Shown: positions 1-64,000 of the stretch, one piece after another
Layout of the letters: each line of letters begins with the position of its first letter
Numbering within the stretch: the stretch's first letter is position 1
Origin: Haliclystus octoradiatus
Lineage: Eukaryota > Cnidaria > Staurozoa > Stauromedusae > Haliclystidae
DNA: 64,000 nt
NCBI GenBank assembly: GCA_916610825.1
Contig: OU744453.1
Span: forward strand, 8,407,845 to 8,471,844
Direction of reading: 5' to 3'
The notes under the pieces: generated by a model
What the model was told of the DNA's origin: nothing
What the model saw: only the letters and a program-made list of their open reading frames with translations
Database searches by the model: none
Made by a program: the position numbers and the translations under genes

Positions 1-404
1 TCAAATGTTCTTGTTGACAATATAAATACGAAAACAGACACCCGACGACTATTTCACAGCGACGTCTTTTGCTTGTTTGAATGGTCTAGGCACCATTAGT
101 TCGCGCCATTAGTTCTATTTCAGGCTTGGTTGCTATGACAATTAATTGATCGAACAGACATATCAGACATGAAACGCTCGTTGAATCACTTGAATATCAT
201 AAACTCGGAAAAACAGATTCTATAACAGAATGTTACTCCCCTGAATGTAATTTTCATGACTTCCAAATTTGTAACAGGATTTCCTGCAGTTGTTGGAAAC
301 TTTTTGTCTGTGTTTTTATTGTTCTTGGATGGTAACAATAAGAACAAAAGATTTGACTAATTAAAACACAATAGTGATCGAGAAGCTGCTAACTTTCAGC
401 ACTC
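1..404. other. non-coding, no gene seen
   Basis: AT-rich sequence with no convincing exon on either strand. It lies downstream (minus sense) of the SZRD1 exon at 1221-1290, so it is probably intron of that gene. I looked for the next SZRD1 exon here and could not recognise one. Confidence 0.5.
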
Positions 405-606
405 TTTTGTGGAAAAAGTAACGGAAGAAAGCGAAAATGTAGTGAAAAAGTAACGAGTAATCGTTACTTTATTTTTAATCCTAAATGTAACTAGTTACAA
501 GTAGAAGTTACTTTTACAGAAAAGTAACTAGTTACAAGTAGAAGTTACTAAAAAGTAACGATTACAAGTAACGTCGTTACTTTTGTAATCGTTACTAACA
601 TCCCTG
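405..606. mobile_element. hAT-like element terminus with AGTAAC subterminal repeats
   Basis: About 200 bp crowded with GTAAC and GTTAC words in both orientations (for example near 440, 490, 525, 555 and 585), ending at 606 in a sequence that reads CAGGGATGTTAG from the other strand. Many short inverted subterminal repeats next to a CAGGG end are known from hAT superfamily transposons. The opposite end is not recognisable in the window, so this is a fragment or its partner lies to the left. No transposase is seen. Confidence 0.45.
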
Positions 607-690
607 GTTGCCTGATAATTGCCTTGGCGTGAAAGTCAAGTGTAGCAAACATGACTATCTGATTTTCTGACAACAATATAAATTGTAGTA

Positions 691-840
691 ATTGAGACGG
701 TAATGCTATATAGAAGGCACCCATACTACCCCTCTATTTCTAGAAGAGTGGCTCTTTTCGCTAAGAGCAATGCGTTAAATGCTCTTTATTGATATCAGCC
801 GTGACATTGCAGATCAATTTCAACAGATATCATGGTAGAC
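691..840 (-). mobile_element. tRNA-derived SINE, copy 1 (3' half)
   Basis: Matches the 3' half of the full copy at 53150-53540. Shared landmarks are an ACGGT-type 3' end near 695, the CTCTTCTAG and CTCTTAGCG blocks, and TGACATTGCAGATCAATTT. The tRNA head is absent. Confidence 0.6.
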
Positions 841-873
841 AATATTACATCATCTGGAGACAACTCACATATT

Positions 874-1220
874 TTACATAAGTATATAATAGTTAATTTC
901 AAGGTATATAATCAGCTTAATACGTATGTGTTCTGTTGAGCTATTATTGCAAGTCACAATATTGATATTTTTACAGATTGAGTAGTTGGCATTTGATGCA
1001 TGACAAGTGGTAGTCATGTGGGTGTAGATGTAGGCTCTCAAGTAAACATTGTCTTCTACTACAACAGAGTATCCCTGCAATTCCCCTTGCAACTGATAGA
1101 GCCAACATCTTCCTTTGCAAACGTTTATGGTAACAAATATTTCTCAAGACAACTTTAAAATTAATTGTCCCTCAAGTAAAACATTGACAAAAAAAATAAA
1201 AAAGATCAAAATAAACAAAC
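874..1220. other. intron-like DNA, no gene seen
   Basis: Begins with a GTTTGT splice donor on the minus strand (1220-1215) after SZRD1 exon 3. A 72-codon open frame within it has no recognisable features and low-complexity composition, so I do not call it a gene. Confidence 0.5.
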
Positions 1221-1290
1221 CTGTGGAACATATTCTGTTCTGCCTGGGTTTTCAGGTCGTAAGATTGTGATTTTGTTATCGGCAGTGATG
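1221..1290 (-). CDS. SZRD1: SZRD1-like exon 3
   Basis: 70 nt between a TTCTTAG acceptor (1291 side) and a GTTTGT donor (1220-1215). It completes the split Thr codon of exon 2 and encodes 24 residues with the TILRPEN core, ending in phase 0. Confidence 0.65.
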
Positions 1291-4200
1291 CTAAGAAAAA
1301 TAAAATTAAAAATTAGTTTTTAATCACATTACTCAGACAGGTTGGATCTACTGTTGTTGGGTGAAAGCCAGAATCTGAAAAAGATCTATATCATATCAGC
1401 CACAGTTAGCAGTCTGTTTTCAAGAAGCAACTGATTTGTGAGCCTGGTAAATCTCTACTCTTCAAAAAGACTATGATTGAAAAAAGACATTATTTTCTAT
1501 TTAAATACTATCCTATGACTCTTAACGACCGTAATGGGACGACCAGTAATATCCAAAATTCCCAAATATCATTTCAATCACCCCATTCAGGTCGTTAAGA
1601 GTCATAGGATAGTATTAAACAGAGAATGATTTTAAATATATCCTAGGCTCAATGATTTTACCGAACCTATTAAATACAACCTCATCATTTCCACGTTTTG
1701 GGCATACTTAATTGATTAATTTATTTAAGGAAACCTAAAAGATTCTATAGGCCTATCCAGGGACTAGCAACCTACTAGTCGCCCCATTAAGGTTGTTAAG
1801 CGTCATATGATAGTATTTAAATAGAAAATGATGTTTATGAGAGAGCCAAACATATCAACATAAAACTCAATGTGGTGATTATATTTAACGAAAATAATTA
1901 ATTGGTAATTTTACTTTATTGTTGTGAGAAACAGCTGTGCTTGTTGTGGCCTGACGTCTAAATCAAGTCTTAAGGTTACCAGAATTAAATTTAGATAAGG
2001 AATAACAATGCTACGGAATATTTCATAAAAACGTGATTAAGACTGAATCACTCTACTGAAGGAGCCCGTACCATTTCTCTTTTTCTCCCGCTTTTTCTAC
2101 TAAGAATAATGATTGTAAATGCTCTTTTATGATCGATTTTATGATTTTAGCCGCGACACTGCAGATCAATTTTAAACAAATTTCTTGGAAGATTGGTTTT
2201 GATTGTCACAATGACTCTTGACTATTCTATCCGCCATCAGAAGATGGTACCCATTTGCTGACCTAGTTTACTGAATTGGCTGAGTTGATTTACTCTGCCA
2301 TCTCAACTAATCCTCTCTTTAACATTTCATAAAAATTTTAAAAAGACTTACGTTGGTTGGTAGATTTCTTTGATGCGTTCTCTGCTACGTAATGATTCAT
2401 CACGTGCTTCTATTTGCTTTTCGATGTCCTATTGATTTAATGAATACCAAATTGTGTGATGATAAACTGTAATGTTCAATCTACTATGAACACTCAATTT
2501 TATAGAATTTATATTATGAAATAATATATGACATGAAATTTTATGCTTTGAATTATATTATAAATTACCAAGATCATGAACGCTTGAATTTTGCTAATGT
2601 GAAATTGTGAATATACAAAAATATTGGTTTTCAGCAAAAATTAAAATAGTTACAACAGTGTAACTTGGTTAATTTCCCCTTTTTAATTTCCTATCTTGGT
2701 TGAAGTCGACTATCCCTCTATACAACTGATTTCTATTTTACATTCTCTATATGAACTCATAGTCCTATCTGGCTAGATGTCTCACTTTTCATCCAGACTT
2801 ATCTTTCACATTAAAATGATGCTTGAAATTATTTTTCTGAAATTAGATGTCATATATTAAATATATGATCTAGACTAAGAGATGATTAGTAGACTGAACA
2901 TTCAAAATGTTCACGGCACGGTCCATTTTCTCTTTTTTTGATCAACTCTAAGAACAAGCTATCCAAAATTTGAAATCTGTCCGACATTGGAAATGGACTC
3001 CCAAGGACCCTATATATTAATACGTAAAGCTAGTGGGGAAAACGCTAATATTTTTCAAACGGAATAAGTTATCTTTGTGAATATTTTCAATTGATTATTT
3101 AAAATGTTTGAATCTTAATAATTCCAAGAAAAATAAACGATTTTAAAACAATGCATTGAAAAAAGGGAGTTTCTGTGTGAAAATTGCTATTTAGACAAAT
3201 GTGTCGTTTCAATGATCTGTCAACATACAAAAGTATTATCAGAGACGTTTTAGGCGATTTTGCGATTGTACCTTTTCGAAAGTTGTAAACTGAAGATCAA
3301 TTTTCTTTTGAACAGTGGCTGATTCAAATGCATTTATTTTAATCCTGTGCGTTATTTAATTTATTTTGGCACCGTCATATTGTGATGTTGTAAGTTTTAA
3401 ACAAATTACTTACAATTCCTACTAAATAGAGCAACTAGTTTCCCGCTTTATTGAATTGATTGACAGAATATATCACTATCATAGTAGGATGATATATATA
3501 TTTGTTTACCTTGAGAGCACCATTTCCTAAGACTAAAGTGTTGCATGTGATTTTAAAATAACTTCTCAATCACTGAGTATTTTCAAACCTAATTTTTTGA
3601 TATCATGACAACTGCTTCTGTATCCTTATCAAAAATGGGGCATATTACTCAACATTTTAAATTGAAACTTATAATCAAAAACTGATCAGGATGCATACAA
3701 TGGTCCAATCGTCCATCGCCATATTTTGAAGTTGGTATCTCACAGAACTACAGATGCTGAAAAAGATGCGCATTCATCACACAAAACTGAGATATCAAAA
3801 AAATAGCTCTGCTACGCTCAGACTCACTCATAGTGAATGATAATCAATAGAAATCTAATGAAATCAAATTCAAAGAATATCAAATCAAAGCAAACCAAAT
3901 CAAATCATCAAAGAAAAATCAAATCTTATGAAATTCAATAAAGTAAAATCAATCCAATCGAATGATATAAAATCAGATGAAATAAAAAAAATGAAATTCA
4001 ATAAAATATTATAAAATAAAAAATCAAATCAAATCAAATAAATTAAAACAAAACAAAACAAAAGAAAAGAAAATTAATCAAACAAATATAATAATTATTG
4101 TATAAATTAGATTAATAAAATAAAATAAAAAATATGAGATAGATATTAAGAATAGAATCACTTATATACATAATACTGTCTGTTTATATATCACTATATT

Positions 4201-7200
4201 TCGATATTTCTGTGTCTGTCCGCGACTTATGTACGTCTTACTGGCGATATAATACGGATAATCCGTTGTCGGGAAATTATGCAAACATTTGTGTCGAGAT
4301 AACCGTGTACAGTAACAAATTTGTTGTATGAGAAGTATGGGTCTATGACGTTGTTTTAAAATAATATACTTCATCTGATATTTTATTTGATATCCTTGCA
4401 TTAAAAAATTCAGAGATATTGAAAAATTTCATAGGTCGATAATCTAGCGGGCAGCCAAATCGAATTCAAATTGAAATCCCCAGAACAAAAATATTTTGCT
4501 TTGAATTTAAAAGCTGCGTGTAAATTGTTTGAACAAGTGAAACTTAAAACTGAATCAGTTTTATGATAATTAAAACAATACGAAATACTGAGTTACATTG
4601 AATTACCAGTATAACTAGGCCAGACAAAATATGTTTTGAAATCAAAGAAACGTAGACCTATTTCATGTAGTGTTGATATCAGCAATACATATAGCGCGGC
4701 ACAACGCTATGAAATTAAAGAGACTTTAGGTCTTAATTTAACTTATTAATGAAACAAAATGCCGTTCATTACTTTTACCAAAATCGAGATACAAAACATT
4801 TCACTTTTAAAAAGGCTATTTTGATATATAATTTGTGAGAACACTGAGCAAACAATCTGTTTTGAAATGAATAATCTATCGTGGGGCATAAAAACAAATT
4901 AACTTGCAAGAATTTTCAAAATGACGTTGGCGTTCGATCAATTCGAAAAATATTCAAAGTTCGAATAGATTATCTGTCTACAGTATAAAATTATAGAGTT
5001 TAGAATTAATCAAGGCATTGCACAAAAGTATTTCTATAATTTATTATTTAATATAAAAATATGAATCATTTGGTTTTGAGCAGGCAGCCATTTATTTTCA
5101 GATTTTGCTTCCATAATTAACGAAGGAATTATAGGCATCGATTAAAATTAAAATTTCATTTTGTTGACTTGCTATTCGAATAAGACACAGTATGTTACTA
5201 CAGTTTCGAGAATAAAAATAGCGGTGTCTTGTTATTATCGTTGATAAACATTTAATAAAGTTAAATTGAATTGAGCGTATGATTTGTGATAAATAATAAT
5301 AATTATAATATTTTCAGCGTTCAAAAATTTTGCTTTGAATTTAAAAGCACAAAAACATAATTTAAAAACATTTTTAAATAGTTAATACAGTTTGGATGAG
5401 TATAACAAACCTTGTGTTACAAAAATAAAAACCGAAAAGGTTGCATGAAATAATCGATCATAGCAAACAATATTTATTAAAATACAACTTACCATTTTCC
5501 AAATGAGATCCAAATAAAAACTATACGAGCGGCATAATCTCCGAACAACATTTAAATACATAATAGCGGGTTCTCTGAGTTAAAACACCAATCAATAATA
5601 AGTTAACAACCATATTTTATCGAAGGAGAATGTACGCCCGATAAGAATAAAATAAAGATTGTCTTTTATTCGAAATAATTCTGACAAAAATGATCATTTC
5701 ATATCGTGATCAAATGCATGGTAAAGTAGATTCATTTTCTACATAGTAAATTATCTTTTTCGTCAGACATCATAACATGAGCATTTAAATATTACCATCG
5801 GCTGTGGTATTTATATCTTTGAAGCTGCACTAAACATTTCCACTCTATAAACCATCGCGTCCGTTTCAATAAATTCTGAATAAATATGCATATCACGAAT
5901 CTGGCAAAATGAGTTGTTTTCGTTTTTCTATCAAAATAATTAATTTATTCATAATCATCTTTTCTTTCATTCGACATCTGTAATGTATTATAAATAGCGC
6001 GTAGAAATATTGACAACAAGATGTAACATAATATCAATATCGAATTAGTATAGCGATTTATTATAGAATTTTATTTCCTTTTAAAAGAAAGTTGATGCTA
6101 TTAGTCTGGAAAATTTGATAACAAGAAGCACTATGAGGTCAACTTTTCACATCTTTTGTTTACTTTTAAAATTTTATTTTCAACGAACTCTTAGTATTTT
6201 GATAGACTGCCATGAAAATCACAGGCATACTTGCTGAGATTGCAAAGATCAAAAATATATAGGCTCATATACTATCATATCATAATATTTTCAGATTATA
6301 TATATAGTTTGAAATCAATACACGCGCTGTCGCCTTGTTCAGTAATACGTTGTCGAAGCAGCAGGTTTGTTGATTAGTACAGTCAAAGCGCATACAACAG
6401 TAAGTAAGGGGTTGGCTCATTGGTTAATGCTTTGGTATTACAATATCAGGGTCGTAAGTTCAAATCCGCCATTCGGCAGTTTTTATCAACGATTTTTCTG
6501 ATTTTTTTTAATATGAAGCAGTAAATCACTTTTAATTAACAAAAGATATCGTTTGATCATGTTAATAACAGAAATTAGTGGACCATGTGTCTTGTCGAAG
6601 CTAAATTAATTTAATACTGAATATATTGCATGCAATGCCACGAGTTTGACCGGCCACACCTTGACGGCGTTATTTTGTGAACACCACATTAATGTTGTAT
6701 ATATTGCAATAAAGATTTATGAATTCGAACCGAACGCGATCCGATCGTGTCGGGTCAGATTCGTTTTAAGATTTTAGGTCTTCGGATCGGATCGGATTTG
6801 AAGTGATTTTTTATGGAAAGTTTCCGATTTCGAAATTTGACTGAGTATTTGTAATTTATAATAATTAATGTGTTCTGGCTTCCTTTCAACACATAAAATA
6901 AAGTTTTTCTATGTAGACAAAGCTACGTTAAATTATACATTTCAATCGACTCAATTGATGTAAAATAAATTAAATTTTTATTAAAGGAATGATTAAGATG
7001 TATTGATTAATGCTACATTGTTTCAATGCGTATTGTGTCTAATGTTCTCCTCCAGAGTTCATACTCCGTATTATACAGCGATAGAAAGCTTAGTCAATTG
7101 TTTAAATATAAGTGATCTGAAAGTTTTATCATAGAAGGTCCATTATGGACTACACTCATTGCTAGTAATAAAATAAAAGCTGAAAAAAAAATAAAGTAGA

Positions 7201-8313
7201 GTAAAACAATAAAAAAATATATATCCAAATAAGAAGTCAAATAAAGAAAAAGAAGGAAAGATAATTAAGCAGATTATTAGAGTTGAACCTCAACCCCATA
7301 CGTTTCGTACGGATGTTCCACTTCTTGGCCAAACCGAGGCCGGAGGCATGAAATGTTTTTTATTACTTATAATACAGGTGTGATTTGTATATGATGTGCT
7401 AAGTTGTCTCGCCTAAAGCTGATGTCGCAGCAGAATTAAACATTTTAATAAACAATTTTAAAGAATGTAAACAACAAATAACCATGCAAACTATTACCAG
7501 AAGAATTATTCATTTTTTGACTAAATTACTTCAAACTTCGCCAAGTTGATATTCACTTCATCTTTTCGTGAATTAAGTTTCATTGAATTCTGAGAGGGTG
7601 AGGGTTTTTCTGTTTGCGAGTTGACGTGGAGTGCCCCATAGCATTGACTCAGGAATACTTCGTAACCATGAGTCAAAAATGAGTAAACTTGAAAAATTGG
7701 GTATTTGGATCAGTCCTGGTCAAAACAATTGAATTGTTGTTAGTAATTGTGGAGCACCATATGCCAGAATGATGGATTAAAGCAAAAGCCAAACTTATTA
7801 AGGTCTAAAGTTTATTAAATGTTTTTATATTCCATAGAAATTAATCTTCCCAAATAAAGAAACATGCATATGACCTATGACGCATTGATGAGTCACTAGG
7901 CGCTAGGTTTAGTTAGCCGTCATTTGACGTCGACGTGAAGTTTATTCGTTGACAGAAACTAAATAGTCTTGAATCACTGTGTATTCGCAGGTTTTGAAAA
8001 ACAACAAAACGCTGGGTGTCCACAGTTTTACTCAGGGAATATCAACTTCAACTATTTGATGCAGCCCATATGAACAATAGGCTACTATATACTGATACTG
8101 ATAATTTATTCAACGGACTAAATCTAAAAATTGAAAACATACAGGCAGGAGTCAGTCTGAATTGCACAATGTTCATAAATTATATGGAAAATTGAAAGAT
8201 ATTCAAGCTGAACTTAAATTAAAACATATTAATCAATAAAGAGCGTATAACTTAATTTATCTTACCAACATATCGGCATCCTCCCAGGAGTCGATTACAT
8301 CGTCCTCGGCCAT
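1221..8313 (-). CDS. SZRD1: SZRD1-like SUZ-domain protein, 5' part (three exons, gene runs off the left edge)
   Basis: Exons 8313-8266, 2428-2352 and 1290-1221 join in phases 0 and 2 without a stop and give 65 codons. The protein opens MAEDDVIDSWEDADML, matching the acidic start of SZRD1 (MEDEE-x-x-ESWEEA). A charged Glu/Arg/Lys stretch follows, then an ITILRPEN segment aligning with the conserved RILKRP core of the SUZ motif. SUZ domains are known as RNA-binding, and SZRD1 is a small protein of about 150 residues with a SUZ and a SUZ-C part. The SUZ-C part would lie in exons left of the window. The start ATG (8313-8311) has an A at -3 and a G at +4. Similarity is recognised by eye over a short length. 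The exon structure is clear; the gene name is probable. Confidence 0.68.
1488..1833. mobile_element. MITE with ~60-bp terminal inverted repeats, internally rearranged
   Basis: The left end (1488-1550) and the right end (1775-1833) are imperfect reverse complements; both contain TTTAAATACTATC and a CTTAACGACC-like block. A third copy of the right end lies inside at about 1583-1640 and pairs almost perfectly with the left end, forming a roughly 120-bp fold-back at 1503-1622. No ORF. It lies in SZRD1 intron 2. Confidence 0.6.
2040..2315 (-). mobile_element. tRNA-derived SINE, copy 2 (internally deleted)
   Basis: Read on the minus strand it starts with a decayed tRNA-like head (AGAGGATTAG near 2312), passes the CATCTTCTGATGGCGGAT block near 2240 and ends with GGGCTCC near 2063. 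It lacks the middle part of the full copy at 53150-53540. Confidence 0.6.
2352..2428 (-). CDS. SZRD1: SZRD1-like exon 2
   Basis: 77 nt between an AATAG acceptor (2430-2429) and a consensus GTAAGT donor (2351-2346). Encodes a charged helix-like segment, DIEKQIEARDESLRSRERIK, and ends in phase 2. Confidence 0.68.
3840..4135. repeat. degenerate AATCA/AAATC-type low-complexity tract
   Basis: Nearly 300 bp dominated by imperfect ATCAAATCA, AAATCAATC and AAATAAAAT words, with almost no C-G or G-C steps. It looks like an old decayed short-period microsatellite. Confidence 0.65.
6405..6480 (+). mobile_element. tRNA-like sequence (SINE head or tRNA pseudogene)
   Basis: Contains an A-box-like GGCTCATTGGTTAATG (about 6413-6428) and a B-box-like AGTTCAAATCC (6458-6468) at normal tRNA spacing. 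The acceptor and T stems do not pair well, so it is not a functional tRNA gene. It resembles the head of a tRNA-derived SINE or a decayed tRNA copy. Confidence 0.45.
8266..8313 (-). CDS. SZRD1: SZRD1-like exon 1 (start codon)
   Basis: 48 nt, 16 codons, from the ATG at 8313 to the GTAAG donor at 8265. Phase 0. It faces ACOT7 across a short promoter region. Confidence 0.7.
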
Positions 8314-8578
8314 TTTGATAAAAAATAAAAGTTGCTTCATTTGTCTCACGAAAGAGAGGGCTGATCAACAGGATATTAACCTCGCTAACAATTCAGGCCC
8401 AAAAATCGAGCCAAACAATCGAGTTAACTCTGGCCACAATATTTATTATCAATCATTAAGATCAGTAGAAGATACAGAGATCCTTTTCAAATCCAGAGGC
8501 ACTTCAGAATATTTTGAAATCATTCAAAGCTTTGATTTGTTTGTAAACGTAAATACTGGATTTAAAGTATTCTTCGAA
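8314..8578. promoter_or_regulatory. shared promoter / 5'UTR region of the SZRD1-ACOT7 head-to-head pair
   Basis: 265 bp separate the minus-strand ATG at 8313 from the plus-strand ATG at 8579, so both 5' untranslated regions and core promoters must fit here or overlap the genes, unless ACOT7 has an upstream exon. No clear TATA box is seen. The plus strand is open in the ACOT7 frame through the whole interval but contains no in-frame ATG. Confidence 0.5.
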
Positions 8579-8904
8579 ATGGAAGTGTGTCGTATAATGC
8601 TACCGGATGATGCTAATATGAGTGGAAACGTGCATGGTGGTACAATTTTGAAATTAGTTGAAGAAGCTGGTCTTATTGTTGCTACAAGACATTGTAATAG
8701 TGATAAAAATGCAGAAAATGGAGATATTACTAGTTGGGCAGGTCTGGCTAGAGTTGAACGAACAGAATTTCTCAAACCAATGTTTATAGGAGAGGTATCT
8801 AAAGTACACGCAGAATTAACATATGCTTCTAAACATTCGCTTGAAGTAACAGTTACAGTATGGGCTGAAGACGTTGTCAAAGGGTCCCAACGAATGACTA
8901 ACCG
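8579..8904 (+). CDS. ACOT7: ACOT7 exon 1 (hotdog 1)
   Basis: 326 nt ending CG before a GTAAAC donor. Encodes EVCRIMLPDDANMSGNVHGG and the ARVERTEFLKP and TYASKHSLEV segments typical of the family. An insert (DKNAENGDITSWAG) replaces a shorter loop of the human protein. Confidence 0.9.
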
Positions 8905-11900
8905 GTAAACCGTAAATACAGAACAATTTTGAACTTGATATATATCCCCACTTTGCAGAGTACGGCAAGACCGACCCTGTGATAACATTCAAGTCTCTCA
9001 AGGCGCAAAAGTTTTTGCAAAAGTTTTTGCTATTTAACCCTTATACCCCTATATTCTTAGAATAAACAATTTTCTTTACTATTTGTAATGTTCTTATGTT
9101 ATTTAGTACGAGGTGAGTATAAGACAGAGCCATGAGACACGTGTTGTTAGTTAGCCATCTTAGTGTGTCTAATGATTTAAGTGTAAGAGGTCTGGTAATG
9201 GACTAATAGTGACAAGATAATTTATGTCTAATTATATAAGAATATTACATCTCCCTCTCCTCCCCCCAAGGGAAAGAGAGGAAGAATTGATTACAAATAT
9301 AGAAGGTTAACAGAAGTATAGATAATGTTATTATAATATGTTATTATAGTATGGATGTAATACATGTGTAATCTTGCTGAAGAGTGCATCGTATTGACTT
9401 GACTTGAATATTGCAATACGACTTGATTTATATTGATGTTGATATGATACTGACTTGACTTGAGGTGAATATTACAGTTAGTTGACTCAAGTTAATGGAA
9501 GTGGAGTACTACATTGAATATACGTTGAAGTAAAGTAGTGACGACTAGATGAAGGTCAAGTTACTCGATAATGATTTCTGTTTTGCCTTTTAAAATATTT
9601 GAACTATAACCAGAGTTTGTAGTTATGGAATGCTGAATACTACGATGCCATTGACTTATGAATGGCAACGGTAGCAGTAGAGTGGCAAACCAAACTTGAT
9701 AAAGGTTGTAAATAATGTGAAATATTAGTAAGATGATAACAAACCAGCTAGCTTTGATTGTAGACTTCTGGTAAGCAGTGTACTAATAAAATTTTGTTCA
9801 ATTATAAATGTAACATAACCAACGTTTGTAGATGATTTTTATAGTTGATTCTTGAGTATTTATTGTCTAGTGTCCTTATACTGATGAAGGTAGTTGAAAG
9901 TGAAGTAAGCAGATTTCGTCGTTGTGGACTATGCCGACTAGCTGATTGTAGTTGCAGTGTGCTTGTCACTTTTGTGAGGCGATAAAGATATAGTTGTGTG
10001 GGTCTAAGCAGATTTAGTCCTTGTGGAATATACCGACTAGTTGATTGTAGTGGTAGCCTAGTGTGCTTGTGACTTCTGAGGCGATGGAGGTATAGTTGTG
10101 TTCGAATTTCAACTTGGTGACTCTGATGATTGTGATTAAACTTGACTTTTCCTCGAATACTTGATGTTTATTGTATAGGACTTTGATTTTTTACAATATT
10201 GATGATTAATAACCTATCAACTGCGCCATGTAATGTTCTTATGTTATTTAGTACGAGGTGAGTATAAGACAGAGCCACGAGACACGTGTTGTTAGTCAGC
10301 CATCTTAGTGTGTCTAATGATTTAAGTGTAAGAGGTCTGGTAATGGAATAATAGTGACAAGATAATTTATGTCTAATTATATAAGAATACTACACTATTT
10401 ATCTAAAAAAACTCGTTACCACCGACGAAAAATGCAAAAATCTGTTAATTAAATTGCTTGCTGGCGTGGGCAAATTCTTGAGAGTGCCCGCCGAGATTTC
10501 ATCGAGAATTACCCTTTTCTGCGATTTGGATAATTCCAAACACCAAATCTACACTACAATTTGCAGAGTTTGCTAGTTTGTAGAAATCAGGCTCTCTCAC
10601 TTGCACGTAGGCAAACTCTGTTATATATGGTTATGTCAAACTGACTCAAACCTCGTCATACAGGCTAACAAATCTCATACAAAAAAGTCGTTCAACTCAA
10701 ATTTAAGTAAACAAGCAGAGTTTGAACTGTTTCAAACTGTGGTCGAAGGTCTTCGATTCGTTTAAATACAGCAGTGTTCCTTATAAAATTGCATGGCCTT
10801 CCCATCTTGACGCAAGGCTGCATCTAGTTGGCCTTTTTGATTGAAAATTATGTAAACCAACGAGAACATGATATAACATCTTTGTTGTAGCCTACAACAA
10901 AAATTGATAGGTTGATTCTTAATCCCGTTATATAAATTGCTTATCATCGATCGTTACATCTTGTTCCAAAGATAATTTTGAATGTTTTATTATAAAAATA
11001 ATTTGCCCAAACAATAGCTACAACATCAAAATAATCACTGACCAGTACAAGATATGTTGCACTCAGCAATCAACAACGATTGATTGAAGTCACAATAGCC
11101 TACAATTATCACGCTATTTCAAAGAACAAGATATTTTGCTTGAATGCGCATAGTTGTCTAACAAGGAAGTTTGATTCCGATGCTAATCAAAGCCATTTAG
11201 GCTTTCAGGTGTAGGTAGGCTATGTTAAAAGAACATGTTTGCCTTGTGGCTCTTTGATTAACAAACATGAAAGCAGAAATCTATGGGATAACATATCCAA
11301 CATTTTTATAGAGATGCCGATTTTTTTTTTAATTACTTAGGGCTTCCCTTTGGTATGTTCCTGTAAAAAACACTCCAAATTTTGAAATAGACACTGTCCC
11401 ACCATTGAAGTATGCAAGCCCCCATCTTGAAGAGCTTGGCCGTTTGAGATATGATGCTCAAAAGGCTGACAGGGAAGCAAAGACGAATAAACAGATAGAA
11501 GCAGACATGGATGATGTAGGTTATGTTTTAAAGCAATTAATTAAAATATTTGAAGGAACACAATACATATGCCTAATTTAATAAAGTTTGCAAAATTAAA
11601 GTTCACATGACACCAAAATATTTGAAATCAGAATCAAATTTTCTACTGTAACTGCTAAACATGTTGAGATGTATTGTTAATGAAGGACAAAAACACCAAA
11701 CTAGACTCATTTTACCAGTTTCCTTTGAGAACAGTTTCACGGCTGGAGTATCATTCAGATAGGGGAACAACATCAAAATGAGGAAACTATCAAGAAACAA
11801 CCCAAGATCCACATCTGTGCAAATTTAAAGAATAATATGATCCCATCTAATTAGGCATACCATTTGCCGTGGGGGCCAGCAAAATTGCCTTGGAAGCGTA

Positions 11901-14900
11901 ACGAATCATCAGTAGATCTAAGAAACGAAAGGGGAGACCACAATTAAACCTTGCGGAATCAGTAAAGTGAAACAAAGGAATGACGATGCTTTGCAATACA
12001 TTGATCATAACAAATAGTTCAAGTAAGCAATTCATAGTAAGTTATTGCTATCAAAGTTTATTTTTGTTTAGAGCCCTCGTAAATTCCAACCAAGCAACAT
12101 TCTCTCCACTGGAGGTCTTGATGGTGTGCCTGTACACAGCCCAGCTTATTCACGTTCATCTTTGATCTATATGGTCCATCCCTCAGATTGTAATAAATTT
12201 AATTTCGCTACTGGTGGATTTACCATGAAGACAATGGACACTGTTGCTGGAATTGTTGCCTTTAGACATTGCAGGACCAACATCGTCACAGCAAGTGTTG
12301 GTAAGTGTACAGGAAATGCTACTATTTTACCTTTTCATTAAGGAGTTATGTAGAACTACACACGGTAGGCTATATTGTAGATACATCAATAAAATTATAG
12401 ACAGAAGAATGATCACTAGGCCTATACTTTTATTCAGATAAAATATCACTTCTCTCAGTCAACTGGCCAGGTTTCAATATAATAATTGATTTGCTGAAAG
12501 AGAAATGTAATAGAGAAAAGTCTATTTGATGAAAACCTGTGTGTTGAGATCTTTTGCTTCAAAGTGATGCATTTGAATGTATAGCTTCTAAGTACTGTGA
12601 TTGTGAAAGATTATACAAGTTTGTGGTTTTCTGCTTTGTGTGTGTTGACAGATTTTAATTTCAATTTACTATGTTTTGTCTAAGAATTGTTGGAAACTGT
12701 TTGAAATTAAATGCTAATGGACAATGGTTTCTTCTAGGCCTACATTTTTTTCAGGATATATAAGCATAGTAGGCCATATTATCAAAAGTTCAAAAAGAAT
12801 TAGATCTGTCAACACTATATGCTGCATTTCATCTGTGTTTTTAGTTTTATAGAAAACCACACACTTATTTAATTTGTCACAATCATAGTGGAAGCCATAC
12901 ATTCAAATGCATCACTTTGAAGCACAAATTTTCTGTCTAGGCTTTCATCCAATAGACTTTTAAATGTCACAGTAACATTTTTGAGATTGTTACCTTTATA
13001 GACATAGAAATTATTCAAAAATACTTTACTAAGATTAAATTATATTTTTTGAAATTTTGGACCGTTTTCCCCATTGATTTTGTGTATTAATTTAGAGGAG
13101 TATTGAGCGCCGGTTTTCCAATATATTTTTGAACTCAAATTTTGTACTTTTCAGATTTCATAGCTGATAGGTCTTCAGCTACTCACAATGCAATTCCCTC
13201 TGGACCATTCCATCCGCCATCCTCAGATGGTACTCATTTGATGTTTCAGATAAAGTCAAGGCTGAGATGACCTTAGGGGGATTTGAACCACGGTCGATCA
13301 GATATGATCCGATCTGGAGTTCGGTTGCTCTGCTATCTGAGCTAATCCTCCTTTGTCCAGTCACAGTGCCACCCATTTGAGTGCAATTCCAAATTGTAAA
13401 TAATTTCCATTCCAGCAACTACTTGATTGTTAGTTATCCAAATGTTATCTGCCTTAAACCTTGTTGGAATTTTGACTTTTTAAGATTTTGAAAAATTAGA
13501 AAGTTGCTCTTTGAAATTCAGTTTGAGCAATATATTATCTAGCCTGCTTCACAGACCAAAACATTTCAAACTGTTTTCAAATGTTTTGGTCTGTGATGAA
13601 GGCTATATATTATCTAGAAATGTGCATGGGTTTCTCATTTCATCAATAGATGCAGTTGATTTTCATGTTCGTGTTAAACTTGGCAATGTTTTGACATTTA
13701 CTGGACGAATGATCTTCACAAGCCGTCGCTCAATTGAAATTGAGGTTCTTGTTGATGCTGAAGACCTTGCTGAAGGTAGGAAGTAGCTATTTGTGTTTGT
13801 TGTGGCTTCTATCGCTTTATGGCACAGAAAATGGCACGGAAGGAGAAAACGAGAGGGCATAGAAAAATTTACCCTGCACACAGACTTACTATTTTTCTAC
13901 GTCAAGAGTAGGATCTGCAAAACGCTGGCAGAATATCAGTTCACACTCCTTTGGTGTAACAAAAAACTGAGATAACCAATCAGCTTCAATAGAATCGAAT
14001 TCCTTCTATATTAAATCAATCGATTTTCCTTGGTCTCGAAGGACGGCACCTTGGGTGACAGCATCCTGAACTGAGATTCTGCCAGTATTTCGTAGACCCT
14101 ACGCTTGACGAAGGAAATAGTAGATCTGCACACAGGCTAAGAAAGATTGAGCCATTGAGTGATTTTTACATTTGAGTTTTCACCTGGAGTGGCTCGGTGT
14201 GCCATGCAGCTATCGCCCATATAGAAACTGTGTTTGCCAGTTGCTTTGTAACATAACTAACACATTTTTATCAATTGAACTATTCATAAACTATTCATCA
14301 ATTCATTTTGCAAAATAATTACATTGATAGAAAAGTCAAATTTCAAATCCATATTGTCCAAATAGCCAATAAGCATACAGTATTCAAAATACCGTAATAC
14401 AGTGTTGGTTTAACAATTCATTCAATTTAAAATGAAAGCTGAACCTTCAAAACTGAACAACTAAATATTTTCTCCTTGGAACATGTTGATCGGTGTCTGT
14501 AACTTGCGTGTGTGCATGCTGCGTGCTTTTACGAGTAATAAGTCATGATTAATCACCTTTTTGTATTGCGATTACGCACTCAAGTTCCAGATACCGCCCG
14601 TCGATGCGTGTTTTATAGGTCTTTCCAACATTAATGAATTTTGTCGTTTCCCCTGCGAAACATTTTGTTGATTTCATGAACGCCTCATAGACAGTTCATG
14701 AACTGTGTTTAGCAGTGGTTGTTACATAAAGAAATGAGAAAGGGTTTTCAAATTTCTTCATTATTCTTATACTTTAATCAAAGTATTTATATTTTTTTGC
14801 AAATTTTTTATTTTGTTAGGAAAGTGTTTCCGAGCATGTTCAGCATTTTTCACATTTGTCTCATTAGACAAGCAAGGTAGACCTATTGAAGTACCACAAC

Positions 14901-14998
14901 TTATGTGTAAAGAGCCTGAGGATATTCAAAGATTTGAAGAAGGGAAGATACGATATGATATCAAATCACGAAAGCGAAAGCAAATGGAATCATCGTAA
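8579..14998 (+). CDS. ACOT7: cytosolic acyl-CoA thioester hydrolase ACOT7 (BACH), complete five-exon gene
   Basis: Exons 8579-8904, 11341-11515, 12072-12300, 13650-13775 and 14820-14998 join in consistent phases into 345 codons. ACOT7 hydrolyses long-chain acyl-CoA to free fatty acid and CoA, mainly in the cytosol (some isoforms mitochondrial), and has two hotdog domains. Hotdog 1 covers about residues 1-125 with the hallmark GNVHGGTILKLVEEAG; Asn17 corresponds to the catalytic Asn reported for mouse Acot7. A charged linker follows. Hotdog 2 (about 190-300) has MKTMDTVAG; Asp223 corresponds to the second catalytic residue. Hotdog 2 has TGG where vertebrates have HGG. The C-terminus is Lys/Arg-rich. 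The ATG at 8579 has a purine at -3 and G at +4 and is the only in-frame ATG upstream of the core. This N-terminus is shorter than in vertebrate isoforms, so an upstream exon or alternative start is possible. Confidence 0.92.
9084..9249 (-). repeat. LTR of the TRIM element (3' LTR in element sense)
   Basis: 166 bp. Differs from its partner by eye at four sites (GCCATG/GCCACG, TTAGTTAG/TTAGTCAG, GGACTAA/GGAATAA, ATATTACA/ATACTACA). Confidence 0.85.
9905..10102 (+). repeat. two tandem ~100-bp repeats inside the TRIM element
   Basis: Both units share AAGCAGATTT, TGTGGA, CCGACTAG, TGATTGTAGT, GTGTGCTTGT, GAGGCGAT and TATAGTTGTG in that order, one from about 9905 and one from about 10006. Confidence 0.75.
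10229..10394 (-). repeat. LTR of the TRIM element (5' LTR in element sense)
   Basis: 166 bp, followed by the CTATT duplication at 10395-10399. Confidence 0.85.
10400..11340. other. rest of ACOT7 intron 1, nothing recognised
   Basis: Unique-looking intron DNA ending in a T10 tract and the acceptor ACTTAG at 11340. Short open frames here have no recognisable features. Confidence 0.6.
11341..11515 (+). CDS. ACOT7: ACOT7 exon 2 (end of hotdog 1 and linker)
   Basis: 175 nt. Opens with ASLWYVPVKNTP, matching the LWYVPLSLKN strand of the family, and continues into the charged LRYDAQKADREAKTNKQ linker. Ends at GATGAT before GTAGGT, phase 0. Confidence 0.9.
11516..12071. other. ACOT7 intron 2, nothing recognised
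   Basis: 556 bp, GTAGGT to TTTAG. Two minus-strand open frames of 60-70 codons show no recognisable features. Confidence 0.7.
12072..12300 (+). CDS. ACOT7: ACOT7 exon 3 (start of hotdog 2)
   Basis: 229 nt beginning SPRKFQPSNIL and containing SYSQSS-like AYSRSSLIYMVHPSDC, the helix MKTMDTVAGIVAFRHC with the catalytic Asp, and TNIVTAS. Consensus GTAAGT donor after phase 1. Confidence 0.9.
13170..13361 (-). mobile_element. tRNA-derived SINE, copy 3 (5' half with the best tRNA head)
   Basis: On the minus strand from 13361: GGAGGATTAGCTCAGATAG (A box) and GGTTCAAATCC (B box, near 13285) at tRNA spacing. The shared body follows (TTGACTTTATCTGAAAC, CATCAAATGAGTACCATC, GGATGGCGGATGGAATGG) and ends near 13170 at GCATTGTGAGTAG. 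It lacks the 3' half found in copies 1, 4 and 5. Confidence 0.75.
13531..13617. repeat. fold-back insertion flanked by 12-bp direct repeats
   Basis: A perfect 17-bp stem (13550-13566 with 13579-13595; CACAGACCAAAACATTT) closes a 12-nt loop and continues with mismatches. The block sits between two copies of TATATTATCTAG (13531-13542 and about 13606-13617), 33 bp before ACOT7 exon 4. Confidence 0.7.
13650..13775 (+). CDS. ACOT7: ACOT7 exon 4 (hotdog 2)
   Basis: 126 nt encoding DAVDFHVRVKLGNVLTFTGR and the MIFTSRRSIEIEVLVDAE strand, close to the human VDAINF...GRMTFTSNKSMEIEVLVDA block. Phase 1 to phase 1. Confidence 0.9.
13776..14819. other. ACOT7 intron 4, nothing recognised
   Basis: 1.04-kb intron, GTAGGA to GTTAG. 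No element or gene recognised. Confidence 0.7.
14820..14998 (+). CDS. ACOT7: ACOT7 exon 5 (C-terminus and stop)
   Basis: 179 nt, opening in the family motif RACSAFFTFVSLDKQGRPIE, then RFEEGKIRYDIKSRKRKQ and TAA at 14996-14998. The basic tail matches the RFEEGKGRYLQMKAKRQ end of vertebrate ACOT7. Confidence 0.92.
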
Positions 14999-16164
14999 TT
15001 TGAATGTACAGTCAAGGAAAATCATGACGTATGTTTGCAAATTATGATTGATGCTGAAATGATAACGAGGTTTTCTAATACAAAACCTTGAATTATCATA
15101 ATTGCATACATTGATGAACAGATAGATTGATTTATAATGTACGTAGCAGGTATATAGGTATCCCCTTTTTATGGGGATGGCATCGGTAGTAGGCCAACCT
15201 ATTTGCGATTTATCCATCCATCATTTAAACATTTCAATGCATTCGTTCTTCATGAGTATCCCCTAGATGCTTCTCGACACAAAATCAAAATAGTTTAACA
15301 TTATTTGACGTAGCTTATATCATTGTTTATTATATATGGTAATGCCACATTTATATGCGTCAATTTTCATTTTTATTGTGTAGATTAAAACAGTATTAAT
15401 CAACAAAGGATATTGTGTATTTATTTATAAACACTCATTGTAATACTGTTATTCATAATTATTTCAATTAAATATACAATCAAAGAGAAGAAGGTGAACA
15501 TTTTGTTTGACTGAATGTAAGATATCGAATGAATATGAATATCATGCATGTTTTAATATTCATGCTACTTTTTCATTTTGATTCCATATTATGGTGGCCC
15601 ATCGTTCTCATAGCATATTTGAATAAAAATTGTCAGAAAATAAATAAAAAATAATAAAAAAAACATTAAAAAAAAGAAACAAAAATTTAAAAAATTATTT
15701 TTAAAAATTAAAAATAATGAAAAATTTTAAAAAAATTTAAAAAAATTCAAATAGAATAAAAATAAAATAAAATTCAATTTCGATTTCAATTTGAATATCG
15801 GTTTTAGCCCATTAGCTCAATTTTTATTTTTTTTCGTTCTATTCTTAATTTTTGACAATTTTTATGCAAATATGCTATGAGAACGATTGGCCACCATACC
15901 AAATTTCTCCTTCTACATTCAGTTCGGGTATAATTCGTTTACGATTTAATATAGCATTATTTTTTCATGAGAACGTACTTTGTGGAAACATTTGATCTCA
16001 GATTCTGGAAAATTTAGAAACAAGTTGAGAATATTCTTAGGCTGAATGTTTGAAGATAAATTAAAAAAGGACTGATAAAAATAGCTAAGTTAACAGGAAA
16101 ACAGACATCAAGTAAAAAAGGGTTAAATAACAGGAAAGAGTGGTAAGTATAAAGTATATTAAGA
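14999..16164. other. intergenic DNA downstream of ACOT7
   Basis: Holds the ACOT7 3' end and the MITE at 15592-15896. The rest shows no coding potential. Confidence 0.6.
15592..15896. mobile_element. TA-flanked MITE with ~50-bp terminal inverted repeats and A-rich centre
   Basis: The left end TGGTGGCCCATCGTTCTCAT and the right end pair over about 50 bp with a few mismatches, both flanked by TA (15590-15591, 15897-15898). TA duplication is known for Tc1/mariner elements. The centre (15640-15780) is almost pure A with scattered T. Confidence 0.7.
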
Positions 16165-17190
16165 TCGTAAGTGCTTCTCAATGAGACATTTGAAAGTGGG
16201 CCTGCTTTGGACTTCCTTCATTGCAGACGGTAGATCGCTCCACTTATGCGCACCAGCATCTTAAAATGAATGGCAATGGCTCGACTTAATGTAAATGTCA
16301 TTGTGGGCGTGAGATCTTGTTCTGATGGAATACGGCAGTTGGAAAAAGTTGGAAAGCAAAGGAGGAGCTAGTTTGAATTTAATTTTATGAGTGAACATTA
16401 GTTGATGCGATTTTATTCTGTCACTAACAGAAATCCAACCTAGTCGATTTTGCATATCAGAGGCACGAGAGCGATAGTTACAACGGAGCACTGTCCTCAT
16501 TCCTCTGTTTTGCAATCTCTGGAGGAGATCTAGATGTTCGGTTTCTTAGTTCCCCCATATGACAGCGCAAAAGTCAAAGTGTGGCAAAACAATGTTGTTA
16601 TAAATATTTGTGGCTGCTTCTTGCCGTATGAAGCGTCTCACATATTTCAAAGCGCCCAAGCTCTTACTTATTTTCTTATTTATTGCTACATGTTTGTCGA
16701 AAGATGGAGTATTGTCTATTTAAATGCCTAGGTATTTCAAAAAATCTACTCTTTCGACAGGTTTGTCATCCGGCTTTATTGTTAAATCGATGTGTTCTTA
16801 TTTCTTAAGTTTTGGCCTTGAGCCTATTACCATACAGTTAGTTTTATTAATATTTAATGTTAGTTTATTTGCACACAGCCGGGCATATATTTTAATCAGA
16901 TCTGATTGTATAATTTCTTCAACGTCTTTCAAATCTTTACGGGCTACATACAAAAGAGTATCATCTGCATATAGATTTATTTTACAGTTATTTACAGAGT
17001 TACAAATATCCTTTATATAAATAAGAAAGAGTAGCGGCCCAAGGATTGACCCTTGAGGAGCTCCGTATTTAATTACACCTAAATTTGAATTTACACTATA
17101 TGTTGTGAATACAGACTTTCAATTCATATATCGTAATTAACATAATCAATGAACTATCTATCTTGCAAAGTATAAAGTTTTCCTGTCTCC
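16165..17190 (-). mobile_element. non-LTR retrotransposon RT fragment (decayed LINE)
   Basis: Read on the minus strand from about 17090 it gives a reverse-transcriptase block GAPQGSILGPLLFLIY, the catalytic YADDT motif near 16965, the FLKYLGI block, and a C-terminal region with LLQRLQNRGMRTVLRCNYR. It is broken by several stops (for example near 16800 and 16550). The order PQGSILGP - YADD - KYLGI is diagnostic of LINE RT of the CR1/Jockey-like group. The 5' part is missing or unrecognisable upstream of 17190. Confidence 0.85.
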
Positions 17191-17239
17191 AATATGATAC
17201 AATGTCTTTAATAGTATAATTAGTATACAACATCCTAGC

Positions 17240-17700
17240 TATAGTCACGAACACGGAACACTCGTGGTCATGGCTAGACCGTGTGTAACCGGCTTATTGT
17301 TATAGATGTTATTTAGTTTACGTTTATTTATTTCCATGTATTTAGTAATTACTGTATTATATTCTAGACTAGACTGGTAGTTAATCAGTTAATATAGACG
17401 TCATTAACAATAGTATAAAAACCGTGTAAAATTAGTATTACGGCAGTAGCAATTGCAATATATAGAAGAACCTAGAAGTTGGAAATAGCCGTCAAGTCGT
17501 GGTAAAGCTACCGATGTAAGTTAACACTGTCATTATAATCACTATTTTATAGCCTTAGTTTGTATTTTATAGCATTATTTTGTATTTATTCATTTAACTT
17601 ATTATACATGTATATTTCATTGCCTTCTATAGCGAATTTATTAAACTGTCAATTAAAATCAATCTGCTACGACTCGACTCATTCCTATCTCTTCGAAACA
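17240..17700 (+). repeat. possible solo LTR
   Basis: About 440 bp from TGTGTAACCGG (17270) to CGAAACACA (about 17702), with a TATA-like TATAAAAACC near 17413. TG...CA ends and an internal promoter suit an LTR, but no target duplication or partner copy is visible. Confidence 0.25.
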
Positions 17701-17702
17701 CA

Positions 17703-18169
17703 CTATTGACATTATTACAATTTATAACTCATAACGTTAATGGAGTACCATATAGATGTCTACAATGTATTCTTCAGGCTTAATGTCTATTGAATACGCA
17801 TAACTCACAGAAAGCTAGCTCATAATCCACTTTAATTTATGGAAATATCTAAATAGAAAATCCAACAACACTAAAGCACTTGTCCGTCTGGAAACCTTAA
17901 AAATTATGCGGTAGAAGCTCTAACAGCGGAAAAATTCTTATGGCAGCTCAGAAAGCTAAAACCTGACCATATTAGAATAAGAATTTCAAATGTATCTTAT
18001 CTTAGCTTAGTATAGATCTTTGTGTTAACTTAGTATAAATATTTGTGGTTAATGGACCTTATACATGGTGGCAAAGTAATAATCCTTAGATTCTAGATTC
18101 CGTATATTCAGTAGAAAATTGATATTTTTGTGATCAAATTTACAATCATTCCACTGCCACCTCTATATA
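17703..18169. other. intergenic, nothing recognised
   Basis: AT-rich, no ORF of note, no repeat structure seen. Confidence 0.5.
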
Positions 18170-18665
18170 TCAATCACCTGTATATACTGGCCATTGAATT
18201 AAGTAGTATAGTTAGATATTATACTACAAATCTTTGATATAATAATCTTTAGACTCAACCTTGCATACATAGGCCACCTTTCTTAATCTATTTAATTGTC
18301 AATAAATCTAGGTCTGATATTTAGTTGCTACAGTATATACATTTTGCACTATTTCAATCCTTTATCTAGCATCTACCTGTATATTAGGCCACCTGTCTTC
18401 AGTGGTCAAAGTATCTAGATCAGATAGTTAACTTTTGTATCATTTTGCACTGTATCAATTCGTTATCAAATAATACCTGTATATATAGACCTGTGTTCCG
18501 TGGTTAATGTGTCTAGATTTGATAGTTAGCACATTATTTACAGTTTTCATAGTTTTAATCCTACAATATAGCATGTGCCTGTATAAATAGTCCACCTGAC
18601 TTGATCGGTCAATGCATCTACATCTGATAGCTAGCTGAACATATATAAAGCTTGCACTCGGGCTT
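18170..18665 (+). repeat. degenerate tandem repeat, about five units of ~90-115 bp
   Basis: Units are marked by ACCTGTATAT-x-GGCCACCTG followed by GGTCAA-x-ATCTAGATCTGATAG and TTTGCACT-x-ATCAAT. Unit starts lie near 18176, 18260, 18375, 18475 and 18577. Divergence is high, so the array is old. Confidence 0.6.
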
Positions 18666-18849
18666 GCTCTGTAGCAATTTTTTTTTTTAATTTCAAATTT
18701 TCAATATATTCATTTTTATTATACAAAATTAATCAATAAACGGGAAATTGGTTTAAAGGTAGTAAAATTAAATCCGATACATTGATATTTTATAACATCT
18801 TTAAAAGAAGAACAATCCATGAAATATAATTACAACTTAAGAAAGAATT

Positions 18850-19960
18850 AACTATCTATTTATATCTATCGTGGCTAATTTACATTTGTACATGTTAATT
18901 GTTCTTGGAAAGTCGCCAAGACACACAATGCAGTGCTCCCGGATGTAGTGCTTCGGTTTTTCCTGATCAACAGTGTACATTAAATTTTCCAAATTGTCTA
19001 TTAGGCTGTTCGCACTTGGGCCAAATGGTCCCATCGTCTCCACAGCAACTGATATTGCTTGACACAACTGGTCTAATTCTGCATATTTTATCGATTTAGC
19101 ATTTTGCATTCTCAGCTTTGGCCGCGGCAGCTCCAGCAGATTTAGATGTGTCTTTCAAGTGACTGGGAGCCATGGCGTCTGGGCATGTGAAGTCCCACAC
19201 TGCACATATGCCATGGGACCAGGGAATCTGTGTGAGATCATCCCATCAGGACGTTTCAAATCAGATAGACATAAGCCCTGAGGTTCAAGAATAGATAGTA
19301 TACCAGCTGATCCCTTAGCGCGCTTTATGATTTGAGTCACGGCATTGTGTCTTGCAGATCTTCCAGCACTAAATTTGCACAATAAACCATGCGTTCCCAA
19401 GGCGTCAACTGCTGTTCCGCATTTGCAGACATGCTCTTCCACAGTTTTGCATCCAAGGCGTAGAGCTGTGGCAATTCTGAGCTGCGTGTCGTTTAGAAAT
19501 AGGCCAAGTGAAGGTAATGGTAAACAGCTCAGCCAAGCTCCAGAGTATTTTTGATTGACGGCCCTTAGACGACTGATGGACCGTTGATCGACCGCTGATA
19601 AATAAAGGTTTTGTACTGCGACGTCGACCAACAGAGCATCCCAAGACTTTTGGGTGTTTGTTGATGGTGGTGTTGCGTTGTTTGATTTTGACTGCCATAT
19701 GTCTAACGCATTACTCTCATGTGATATATTTCTTGTGATATTCGAGGCTAGCAAGATATCTTTGACGAGTGGTCCGGTCTGCTTGCAAGAGACAATAAAT
19801 TCAGGCAAGGCTATTTCACTAGGCTTTCGTGTGCCTAATCCACCAGATGAAACTGGAAGTGATGCTTGTGCCCATTGTTGATCTTCCAGGACAACGTTTA
19901 ATGTTTTCTCCAGGCATCCCTTGAGTTCTTCGTCATAGGTCTTCAATATGCTACTCGAAT
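18850..19960 (-). mobile_element. non-LTR retrotransposon C-terminal fragment (RTE-like or related LINE)
   Basis: An open frame at 19946-19155 and a second at 19109-18852 read as one domain split by a stop/frame change. Landmarks: QASLPVSSGGLGTRKPSE, SGAWLSCLPLPSLGLFL, LRIATALRLGC, a CKCG-x-VDALGTHGLLC zinc-finger-like cluster, RSARHNAVTQIIKRA, and LEPQGL-x-KRPDGM. This pattern is common in the ORF of a LINE clade of marine invertebrates, after the RT domain. The RT itself is absent, so this is a truncated copy. The clade is not certain. Confidence 0.7.
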
Positions 19961-21589
19961 AACAAGGTTTGGAAGATTTGGAAATGAAATACCATTTACA
20001 AGTATATTTAATGTGCTAACCAACGATTGGAAATAATAATAATAATAATAATTTTAATAATGATAAAAGTATCAATTATAGATGGTACAGAAATAAAAGA
20101 TTTAATACAATAGAAAATAATCATTTCCAAGACATAACGTTGAACATATATACTGACATACCGATTAGCCTTGAATAGCATAATTTATTCTACATTTAAA
20201 CCTAGATTTAAATACACGTAGTTAGAAGGCGTTGGAATCAATCAGCAGAGAATATAGAATAGGAAACATAGATGCATGCAAAAGCCTATTCCATTACTTG
20301 GAACATGTCGCATTTAATTTGCGATCTTCAGTCCTTGATTGTGTTCTTCTTCTATTCTTAGGCATTCTTTACTTTACGAAATACAATCTAACCGTTCAGT
20401 CTTCAGAAGCAAGATCTTCTTGCTGCCATGCAACTGTATGTTTTTATTTCTGTGTATCTAATCCGGCACAGCTATTTGCATTGAAGAAAGGATAAGAAAC
20501 TACCTTAACGCAATCTAAATAATCAGCAAAAGAAATTCAATTCACATGTTTTACTCTCATCAGTTATAGCAATTTCTGTAACGAGACCACCTTATATGTC
20601 TATAACATTGATTACAGAGCAATAGTAAATACATTTTTGAAAGAAATATGTAAAATATTTTGTGTTGATTGATATTTCTTGGAAGACGATTGCTGCTCAA
20701 TGTTTTTTCATTAATATTTCAACAAGGGAAACTGAGTTTGGTAAAATAAGGAGCAAAACAAATATTTGCCTTTGATTTGATGAATTTCCAAAAGGTGGAA
20801 TTGTATGCACCATTCATAATTACTATAATACTAGCTCAGCCACTCTTAACTCAGATATAATTTAATTTTTCCACAATGAATAATGATTAAATCATATTAT
20901 CGCATAGGCATTCAAGTAATGATTTTCGCAAGGAAATATTAAAATACTACTGTGAAGCTAAATGCAGTAGAGGCATGTTTTTGATTGGTTTATTTTCAAA
21001 AAGTGCAATGATTAATGAACAAATTCTCGGTATCAGCATATGATATCAGCTTTGATGATAACCAGTTTCTCTGAAGTAAAGTTGATAATGCTGTAGAGGT
21101 CCTTGAGTATAGTCGTATAGGGCGTAAGTATAAAGTTAAAGTAAAGATCATTAGCTTGATTTCATTTATAACTCTTATTTTTATGAGTTAAGATGGATCT
21201 CTTTAGCTGTAAATCTTCCCCTTTCCCTCTCCCAGGCGCCAAGTTAAATATTTAAGGGGAAACTATTGCTGGACTCAGATAGTTTTCAAAGTAATAGTAA
21301 GTACGCGTGAGAAAGTTTGTTGATCTACATCCAACGTAACCTCATTCAATCACGGCCCTCATTTCCTCGCGAATTTATAATTTGACATGAACACACAATT
21401 CAAGTAGTGACAAACTGATCTTATTATAACAACAGCAATTACTGTGAACGAGTTAATGTACAAAAGTTGATGGCAGAACTGCGCACTGAATGTCGGAAAA
21501 GGAATCATCTCCTTGACCAACACGATGATCGATTTGTAATCAGAAACTTCAAGTTAATAAAATTATCTCAACTCCCTTCGCGTAGTAAT
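19961..21589. other. intergenic, nothing recognised
   Basis: AT-rich, with a short AAT microsatellite at about 20035-20055. No gene-like ORF. 20232-20495 is open for 87 codons but shows no family features. Confidence 0.5.
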
Positions 21590-24500
21590 ACACAATGACT
21601 GGACCATTCAACAATTCAGAATCCTGTAAGACAACTGAAAGAACAAAGAAAACTAAAATATTGAACATAAATGCGCAATCTTTGAACATTGAAACTCTTC
21701 TCGAACTCCATACATACCAATCAACAACTCAATTGACATTATTACAGTGCAAGAGACATGATTCAAAGAGCATCGTTCTTACATTTCCATTCCAGGCTAT
21801 AATTTACTACAAAATTATTGCACTGTTTCTAAGCGTGGGGGAACAGCGATATACCACAAAACCAAATTGAAAGTATCTATTGAATTGACCCTTTCTGTAG
21901 CATAATCAGGTATAGACAGAGCCATCTATTTACAAGAGTTGGGACACTCATGCCATTTTTGTTTTTTGGCCTGGACCCGAGCACGTTTTTAACAGCAGTG
22001 CGCATGTGCAAGAGAAAGTTGTGTTTTTTTCAGCCATTTTGGAACTGTGTGAAATGGTTTGCGATCGTTTAACATGATACAAGAGTAATATAACTATCTA
22101 TTAGTTGTCTTTCTCCATATTTATTTGCTGGACTCTCAAAATAAGAATAAAATTTACTTCAATGTATACTTTCTTATCGATCTCTTCAGCATGTTGCTCG
22201 AAAGTAAATCAGATCAATGCTATTGGAATTGCTAAATGGACAAGGAGTTTGTGGAGTATGGACTACATCTCTTACTTTCTTACGCTTATTCTTTGCAGTC
22301 AAAGGCAACTTTTTTCTAGTTCTTGTCCCCAGTTGGAATTGTAAACAATATTTTATTTCGATTACTATTTCATCTATTAACACAACAATTAATAATTTAA
22401 TAGCATATGTTTGTTTTCACTGATAAAAGTTGTATTTTTCCGCGCGCTTCGTTTAAAACAGGAATCCTGGTGCCAAAAGAACAAGAACCCTGATGCCGAA
22501 AGTACGAAAATGGCGTCCAAAAAATCACTTGAATGGCATCTATCCAATAGGAGACGATAGCGGCACATGAAAGCGTGTCCCAACTCTTGTAAATAGATGG
22601 CTCTGGGTATAGAATATGAACAACAAACTATCAAAGTACGTAATGGCAGTGTTGAATCATTTTATATTTTTAACTGCTATTGTCCTAGAACATCTTTATA
22701 TCAAGAAGCAATGCAAGTCCTGTACATCACTAGAGAACAGCTAACCATAAGTAACGCAACTTATTTAATACTTGGTGATTTTATCATAAACATTCAAGCA
22801 CAGTCATTAGCGTGAAACTCTCTCTTCGAACTATGTGCCCAATTCAATCTTGCTTCACATGTACATGAGCCAATTCGGATAACAGAGACTATACACACAG
22901 TAGTATAGATTATGTTCTTTCCTCGTCCAGCTTAACAGAAAATATAATAAACAGTAAAATGGTGATAGCCTGCAACTCTGATCACCTGGGAATAGAAGTC
23001 AACCTCAAAGTCACCAAAACAATCAAGAAAATCAAAGCCAAATCAATGAGGATATACAAAACCTTTAACCCTGAACACTTGTGCGAGGAACTCTCCACCC
23101 TAGATTGGGAACCATTCTCCAATGAAATCATAGACAAAGATATCAATGCTGCTGCGATAATAATGGAAACTGCACTTCAGATACTCTGGACAGACATGCC
23201 CCACGAAAACTGATCTATTTGCATACCAACTGTGCACCATGGGCAACACTGCAATTCATATTACAGCTGAAACAGCGAAATCAATCTGGTTACACTGCAA
23301 TGCACTCAAAAAAACATGAATATTGGAATACTTACCACCAAATAAGAAATAAAGTATATAATAAAGTAAGTACATGCATACAACCAAGAAAAATTCATAC
23401 GTAAAGGAGACGATAAAAAGGAGATGTGGAGATTGATAAACAATTTGCCAAAACCAAAATCTCAATTGACCTGCAAAGCTGTAACAAGACAAGATCTAGA
23501 TGACATGAATACATATTTTGTGAATGTCGGTGTTGCAAATCACCAAGCACCATATGAGGAAACAAGTCAAATTCTACGATCAGACACACAGTCATTTTCA
23601 TTCTCAAATGTCACGAATATTGACGTAATCAAAGCTGTAGGAAGATTGGCAACATGGGGTGCACCAGGTGTAGATGACATCAATGGTCATGTCCTCAAAT
23701 CAGCATTACCTGCCATATATATTGCCAGCTCATTGATCTGATCAACTTGTCTCTCTATACATCAATCTTTCCAACATCCTTTAAAAAGCAATAGTAATTC
23801 CAATTCAAAAATTGCCTGGAACTACAGACGCAGAAAACATCGACCAACATCACTCCTGACACTCATATCTAAAGCACTCGAAAGAGTCGTCTATAACCAA
23901 CTTTATGAATTTATGTAGCCATACATTAATGAATCACAACATGGATTCCGTCGTAGTCGATCAACATTAACTTCCCTTCTTACAGTGACTAACCGCATCC
24001 TAGAAACCATGGATAATCGCCATATATCATTACTGATGTTATTAGACCTTTCTAAAGCTTTCGATTGTGTAAATCACACCCTTATGTTGAGCAAATTAAA
24101 AAAACTATGGACTTGGTAGTGCAGCACTTGAATGGTTCAGATCATATCTTACTGGACGTTCACAAATCGTAAGAGCAATGGCAATGACTTATCCGAATTT
24201 CATCTTACAACTGGTGCCCCACAAGGGTCCATTCTTGGTCCGTTGCTATTTCTCATATACACAAATGACCTGCCAACAATTATCAAACATGCTCAAGTAA
24301 TTCAATTTGCTGATGATACCCAGTTATTGTATACGTTTGATCCAAACTCTTCATGCGAACCAATCCAAATGCAAAATGCCATCCAAGAAGATCTGAACAA
24401 TCTATCACACAATGGTGCTCACGAAACTATCTGAGACTCAACAGTAAAAAGACACAATATCTTCCTATTGGACAGCGAAATGTTTTAAACAACACCAGCC

Positions 24501-25500
24501 CACCTGGAATATTGATAAATGAGGACACTTTAGTTCCTTGCTCCTCCGCACGCAACCTAGGTGTCGAATTTGATGAACATCTGTCCTTCAAAAAACACAT
24601 CTCAAATATCATGCGAACTGCAAGAGGAAGGATCAGCAACATTAGCAAGATTATACATGACCTTGCACAAGAAATATTGAAGACAATCATTGAATCAACC
24701 ATCATCAACCCTTCTTTGTATTGTCTCCCTGTCTTGTCTTCTTCTTGTAAAACCGATCTAATGAAACTCCAGAGACGAGTCCTACCTTGGCCAGCAAAAC
24801 CAATAGCAAAGAAAAGATAGTTTGACCACATGGATAACCTTCTAAAAGAATTGAATTGGATGACATTAGATCAACATATCTCCTACCAAACTGCCTCGAT
24901 AGCATATGACGCCAGTAGTAACAAATGCGGGAAAAAATGCTGCAAACTCTCAACGAGTTATTCAAACCAATCGAACATTTATACGAGACAGGAAAGAGCT
25001 GCACAAATTTGTTTACCCTGCCTTCAAGCACCACAGACCGTGGCAATCAAGAAGCTTTTCAGAAATCATGGTCCAACCCTATTGAGCAAGTTGTAACGTA
25101 GTCACCTAATTATAAACATGTAAATACCTACTGTGATTATTGTGTAACTGCTAAAGTCATATGATCTTAATATAGTAATTGTAATGTATGTTGAAATATA
25201 GTCAGTTCTATTCAGACATAATGCAAGCGTGCAGTTCTCTGTCTAGAACGACACCACACAAGTTAAATAGATTTTGCAATTTTAAAAACTCAATTCCTGA
25301 AAGAAGTCAAAAGGTCAATCTTGTCTGACTAAATGCATAGCAATGAATAAACAACATCAGTAATATGAACATGTTACCAAGAAACGAATATATATTCAAA
25401 TAAAATTAACCCTTAAAACAAACATTGTAAAATTAACATTGTATCAATCGTTTATGTAACCAAATAAACTTTCATCTATCTATCTATCTATCTTTCTAGT
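21590..25500 (+). mobile_element. nearly full-length LINE with endonuclease and RT, decayed and interrupted
   Basis: Fragments in three frames line up as one non-LTR element. Endonuclease: KILNINAQSLN near 21650, LGDFIINIQA near 22775 and a SDHLG end near 22980. RT: GAPGVDDINGHVLKS near 23660, LLDLSKAFDCVNHTLM near 24040, GAPQGSILGPLLFLIYTNDL near 24215, FADDTQLLY near 24310 and NLGVEFDEHLSFKKHI near 24560. Stops and frame changes occur throughout, so it is dead. The 3' end is a CTAT microsatellite (about 25475-25495). The endonuclease is split by a hAT-type MITE at 21917-22605. Confidence 0.85.
21917..22605. mobile_element. hAT-type MITE inserted in the LINE, 8-bp target duplication
   Basis: 689 bp with perfect terminal inverted repeats of 31 bp that begin CAGAGCCATCTATTTACAAG. 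Both sides carry the 8-bp duplication GGTATAGA (21909-21916 and 22606-22613). An 8-bp duplication and a CAG... end are hAT superfamily hallmarks. There is no transposase. A second copy lies at 45498. Confidence 0.88.
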
Positions 25501-26042
25501 TTCTGCAGCATATACCCATAAATTAAGATAAATATTTGACGTTTCATCTATGATATCAGCTAATCCAATAGATTATAGAAAACATTTTCTATCTTCCATT
25601 ATAGGAAGTGCTTTTCTCTTGTGAGAATTAATGTATTAACATTCTATTTTGACATACGGTTTTTGCAGCATGCAAACTATTTCATATTACTCTGCTTTAT
25701 TAATAAATTTTTCACAGTCATTTTTGGATCAAGTAGTCTCTTGCAAGCTATTATATCATATATCCAATTGTGCTAACCCATTAATATATTTTAAGAAATT
25801 TGATGGAATTTACAATAAAATTTATCGAATATATTCTACAATCATCATCAGTAAAAATGTTAACATAACTCAACTTTGGCAATGATATTAGTTCGTATCT
25901 CCATGTTGACGTCATTTTTCATTCGTCATTTTTGAAGGTACTTATTTGCAGTTTGAATAACAGGGTGTCATTATAAGATTCTTTTAATAAAGTTTACAAA
26001 TCATAATTGTGCATGCATCATTGCTTAGTGATAATATGATTT
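25501..26042. other. intergenic, nothing recognised
   Basis: AT-rich. A 78-codon open frame at 25649-25885 has no recognisable features. Confidence 0.5.
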
Positions 26043-26081
26043 TTTATTAGTTGTATACCATCTATTGATGATATATGCTAT

Positions 26082-35313
<9,232 letters not shown>

Positions 35314-35520
35314 GACTTAGTCAGCAATTGTCAGTATTATAATGGAATAATACATGTTCTCCAGACATTTATCCTTTATTATACGAACAGGTGTTTGGTT
35401 TTCATGATCGTTTATATAATTACAGTGTTTTAAACTTCTCATATACCATCAATGAAATTTGAATCAATTAATGAAATCAGTAGTCCTCAATAGGGCACTT
35501 GTGATCAAGCGCATAGGCCG
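35314..35520. repeat. 5' flank of the secreted glycoprotein gene (duplicated at 31719-31990)
   Basis: Direct partner of 31719-31990. Carries the candidate minus-strand promoter element at 35371-35386. Confidence 0.75.
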
Positions 35521-35589
35521 GCATAGTATAATATAGCTTCAATAATAGCCAAATAGTTATGGACATAGATTCTTGACATGTAAATGTTT

Positions 35590-35860
35590 GTATTCTCTAT
35601 GCGCGGAGACGCTGATATACATCGGCTATATGGGGATATTTCAATTGTAAGGGGTGCCTTTTCTTGATTGCTGTGAAATTTTACTCTATTAATTTTGAAG
35701 ATTTTTCATAATTTTCAACTTTTCCTTTGTTTTGGTAGTAACAACATAAAATTTTAGGGTCTTAGTTCTTGCTTGCTCTCAAATTTTAACACCATCCCCG
35801 ATTTCTGAAAATGACCCAACCCAGCCCAAAAATTTGTCACCCCTCTCCTGCCATATGTTA
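35590..35860. repeat. dispersed repeat, inverted copy at 41365-41610
   Basis: Shared with the reverse complement of 41365-41610: TACATCG-TATA, AAATTTTA, TCTAACTTTT-like ATTTTCAACTTTT, CTTTGTTTTG-TAGTA, AAATTTTA-GGTCTTA, GATTTCTGAAAAT. A TCTCAAATTTTAACACC stretch replaces part of it. No ORF. Confidence 0.6.
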
Positions 35861-36714
35861 TTGATATTTTACTATCACAACCTGTAAATGCATGTTATAA
35901 ATTGGTAAATATTTCTTTTGATAAAATCATTTTGATGACAGTTGTGAATCAAATCGATATGTAGATATGTAGCATTATGTATATTACATTATCACAAAAA
36001 CTCTTTCAAAACAAAACGCATCCCTTCAGATTTCAATTTTCCTTCGATGTACCTGCCCGCTGTTATATATCCGACTATTTTATTGTAAAAAGTCTCTAGA
36101 TTTGCTAATGCAATGAAATGAAAATTATCAGCAGAAATTTCATTTCTACAAAACAAATGTCAATAATTCATGATTCTTCTTCACATATATTCTACTTCGG
36201 AAAGCTATCTCTTTGGATAATTTGTGTATAATTTCCCAATAAAGAATTTTCCGTATGAAATCGCTATTAAGAAGTACGTACATCAGTCATGAGCAGAATA
36301 GAGCAGAAATAGATAAATAAATAAATAATTTATAAATAAATAGACAGCTGTATTAAGTAAGATAGTGATATAATACTTTCAGTTATTATTTGACGGGATT
36401 TACTACCTTTAGTTGAGGTGGACATATAGTAAACTCGTACAGCCAGTAATGAGCATATGCAGAAGGTAAGGCTATCGTCAATCAAGTTATCTGATCGTCT
36501 CAAGATTCTTTGATTGGAATGCTTATAGACTATTGTCGCGTGCAATTTAATTTATTCACTGTACAGTATATATAATCATTCACAATCTGATTGACCTGTG
36601 TATCAAATTGATCAATGATTTCGACATCCGACACGATATCAATGAGTATCCCATGCATTATCTATCAAATTTGACTCTGTTTGCTATAGTCAACTCTTGA
36701 TAAAGCTATAATCT
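35861..36714. other. intergenic, nothing recognised
   Basis: Contains a short AAATA microsatellite (36312-36345). No gene-like ORF. Confidence 0.5.
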
Positions 36715-37645
36715 TATGGTGTTACTCATGAACTTCCCAATTGGATAACGTCATTCTTACCTGGCCGATCCCAAATCGTATCTATTGTTCATTTTATACG
36801 TTTATGACATCATCACCTGCATGGAGATTGATACGAATATCAAGTTACTTTGCTGTTGATACCGAATTGTTCTGTTCTCTCAAGAACAATCAAGATAGGG
36901 CTCAATTATCTACCACACTAAAAAATCTATCGCTGTGAGCAAATAAATGGCAGCTGAGAATAGCAAATGGAAAATTTTTAAATTATCTACTTGAAATTTA
37001 AGCGTTGCTGCAGTTGATTATTCTTTAAATAGCCACACCCTTGAAACTGTAACAAAAATTCTAGATCTTGGCATAATATTAACATATGACTTGAAACCAT
37101 CAAGTCACTATTTCATGTTAGCAGCATGGCTCATTGGCATACATTTCTTATATTTAAATGATTTTTATCTTCACACATTGATCTGCTAGTCAGAGCATAT
37201 AAAGTATATATACGTCCGCTATTAGAATCCTAGTCACCAGTATGGAAACCCTGCTTAGTCAAGGACATAAAAAAGTGTCGGGAGTCCATACAAAGATTTT
37301 TCAGTTGAAAATTATTTGAAATAACAAATCATTGCAAAAGCAGAGTATGAACAACGCCTAATCATGCTAGGATTACAATCTCTAGAATGTAGACGAGTAT
37401 TTTTTAATCTGTGCATGATGTACAAGATAACTCATAATCTTGTCGATTTGTCGATTGAAAATCTCAACTGTAAATATCTCTACTACTATATAAAAATGAC
37501 CTTCAAAATTTTGTACGCGCTAATCTCAAAAACCATGCGAAGAAATCCTGAACATCATACATCATTCGAAAGCTCTCTTTCGTGGTCTGAACATAGGCTA
37601 TATTTAATTTTGAAAAATCAACTGAATTCGGCGTAAAATTGAAAA
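36715..37645 (+). mobile_element. LINE RT fragment with internal deletion
   Basis: Begins LPNWITSFLPGRSQIVSI near 36725, jumps to a decayed catalytic block FAVDTELFCSL near 36855, then LWANKWQLRIANGK near 36935, LLVRAYKVYIRPLLE near 37185 and QSLECRRVFFNLCMMYKI near 37375. Stops occur throughout. Confidence 0.8.
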
Positions 37646-38140
37646 ATCAAGTTTTCCGTAATAGATCAAAGCCGCCGCCATCCAGAGCAAAGCCGTGCAG
37701 GCTATAAATCGTGAATATCATCAAGTGTTTTGAAATCTCGAACAAAACCAAAAACATAAATGGGATGATGACGATGATGATGATGATGAAAACTACTTTC
37801 TACTTTTGTGATTATTTATGTTTAATTAACTGTCAGTTAAATTCTACTTTTCCAGACGTAGCTCTCAGCTGAAAATCATTTATAAATTTCACAACAGTGC
37901 TGTGTTTACGGAATTCAAAAAAACCTATGAATTTTAAACAATATTTGGTTTCAACCGTTTGAATTTTAAAAACGTCCCCAGACATCCGCCTTATCAAATT
38001 ATCAATCAAAAGTATTTAGTAACAGCTATCAAAATGTAAACATAAATATATGTAAAATCTCTAAAGGCTCCTGGTCCCAAGAAAAATTTCAAAATTTATT
38101 CAAAAAAAATTCAAGCCAACAATCAGACAAATGCAACGAA
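37646..38140. other. intergenic, nothing recognised
   Basis: Only a short GAT microsatellite (about 37765-37790) stands out. Confidence 0.5.
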
Positions 38141-38141
38141 G

Positions 38142-38182
38142 GCGTGGACCGTGGTAAGATTTTAGTAAACCACGGTCCACGC
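38142..38182. repeat. perfect 14-bp inverted repeat
   Basis: GCGTGGACCGTGGT (38142-38155) and its exact reverse complement (38169-38182), with a 13-nt A/T loop. GC-rich arms stand out in AT-rich surroundings. Confidence 0.9.
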
Positions 38183-38439
38183 AATAGTATTACGTTAGGA
38201 TTAGTCCGACAATGTCTCTGTGTAACTGTGCTTTGACATTCATCAGCCAGCTTTTAGATTAAAAGCCTATTCAAGAAGTCATAACCGAAATGAAACCAGA
38301 CCAACCAAATGTTTTCCTTTCCACTGCTGTGAATGTAATATGTGTATTATTGCTTTATCTAGCTATCCAATCAAGAAATTTATTTCGATAAAACAGCATT
38401 AACGTATTTTTTTGATAAAACGGTATTGACGTACTTTTT

Positions 38440-39180
38440 AGTTTTTATATGGTTCATATTGAATTAGAAATCTACAATAAAGATTTATTAAAATCAAACT
38501 GCAGTTGGAACACTTGAAAATCGTTTGGCAAGATCTTACTTTAATTAAAACTTTTATAATCATGAAATATTATCATTATATATAGTACTGGTATGGAAGG
38601 AATAGGACACAATTAACACATTTTCATTAGCTTTTAATAATTACGTCTCAATTTTCTTTACGACATTTTACGGATTTTTATAGCGATCAATATATCTTTT
38701 TGAATAAGACGGTATCGAAATATAGAAATCCAATTAGTATCGAAATGTTTTTTTATATCTTTCACACATTGTTACAGATATCTGCAGTAAAGATTATTAA
38801 TATCAAACTGCAACTGGAAGTCTTGAGGATACTTGGCAGAATTTTACTTTAATTAATACTTCTAAATCATGAAATAATTAGTATAAGCAGGACTGGTATG
38901 GAAGGATTATGATAGTTTAATTAACACACTTTCATTAGCTTTTAATAATTACATTTCAATTTTCTTATAGCATTTTATGTATGACGTATTTTCTATATGG
39001 TTCATATATTGAGCTAGATATCTGTAATAGATTATTAATATCAAAATGCAACTTGAAGTCTTGAGAATATTTGGCAAAATCTTACTTTAATTCATGCTTT
39101 AATGCTATTATAGTATACAGTACTGGAATACGGGGGGATTATGACATTTTAGTTTTAAGCGTTTTACATATATATGCTAC
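38440..39180 (+). repeat. three diverged tandem repeats of ~240-310 bp
   Basis: Each unit carries, in order, ATATCT-x-TAAAGATT, ATCAAA-TGCA, TTGAA-x-TTGGCA, TTTACTTTAATT, TACTGGTATGGAAGGA and CATTAGCTTTTAATAATTAC (the last missing in unit 3). Marker positions: about 38470, 38777 and 39017. Confidence 0.75.
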
Positions 39181-39837
39181 ATACATTTATGTCTTCGATG
39201 CTTCTTTGACTTTAATAAACATATTACTCATTTTGGTAGCTGCATGGATTTGAAACATAATTTTTAAAGTTATGTTCAATGTTGCTACTACATATTGAAA
39301 TGGTCAAATAGTGTAACTGAAATCCGTACCATTTTTAGTTTAAAATTTTCCAAAACGCTCCAGTAACCATTGTAACATTGTAGTCATTTTAACCTTTGCA
39401 AAATATTTTTCAACATGATATTAACTAACTGAAATCGCATAACGCTTTTCTAATCTTTTAACGCTTAAATTGTAAGAGCCAATATTTATGTTACCAATAG
39501 ATTTTTGATTCTGAAATCCATACTATGTATAGAGCGAAACCACCTCCTTCTTATTGAAGAAATTTAAATTCCTATTCTCAACAGTAACAACATTGGGCCG
39601 AAGACCCACAAGGCCCTCCGCAGGAGCTAGAAAAAAGCTGCAGGAGGCAGCCTTTTTTTCTAGTAATATAAATAAATATTGCATGCGTGGTTATTCGTAT
39701 GAATTGAGCGTTCCAGATATTCCACACAGCCAAAATGTAAAATTTCAATTCTGCAACCGCGTAGAGCCTTGGTGTCAATGTCCTAAGTAGTTTATAATGA
39801 TTTCAAATTTTACTTAATAGTAAGGCTGTATATTAGT
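39181..39837. other. intergenic, nothing firm
   Basis: 39554-39790 is open for 78 codons and locally GC-richer (CCGAAGACCCACAAGGCCCT), but the frame has no family features. Confidence 0.45.
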
Positions 39838-39925
39838 GACACTTGCATACCAGCTTGCATAATGTTACGTGTCCTTTATTTGCCAGTCAATTTGACATAA
39901 TATATCATATTATATCATATAGATT
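39838..39925 (+). mobile_element. non-LTR element 3' tail ending in ATATC-like repeat
   Basis: GTGTCCTTTATTTGCCAGTCAATTTGACATAAT with a GTCAA/TTGAC hairpin, followed by TATCATATTATATCATAT. Same tail family as 33600-33712. Confidence 0.6.
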
Positions 39926-40889
39926 CCACGCCTGCGAACATATTATAGATATGTGACGCTTAGTCTAATATAACTACTTCAGATTGGTTGTTAATTGCAG
40001 GAAGGTAAAATAATATATAAACAGAGACAAAGTAAACGTTACAAAACAGGCACTCAGCATGAACGGTTCATTTAAATAGAGCGTGATAAACGTATGGTAG
40101 AAATTTTTCGAAACACATTTACAAGTTAATAGAAAATGTGAAAGGCTGATCGGATAAATCAAACGTCGTAGAAGCTCATTCTGAAAAACTGCAAACTTTT
40201 TATATTGTAGGAGGAATTATCCTTTAACAAATATATAATGATTTGATCCCACTTGGGTCACTTTACGAAATCTACAGGAGTGCTTTGCAGACCAGAAAAG
40301 AGACAGGGATTCCAAACAACTTGCCGACTGACCAGTATTTATAAACAAAGTATGACATAGCAGACATCATTACTGTTTATTACTATAATTAAGATGTATT
40401 CATATTTATTGTTATTGATAATGGATATGTTCCACATCTTTTTTCATTGCAGTGATAAATAAGTTCCCAGTATAGCTGTATAGGATATGAGTTAAATGTG
40501 TTTATTTAATATTGATAAACCATAAATGATATTTACCTTATATGTTTCTGTAATACTGATTATATATATAATGAAGTTAAAGTGCACCATGACGCCAAAA
40601 ATGTTTTCAAGAATCGAGTAGCCCATGCAAAATAAATAATTTTTCGATTTTGACTCTAATAAGCGGATATTTAATTTTGAAAGTATCATATATCAGAAAT
40701 AGAGCTCCTTCGAATATCGGAACTCATACCGGAATGAAAAAAGAGCTCACTTCAATGGAAAAATAACAAATCTAGACTTCACTTTCCAGAAAAATATGGC
40801 AATATCTTCGGGACACGTTGTTGGCCATATATGACTGAAAATGAACGTGAAATGTAGAGTTTAGAAAGGTTTTATTAGACTTCGATGGA
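39926..40889. other. intergenic, nothing recognised
   Basis: AT-rich, no gene-like ORF. Confidence 0.5.
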
Positions 40890-41160
40890 ATTTTTCATCA
40901 CTGTCTCGCTGCCCCCCCCCCCCACTATCATGAAATCGAATAAAAAGTAGCCAGAAAAAATGATCACAATTTGATCACAATTGATCAGTTGGTCCAATAA
41001 ATGATCACGGCTCATAAGCTGAGTTATAATCATTTTCCTGGAGGTGGCCAGAAAGACATCAGCCCCCTCCCCACCATCATGAAATTTGATATAAAACCTA
41101 TCATTCGAAAGCCCATAATGTGATCGTAATTAATCACTACTTTATATAAATGATCACGCA
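40890..41160 (+). repeat. two diverged tandem copies with TGATCA-rich segments
   Basis: CCCC-x-ACTATCATGAAATCGAATAAAA (from about 40910, after a run of 13 C) is repeated as CCCTCCCCACCATCATGAAATT-TGATATAAAA (from about 41072). Each is followed by several TGATCAC words. Confidence 0.6.
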
Positions 41161-42285
41161 ACCGTAATAAATAAGGATATGTAAAATCTTCAAATCATCA
41201 TAGGAAGGCGCGTAAATATCCATGTTTGTTTTTTAGAATAGATTCTTTCGGCCGCAGTAGTCTTCTGTTGTACAGCGTCTTGATATACAATCTCATCAAT
41301 ACTTAAATACAACTCCATAGTAATCAGTATGCCTCATATCTCAAAAGGCGTAGAAGAGAATATTTTTAGGACGGGAGTGTGCAATTTTCAGAAATCCGGA
41401 AGGACGGTAAAATCGCACAGCAGGCGAAAAATAAGACCTTAAAATTTCATGTCTGTACTATCAAAACAAAGAAAAAGTTTAAAAGTTAGAAAACCTTCAA
41501 AATGGATACCATAAAATTTCAAAGAATCTGGAAAGACATCCCTTAAAAATGGCAGGTCCAGTATAATCGATGTATGGAAGTGCCCATCGGGCATATAACC
41601 ATATCTACAACAAGTTCAAAAAAATATTCAGATGCCATAAAATTTCACGAAAAATGAGCATATATATATATATTTTCATACAATTCAAAACCTACAATTC
41701 AAAACCTACAATTTGCCAATGAAAATAGAATTGAAAATTGCACACATTCCAATAATTTATGATTTTTTGACAGAACTGACTCAAAGTCATGATCAAAATG
41801 TTCTGTCTAATCAAGTCAATAACCACACCAACTTCCACCTGAAAAGCAGTACCTGCCATAATTTCAAATTATATATAGCTGTATGAATTTATAATTTATC
41901 CTTTATGCGTTCTCATTCATCATTTTTTAATCGCATATGAACACCTTAATTATATATTAAAGCAGTTTTCGACAATCTTCTGAGAAAGTTTCAACTCTTA
42001 CAAATCTGTTTTTGTTTGCTGATATGCTAGTTCTATAATTGAGTTTTATTGAACTTTTCATCTTGGACAGATGTAGTAACTACATTGTCAAGTGGCTGAG
42101 TGACTCGATTGATTCCAAAAACTTACAATCTGTGAAGTAGTAGGAATCCGAGTAGTATAGTCCCGTACGAAACATCATATGGAAATATGAATACTGTGGA
42201 CACTTGAAAATCATATAGTTATTGGAAATAGTCTCGAATTATTTACAATGATTATCTGAACTAAAAAAATATTTTGAAATGTGTA
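41161..42285. other. intergenic, dispersed repeat at 41365-41610
   Basis: 41365-41610 is the inverted partner of 35590-35860. The remainder shows no gene or element. Confidence 0.5.
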
Positions 42286-42354
42286 CCGGAACTAGTTCCA
42301 GGCTCTTATCGTTAAAACCCAGATAAAATAAATAGAGCCTGGAACTAGTTCTGG
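42286..42354. repeat. 21-bp inverted repeat
   Basis: CCGGAACTAGTTCCAGGCTCT (42286-42306 arm) pairs with 42334-42354 with one mismatch. The arm itself contains the palindrome GGAACTAGTTCC. Confidence 0.88.
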
Positions 42355-42964
42355 TGAGCATTTTTATAACTTTATAATTAGTTACGAATATCATGGTCAA
42401 TAATGCTAGATTATTTACAATAACGACCCATAATAGTAAAAGCGTCCGTATTATTGGTTGACTTTATCTATGGGTCTGTAATACGTCACAGATTGAAGCT
42501 TTACCAATTGGTTCCACATTAGTCCCAGAATTTATTAAGAGAATTTTAATTAACTCATTGCCGGATAACAAAATATGAATAATTATATTTTTCAATAACA
42601 AATGCAGATAAAGATATGATACGTATTTTGAATAATTAAATGAGCATCATAGTTCATCGTCTTCAGATATTCCATTAAACGTTATTTTTTATATAGATTA
42701 CCTCAATTTGTTCTTAATTAATTGATAGTCTTCTATTTAATATTATCAAATAAAACGTCACCTGGAACAGTTAAACAAGTAGAATATATACTGTATTATT
42801 AAATATTTTCAATTGAGTTTTTGTTTGAAGTTTGTATAGTCTTATTTAAGAAATAACACTGTCCTGTTTTCAAATCATCGCTATTAGATGTCAATATATA
42901 GTTAGTATCAATCAGTGAACAGTATTCCACTCGCGGTTTCCAATTGATAATATATTCTAAGGCT

Positions 42965-43062
42965 ACATATCAGTGAGGATTTTAGTACTCTCCTTTGGTT
43001 TGCCGGTCTTTTTGACGAAATAAATGAATGAATGAATGAATGAATGAATGAATGAATGAATG
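42965..43062 (+). mobile_element. non-LTR element 3' tail ending in (GAAT)n
   Basis: TCCTTTGGTTTGCCGGTCTT-x-TGACGAAAT followed by ten GAAT units (43022-43062). The tail motif is shared with 33600 and 39838, but the microsatellite is different. Confidence 0.65.
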
Positions 43063-44220
43063 TATTAGTCAATAGATCTGTTCTCTATGATTTGAAAAGT
43101 AATTTTGCTGTCTTCAAAATAGTAAAGAAGAATTCAAAGTATAGTTATTTAGATGTCTTTTGCGGCCTTGCACAGTCATCAGAAACATGAAGCATCTGTC
43201 TCATTAATGTATTGCTATAATACCAAGCACATATCTATTTATAATTCTCTGACATTAATTGTACCTGTAAAATATTAGCAATAACTATGTGTGTCTATTT
43301 ATTAGATAGAAAAAGCAATTGGTAACAACATAATACCTTCTATATATTAGCTCAAACAACAACCTGGCTCCATATGCAATTGCGTCGTTTTCGTTCTTTC
43401 AACAAATAATTTTCACTGCATGCTGAGCTACTACTTCAAGGTAAAATATATTGTAATTACCACTGTCCTGTATTGTTTTTAATTTGAACAATATGTATAA
43501 TGCTGATGCATTCACACCATTTTGGCGTTCTCTAATCCTTTGTTCCTGCATATTTGCACAGCAAAATATGGGAATCATATTTTGAGTAACAGTATTCTAT
43601 AGATGACAATAATTTACGAGCACATATATATTTCTAGAAGCCAGTAAAATAATCTTATCCATGGAATAGAAACTTTGTATATTTAAGATATTGATAACTC
43701 CTAGACATGAATTAAGTGGATAACTGAGTTTCATTTTTCTTCAATGTCATCATCTTCAATCATCAAAACAATCCAATCGAACGATTTCAATTCTCTAAGC
43801 GATGTTCACTTTTCTAAATGAATATATCATTTCGCTTTCATTATCATTGTAGTTTTCTAACAAAACTCAAATAATCAGTAATTTCAAACTCACATTTCAA
43901 TTCTGCAGAATAGCATATAGGATATAATGTTTTAGCCAACCAAAAGCACTTGTACGTTAAGGAGGAAACGTGTTACTATTTTTGAGGATTACAAAACTGT
44001 TGTCTTCTATTGCATTTTCATTTTGTTATTTTCCTTGAACTATCAAACAATTTTAACTTGAACGACCCCCCAAATTTCAATAGAATGTAGAATGTAATGA
44101 TTGTAACTATCATATATATAAATATGTTAGCAAACTTTGAAACTTATTAATTTCAAATTATCAAGTAAAAGTATTTCAAAATTGAAAATAAAAACTTCTG
44201 TATGGGAATAATTTGGTTCT
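43063..44220. other. intergenic, nothing recognised
   Basis: AT-rich sequence upstream of the secreted TSP1 gene. No ORF or element recognised. Confidence 0.5.
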
Positions 44221-44224
44221 TCAA

Positions 44225-44233
44225 TATAAAAAG
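44225..44233 (+). promoter_or_regulatory. candidate TATA box of the TSP1 gene
   Basis: TATAAAAAG 55 nt before the ATG at 44288. A pyrimidine tract ending TTTTCAG (44255-44267) in between could instead be a splice acceptor, so the exon may start at 44268 with a 5'UTR exon upstream. Confidence 0.35.
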
Positions 44234-44287
44234 CTCCGTTTTTATGATACTCTCATTTTCTTTTCAGCTATCTTTTCTGAATTGATA

Positions 44288-44611
44288 ATGGTGGTCATAA
44301 TGATAATCAAAATTTTCCTTGTTATCTCTACACTTTCTGTGTTTTTATCTGCATCAAAACCATTATCATTGTTCAGTAAAAATTCAATCTCAAAATCCTT
44401 CACATCTGTAATATATGTGTTAGCTTCATCTGGAATACAGTGTGGTCTGAAATGTTCCTCTTATGGAAAAAAATGTGTGACAATAGTGTGGGATTCATTA
44501 GAAAGCATAAAAGCTAATCAAAAACGTTGCAAGATATATGTACACGAAGAAACTGGAAATTTAGCAACTTTCAATGTTCTTCCATTCAGTGGCAACAATA
44601 TATTTGTGTTG
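44288..44611 (+). CDS. TSP1 gene exon 1: signal peptide and PAN-like domain
   Basis: 108 codons, ending NNIFVL before GTAAGA, phase 0. The ending resembles exon 1 of the minus-strand glycoprotein gene (TTTVFILP before GTAAGT). Confidence 0.7.
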
Positions 44612-47600
44612 GTAAGAAGATAATCAGCAGGATATTTTAACTAAATTGATATTTGATAAAGACTACTGTGTAAAATGCAAGAAGGCTACATCTTCTCTTC
44701 TCACATTCTGTCGCACCGAATTATAACATTTTTGTTGCTGAATTGTATAGTTTTTTTTATTTATACTTCAGGTGATTTCCTTGCAAAACTGCTTACGTTT
44801 ATATTAACATTTTAACACAAATGTCGGAAATGTATACTGTATCTGTACACGTGTACATACATCTGTTTATTGTTGTTGTTTCATACGAAGGCCACAACTC
44901 AACCTAACACCAATTACTTGTTGTGTTCCACAATGAAGTATTCTTGGACCATTGGTATTTCTAATATTTATTAATGACTTTCCTTAATCAACCTCTTTTC
45001 TGTACAAGTTTATTCGCTGACGATACAACTCTCCAGCTCTCTAGCCAAAACCTTTTAGTTCTTGAAGTTAATAACATCAGAAGCTAGGAAGCTAAGGAAC
45101 TATATCGAATTTTTACCGATGGTTTCAAGATAACCAACTGACCATCCACCCGGAAAAATGTAAATATATGATATTTTCTCACACCAAAACTTGAAACAAC
45201 TCAACATTCAAATCGAAGGACAATCCCTGGAGCAATGTCGCAAAAGCTAGTACTCAAAACATATTAAATTTCTTGGTCTTCTATTGATGAAATTGGAAAT
45301 ATCACATTAATTTGTTTGCATGAAAGAAGGAAGCATATATATATACTTTAATAAAATTAAAAAAGTTCTCATATCCACTAACTGCAAGCCCAAAATATAT
45401 ACTGTGCAATATTTCATATCTATATTGGGGACATGTCACTAGCATGTTTAAGTTTGTAACATACCATTGTACCCCCAATAACAAGCATTAGACAATTAGA
45501 GCCATCTATTCACAAGAGTTGGAACACTCTTTCTTGTGCCACTCTCGGCTCCCATTGGACAAATGCCAGTCTCGTGATCTTATAGACGGCATTTTCGTTC
45601 CATCAAACCAAGCTTGCGAAACTGGATCAAAGCGCGGGGAAATAATATCATGAATTCGAAAAATTTTCTGTTCAAAAGCAAAACTTGACTTGCTCAAGTC
45701 TCACTTCTGTGTTATGCCGATCTTGATGGATTGGCAAGTGAATTTAATTTGGTATCTACTTCATACCTTAGTTGAAATATAACTATCTATCTGTTTATTA
45801 GTATTTTGAAGCATCTTAATTTAAGTATGTACAGTTGACTTAAGTTGCTATAACCTCCTTTAATCTTCTACCCTGTTTGTTATCTAATATGCTAAAAAAC
45901 ACATGTCACTTTCATAAAATCTCAATTGGCGAACCAACTGTTGGATTACAGTCAAACCTGTTACTGGCCACCTGCAGCGTCTTAAGGTTCTATTGAATCA
46001 ACCTTGTATGTAAATTCTACCTTCATACAATGGTATATGTATCTATACCTCTCCTAGCTAGCTGGTTGTTATATACAGGTTTGAATGTATCTTATTACTT
46101 TTAGGCACATCATCATGAAATCATCCCAGGTGAGTCAAGAAAGACTCAGACTATTGAAAGGATTCTCATCTTGCGATACAAGTTGTTCACAAATAGGACT
46201 TTACTGTAAGCTATAATCTTCAATGCATAGTTCTTCTAAAGCTAAAAAAAAACTGAGTGATAGTTGCTTGTAATCAGTCAGAAGTCATAACAAAACATGC
46301 ATATCAAATTGAAACAGTTAACAAGTTGAAAAAATTCTCTATAAGCGTAATATAGTTCTCAAAGTGTTTGAAGGGAATGATATTGATTTCAGATCTATAT
46401 TTACACACCTTTCTTGGTTGCTGAATTGGTCACACAAGCACTAATATTATTACTTATATAATATATATAATCAAATAAATATCCAGTTATTTTACGTTGC
46501 TAAGTTTTTCTCCTCCGCTTCAATTGGATGAAACAAATAATTTATATATGCATATAGTTGATGGTAATTGGTCAACATGGAGTTTAATTGGGAGTTGTAC
46601 TGTCAGCTGTGGAGGTGGCCAACAGCAGAAAAAACGGGTATGCGACAACCCAGCTCCAGAAAATGGTGGAGCTGCATGCGATGGATCAGATACAATGACG
46701 ATACCATGTAATACGAATGGATGTCCAGGTTAGTGTTTTTTGTTGTTGTTTGTTGAATCGTGTTGCATGACACAATGACGATTACTACATGAAGGAAGAA
46801 TATATTTCCTGAGAAACATCCGTGAAATATTGTTCCATCTGGTTCATGGTCTATTTTTCATTTCATTAAGATAAATAATTTGCAGTTGAAAGTTCATAAA
46901 AGAATATACAAGAATAGAAAAAAAATGATGTTAGATCAAAACAAGAAAAATATACCATGGATCATATTAAGGATTAATTAAAACATTTTTGCAATGATCA
47001 CCTTTTCCGTTGTCCAATAGCTGAATGCAAAGTAAGATGAAGGTTTACAGCTAGCACATCCACTGAAAGCCACTAAACGCGGGGTGAAGTCAGAAAATTA
47101 TGGTCGTTAAGACGACGTGTACCGGACACAATAAGTCGTATTTCCGACGACGCTCCGTTTAGTTCCCGACTACGTTTCAACGTAACAAAAGGCTACGAGA
47201 CTCCATTTCGAAAAATTTCATAAAAAGGCTGCTGTCCTGGTTTGAACTGAGAACAAAAACGCACTATACAAAGGAAATGTCTGTCTGAAACACAGGCTAA
47301 AACAACTCGATCGTGATATTCACAAGCATAAATATTGTAATTTGTGTGCTGTTTATGCTATAGATCTGACAATTGCTGCATATCTGCCACATAAAATTTG
47401 CACAAAAATTTTTAGGGCTACTTGAAATGTAAGCCCGGGAATGAAATACATGATTTATTCAACCAAACTATTTGTAATATGTATATATAATTGATACATG
47501 TATTTCATTAGCGATAATTGCACCATCAATGGAGTTCAAACTTGAAGAAACACAAAACACATTAAAGTTCATAATTAAAATATTGTGTTATGTTTAAAAC

Positions 47601-50600
47601 TTGATGAAAATACAGCAGGCCTACAATCAGCTTAAGTGCAAGTCAAAATCCGAATTTGCACTTTCTGTAAAATCCTTCAACATGGACTTGACAAACTGGC
47701 CTATGAACTCGTTTTAATATTTGTTAATAATTTATATAGTAATTGATAACACGCATACAATTCCTTGTTTTTATCAATTAGTTCATGGAGGGTGGTCTCC
47801 GTGGGAAACGACTACACCTTGCTCTGCATCATGTGGAACTGGGACGAATACCAAAGCCCGCTCCTGCACAAATCCATCTCCAGAAAATGGGGGAGACCAA
47901 TGTATTGGATTAACAACAGATCAACAAACTTGCATCGATGCAGACTGCAATACTTTTCATATTACGCCAAGCTTAGGTATTGTTGATCAATAAAACAATG
48001 TAGCACTCAAAGTTTTACCTTATCTATATAAGCCTCTTTTGAGTTGCTTGTCGATTTTATATTTCTCACTGTTAATACAGTCCCTAGGGAAATAACACAG
48101 GATGATTCTTTTGAATTTACTTTGTTTATCCCATTTCAGAACAATGAAACTTTTAAACTCCGAATAGGCTTATTGTATATATATTATGCGTTATAGTTTT
48201 ATTATAAAACATCAATAAAGCTCTGCATACGAACATTGCAATGGGAAAAAGGAACCCAACCCGTCGAAAACAGTCAAATTATTTTGAATGATTACTTCCA
48301 AAGGAGAATGTTCTTCAATTTTAAAGTATATAGATGAGGTCGGTCTGATACATGTTTCGTCCCTGCCAACGGACTCATCAGAGACCCTTCTGATGTCTTA
48401 GCTCCTCAGGCATCGCGCCTGAAGTCTCACTAACGAATAGTATAAATGGTGAAAACTTCCGTGCATATCACATGCACAGTCCCGATTGAATAACAACATC
48501 ATTGATCAATCAATTGATAATGCTGGTCTGACGCGTATGTGTGTTTCGTCCTAATCAAAAGTGTTTTTGCCAGGGATTGAACCCAAGACACTGCGGACTG
48601 AGGTCCAGCGCCCTTACTTCTTCACTCAAGGGTTTATTAAATAATTATCGCACAATTATCAGGTCTTTATTCATATTTACTGAACGACAAGAAGTTGAAA
48701 GACGCGGATAGAGCGCTAAAAAATCACGAGCCTCTGAAGCTCGCAATTTTAAGTCTCCCAAGTGTCTCCAAACGTTTTCTCGTTTAGTCATTCAACTTGT
48801 AGACCAGGTGAAAATTTCGAAACAAAGACATTATATACATTTAATACTGTCTAAGACAAATAATGAAACACCGGCTGGTGGTTTATCTTCAAGCCCTCCC
48901 CAGTCCCCAAAATAATTCAACTTGTACTCGAGTCTGAACATCCCTATTTTTTCATTTTCAAAAAATTTAAGTTATGTATTTTCCAACAGATCCAACCTTT
49001 TGATAGCCTGAGTCACAGACGCAATTCATTCACGATAGAATATGATCTCCGTACATAATACACTATTTTATTCTGTCCAGTCAAGTGCGTGGGTGGTAAA
49101 TAATTTACCCTGCTCATGCAAGGCTTTCTCACAATCCGCATTGTCCAAGGAGACTATATAGCTACAACTGAAACAACACAAAATAACAAAGCGAAATGTC
49201 CAGCATTTATTCCTATCAATAGACCCCTGGATAGAAAATCGCAAGGTAAAGGCAAAGTTTTTGAAAGATATAGCAATTTTTCCTTCCTTTGAAAACCTTT
49301 GTGGCATCTTAAAAAGTTCTTTAATCAAGGAACATATTTTCCAGACATAAAACGCTGATAGTCGATGTATGCGCTGACAGAAAAACTTGCAGAACAATGA
49401 ACATAGCAACATACGATTATCATTTACAATCACTGCTCTTATCGAAAAGAGCCACTTCTTTAGAAATAGAAGATGGTACGGGTGTCGTCGGTAGTGTAAT
49501 ACCGTCTCAGTTATCTTTTTGTTGTGATGGAGTCTGTTTTACTTCCTTATCATCATACGATTTCAATTACTTAATATGGCCTATAAATTACACGTGAATC
49601 AATTAGCGGCAGTTCCGTAGAGCTGAATGGCCACCATAAGACTGTATGAAAATTATATTGCTACTTCTAGCAAATGTGTCAATCTCTGTGATGGAGAAGC
49701 CAATACATTAAATACAATGATAAATAAATGTTGCGTATCACGAATTCACCTCTGCATAAATCCAAGACAAATCTGCCTTCAGTTCATTGATTTTAGTTTC
49801 AAGGATTCACAAAAAAAAAAATGATCAGGTTTAGGCCTGGATTATACAGCGCGCTTTCGAGCGTGCCGTGCTTTCGTTTACAGTAAATTGAAAGTTGGCT
49901 CGCTGTCGGCGCGCCCGTCTAACTTGACACGGCTCGCTGTCATTAGCACGGCGCGCTCCAAATCGAAAGCTCGCATAGGAAGAGCGTGCTTTCACTTCAA
50001 GGCGAACTTTCATTTCGACATTCCAGGGATTCCTCTCACCATATTTGGTAAAAACCGGGGGTTGATGTCGAGAAAGAAATGTCTAGCCTCTTTTTCTCGG
50101 CCGTTGCCTAGATACAGTTCCGTTTTGCAAATAAACAGATGAATAAACATTGATTTTCTTTCGAATTATAATCGAAATCCACAAAATAATAATAGGGAAA
50201 CTACTCAGAGCATCTGTACTTCTCATTTGAAGAGGAGAAAACTTTCAAATAGTATTAATTAGACAATGTTATATATATATGCTCTGCAGATTAGATATAA
50301 GCCACTGTCTTGTATTTGTAGGACCATGGTAGGTTAAAAAACTATCATTGTATGATAATCACACATTTGATGGCGAATTGTGATAAAAATCATTTTTTGA
50401 AGCAATAAATTTATTTCACGAAAAGCGTATACTTGTCAATCAAAAGTCTTGTGAGATATTTTCTTACACGTCATCATGTAATTCACAGGAAGTTTTGACA
50501 CAACTTTTGAGGACGGCTCGCTGTATAACTAGACATTTTCAAAAGCGCGCGCCTTCAAATGAAAGCGCGCTCGAAAGCACGGCACGCTCAAAAGCGCGCT

Positions 50601-53600
50601 GTATAATCCAGGCCTTAGTCATTAGACCTTGTTTTATTTACGGATACATTGAAGGGTGTAAATATGTTATGAATCATCTTTACATTTTTATTTCAGTTAT
50701 GGGTGTTGATACTGCATATACATGTGATCAGGCTGGTAGGAACTTTGGGGAATTCAATCCCAGTGCAATTCCAGAATCATTAATGAATATCTTACAAGCA
50801 GCAAGCCCATCTGGAACACTAACCAAGTATTGGTTCAAATGCACTGTGAGTATGTTTCAAATATTTCATTTTCCGTGTTTGTGTAATTTGACCTTTAAAG
50901 CACCTTATATACAGGATATGCCAGGGCCCCGAATTCCTCTCTACGTCATTGAACTCAGTAACCGAATTCTGTGCGCATTTATTACATTATTTACGTTTTT
51001 AACAGGTTTGTGGATGTGCTTCAGATGAAGTTGCTGCATTGAAAATGACTGGTACTATATTAAATGGATACGTATGCGAGTCTGATTGGGGAATCTATAA
51101 AACAATTTGCGAAGGGGTAAGTAAGTGCATCAGTATACACACTGACACTGTATTTGCCTAATACTGTGTGTATGTCATTTATAAAATAGTAAGCAATTGA
51201 GACAGTCCTAGTATAGGTCGTAACGCTATAGGATCAAAATGTTAAGCTCTGGCGGTATACTAACACGGGGTCTACATAATTCTTTCAAAATATACCATTA
51301 TCAAGTGTGCTGGTCACGAATGCAACTTTTCCAAGGCATAATTCCCGTACCTTTCGGGAAAACGAGCCTCTAAAATAAGCAAAAGTCGTGCTTTGTTGAT
51401 GTAAAAAGCAGTAATTATGGACGAAAATCGGACAGGGAACAATGGAATTTTCGCGCATTTAGAATACACGCGATGTTATTAATTGAAAGTTCAGAAGGAA
51501 TTAATTTTTGTTCTTGCAAGAACACTGCCACCGGTGAGGGGGGTATTAAACATCAATCGATATATTTTCAATATTTTAATAATATCAAATAAAATATTAA
51601 GTGAAGTCTTCCCACAAATGAAAATTTCACTGGATACTCCAAAACGGTTTAAAACTGCTGCTCTTTATCCATTTTGTTTTACATTTAACACATCTTTGTT
51701 TTCCGAGGTTCCAAATGCAGTGCAAATTTATTTTGTATTATAACGAAAATGATTCGATCATTCTGATTGGTTTAGAGTTGGACGCCAAATCACCATAGAA
51801 AACTAGGTTCGAAAACACACTAATCGATCTTACAATTCGAACTTGAAATCACGAATGAGAATTTCCAATTTGATCAGGAGTTTTTCAGAAACATTTATTA
51901 TGATCAAGGAGGTCTTGTATTAGCTCCTCCATAATTGTGCGTTAATTGCTTTGTATTCTGCTTATCTCTAACGATGCATCCATGTAACGTGTACGGAACA
52001 CATTCATACAATGCGGCATTGGATGATCATATCTGATATATGACATTCTGTATCATGAATAGCATATTTGACGTGTGTATTTATTGCTCCTTTATCCTTC
52101 TTGTCGCCAGTCAAAGTTACTCAGATGCAACCTTGTTCTAAAGCAGAATCAACTTTAACATTTCACCTTTAAAAGCCTAAGCTCTCATAAATTGCAACAG
52201 CCTCTGCAGTGGCAGATAGACCACCATTGCATTCTTTTTGAAACGGATGAGTGAATTACGAATTACTGTGTTTCTTATTGGGCAACCAATGGACAGAGGA
52301 CACGTTATATGATGCAATAAGTGCTCGTATCTCAAAAATCTACAATAGATAAACAAGAAGTAATGCCGTACTCAGCATTTCAGGGATATTAAAACATTCT
52401 AAGCAGACTAACAAATAAACATATATTTTAATTACACAGCGTATAATCTTACTTGCTAGTGCGCATTGCGCAGATTCCTATTCCATTAAATATAGTTGGT
52501 CTGCTTATGGTAATATCAAGATCTCTTTCTGGGTTTGTTTGCCAATTTGTCAAGTTCGATAGACTCCATATCATCTACAGCGTATCTTCGATGGATCACT
52601 ATTGATGCAGAGTCTATATGAGTACTTGATAAAGATTCCCCACACTCAACATCTGTGGTATCTTCATCAGATGCCATATAGCACACTCCGAAGTAGATAA
52701 ATGTCATTGTGGTTACGGAGAATAACTCTTTTTACTGTAATTTCAAAATTTAGACATAATTTCAAAGATCATCGACTCACTCACTTTTCTTTGTTATAGT
52801 AGGTATTAACTCCACGCATTTATCCGTATCACAAGCAACTATTAAGTCATTGAAAATCAATTCATGATAACAATTTTTGTGCATGTATTTTGCCAGTTTC
52901 ATTTATCAGCTATACTCTGACTTCATGTATGAACCTGTTTGTCTGTTTTCCACATGACACAAATGTATCTGTGCCAATTGGTTGGAACTAAGTATTTCTG
53001 GACAATTCTGCACATCTTTCCCGTATCTCATTTCTGGTTTATTTGCTGTTAATCTCACTTGAAGCCTACGCGATGTTTGTTTATCCCTGACAAATGCGTC
53101 CACGCAAAATAAGTCCCATACAATACATCCTCCGTTTTCCAAGGCATTCGAATGCTTCTAATCCTCCCTTAGTATTTAGCCCAGATACAAAAGCAACTAA
53201 ACTTCAGATCTGATCATGTGTAATCGACTGAGCTTCAAATTCCCCGCAAGTCAACTTTGCCTTGACTTTATCTTAAACATCAAATGAATACCACCTTCTG
53301 ATGGCGGATGGAAAGGTCCAGATTGAATTGCATTGTGAGTAGCCGTGACGCATCATTGCGCATTGACAATCAAGGCCTCATCTGCCATGAAATATGTTAA
53401 AATTGATCTGAAGTGTCACGGCAGAGATCAATAAGGAGAATTTAACATCATTGCTCTCAGCGAGAGGAGTCACTTATCTGTAATATAGAGGAGTGGTACT
53501 GGTGCCTCCGTAGGGCGATATCGTCTTGATCACCATTATATTAATCATCCCTTGATATTCTTGTCAGCTCTTAAGTTGAAGGAAGATCTGCCAGCGTTGA

Positions 53601-55317
53601 GATTTCTTTTTCATGATTTCATTTAATAGTGTCTTGACAATCTATCCATGATGTTTTGTGATGGCCATCCGGTTGTTCCATTATTCTATAGTGGCATAAA
53701 TGAATCTCATGCATGGTGATCTTTAGCCACAGAGTTACTATGATTCTTAGATGACAGGAAATGTCCATGCGATTGGGATGGAAGAGCAATCAGCGAGAAA
53801 CAAGATTGTTTAACTCGACAGAAGAGTAGATTTGCCTGGCAGGAGAGAATCGTTCTTACAGAAATTTTTTGCAATTTTTATGATGGTGGTGGTTCTTTGC
53901 ATATTTAATTCTAGGACAAGGATAAAGCTACGGTTGCCGTAGCTTTAGCGGTTTGGATAAAGCTACGGAAGTTCACCGAGCATGCGCACTTGATTGAAAT
54001 TGACCCTTCAAAATTAATTCTATTATCATTAATTGACTGACTATCTCTTTCGAAGTTTTTGAGAAGAGAATGTTTTGAACATGGATACACACATTGATTC
54101 TAATTATTAGTATATATAAAAACAATTATCACAACAGTTTTGGTATGATTATATTATAGCTTGGTATTATTATTATCTGGAGTTTGACTTGAAAATAGAA
54201 TCCATTTTTGTGATGAACTTTCAAAACAGAGGAACAAAGAACTTCCTGCCGTAGATTTATCCACTCCGTTAATTCTAATAACAGGTCTATAACAAATTGG
54301 TGACACGATACTTTGCTACTGTAAAGGCAGCGGGAAAGGCAGTAAAAATGAGAGGTTTAGCAAGTACATTGTTCCTATCACCGATGAGGCGTATGCTGAT
54401 GGATCAAGCTAGATCATTCACATCATATTTTACATCAACAACACCATGTGACCCCCGAAGGGCTGCTTGACTCCAAACTCTTTCATTGAAGGGATGTTGA
54501 CAAGGTCCTCAAGTTGATGCCAATCTTTTAGATTAGGGCGATCAAAGCAGCAAAAGAGGATATGCAATATTATTTAGATAAGGAAAACATATGCTGAAGT
54601 AGATATTAGGTTGCTATGGGAATTAATAGTTGACTCTCTTTTTCTCAAACTCATTGGATTTTTTGTTGGATAAAATTCTAGACATTGCGTGGTGATGATG
54701 CGGGATACATGCGTAAATGGCGTAAACGCTGTGAGTGTGAGTTTGGTGAATGGCTTTTTGACACAAGGAAATATCAAACTTTCTTCAAAATACTAGAAGG
54801 AAATGATTTGCATATGTGACAGACTTTTTGACTTTCCTTAGGTAAAATCAGCAAGCAAATTGTGTATTTGGCATCAACTAAACCAAAAATGTATGAATTA
54901 ATTGTGAAATATTTTATAGGATTGATTGGGGCATGCATCATTTACCTAAAAGTTCCACCTGCTCAACGTATTTTAAGTAATACATCCCTGATAGAATTAC
55001 ACTAGTACAAAAATTTATGAACGATGTATGCATAATCATTTCTTTAAATGTTTTCGTGATTTTGGTAACACCAGCTTTAAACTATTTTCAAATAATGTAG
55101 CCCGTATATAGGTGCAATATATTACTGTCATCATAACTAATAACTAAATCTAATGTTTATTCTACTTGCTCAATTTCCAGGTGTGAAGGCATTGTTAACT
55201 GCACGATGTGATGACAAAATCATAACTGAGCCTAGTGAAGTTGCTAATGGTGGATGTGCACTGCTGCAACAAATATGTTACACAAAGATTTTTTCAACGG
55301 ATAAATCTGTGATTTAG
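44288..55317 (+). CDS. secreted protein: signal peptide, PAN-like domain, two TSP1 modules, Cys-rich tail
   Basis: Seven exons (44288-44611, 46105-46129, 46558-46728, 47782-47976, 50697-50845, 51006-51120, 55181-55317) join in phases 0,1,1,1,0,1 to 372 codons with TAG. The N-terminus VVIMIIKIFLVISTLSVFLS is a signal peptide. Residues about 50-108 contain CGLKC-x(5)-KKC and KRCKIYV, a PAN/apple-like spacing. A His-rich mini exon (AHHHEIIP) links to two canonical thrombospondin type-1 repeats: W-x-x-W, CTVSCGGG and CSASCGTG, N-P-x-P-E-N-GG-x-x-C. TSP1 modules bind glycosaminoglycans and proteins in extracellular matrix. Symmetric phase-1 introns around both are typical of shuffled modules. The last about 135 residues, with 11 cysteines, match nothing I recognise. 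No transmembrane segment. The junction of exons 6 and 7 uses the second of two overlapping donors; a missed exon in the 4-kb last intron is possible. Confidence 0.78.
44900..45290 (+). mobile_element. LINE RT fragment
   Basis: Reads, with stops and frame changes, VPQ-SILGPLVFLIFINDF near 44920, FADDTTLQLSS near 45012 and HIKFLGL-like sequence near 45265: the RT core of a CR1/Jockey-like LINE. It lies in intron 1 of the TSP1 gene. Confidence 0.75.
45498..45800 (-). mobile_element. hAT-type MITE, second copy (one end)
   Basis: From 45498 the sequence follows the reverse complement of the 22605 end of the first copy: AGAGCCATCTATT-ACAAGAG, TGTGCC, ATTGGA-A-ATGCCA, GACG-CATTTTCGT. The first base is T instead of C. 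The other end is not found. Confidence 0.7.
46105..46129 (+). CDS. TSP1 gene exon 2 (25-nt mini exon)
   Basis: TTTTAG acceptor and GTGAGT donor bracket AHHHEIIP plus one base. It converts phase 0 to phase 1, which the TSP1 exons require. The frame stays open past the donor to 46196, but extension would break the phase of exon 3. Confidence 0.55.
46558..46728 (+). CDS. TSP1 gene exon 3: thrombospondin type-1 repeat 1
   Basis: 171 nt, phase 1-1. DGNWSTWSLIGSCTVSCGGG, then RVCDNPAPENGGAAC and C-x-x-x-x-C at the end: all six cysteines and both tryptophans of a TSP1 repeat. Confidence 0.9.
46730..47781. other. TSP1 gene intron 3, nothing recognised
   Basis: 47040-47230 is locally CpG-richer (AAGACGACGTG, TCCGACGACGCTCC) without an ORF; otherwise AT-rich. 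Confidence 0.5.
47782..47976 (+). CDS. TSP1 gene exon 4: thrombospondin type-1 repeat 2
   Basis: 195 nt, phase 1-1. HGGWSPWETTTPCSASCGTG, then RSCTNPSPENGGDQC and a C-x(7)-C-x-x-x-x-C-like end. A short tail TFHITPSLG follows the module. Confidence 0.9.
48340..48640 (-). mobile_element. retrozyme/SINE-like element with tRNA-like head and hammerhead motifs
   Basis: On the minus strand a tRNA-like head (about 48620-48565) has an anticodon-like hairpin CTGGAC-CTCA-GTCCGC and a B box GGTTCAATCCC. Next comes a hammerhead 3' half: GGAC (48551-48548), GAAA (48547-48544), cleavage triplet GTC and AGACC (48529-48525). After a 183-bp unit the complete hammerhead at 48386-48342 follows. The first motif has lost its CTGATGA half. 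Two cleavage sites 183 nt apart would release a 183-nt RNA. It lies in intron 4 of the TSP1 gene, antisense to it. Confidence 0.6.
48342..48386 (-). ncRNA. type-I hammerhead ribozyme core (self-cleaving RNA motif)
   Basis: On the minus strand, in order: GGTCT (48386-48382, stem I), CTGATGA (48381-48375), GTCC (48374-48371), an 8-nt loop, GGAC (48362-48359), GAAA (48358-48355), a very short stem III region, C as cleavage base (48347), and AGACC (48346-48342) pairing perfectly with GGTCT. All invariant core bases of a hammerhead are present and stem II is a perfect 4-bp helix. Stem III is minimal with a mismatch, and the triplet before cleavage is ATC. Type-I hammerheads with tiny stem III are known from animal retrozymes, Penelope-like elements and some SINEs, where they work best as dimers. 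Confidence 0.75.
48641..49426. other. TSP1 gene intron 4, nothing else recognised
   Basis: A minus-strand 121-codon open frame (49433-49068) has no family features. Confidence 0.5.
49427..49520 (+). mobile_element. tRNA-derived SINE, copy 4 (3' part)
   Basis: GCTCTTATCGAAAAGAG, CACTTCTTTAGAAATAGAAG, GGTACGGGTG and an ACCGTCT end match the 3' part of the full copy at 53150-53540. Confidence 0.65.
49834..50614. mobile_element. PIF/Harbinger-type MITE
   Basis: 781 bp with 43-bp terminal inverted repeats (one mismatch) starting GGCCTGGATTATACAGCGCG, flanked by TTA on both sides (49831-49833, 50615-50617). A TWA 3-bp duplication is the PIF/Harbinger signature. The ends are strikingly rich in GCGCGC and AAAGC words compared with the AT-rich intron. 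No transposase. It ends 83 bp before exon 5 of the TSP1 gene. Confidence 0.85.
50697..50845 (+). CDS. TSP1 gene exon 5 (start of Cys-rich tail)
   Basis: 149 nt after TTTCAG. GVDTAYTCDQAGRNFGEFNP, a helix-like SLMNILQAAS, then KYWFKCT before GTGAGT. Phase 1 to 0. No family recognised. Confidence 0.7.
51006..51120 (+). CDS. TSP1 gene exon 6
   Basis: 115 nt after TTTTTAACAG. VCGCASDEVAALKMTGTILN and YVCESDWGIYKTICEGV. Two overlapping GTAAGT donors (51117 and 51121) exist; only the second keeps exon 7 in frame. Confidence 0.65.
53150..53540 (+). mobile_element. tRNA-derived SINE, copy 5 (full length)
   Basis: tRNA-like head at about 53158-53255 (TTTAGCCCAGATACAAAAG and a decayed B box CTTCAAATTCC), then the body TTGACTTTATCTTAAACATC, CTTCTGATGGCGGATGG, GCATTGTGAGTAGC, GTGTCACGGCAGAGATCAAT, CTCTCAGCGAGAGGAG, TATAGAGGAGTGGTAC, and the 3' end GTAGGGCGATATCGTCTT. 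It is the only copy containing all parts, about 390 bp. Confidence 0.78.
53917..54272. mobile_element. possible small inverted-repeat element
   Basis: GGATAAAGCTACGG (about 53920) and CCGTAGATTTATCC (about 54250-54265) are near-perfect inverted ends. The left end also holds the hairpin AAAGCTACGG-TTG-CCGTAGCTTT and a direct repeat of GGATAAAGCTACGG near 53956. No target duplication found. Confidence 0.4.
55181..55317 (+). CDS. TSP1 gene exon 7 (C-terminus and stop)
   Basis: 137 nt after AATTTCCAG. VKALLTARCDDKIITEPSEV, NGGCALLQQICYTKIF, TAG at 55315-55317. Only one of the three frames is open. The codon split with exon 6 is Ser. Confidence 0.6.
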
Positions 55318-55929
55318 ACACTTAAAAAAATTTAATGAGAAGACCATCAGATAAGATAATTATAATTTTACAACTTTTTGTCTCATTACGGCCGAAATGT
55401 TGCGCAATAGCATATTTTTAGAGACAAATTTTATCAATACGAAGATGAGTTAGATGAGATTTCGTCAGATAACAGATAGCAATAATTATATAACATTTCG
55501 TCATCTATAGTTAGGCCAAACCGATGCATAGTAGAGTCTCTTTTAGAATGTTTTCCATTTCAGCTTTCTGTATATATTTATATGCATCTAGTTGTATAAA
55601 GGTACTTATGTAGTCTTTTCTGTTTTAATAGTGCTCGATGCCATAAATGCAGAGCTGTTTAATAATAGATAAAAGCAAAAATCAAACATTCATATTTGCT
55701 ACTATTAGTTGGGCTATTTACACTTGTCGACGTGTTTATTAAATGGCTATGTTAGATTGAAAAGATTCGATCTTTGAATAAAATAAATCATCAATTTCAT
55801 ATGTCAATTTTGATTTTGGTTATACCGATATATCATTCAATCAAAAGTTACTTACATCACATCACTCTATAATAATGTATGTGGAATCCGTAACACTGTT
55901 TAAATACAGAGATTCCAATCAAGTAAAGT
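55318..55929. other. downstream of the TSP1 gene, nothing recognised
   Basis: Overlapping AATAAA signals occur near 55777-55787, about 460 bp after the stop. Confidence 0.5.
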
Positions 55930-56015
55930 AATGTAGACGGTATCGCCCTACTGTAGGCACCCCCCGTACCATAGTCACAATGCAATTCCCTCTGGACCAT
56001 TCCATCCACCAGGTT
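55930..56015 (-). mobile_element. tRNA-derived SINE, copy 6 (internally deleted)
   Basis: Minus strand: GGATGGAATGGTCCAGAGGG and GCATTGTGA run directly into GGTAC, then GGTGCCTACAGTAGGGCGAT and ACCGTCTAC. About 180 bp of the body is missing. Confidence 0.7.
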
Positions 56016-56573
56016 TAAATGAGTTTGTGGCTATTTCCCTTTGAAATAATTTAGAATCTGAAAATGATACCCTAAATATTTGTTGATACCCCAAACTTTT
56101 CGCTTTCGAAGCATTGAAACAAAAACTACAAAAATGTATCCAATGTCAACACCCAGGAGTAATTCCAGCTCATCAGGAACGGGGGGTGCCACTTTGGAAA
56201 AAAGTGAAGTATCCAAAAAGTTCCAAAAATTCTGTTGATGCTACCCTAAAAATTTCAAAATTTAAAAATGCTACCCAAAAATTTCCAGCAGGTTGATTGA
56301 TTTTAAGTATATACAAAAATACGATGCAAAATTGTTTCAAAAACAGGATACCAAAAAGTTTTGAAATCTCATACCCAAAAAAGCTTTTTCTCAGCTGGAA
56401 TATGGATCCAAGAAAGTGGCACGTCCCGGTATAGCTGTCATATGGGAGTTAACCCCTCCCCCGCGGCTGACAACATTATCAGACGCATGTACCTCAAATA
56501 TATTTTGAAATCCAAGATGTATGGTTATATCCAAAGTATTTCTCAGACACAAAACCTACCATTTAATATTTAA
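56016..56573. repeat. A-rich region with repeated GATACCC/AAATTTC words
   Basis: Short words such as ATACCCAAAAA, CTACCCAAAAATTT and ACCAAAAAGTT recur in imperfect spacing between 56065 and 56390. It is loosely similar in style to 35590 and 41365. No gene-like ORF. Confidence 0.4.
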
Positions 56574-57602
56574 AGTGGGAATAAACCCCCAGACTATCTT
56601 TACACATGTAGTAGAACCCGACGTGAAAAAAACAATGGCGTAATTTTTTTTTCGATCTGGAAATTATTTCTTGGTGAAAAATGCCTTCAAAGTGGTGTTT
56701 TGACCCAAATGTCGCTGAGGAAAAAAAAGGGATTGGATCTAGCTTTATGACGACAAAGTCACAAGTCGTGTGGTTTTTCTAATAGACTTTAGATCGGATT
56801 AATCACGCGATGTTATGTTTGAGATGGCGTAGCTCTGTAACGGCAATCTATTATTCTCTCCCACAAAACTGAGGTAAGGAAGAACATATAAACTCAAGAG
56901 TAGCAAAATTCCAGATGATTTAATGATTTCAAAGTTCACGAATTTGAAGAAAATAAAAATCAGAAAATATTTCATTCGTAGCGCGCGTTATACAGATTAT
57001 ATTTTGACATATCATTCTCACACATATTTAACACATATCAAAAGATTCTCTGGTGACCACAAAAGCTAGCTAAGTAGAATTTATTGTTTGTAAGCATATG
57101 TCTGGACTGAAAATTGAGTATTCTTTTGAGCGTAAATATCAAAATGTACGGTGGGAAACGCTATTAAAGGTTGGTTTATAGTCCTCTTTTCACAGAAACG
57201 AAATCTGTCCATCTGATTTATCGTATCTGTAGAAAGGTATTTTGTGAAAAGTAGCTTATGCACTGTATTACTGCATCCTATAAACTACAGATTGTGACAT
57301 GATGCTAACATATGTTCTACTTTCTAGCCAAAGGAATGAATACTAGCTAGTATGGTAAAAAAAATTGGTTGCGTATGTGTAATCAGGAACGAGACTTCAC
57401 ATTGCAAAACCCTAATTTTGTTAATCAGATAACGTTGATAGAGAGGGTAACAATTTATGCAATGAAGATATACCGCAAAACCGAAAAATGATAGAATATG
57501 CATTACTGTAGTTCTAGTATATGGCTGTAAACTTGAATAAGAACGTCCAAGCCCTCATATCATTTTTGTACTATTGTCCGATATTTCATAGAATTTTACA
57601 GT

Positions 57603-58066
57603 TGACGGGAATTGCAAGACGGAACTTTCTAGAAGCAACTATCTACGTGCGGAATAGAACGCAATGTCATAAGTTCAAGCTAACGTCATCAAATTGGTCC
57701 TATTGTTCTCCAAGATTGACGTCATCGCTATTCTATTTATATACAAAACTGGAAAATTCGATGCTGACCTTGACGCTGTCATGTAATCTAGAACATTCTT
57801 AATTATTATATAACATTCTATATTTAGCAACATAAATTAATATAAAAGTAACTCGACTAAATCTTGTAAATTATTATAACATTAGTATCTATGTGAGGAT
57901 CATCTATAGATCAAGCGTAGAATACAACCGTGTAATCAGGCAACGAATATAAGAAATATACGCTACGCTACTAAATGCTGGAGTATTTATTTTGTATAAA
58001 CGTCTGTCTATCGGAGACAACGCGTTGCTGAGAAATATTTGTCGTGGACATATCTAATTCCCGACA
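57603..58066 (+). repeat. BEL/Pao 5' LTR
   Basis: 464 bp, inverted ends TGACGGGAATT / AATTCCCGACA (one mismatch). TATA-like motifs near 57730 (TATTTATATACA) and 57840 (TATAAAAGT). Confidence 0.93.
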
Positions 58067-58160
58067 AAGTGGCACCCGTGATGGGAGAAGAATTTGAGAC
58101 TACATTCAGAATTATACAACACACAATTATTGGAGATTAAACTATTCATATATAGTTACA

Positions 58161-61100
58161 ATGGGGGAAGAAATGCTGGAGAGCCAACTCAAGAAGTTAC
58201 AAAACAGAATACAATTACTTAACTTAACAGTGGAAGATGCAGATGGAATTATTGCGAGCAATAATGTTCGAGAACTAGAAAATTACAAGAGAGATTTACT
58301 CAAACAATTAGGGGAAATCAACAAAACGGAAACATCAATCCAAGAACTGAAAATAGAAGACGGCGAAGAACCTCTATCAGTGAGACAATGGAAGAAAGAT
58401 TTACAATTACAATTGAAGCTAAGCAACACAACTATGGAGACCTTAGAGAAACATATTAAAGATATCAACAATACAGTATCAGAAGAAGATTCTATCAGAG
58501 AATTAGAAATATTACGCAAAAAACACGAAGAAGAACTTAAACTTGAAGAGAGAAAACTACAATTACAAATGTTTAAACAAAGAGAAGCAGAAAGTGAGCA
58601 AACTATTAAGAGAGATCAAAACTCTCAAAACATAGTAAGTGCTAAACTACCAAAGCTGGTTATAACAAAGTTCAATGGGACACATATCGACTGGAACAGA
58701 TTCTGGAACCAATTTGAGTCTGAAATAGAAAATAGCAGCAATTTAGCACAAGTTACAAAGTTTTCATATTTGAAAGAGCTGGTTGAAGGAAAAATACGCC
58801 CTGTTATTGATGGGCTACCTTTCACAAATGAAGGTTATGAGAGAGCTAAAGCTATATTAAAGTCAAAATATGGTAGACCTAGTGAAGTAACAAATGCACA
58901 TATTCAAAGCATATTATCATTATCTACAATATATGGAACAAATACTTACAAAATTAATGAGTTCTATCAAAAACTAGTTACAAATGTACAAGCGTTAGAA
59001 ACCATGGGAAAGTTAACAGAAATCAACGGTTACGTAAGAATGACATTGGACAAATTACCTGGTATACGATCAGATTTAGTACGAACAGATAACAATTGGC
59101 AAGAATGGAAGTTCAACCATCTAACCGAAGCACTTTGGCAATGGACTGAGAGAAATCCTGTTTCTGAAGATCGTCAAAATACAGACAGATATAAACATAA
59201 AAAGGACAAAATATTTAATACAAGACAATCATCATGGAGAAGCTGTGTATACTGTAAAGACGAAGAGCAAGACCATAAATCATCAGAATGTACAAAAGTT
59301 AAAGATATTAGTGAAAGAAAACAACTATTGATGAAAGAGAAACGATGTTTCAACTGCACAAAAATGGATCACAGAGCAGCTGATTGCAAGAGTAAATGGA
59401 AATGTTCTAACTGCTCTAGAAGACATCACACGTCAATATGCGAAGGCAACCACACTGCAACAAAACCACAAAAGGAACAAACACTGACAACTGCTGAATC
59501 AAAAGATGTAACATACCCTGTAGTAATAGTAAGAGCCAACGGTATCAAATGTAGAGCATTATTGGACACCGGAGCTGGAAGCTCATACGCTTCTTCGACT
59601 CTCATTAGCAGACTAAAAATGCAGCCTATACGTAAAGAAATGAAAACAATAGAAATGATGATGGAAAAAACGACAAGGAAAATATCAATGTACAACATTA
59701 CAATTACAGATTTGGATGAAACATGCGTTATTCAAGCAGAGGTAAATAAAGTTGATAAAAGAGAGTTATTATCACTACCGAATCCTAACTATGACAAAAT
59801 GATTGCAAGATATACTCACCTAAAAGATGTGTCAATGAACGAACAAGAAAACGATAAGATGTTATCTATTCACCTAGTTCTTGGTGCAAGTGAATACGCC
59901 AGAGTAAAGACAACATCACAACCACGAATTGGTCGACCAGGAGAGCCAGTGGCGGAAAGAACAAAGCTAGGTTGGACCATCCTGTCGCCTGGAGAAGAAG
60001 CAACATTGGGAAGTACATATCTTACAAAAGATTCAACATATGACTTCGAGAGACTGTGCTCGTTGGATGTACTGGGCGTGGCCGATACAAACAAAACAGA
60101 TGATGAAGAAATTCTTGAAACATTTAAGGATAAACTAACTAAAAGTAAAGAAGGATGGTATGAAACAAGCCTTATTTGGAAGCCTAACCACCCAGAGTTA
60201 GCAAGCAACAAAGCAGGAAGCATAGGGAGATTAAATAATTTAATGAGAAGATTAAATCGGCAACCAGGATTGTTACAGAAATATGATGACATTATTCAAG
60301 AACAACTACAAGAGGGAATAGTAGAAAGAGTTCCTGACGCCATAAAGAACAATGAGTTTTACATACCTCACAAACCAGTTATCAGAGAAAACGTGGAGAC
60401 TACAAAATTAAGAATTGTGTATGATGCATCTGCAAAAGAAAACACTAATCGACCATCGTTAAACGATTGCCTTGAAACTGGTCCACCACTTCAAAACAAG
60501 CTATGGGATGTATTGATCAGAAATCGTTTTAGACCAATAGCACTCACCGGAGACATTAAAAAGGCATTTCTACAAGTTCGGATTAAAGAAGAGGATCGAG
60601 ATTCGCTGAGATTTCATTGGATTAAAGATAAAGATCCAACAAAGATTGAAACATTACGTTTCACAAGAGCCTTATTTGGTTTAGTACAATCACCCTTTAT
60701 GTTGGCAGCAACAATAGATACTCATCTGGACACAATGAAGAAAGAATATCCTGAAGAAACAGAAGAGATAAGAAAGTGTTTATACGTAGATGATTTGATC
60801 ACTGGCTGCAACACAATAGAGGAAACACAGAGATTTAAAGACAAAGCTTGCAGCATCTTCAAAGATGGAGGTTTTCAACTACATAAATGGCATTCAACCA
60901 ACAACTGCATTGAAGGAAAACAAGAAACACAAATATCCCCGTTAGAAGAAGAAAGGACATTTGCAAAAGAACAGCTTGGATCTCTTGAAAACGACTCGAA
61001 GATACTGGGCATTTATTGGAATAAGCAAGATGACCATCTCAGCGTAATTGTACCACAACCACCTTCAAGGACGACCAAGAGAGGGATTCTACAGTACTTG

Positions 61101-62297
61101 GCAACAATATTTGATCCACTTGGGTTTGCATCGCCTACAACATTGGTTGGAAAAAATATATTCAGGACATGCTGTGAAAATAAATTCAATTGGGATGAAG
61201 AATTCGACAAAGACATCACATCACGCTGGAAAACATTCTTGGACAGACAACCGGAGACATTCGAAGTACCTAGATCGATACCTTCGTACAAGGAAGACAT
61301 AGAATGGATAGATCTACATGCCTTCAGCGATGCAAGTGAAAAGGGTATCTGCGCAGTCGTCTACGCTGTCACAGCACAAAAGTCTGGTATCAGTAAAGGT
61401 TTACTTGTTGCAAAATCAAGATTATCACAAAAGGCAGCAACTATTCCACGTCTGGAATTAAATGCAGCGACAATGGCAGCAAATATACTTTGGAATGTTC
61501 ACGAAGCCATTAAAGACTTTCCAATACGGAACGTGTACGCCTGGACGGATAGCACTGTTACACTACATTGGATCCGAGGTTCTGGAAATTACAAACAATA
61601 CGTAAACAATCGCGTGAAAAAGATCAAAGAGAAGCCATTCATACAATGGAGACATGTTCCTGGTAAAGAAAACCCAGCTGACATAGGAAGCCGAGGGGCA
61701 GAAGCAAAACAGCTCACAGATCTTTGGTGGAACGGTCCAATTTGGTTAGAAGATGCCGACAATTGGCCTAAAGACATATTAACACAAGATACGACTGAAA
61801 GTGCAGCAGAAGCAAAAGCCATAAAAGAAATCTTGTCAACAACAATTACAAGTCAAGACGACGACATTCAAAAACTACTAGACAAACATGGTATATGGAA
61901 AGCCTCCAGAATTATAGCATGGATCATGAGGCTCAAACACAACGGTAATACATCTAATGAAAACAATTACAGAGGATACCTACAAACGCAAGAGATTACA
62001 TCAGCTACAAACAAAATAATAAAAAAGATTCAAGAAAATTTCATCAAAGAAGACGCATTTGAATCATTCAAACACAAATTAAACCTTCAGCAAAATGAAG
62101 AAAATATCTATGTATGCAAAGGAAGACTACAAGGAGACTATCCTGTATTTATCCCTCCAAAAACAATCCTTGGAAAGCAGATAGTCATACAGGCACACAC
62201 AAAAACGCTACATGGGGGAGTTGGCTTGACCATGGCACAAGTCAGAAGCAAATATTGGATACCAAATTTACGACGTTTGTCAAAAAACCATCATTAG
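58161..62297 (+). CDS. BEL/Pao Gag-Pol polyprotein, truncated in integrase
   Basis: 1378 codons from an ATG 95 bp after the LTR. Order: coiled-coil-rich Gag start (residues about 1-150, many Glu/Lys/Leu); zinc-finger cluster at about 362-425 with CFNCTKMDHRAADC; aspartic protease with LLDTGAGSSYAS near 467 and the DUF1758-type region typical of Pao; RT with KLRIVYDASAKE near 750, FLQVRIKEEDRDSLRFHW near 802 and catalytic YVDD near 874; RNase H with HAFSDAS near 1052 and WTDSTVTLHWI near 1127; integrase N-terminus with HTKTLHGG near 1345. The frame ends at TAG (62295-62297), just after an A6 run (62282-62287). Expressed from the LTR promoter; proteins act in a cytoplasmic particle. Confidence 0.93.
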   Translation: MGEEMLESQLKKLQNRIQLLNLTVEDADGIIASNNVRELENYKRDLLKQLGEINKTETSIQELKIEDGEEPLSVRQWKKDLQLQLKLSNTTMETLEKHIKDINNTVSEEDSIRELEILRKKHEEELKLEERKLQLQMFKQREAESEQTIKRDQNSQNIVSAKLPKLVITKFNGTHIDWNRFWNQFESEIENSSNLAQVTKFSYLKELVEGKIRPVIDGLPFTNEGYERAKAILKSKYGRPSEVTNAHIQSILSLSTIYGTNTYKINEFYQKLVTNVQALETMGKLTEINGYVRMTLDKLPGIRSDLVRTDNNWQEWKFNHLTEALWQWTERNPVSEDRQNTDRYKHKKDKIFNTRQSSWRSCVYCKDEEQDHKSSECTKVKDISERKQLLMKEKRCFNCTKMDHRAADCKSKWKCSNCSRRHHTSICEGNHTATKPQKEQTLTTAESKDVTYPVVIVRANGIKCRALLDTGAGSSYASSTLISRLKMQPIRKEMKTIEMMMEKTTRKISMYNITITDLDETCVIQAEVNKVDKRELLSLPNPNYDKMIARYTHLKDVSMNEQENDKMLSIHLVLGASEYARVKTTSQPRIGRPGEPVAERTKLGWTILSPGEEATLGSTYLTKDSTYDFERLCSLDVLGVADTNKTDDEEILETFKDKLTKSKEGWYETSLIWKPNHPELASNKAGSIGRLNNLMRRLNRQPGLLQKYDDIIQEQLQEGIVERVPDAIKNNEFYIPHKPVIRENVETTKLRIVYDASAKENTNRPSLNDCLETGPPLQNKLWDVLIRNRFRPIALTGDIKKAFLQVRIKEEDRDSLRFHWIKDKDPTKIETLRFTRALFGLVQSPFMLAATIDTHLDTMKKEYPEETEEIRKCLYVDDLITGCNTIEETQRFKDKACSIFKDGGFQLHKWHSTNNCIEGKQETQISPLEEERTFAKEQLGSLENDSKILGIYWNKQDDHLSVIVPQPPSRTTKRGILQYLATIFDPLGFASPTTLVGKNIFRTCCENKFNWDEEFDKDITSRWKTFLDRQPETFEVPRSIPSYKEDIEWIDLHAFSDASEKGICAVVYAVTAQKSGISKGLLVAKSRLSQKAATIPRLELNAATMAANILWNVHEAIKDFPIRNVYAWTDSTVTLHWIRGSGNYKQYVNNRVKKIKEKPFIQWRHVPGKENPADIGSRGAEAKQLTDLWWNGPIWLEDADNWPKDILTQDTTESAAEAKAIKEILSTTITSQDDDIQKLLDKHGIWKASRIIAWIMRLKHNGNTSNENNYRGYLQTQEITSATNKIIKKIQENFIKEDAFESFKHKLNLQQNEENIYVCKGRLQGDYPVFIPPKTILGKQIVIQAHTKTLHGGVGLTMAQVRSKYWIPNLRRLSKNHH

Positions 62298-62457
62298 AGA
62301 CTGTTTTAAATGTAAACGCTACCACGCCACACCCTTCAAAAGACCTAAACCTGGAAATCAAGAACGACTAAGAGGAAATGCAGCAGATATTGCGAGAGTG
62401 AAAATAAAGGATACGGAAGACACAACAAACAAGGAAGACGAAGTAACCATAGAATAA
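62290..62457 (+). pseudogene. BEL/Pao integrase remnant in another frame
   Basis: An adjoining open frame continues the integrase zinc domain (RDCFKCKRYHATPFKRP), then goes directly into a short acidic tail and TAA. The DDE catalytic core, normally a few hundred residues, is absent at the point following FKRPKPGNQERL. The frame differs from the main ORF by one base at the A6 run. Confidence 0.8.
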
Positions 62458-62530
62458 ATATTATACTATACAACTATACATGTGAAAAAGTGTATTTAAC
62501 TATAAACGATATACTTAAATAGGGGGAGAG

Positions 62531-62994
62531 TGACGGGAATTGCAAGACGGAACTTTCTAGAAGCAACTATCTACGTGCGGAATAGAACGCAATGTCATAA
62601 GTTCAAGCTAACGTCATCAAATTGGTCCTATTGTTCTCCAAGATTGACGTCATCGCTATTCTATTTATATACAAAACTGGAAAATTCGATGCTGACCTTG
62701 ACGCTGTCATGTAATCTAGAACATTCTTAATTATTATATAACATTCTATATTTAGCAACATAAATTAATATAAAAGTAACTCGACTAAATCTTGTAAATT
62801 ATTATAACATTAGTATCTATGTGAGGATCATCTATAGATCAAGCGTAGAATACAACCGTGTAATCAGGCAACGAATATAAGAAATATACGCTACGCTACT
62901 AAATGCTGGAGTATTTATTTTGTATAAACGTCTGTCTATCGGAGACAACGCGTTGCTGAGAAATATTTGTCGTGGACATATCTAATTCCCGACA
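62531..62994 (+). repeat. BEL/Pao 3' LTR
   Basis: 464 bp, identical by eye to the 5' LTR. Preceded by the purine tract at 62522-62530. Confidence 0.93.
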
Positions 62995-62998
62995 CAGT

Positions 62999-63560
62999 GT
63001 AATGTACTGAAGAATTTTCGATGGTTTTATATTGAATGCTTGGTAAATAAATGATGAACACTTTGTTAGACTATTGGGTGTAATATATCTATCTACAGTC
63101 GTATAAACTATACGATTACATGGTTTAAGTTTTACTAGACAAACATCGATTTCAAACTTAAATTTTGAAATGATAATTGAAAAATGTCTATTTAATAATT
63201 TGGTAATACTTAAACAAATCCGAAAAAGTACAATTAATACTTTGCAGTACCATCTATCTCGAGGAAAAGTCGTCTGTGCATGACTGTGCAAATCGAGTCA
63301 GTTTACATTCACATCTAGATCATGAAAAGGATATCTTCTAGAAATATTTACTCGAGAACAACTTGCAGATAGAGTTAAAAATAGCTACATAACTTATATA
63401 GCGTAGGATAAAGCTATTTCGAAGGGTACGTGTCTACAAATTAAGATTTGAGAAGTACTGCGGTCATCCAGAATACGTAACTAATATGTGTCGCTAGACT
63501 AGTCACAAAGGAACACTAGCACCGCCTGACATTTGTGTTAATCCGCAATCTATATCAGAT
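62999..63560. other. inner part of the TTAA-flanked element, right side
   Basis: No gene recognised. A 130-codon minus-strand frame (63291-62899) overlaps the LTR and has no family features. Confidence 0.5.
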
Positions 63561-64000
63561 TCATCGCGCTTAATGACGCTACAAGAAATTATTTCGACCG
63601 AGCGTTTCAATAGATTTTATTCTGCTCCTGAAATCACAAATTGCATCTTTTTTACGTAATTCGCCAGTTTATATGTTTGTTCATGGCTCAGGCTTGTCAG
63701 AAATTTTTTTTCCGTGACTTCTCGGAGCTAGGTCACCTCAAAGATTACGTCGCGTGATCAGCCCATTCTTGAGTCTGTTAGACAAACCGCACGACTTGTG
63801 ACTTTGTCGTCATAAAGCTAGATCCAATCCCTTTTTTTCTCAGCGACATTTGGGTCAAAACACCACTTTGAAGGCATTTTTCACCAAGAAATAATTTCCA
63901 GATCGAAAAAAAAATTACGCCATTGTTTTTTTCACGTCGGGTTCTACTACATATGTAAAGATAGTCTGGGGGTTTATTCCCACTTTAAGTACGGTACCTC

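Follow-up and report, generated by a model that had tools for sequence, protein, structure and literature searches.

A minus-strand hammerhead core of Haliclystus octoradiatus belongs to a dispersed repeat family that fits the metazoan non-LTR retrozymes

A 64,000-nucleotide stretch of the genome of the stalked jellyfish Haliclystus octoradiatus (assembly GCA_916610825.1, contig OU744453.1, positions 8,407,845 to 8,471,844; hereafter the window) carries on its minus strand a type I hammerhead ribozyme core that, judged from sequence, is real and more than a product of chance, the decisive evidence being a dispersed genomic family whose cores are mostly intact. The element, known here from genomic DNA alone, fits the metazoan non-LTR retrozymes, and this assignment is supported. 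We read the window copy as an old, 5'-truncated insertion of such a retrozyme, slightly longer than one unit and made by reverse transcription with an enzyme supplied in trans; to this account as a whole, copy and mechanism together, we give a probability of roughly 0.86.

A complete core between 48342 and 48386 had been predicted from the letters of the window, and every named element of it is found there:

48386-48382, minus strand: GGTCT (sequence)
48381-48375, minus strand: CTGATGA (sequence)
48374-48371, minus strand: GTCC (sequence)
between GTCC and GGAC, minus strand: stem II loop GTTGGCAG (sequence)
48362-48359, minus strand: GGAC (sequence)
48358-48355, minus strand: GAAA (sequence)
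between GAAA and ATC, minus strand: CATGT (sequence)
48349-48347, minus strand: ATC triplet (sequence)
48346-48342, minus strand: AGACC (sequence)
between 48347 and 48346, minus strand: predicted cut of the window hammerhead (homologous cores, descriptor)

The window core and its relatives share the type I order (CTGANGA, GAAA, NTH, with stem I open-ended); stems I and II are paired over 5 and 4 bp in the window core and over 5 and 5 bp in the commonest relatives. A strict descriptor (5-bp Watson-Crick stem I, CTGANGA, 4-bp stem II, GAAA, NTH, return strand of stem I) has this core as its sole match in the 64-kb window, as against none in 400 dinucleotide shuffles. A loose pattern without stems matches nine times where 5.09 matches are expected, a number reached by 16 of 100 shuffles and so not significant. 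The covariance-model search proposed with the original prediction proved non-discriminating: Rfam gives no match at gathering level in the window, in ten retrozyme loci or in one locus of a Penelope-like element (PLE). With thresholds relaxed over 2 kb around the core, the match is to Hammerhead_3, a model of the wrong topology, at 22.5 bits (gathering score 48.5; E 0.097), and the best relative (L003) scores 23.1 bits with the same model. Because intact retrozyme relatives are missed as well as the window copy, Rfam cannot decide here; its gathering score is a detection criterion, not a defining property of type I hammerheads. A genome search with RF00163 also gave zero matches, a result that says nothing about absence since the 14 control genomes of that search gave zero too. 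An exact pattern scan of IMG/VR found no match.

The family is evident in DNA searches and in pattern scans of the genome (262 Mb in 33 scaffolds, according to the available text of PMC9975415). In the mitochondrial DNA, cox1 has in-frame TGA codons and is oriented towards frames that by eye resemble cox2 and atp6. The 341 bases around the site have at least 69 genomic matches (the best 40 of 723 candidates scored), and an intact tandem relative has at least 61 (the best 40 of 637 candidates scored). A core pattern of 35 places, allowing up to three mismatches, is found at 267 genomic places (121 + 146), and its reversed form at none. Several relatives consist of 183-nt units set head to tail, directly abutting and without spacer. 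Successive intact cleavage sites lie exactly 183 nt apart in 7 of 16 measured intervals and 180-190 nt apart in 15; the full range is 147-190 nt. The GC content of 16 units runs from 46.3% to 50.3% (mean 48.7%).

Conservation within the family follows the ribozyme. Among 79 cores (43 distinct), which come from 52 mapped loci, 51 of them with a core, the commonest residue at every catalytic-core position accounts for 94-100%. In one stem II pair both partners vary (T-A in 66 cores, C-G in 10, C-A in 2, T-G in 1), in a count that ignores the kinship of the C-G copies. Helix III has 2 bp in the family, an A-T pair in 74 of 79 cores and a C-G pair in 74 of 79, closed by ACGT, and the whole segment ACACGTGT is palindromic. 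A tiny stem III, as in animal retrozymes and PLEs, was part of the original prediction; of these two kinds we assign the unit to the retrozymes and not to the pseudo-LTRs (pLTRs) of PLEs. Folded by itself, the intact unit has ordinary stability (z -0.20), and the predicted optimum of the circular unit does not contain the hammerhead. A 144-nt derivative whose stem I lacks its 5' strand (GGCGC in place of GGTCT) forms a satellite, with a long array on C7 (7650317-7652822).

Read in one of its sense frames, the intact unit has no stop, and as 183 is divisible by 3 this frame stays open round the whole circle. Differences by codon position number 126, 111 and 126 in 51 copies (the window copy left out), and in the same copies synonymous changes number 92 against an expected 105.6 +- 7.7 and new stops 27 against 19.1 +- 4.2; five of the seven full units labelled subfamily B carry a stop in the open frame. 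The copies thus lack codon constraint and give no indication of a coding role for this endless frame, with the reservation that dead copies would mask such constraint.

Aligned to the intact unit, the window copy extends well beyond its hammerhead core:

48330..48551, minus strand: degenerate retrozyme copy, 222 bp, ~1.2 units, 3' end at ~48330-48334 (alignment to unit)
48347..48529, minus strand: a complete unit of the retrozyme, 183 nt between successive cleavage sites, GC 43.7% (alignment)
48530..48551, minus strand: upstream hammerhead, represented by its 3' half alone (GGACGAAAC...GTC) (sequence, mostly aligned to the unit)
48330..48341, minus strand: 3' terminus GACCTCATCTAT, homologue of the terminus CCTCATCA/A of the family, the apparent start of reverse transcription (alignment)

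The 5' edge lies between ~48551 (by eye) and 48529 (local alignment), and from sequence and partly from alignment the 5' truncation falls within the upstream hammerhead. No listed open reading frame of 70 aa or more overlaps the copy, and there is no clear target-site duplication (4 nt). Identity to the intact 183-nt unit is 171 of 200 aligned positions (85.5%), with 17 transitions and 12 transversions, five of the changes being of CpG type; the median identity to reference units across 52 mapped copies is 97.2%, and by this comparison the window copy is old. Its decay reaches the ribozyme. Between GAAA and TC it has CATGTA where most relatives have CACGTG, so that the helix III pair 15.2-16.2 is broken (C.A), and in stem II the fifth pair has become G.G in place of C-G; each of these mismatches occurs once among the 79 cores, in the window copy. 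A fold forced into the hammerhead stems lies above the optimum by ~3 kcal/mol for an intact core and by ~6 kcal/mol for the window copy, which is probably inactive or catalytically weak. The ATC cleavage triplet had been offered as the reason for weakness; it obeys the NUH rule, and while the weakness itself is likely, the main cause would be the C.A and G.G mismatches and not the triplet.

The surroundings of the copy place it downstream of coding sequence on the other strand and next to an independent repeat:

46479..46730, plus strand: open reading frame with a thrombospondin type-1 exon (Pfam TSP_1, E 4.2e-10)
47718..47990, plus strand: open reading frame with a second thrombospondin type-1 exon (Pfam TSP_1, E 2.8e-7)
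48556..48636, minus strand: tRNA-derived SINE-like fragment with B-box-like GGTTCAATCCC, an independent flank (repeat search)

By eye, a donor-like AG/GTATTG follows the second TSP_1 exon at 47976/47977. A regular-expression scan of the window found no further TSP_1-like motif, and no downstream exon was identified. The predicted placement inside an intron thus has the upstream exons and the donor-like site in its favor and the missing downstream exon against it; if the TSP_1 gene continues, the retrozyme copy likely lies antisense in the following intron. The SINE-like flank has 41 matches of its own (best non-self match 77 bits), and among the listed non-self retrozyme matches none reaches query positions 1-109, on the side of that flank. 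Smalpha, of schistosomes, joins a tRNA-type SINE to a hammerhead. A Smalpha-type reading of the present element was rejected because the tRNA-like stretch upstream is a separate repeat, absent from the listed retrozyme matches.

How copies were inserted can be read from their boundaries. The boundary table holds 52 copies mapped onto the unit: 32 come from 60 search loci, the rest of which were set aside as overlapping or as parts of the C7 satellite (L020, L034, L048, L049), and the other 20 are 19 zero-mismatch core-pattern places on C1-C6 unmatched by the genome searches plus C2:8222348, which those searches did match. Owing to this choice of rows the copy lengths are a biased sample, and since L004 and L080 share flanks there are at most 51 independent insertions. 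Fifty of the 52 copies have a 3' end within phases 11-29 of the unit, shortly beyond the cleavage site; the 5' ends are spread over phases 4-176 and the lengths run from 0.26 to 3.65 units. Typical 3' termini, by eye, are CCTCATCA/A or CCGCTTTATCA/A; alignment ends may run some bases into chance matches. The two exceptions are L047 and L093, and in L047 the alignment is broken by a deletion, the terminus by eye being CCTCATCAG. None of the 20 pattern-picked copies stops at the cleavage site, and these are a fair test because the pattern ends exactly there and would catch such ends.

Exact flanking direct repeats of at least 9 nt accompany 27 of the 52 copies, compared with 1.4% of 3000 mismatched flank pairs; the other 25 copies, the window copy included, have none of that length. 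These repeats are 83% AT, with ATT or AAT present in 25 of the 27, and the AT content of 3' flanks is 76% against 67% for the window. The 21-nt repeat of L094 is a microsatellite.

A fixed 3' end, a ragged 5' end and target duplications together argue for target-primed reverse transcription, and ends lying past an intact cleavage site mean that the template was continuous there, as a ligated circle or as an uncut multimer. Judged from the mapped 3' ends, the start of reverse transcription appears to be internal and fixed, at phase 11-29. Lengths above one unit are consistent with repeated passage round a circle; for the crossing of the junction itself, an uncleaved linear multimer would be an equally good template. 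In the retrozyme account with a circular template, tandem transcripts would be expected, after the pattern of published relatives, to self-cleave and then be ligated into circular RNAs of ~183 nt. A reverse transcriptase supplied in trans would start at phase 11-29 downstream of the junction; priming would occur on an AT-rich target, and the length of synthesis would differ from copy to copy, at times exceeding one full turn of the circle. The copies so dispersed would measure 0.26-3.65 units, end uniformly on the 3' side and unevenly on the 5' side, and be flanked by target duplications of ~9-15 bp. Duplications of this size suit LINEs too. The most likely source of the enzyme would be the hammerhead-bearing PLEs of the same genome.

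Those PLEs can be described in some detail. At least 16 GIY-YIG matches are listed in the genome. One of these loci, a tandem PLE on C2 (L077), has an open frame of 792 aa (RVT_1 E 1.9e-10; GIY-YIG 22.8 bits, cut-off 22.6), and both of its pLTRs carry a hammerhead-like CTGAAGA-stem-GAAACGTT motif. Motif scans of the other 15 GIY-YIG loci found a weak match with a 3-bp stem II common to L063, L066, L072 and L076, one copy of a second hammerhead-like repeat close to the margin of L072 and antisense to its open frame, and no other hammerhead motif. Of the first PLE, 18 3' ends were read by eye: in 9 the common sequence breaks off at CTTGAAA or close to it, ~49 nt (32 + 17 nt) beyond the presumed cut, and in the other 9 it extends further as a continuation of the unit. 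The second hammerhead-like repeat occurs at 1,249 places with up to two mismatches (control 0); among the 100 places listed, all on C1, head-to-head pairs and spacings of ~2.52 kb recur as they do in PLEs, and from spacing and orientation only this repeat is probably a PLE as well. In a DNA search with it, 25 of 85 matches end at query 127-128, 46-47 nt past the presumed cut at 81, and most others end at query 192-213, so that 127-128 is one class of ends only. CTTTATC is the only sequence common to the 3' ends of PLEs and of subfamily B, a likeness given no weight here.

Four other explanations of the window copy have to be weighed against the retrozyme reading. Chance resemblance in non-coding DNA would account for a loose-pattern count within expectation and for scores below the Rfam gathering thresholds. 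It does not account for the single strict-descriptor match set against 400 empty shuffles, nor for 267 homologous cores with stems and core conserved in the 79 examined; the earlier judgment that a chance origin is very unlikely is borne out, and we regard this explanation as vanishingly improbable. Recruitment of the copy by the host, as a ribozyme that works from an intron on the thrombospondin-repeat gene, might be argued from its position 3' of a TSP_1 exon and from the persistence of the core and of stems I and II despite 14.5% divergence. The copy is antisense to those exons, however, and its helix III C.A and stem II G.G are unique to it among the 79 cores, which makes recruitment extremely improbable. 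A satellite that owes its spread chiefly to amplification at the DNA level, by unequal crossing-over or otherwise, would explain the 144-nt derivative array on C7, and also L004 and L080, two copies with common flanks and target duplication of which one is longer by exactly one 183-nt unit, as expected from unequal exchange. The mapped copies, in contrast, are short, dispersed and often bounded by different target-site duplications, and their fixed 3' and variable 5' ends are a signature of reverse transcription; DNA-level amplification has a low probability as the general explanation and stays valid for local expansion only.

The fourth explanation, that the window copy is a fragment of a PLE pLTR and not of a non-autonomous retrozyme, gains from the presence in this genome of tandem PLEs with hammerhead-like motifs, and from the type I class of pLTR hammerheads described in the available text of PMC7229834. 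Against it, the unit of 183 nt recurs head to tail with nothing between copies, and a BLAST comparison (E up to 0.01) with 17 PLE-type loci and 18 PLE ends, loci found by way of the 16 GIY-YIG matches, does not recover it; the PLE-type hammerheads encountered have arms and loops different from those of the retrozyme. We consider a pLTR origin very unlikely, and of the two likenesses originally proposed, to animal retrozymes and to PLEs, the type I retrozyme unit is the better supported. The retrozyme reading leaves room for a functional tie to PLEs. Retrozyme insertions resemble those of PLEs in their end points, some ends of the first PLE and of the second repeat also lying tens of nucleotides beyond the hammerhead, and by analogy this suggests PLE machinery. 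We put forward tentatively, and as more apt to be wrong than right, the idea that retrozyme RNA is copied by a PLE reverse transcriptase recognizing the neighborhood of an uncut hammerhead, with the fold serving as a landing mark and cleavage needed only for making circles; the common rule would then be a 3' end at a short set distance past the cut (phase 11-29 in the retrozyme, ~49 nt in half of the first PLE's ends, 46-47 nt in one class of second-repeat ends, and likewise a downstream position in PAc of Anolis). The idea is weakened by the fact that only one class of second-repeat ends fits it.

The comparison with known systems rests on metazoan non-LTR retrozymes as described by Cervera & de la Pena 2020 from Acropora, Morbakka, Nemopilema, Mytilus and the axolotl, with retrozymes reported also for corals, sea anemones and other jellyfish (PMC7229834, available text). 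Shared with these are one type I hammerhead per unit, tandem units of ~150-450 bp (the single 147-nt interval falls just under this range), GC mostly below 50% (the highest Haliclystus unit is marginally over), target-site duplications longer than 4 bp, and PLEs with hammerheads in the same genome (PMC7229834, available text). The unit of 183 nt is near the lower end, two published jellyfish retrozymes having 233 and 227 nt, and many Haliclystus copies are fragments or have one to two units instead of forming long arrays (PMC7229834, available text). The weak helix III has two pairs and a tetraloop, as in HHR_Amex2, and a palindromic loop, as in HHR_Amex1, a likeness drawn from description between the 183-nt unit and axolotl units of 350 and 330 bp, respectively; amphibian hammerheads with weak helix III act as dimers (PMC7229834, available text). 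In the present case ACACGUGU is a perfect palindrome and could pair between two ribozymes. Plant LTR retrozymes share the lack of autonomy and the hammerhead-flanked units made into circles, but have type III hammerheads, an LTR, a PBS and a PPT, and circles of 600-800 nt (PMC7229834, available text).

PLEs, as represented by PAc of Anolis, resemble the retrozyme in being tandem, in carrying a hammerhead, in having an internal 3' end of insertions downstream of the hammerhead, in inserting without need of ribozyme cleavage and in using AT-rich targets with ATT (PMC11167929). Reverse transcription of PAc starts 111-118 bp into the open reading frame, the ribozyme cut being at 26 bp; insertion persists in ribozyme mutants, and cutting favors ATT (PMC11167929). 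The start thus computed for PAc, from +26 and 111-118, is ~85-92 nt past the cut, compared with phase 11-29 in the retrozyme (PMC11167929). PLEs encode a reverse transcriptase with GIY-YIG, and the window copy has no such open frame joined to its hammerhead repeat. The available text of PMC7229834 makes no mention, for metazoan retrozymes, of a fixed 3' end just past the cleavage site. Among the open-licence papers listed, mostly as titles and the beginnings of abstracts, none deals with staurozoan retrozymes or describes for retrozymes a fixed reverse-transcription start past the ribozyme, which counts as weak evidence of novelty.

This kind of element is already known in animals, and the staurozoan family is a further case with a mechanistic lead. 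It offers measurable features: a constant start of reverse transcription past an uncut hammerhead, 5' ends that cross unit borders, and AT-rich duplications. With these features and with hammerhead-bearing PLEs in the same 262-Mb genome, the question of the retrozyme's partner becomes testable in a small animal genome; copying by PLEs, if true, would identify the missing autonomous partner of animal retrozymes.

Part of the retrozyme family now exists as a satellite, a 144-nt derivative that has lost the 5' strand of stem I.

Genome G000, C7:7650317-7652822: satellite array of the 144-nt derivative (loci L020, L034, L048, L049)

Because that strand is gone, the hammerheads of this array should be dead; the array arose by amplification at the DNA level. 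The mapped retrozyme copies L004 (302 bp) and L080 (119 bp) have the same flanks and target duplication, and their lengths differ by exactly one unit of 183 nt; they are a duplicated locus at which a unit was gained or lost. Copies L012 and L096, of different subfamilies, have a target duplication in common (AAATAGGTA) and similar flanks, reflecting either a repeated target or conversion.

An intact retrozyme unit (e.g. the relative L003) has one sense frame without a stop, and as 183 is a multiple of 3 this frame would run endlessly around a circle. The degenerate window unit (48347-48529) carries two stops in the corresponding frame. No codon constraint on the frame was seen among retrozyme copies, and its openness is therefore probably due to chance.

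Other features lie in the window, at L003 and elsewhere in the genome:

Window 30405-31612: near-perfect 1.2-kb (TAA)n microsatellite (99% matches)
Window 48556-48636, minus: tRNA-derived SINE-like fragment (at least 40 further matches)
Window 58098-62297, plus: open frame of 1,399 aa that matches DUF1759 and, below the cut-off, aspartyl protease models
L003 2644-2730, plus: hairpin with a sub-threshold mir-31 match
L077 1645-4327: tandem Penelope-like element (PLE)
L042, about 102, minus: second hammerhead-like repeat
L072, L030, L024, L021, L008: further loci of this repeat

The DUF1759 and protease matches in the 1,399-aa frame, which we take to be BEL/Pao-like, fall within its first 701 aa. 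The hairpin scores 32.8 bits against mir-31 (E 0.0011; gathering threshold 51) and is possibly a palindromic repeat. The PLE has a 792-aa open frame combining RVT_1 and GIY-YIG, and hammerhead-like motifs in both pseudo-LTRs.

The second hammerhead-like repeat, CYGT-CTGANGA-T-CGC...GCG-GAAAC...GTA-ACAG, is the more abundant: genome-wide it occurs at 1,249 places with at most two mismatches. Its stem I occurs as CTGT/ACAG and CCGT/ACGG, and among 100 places listed, head-to-head pairs and a spacing of about 2.52 kb recur. It probably represents a PLE family.
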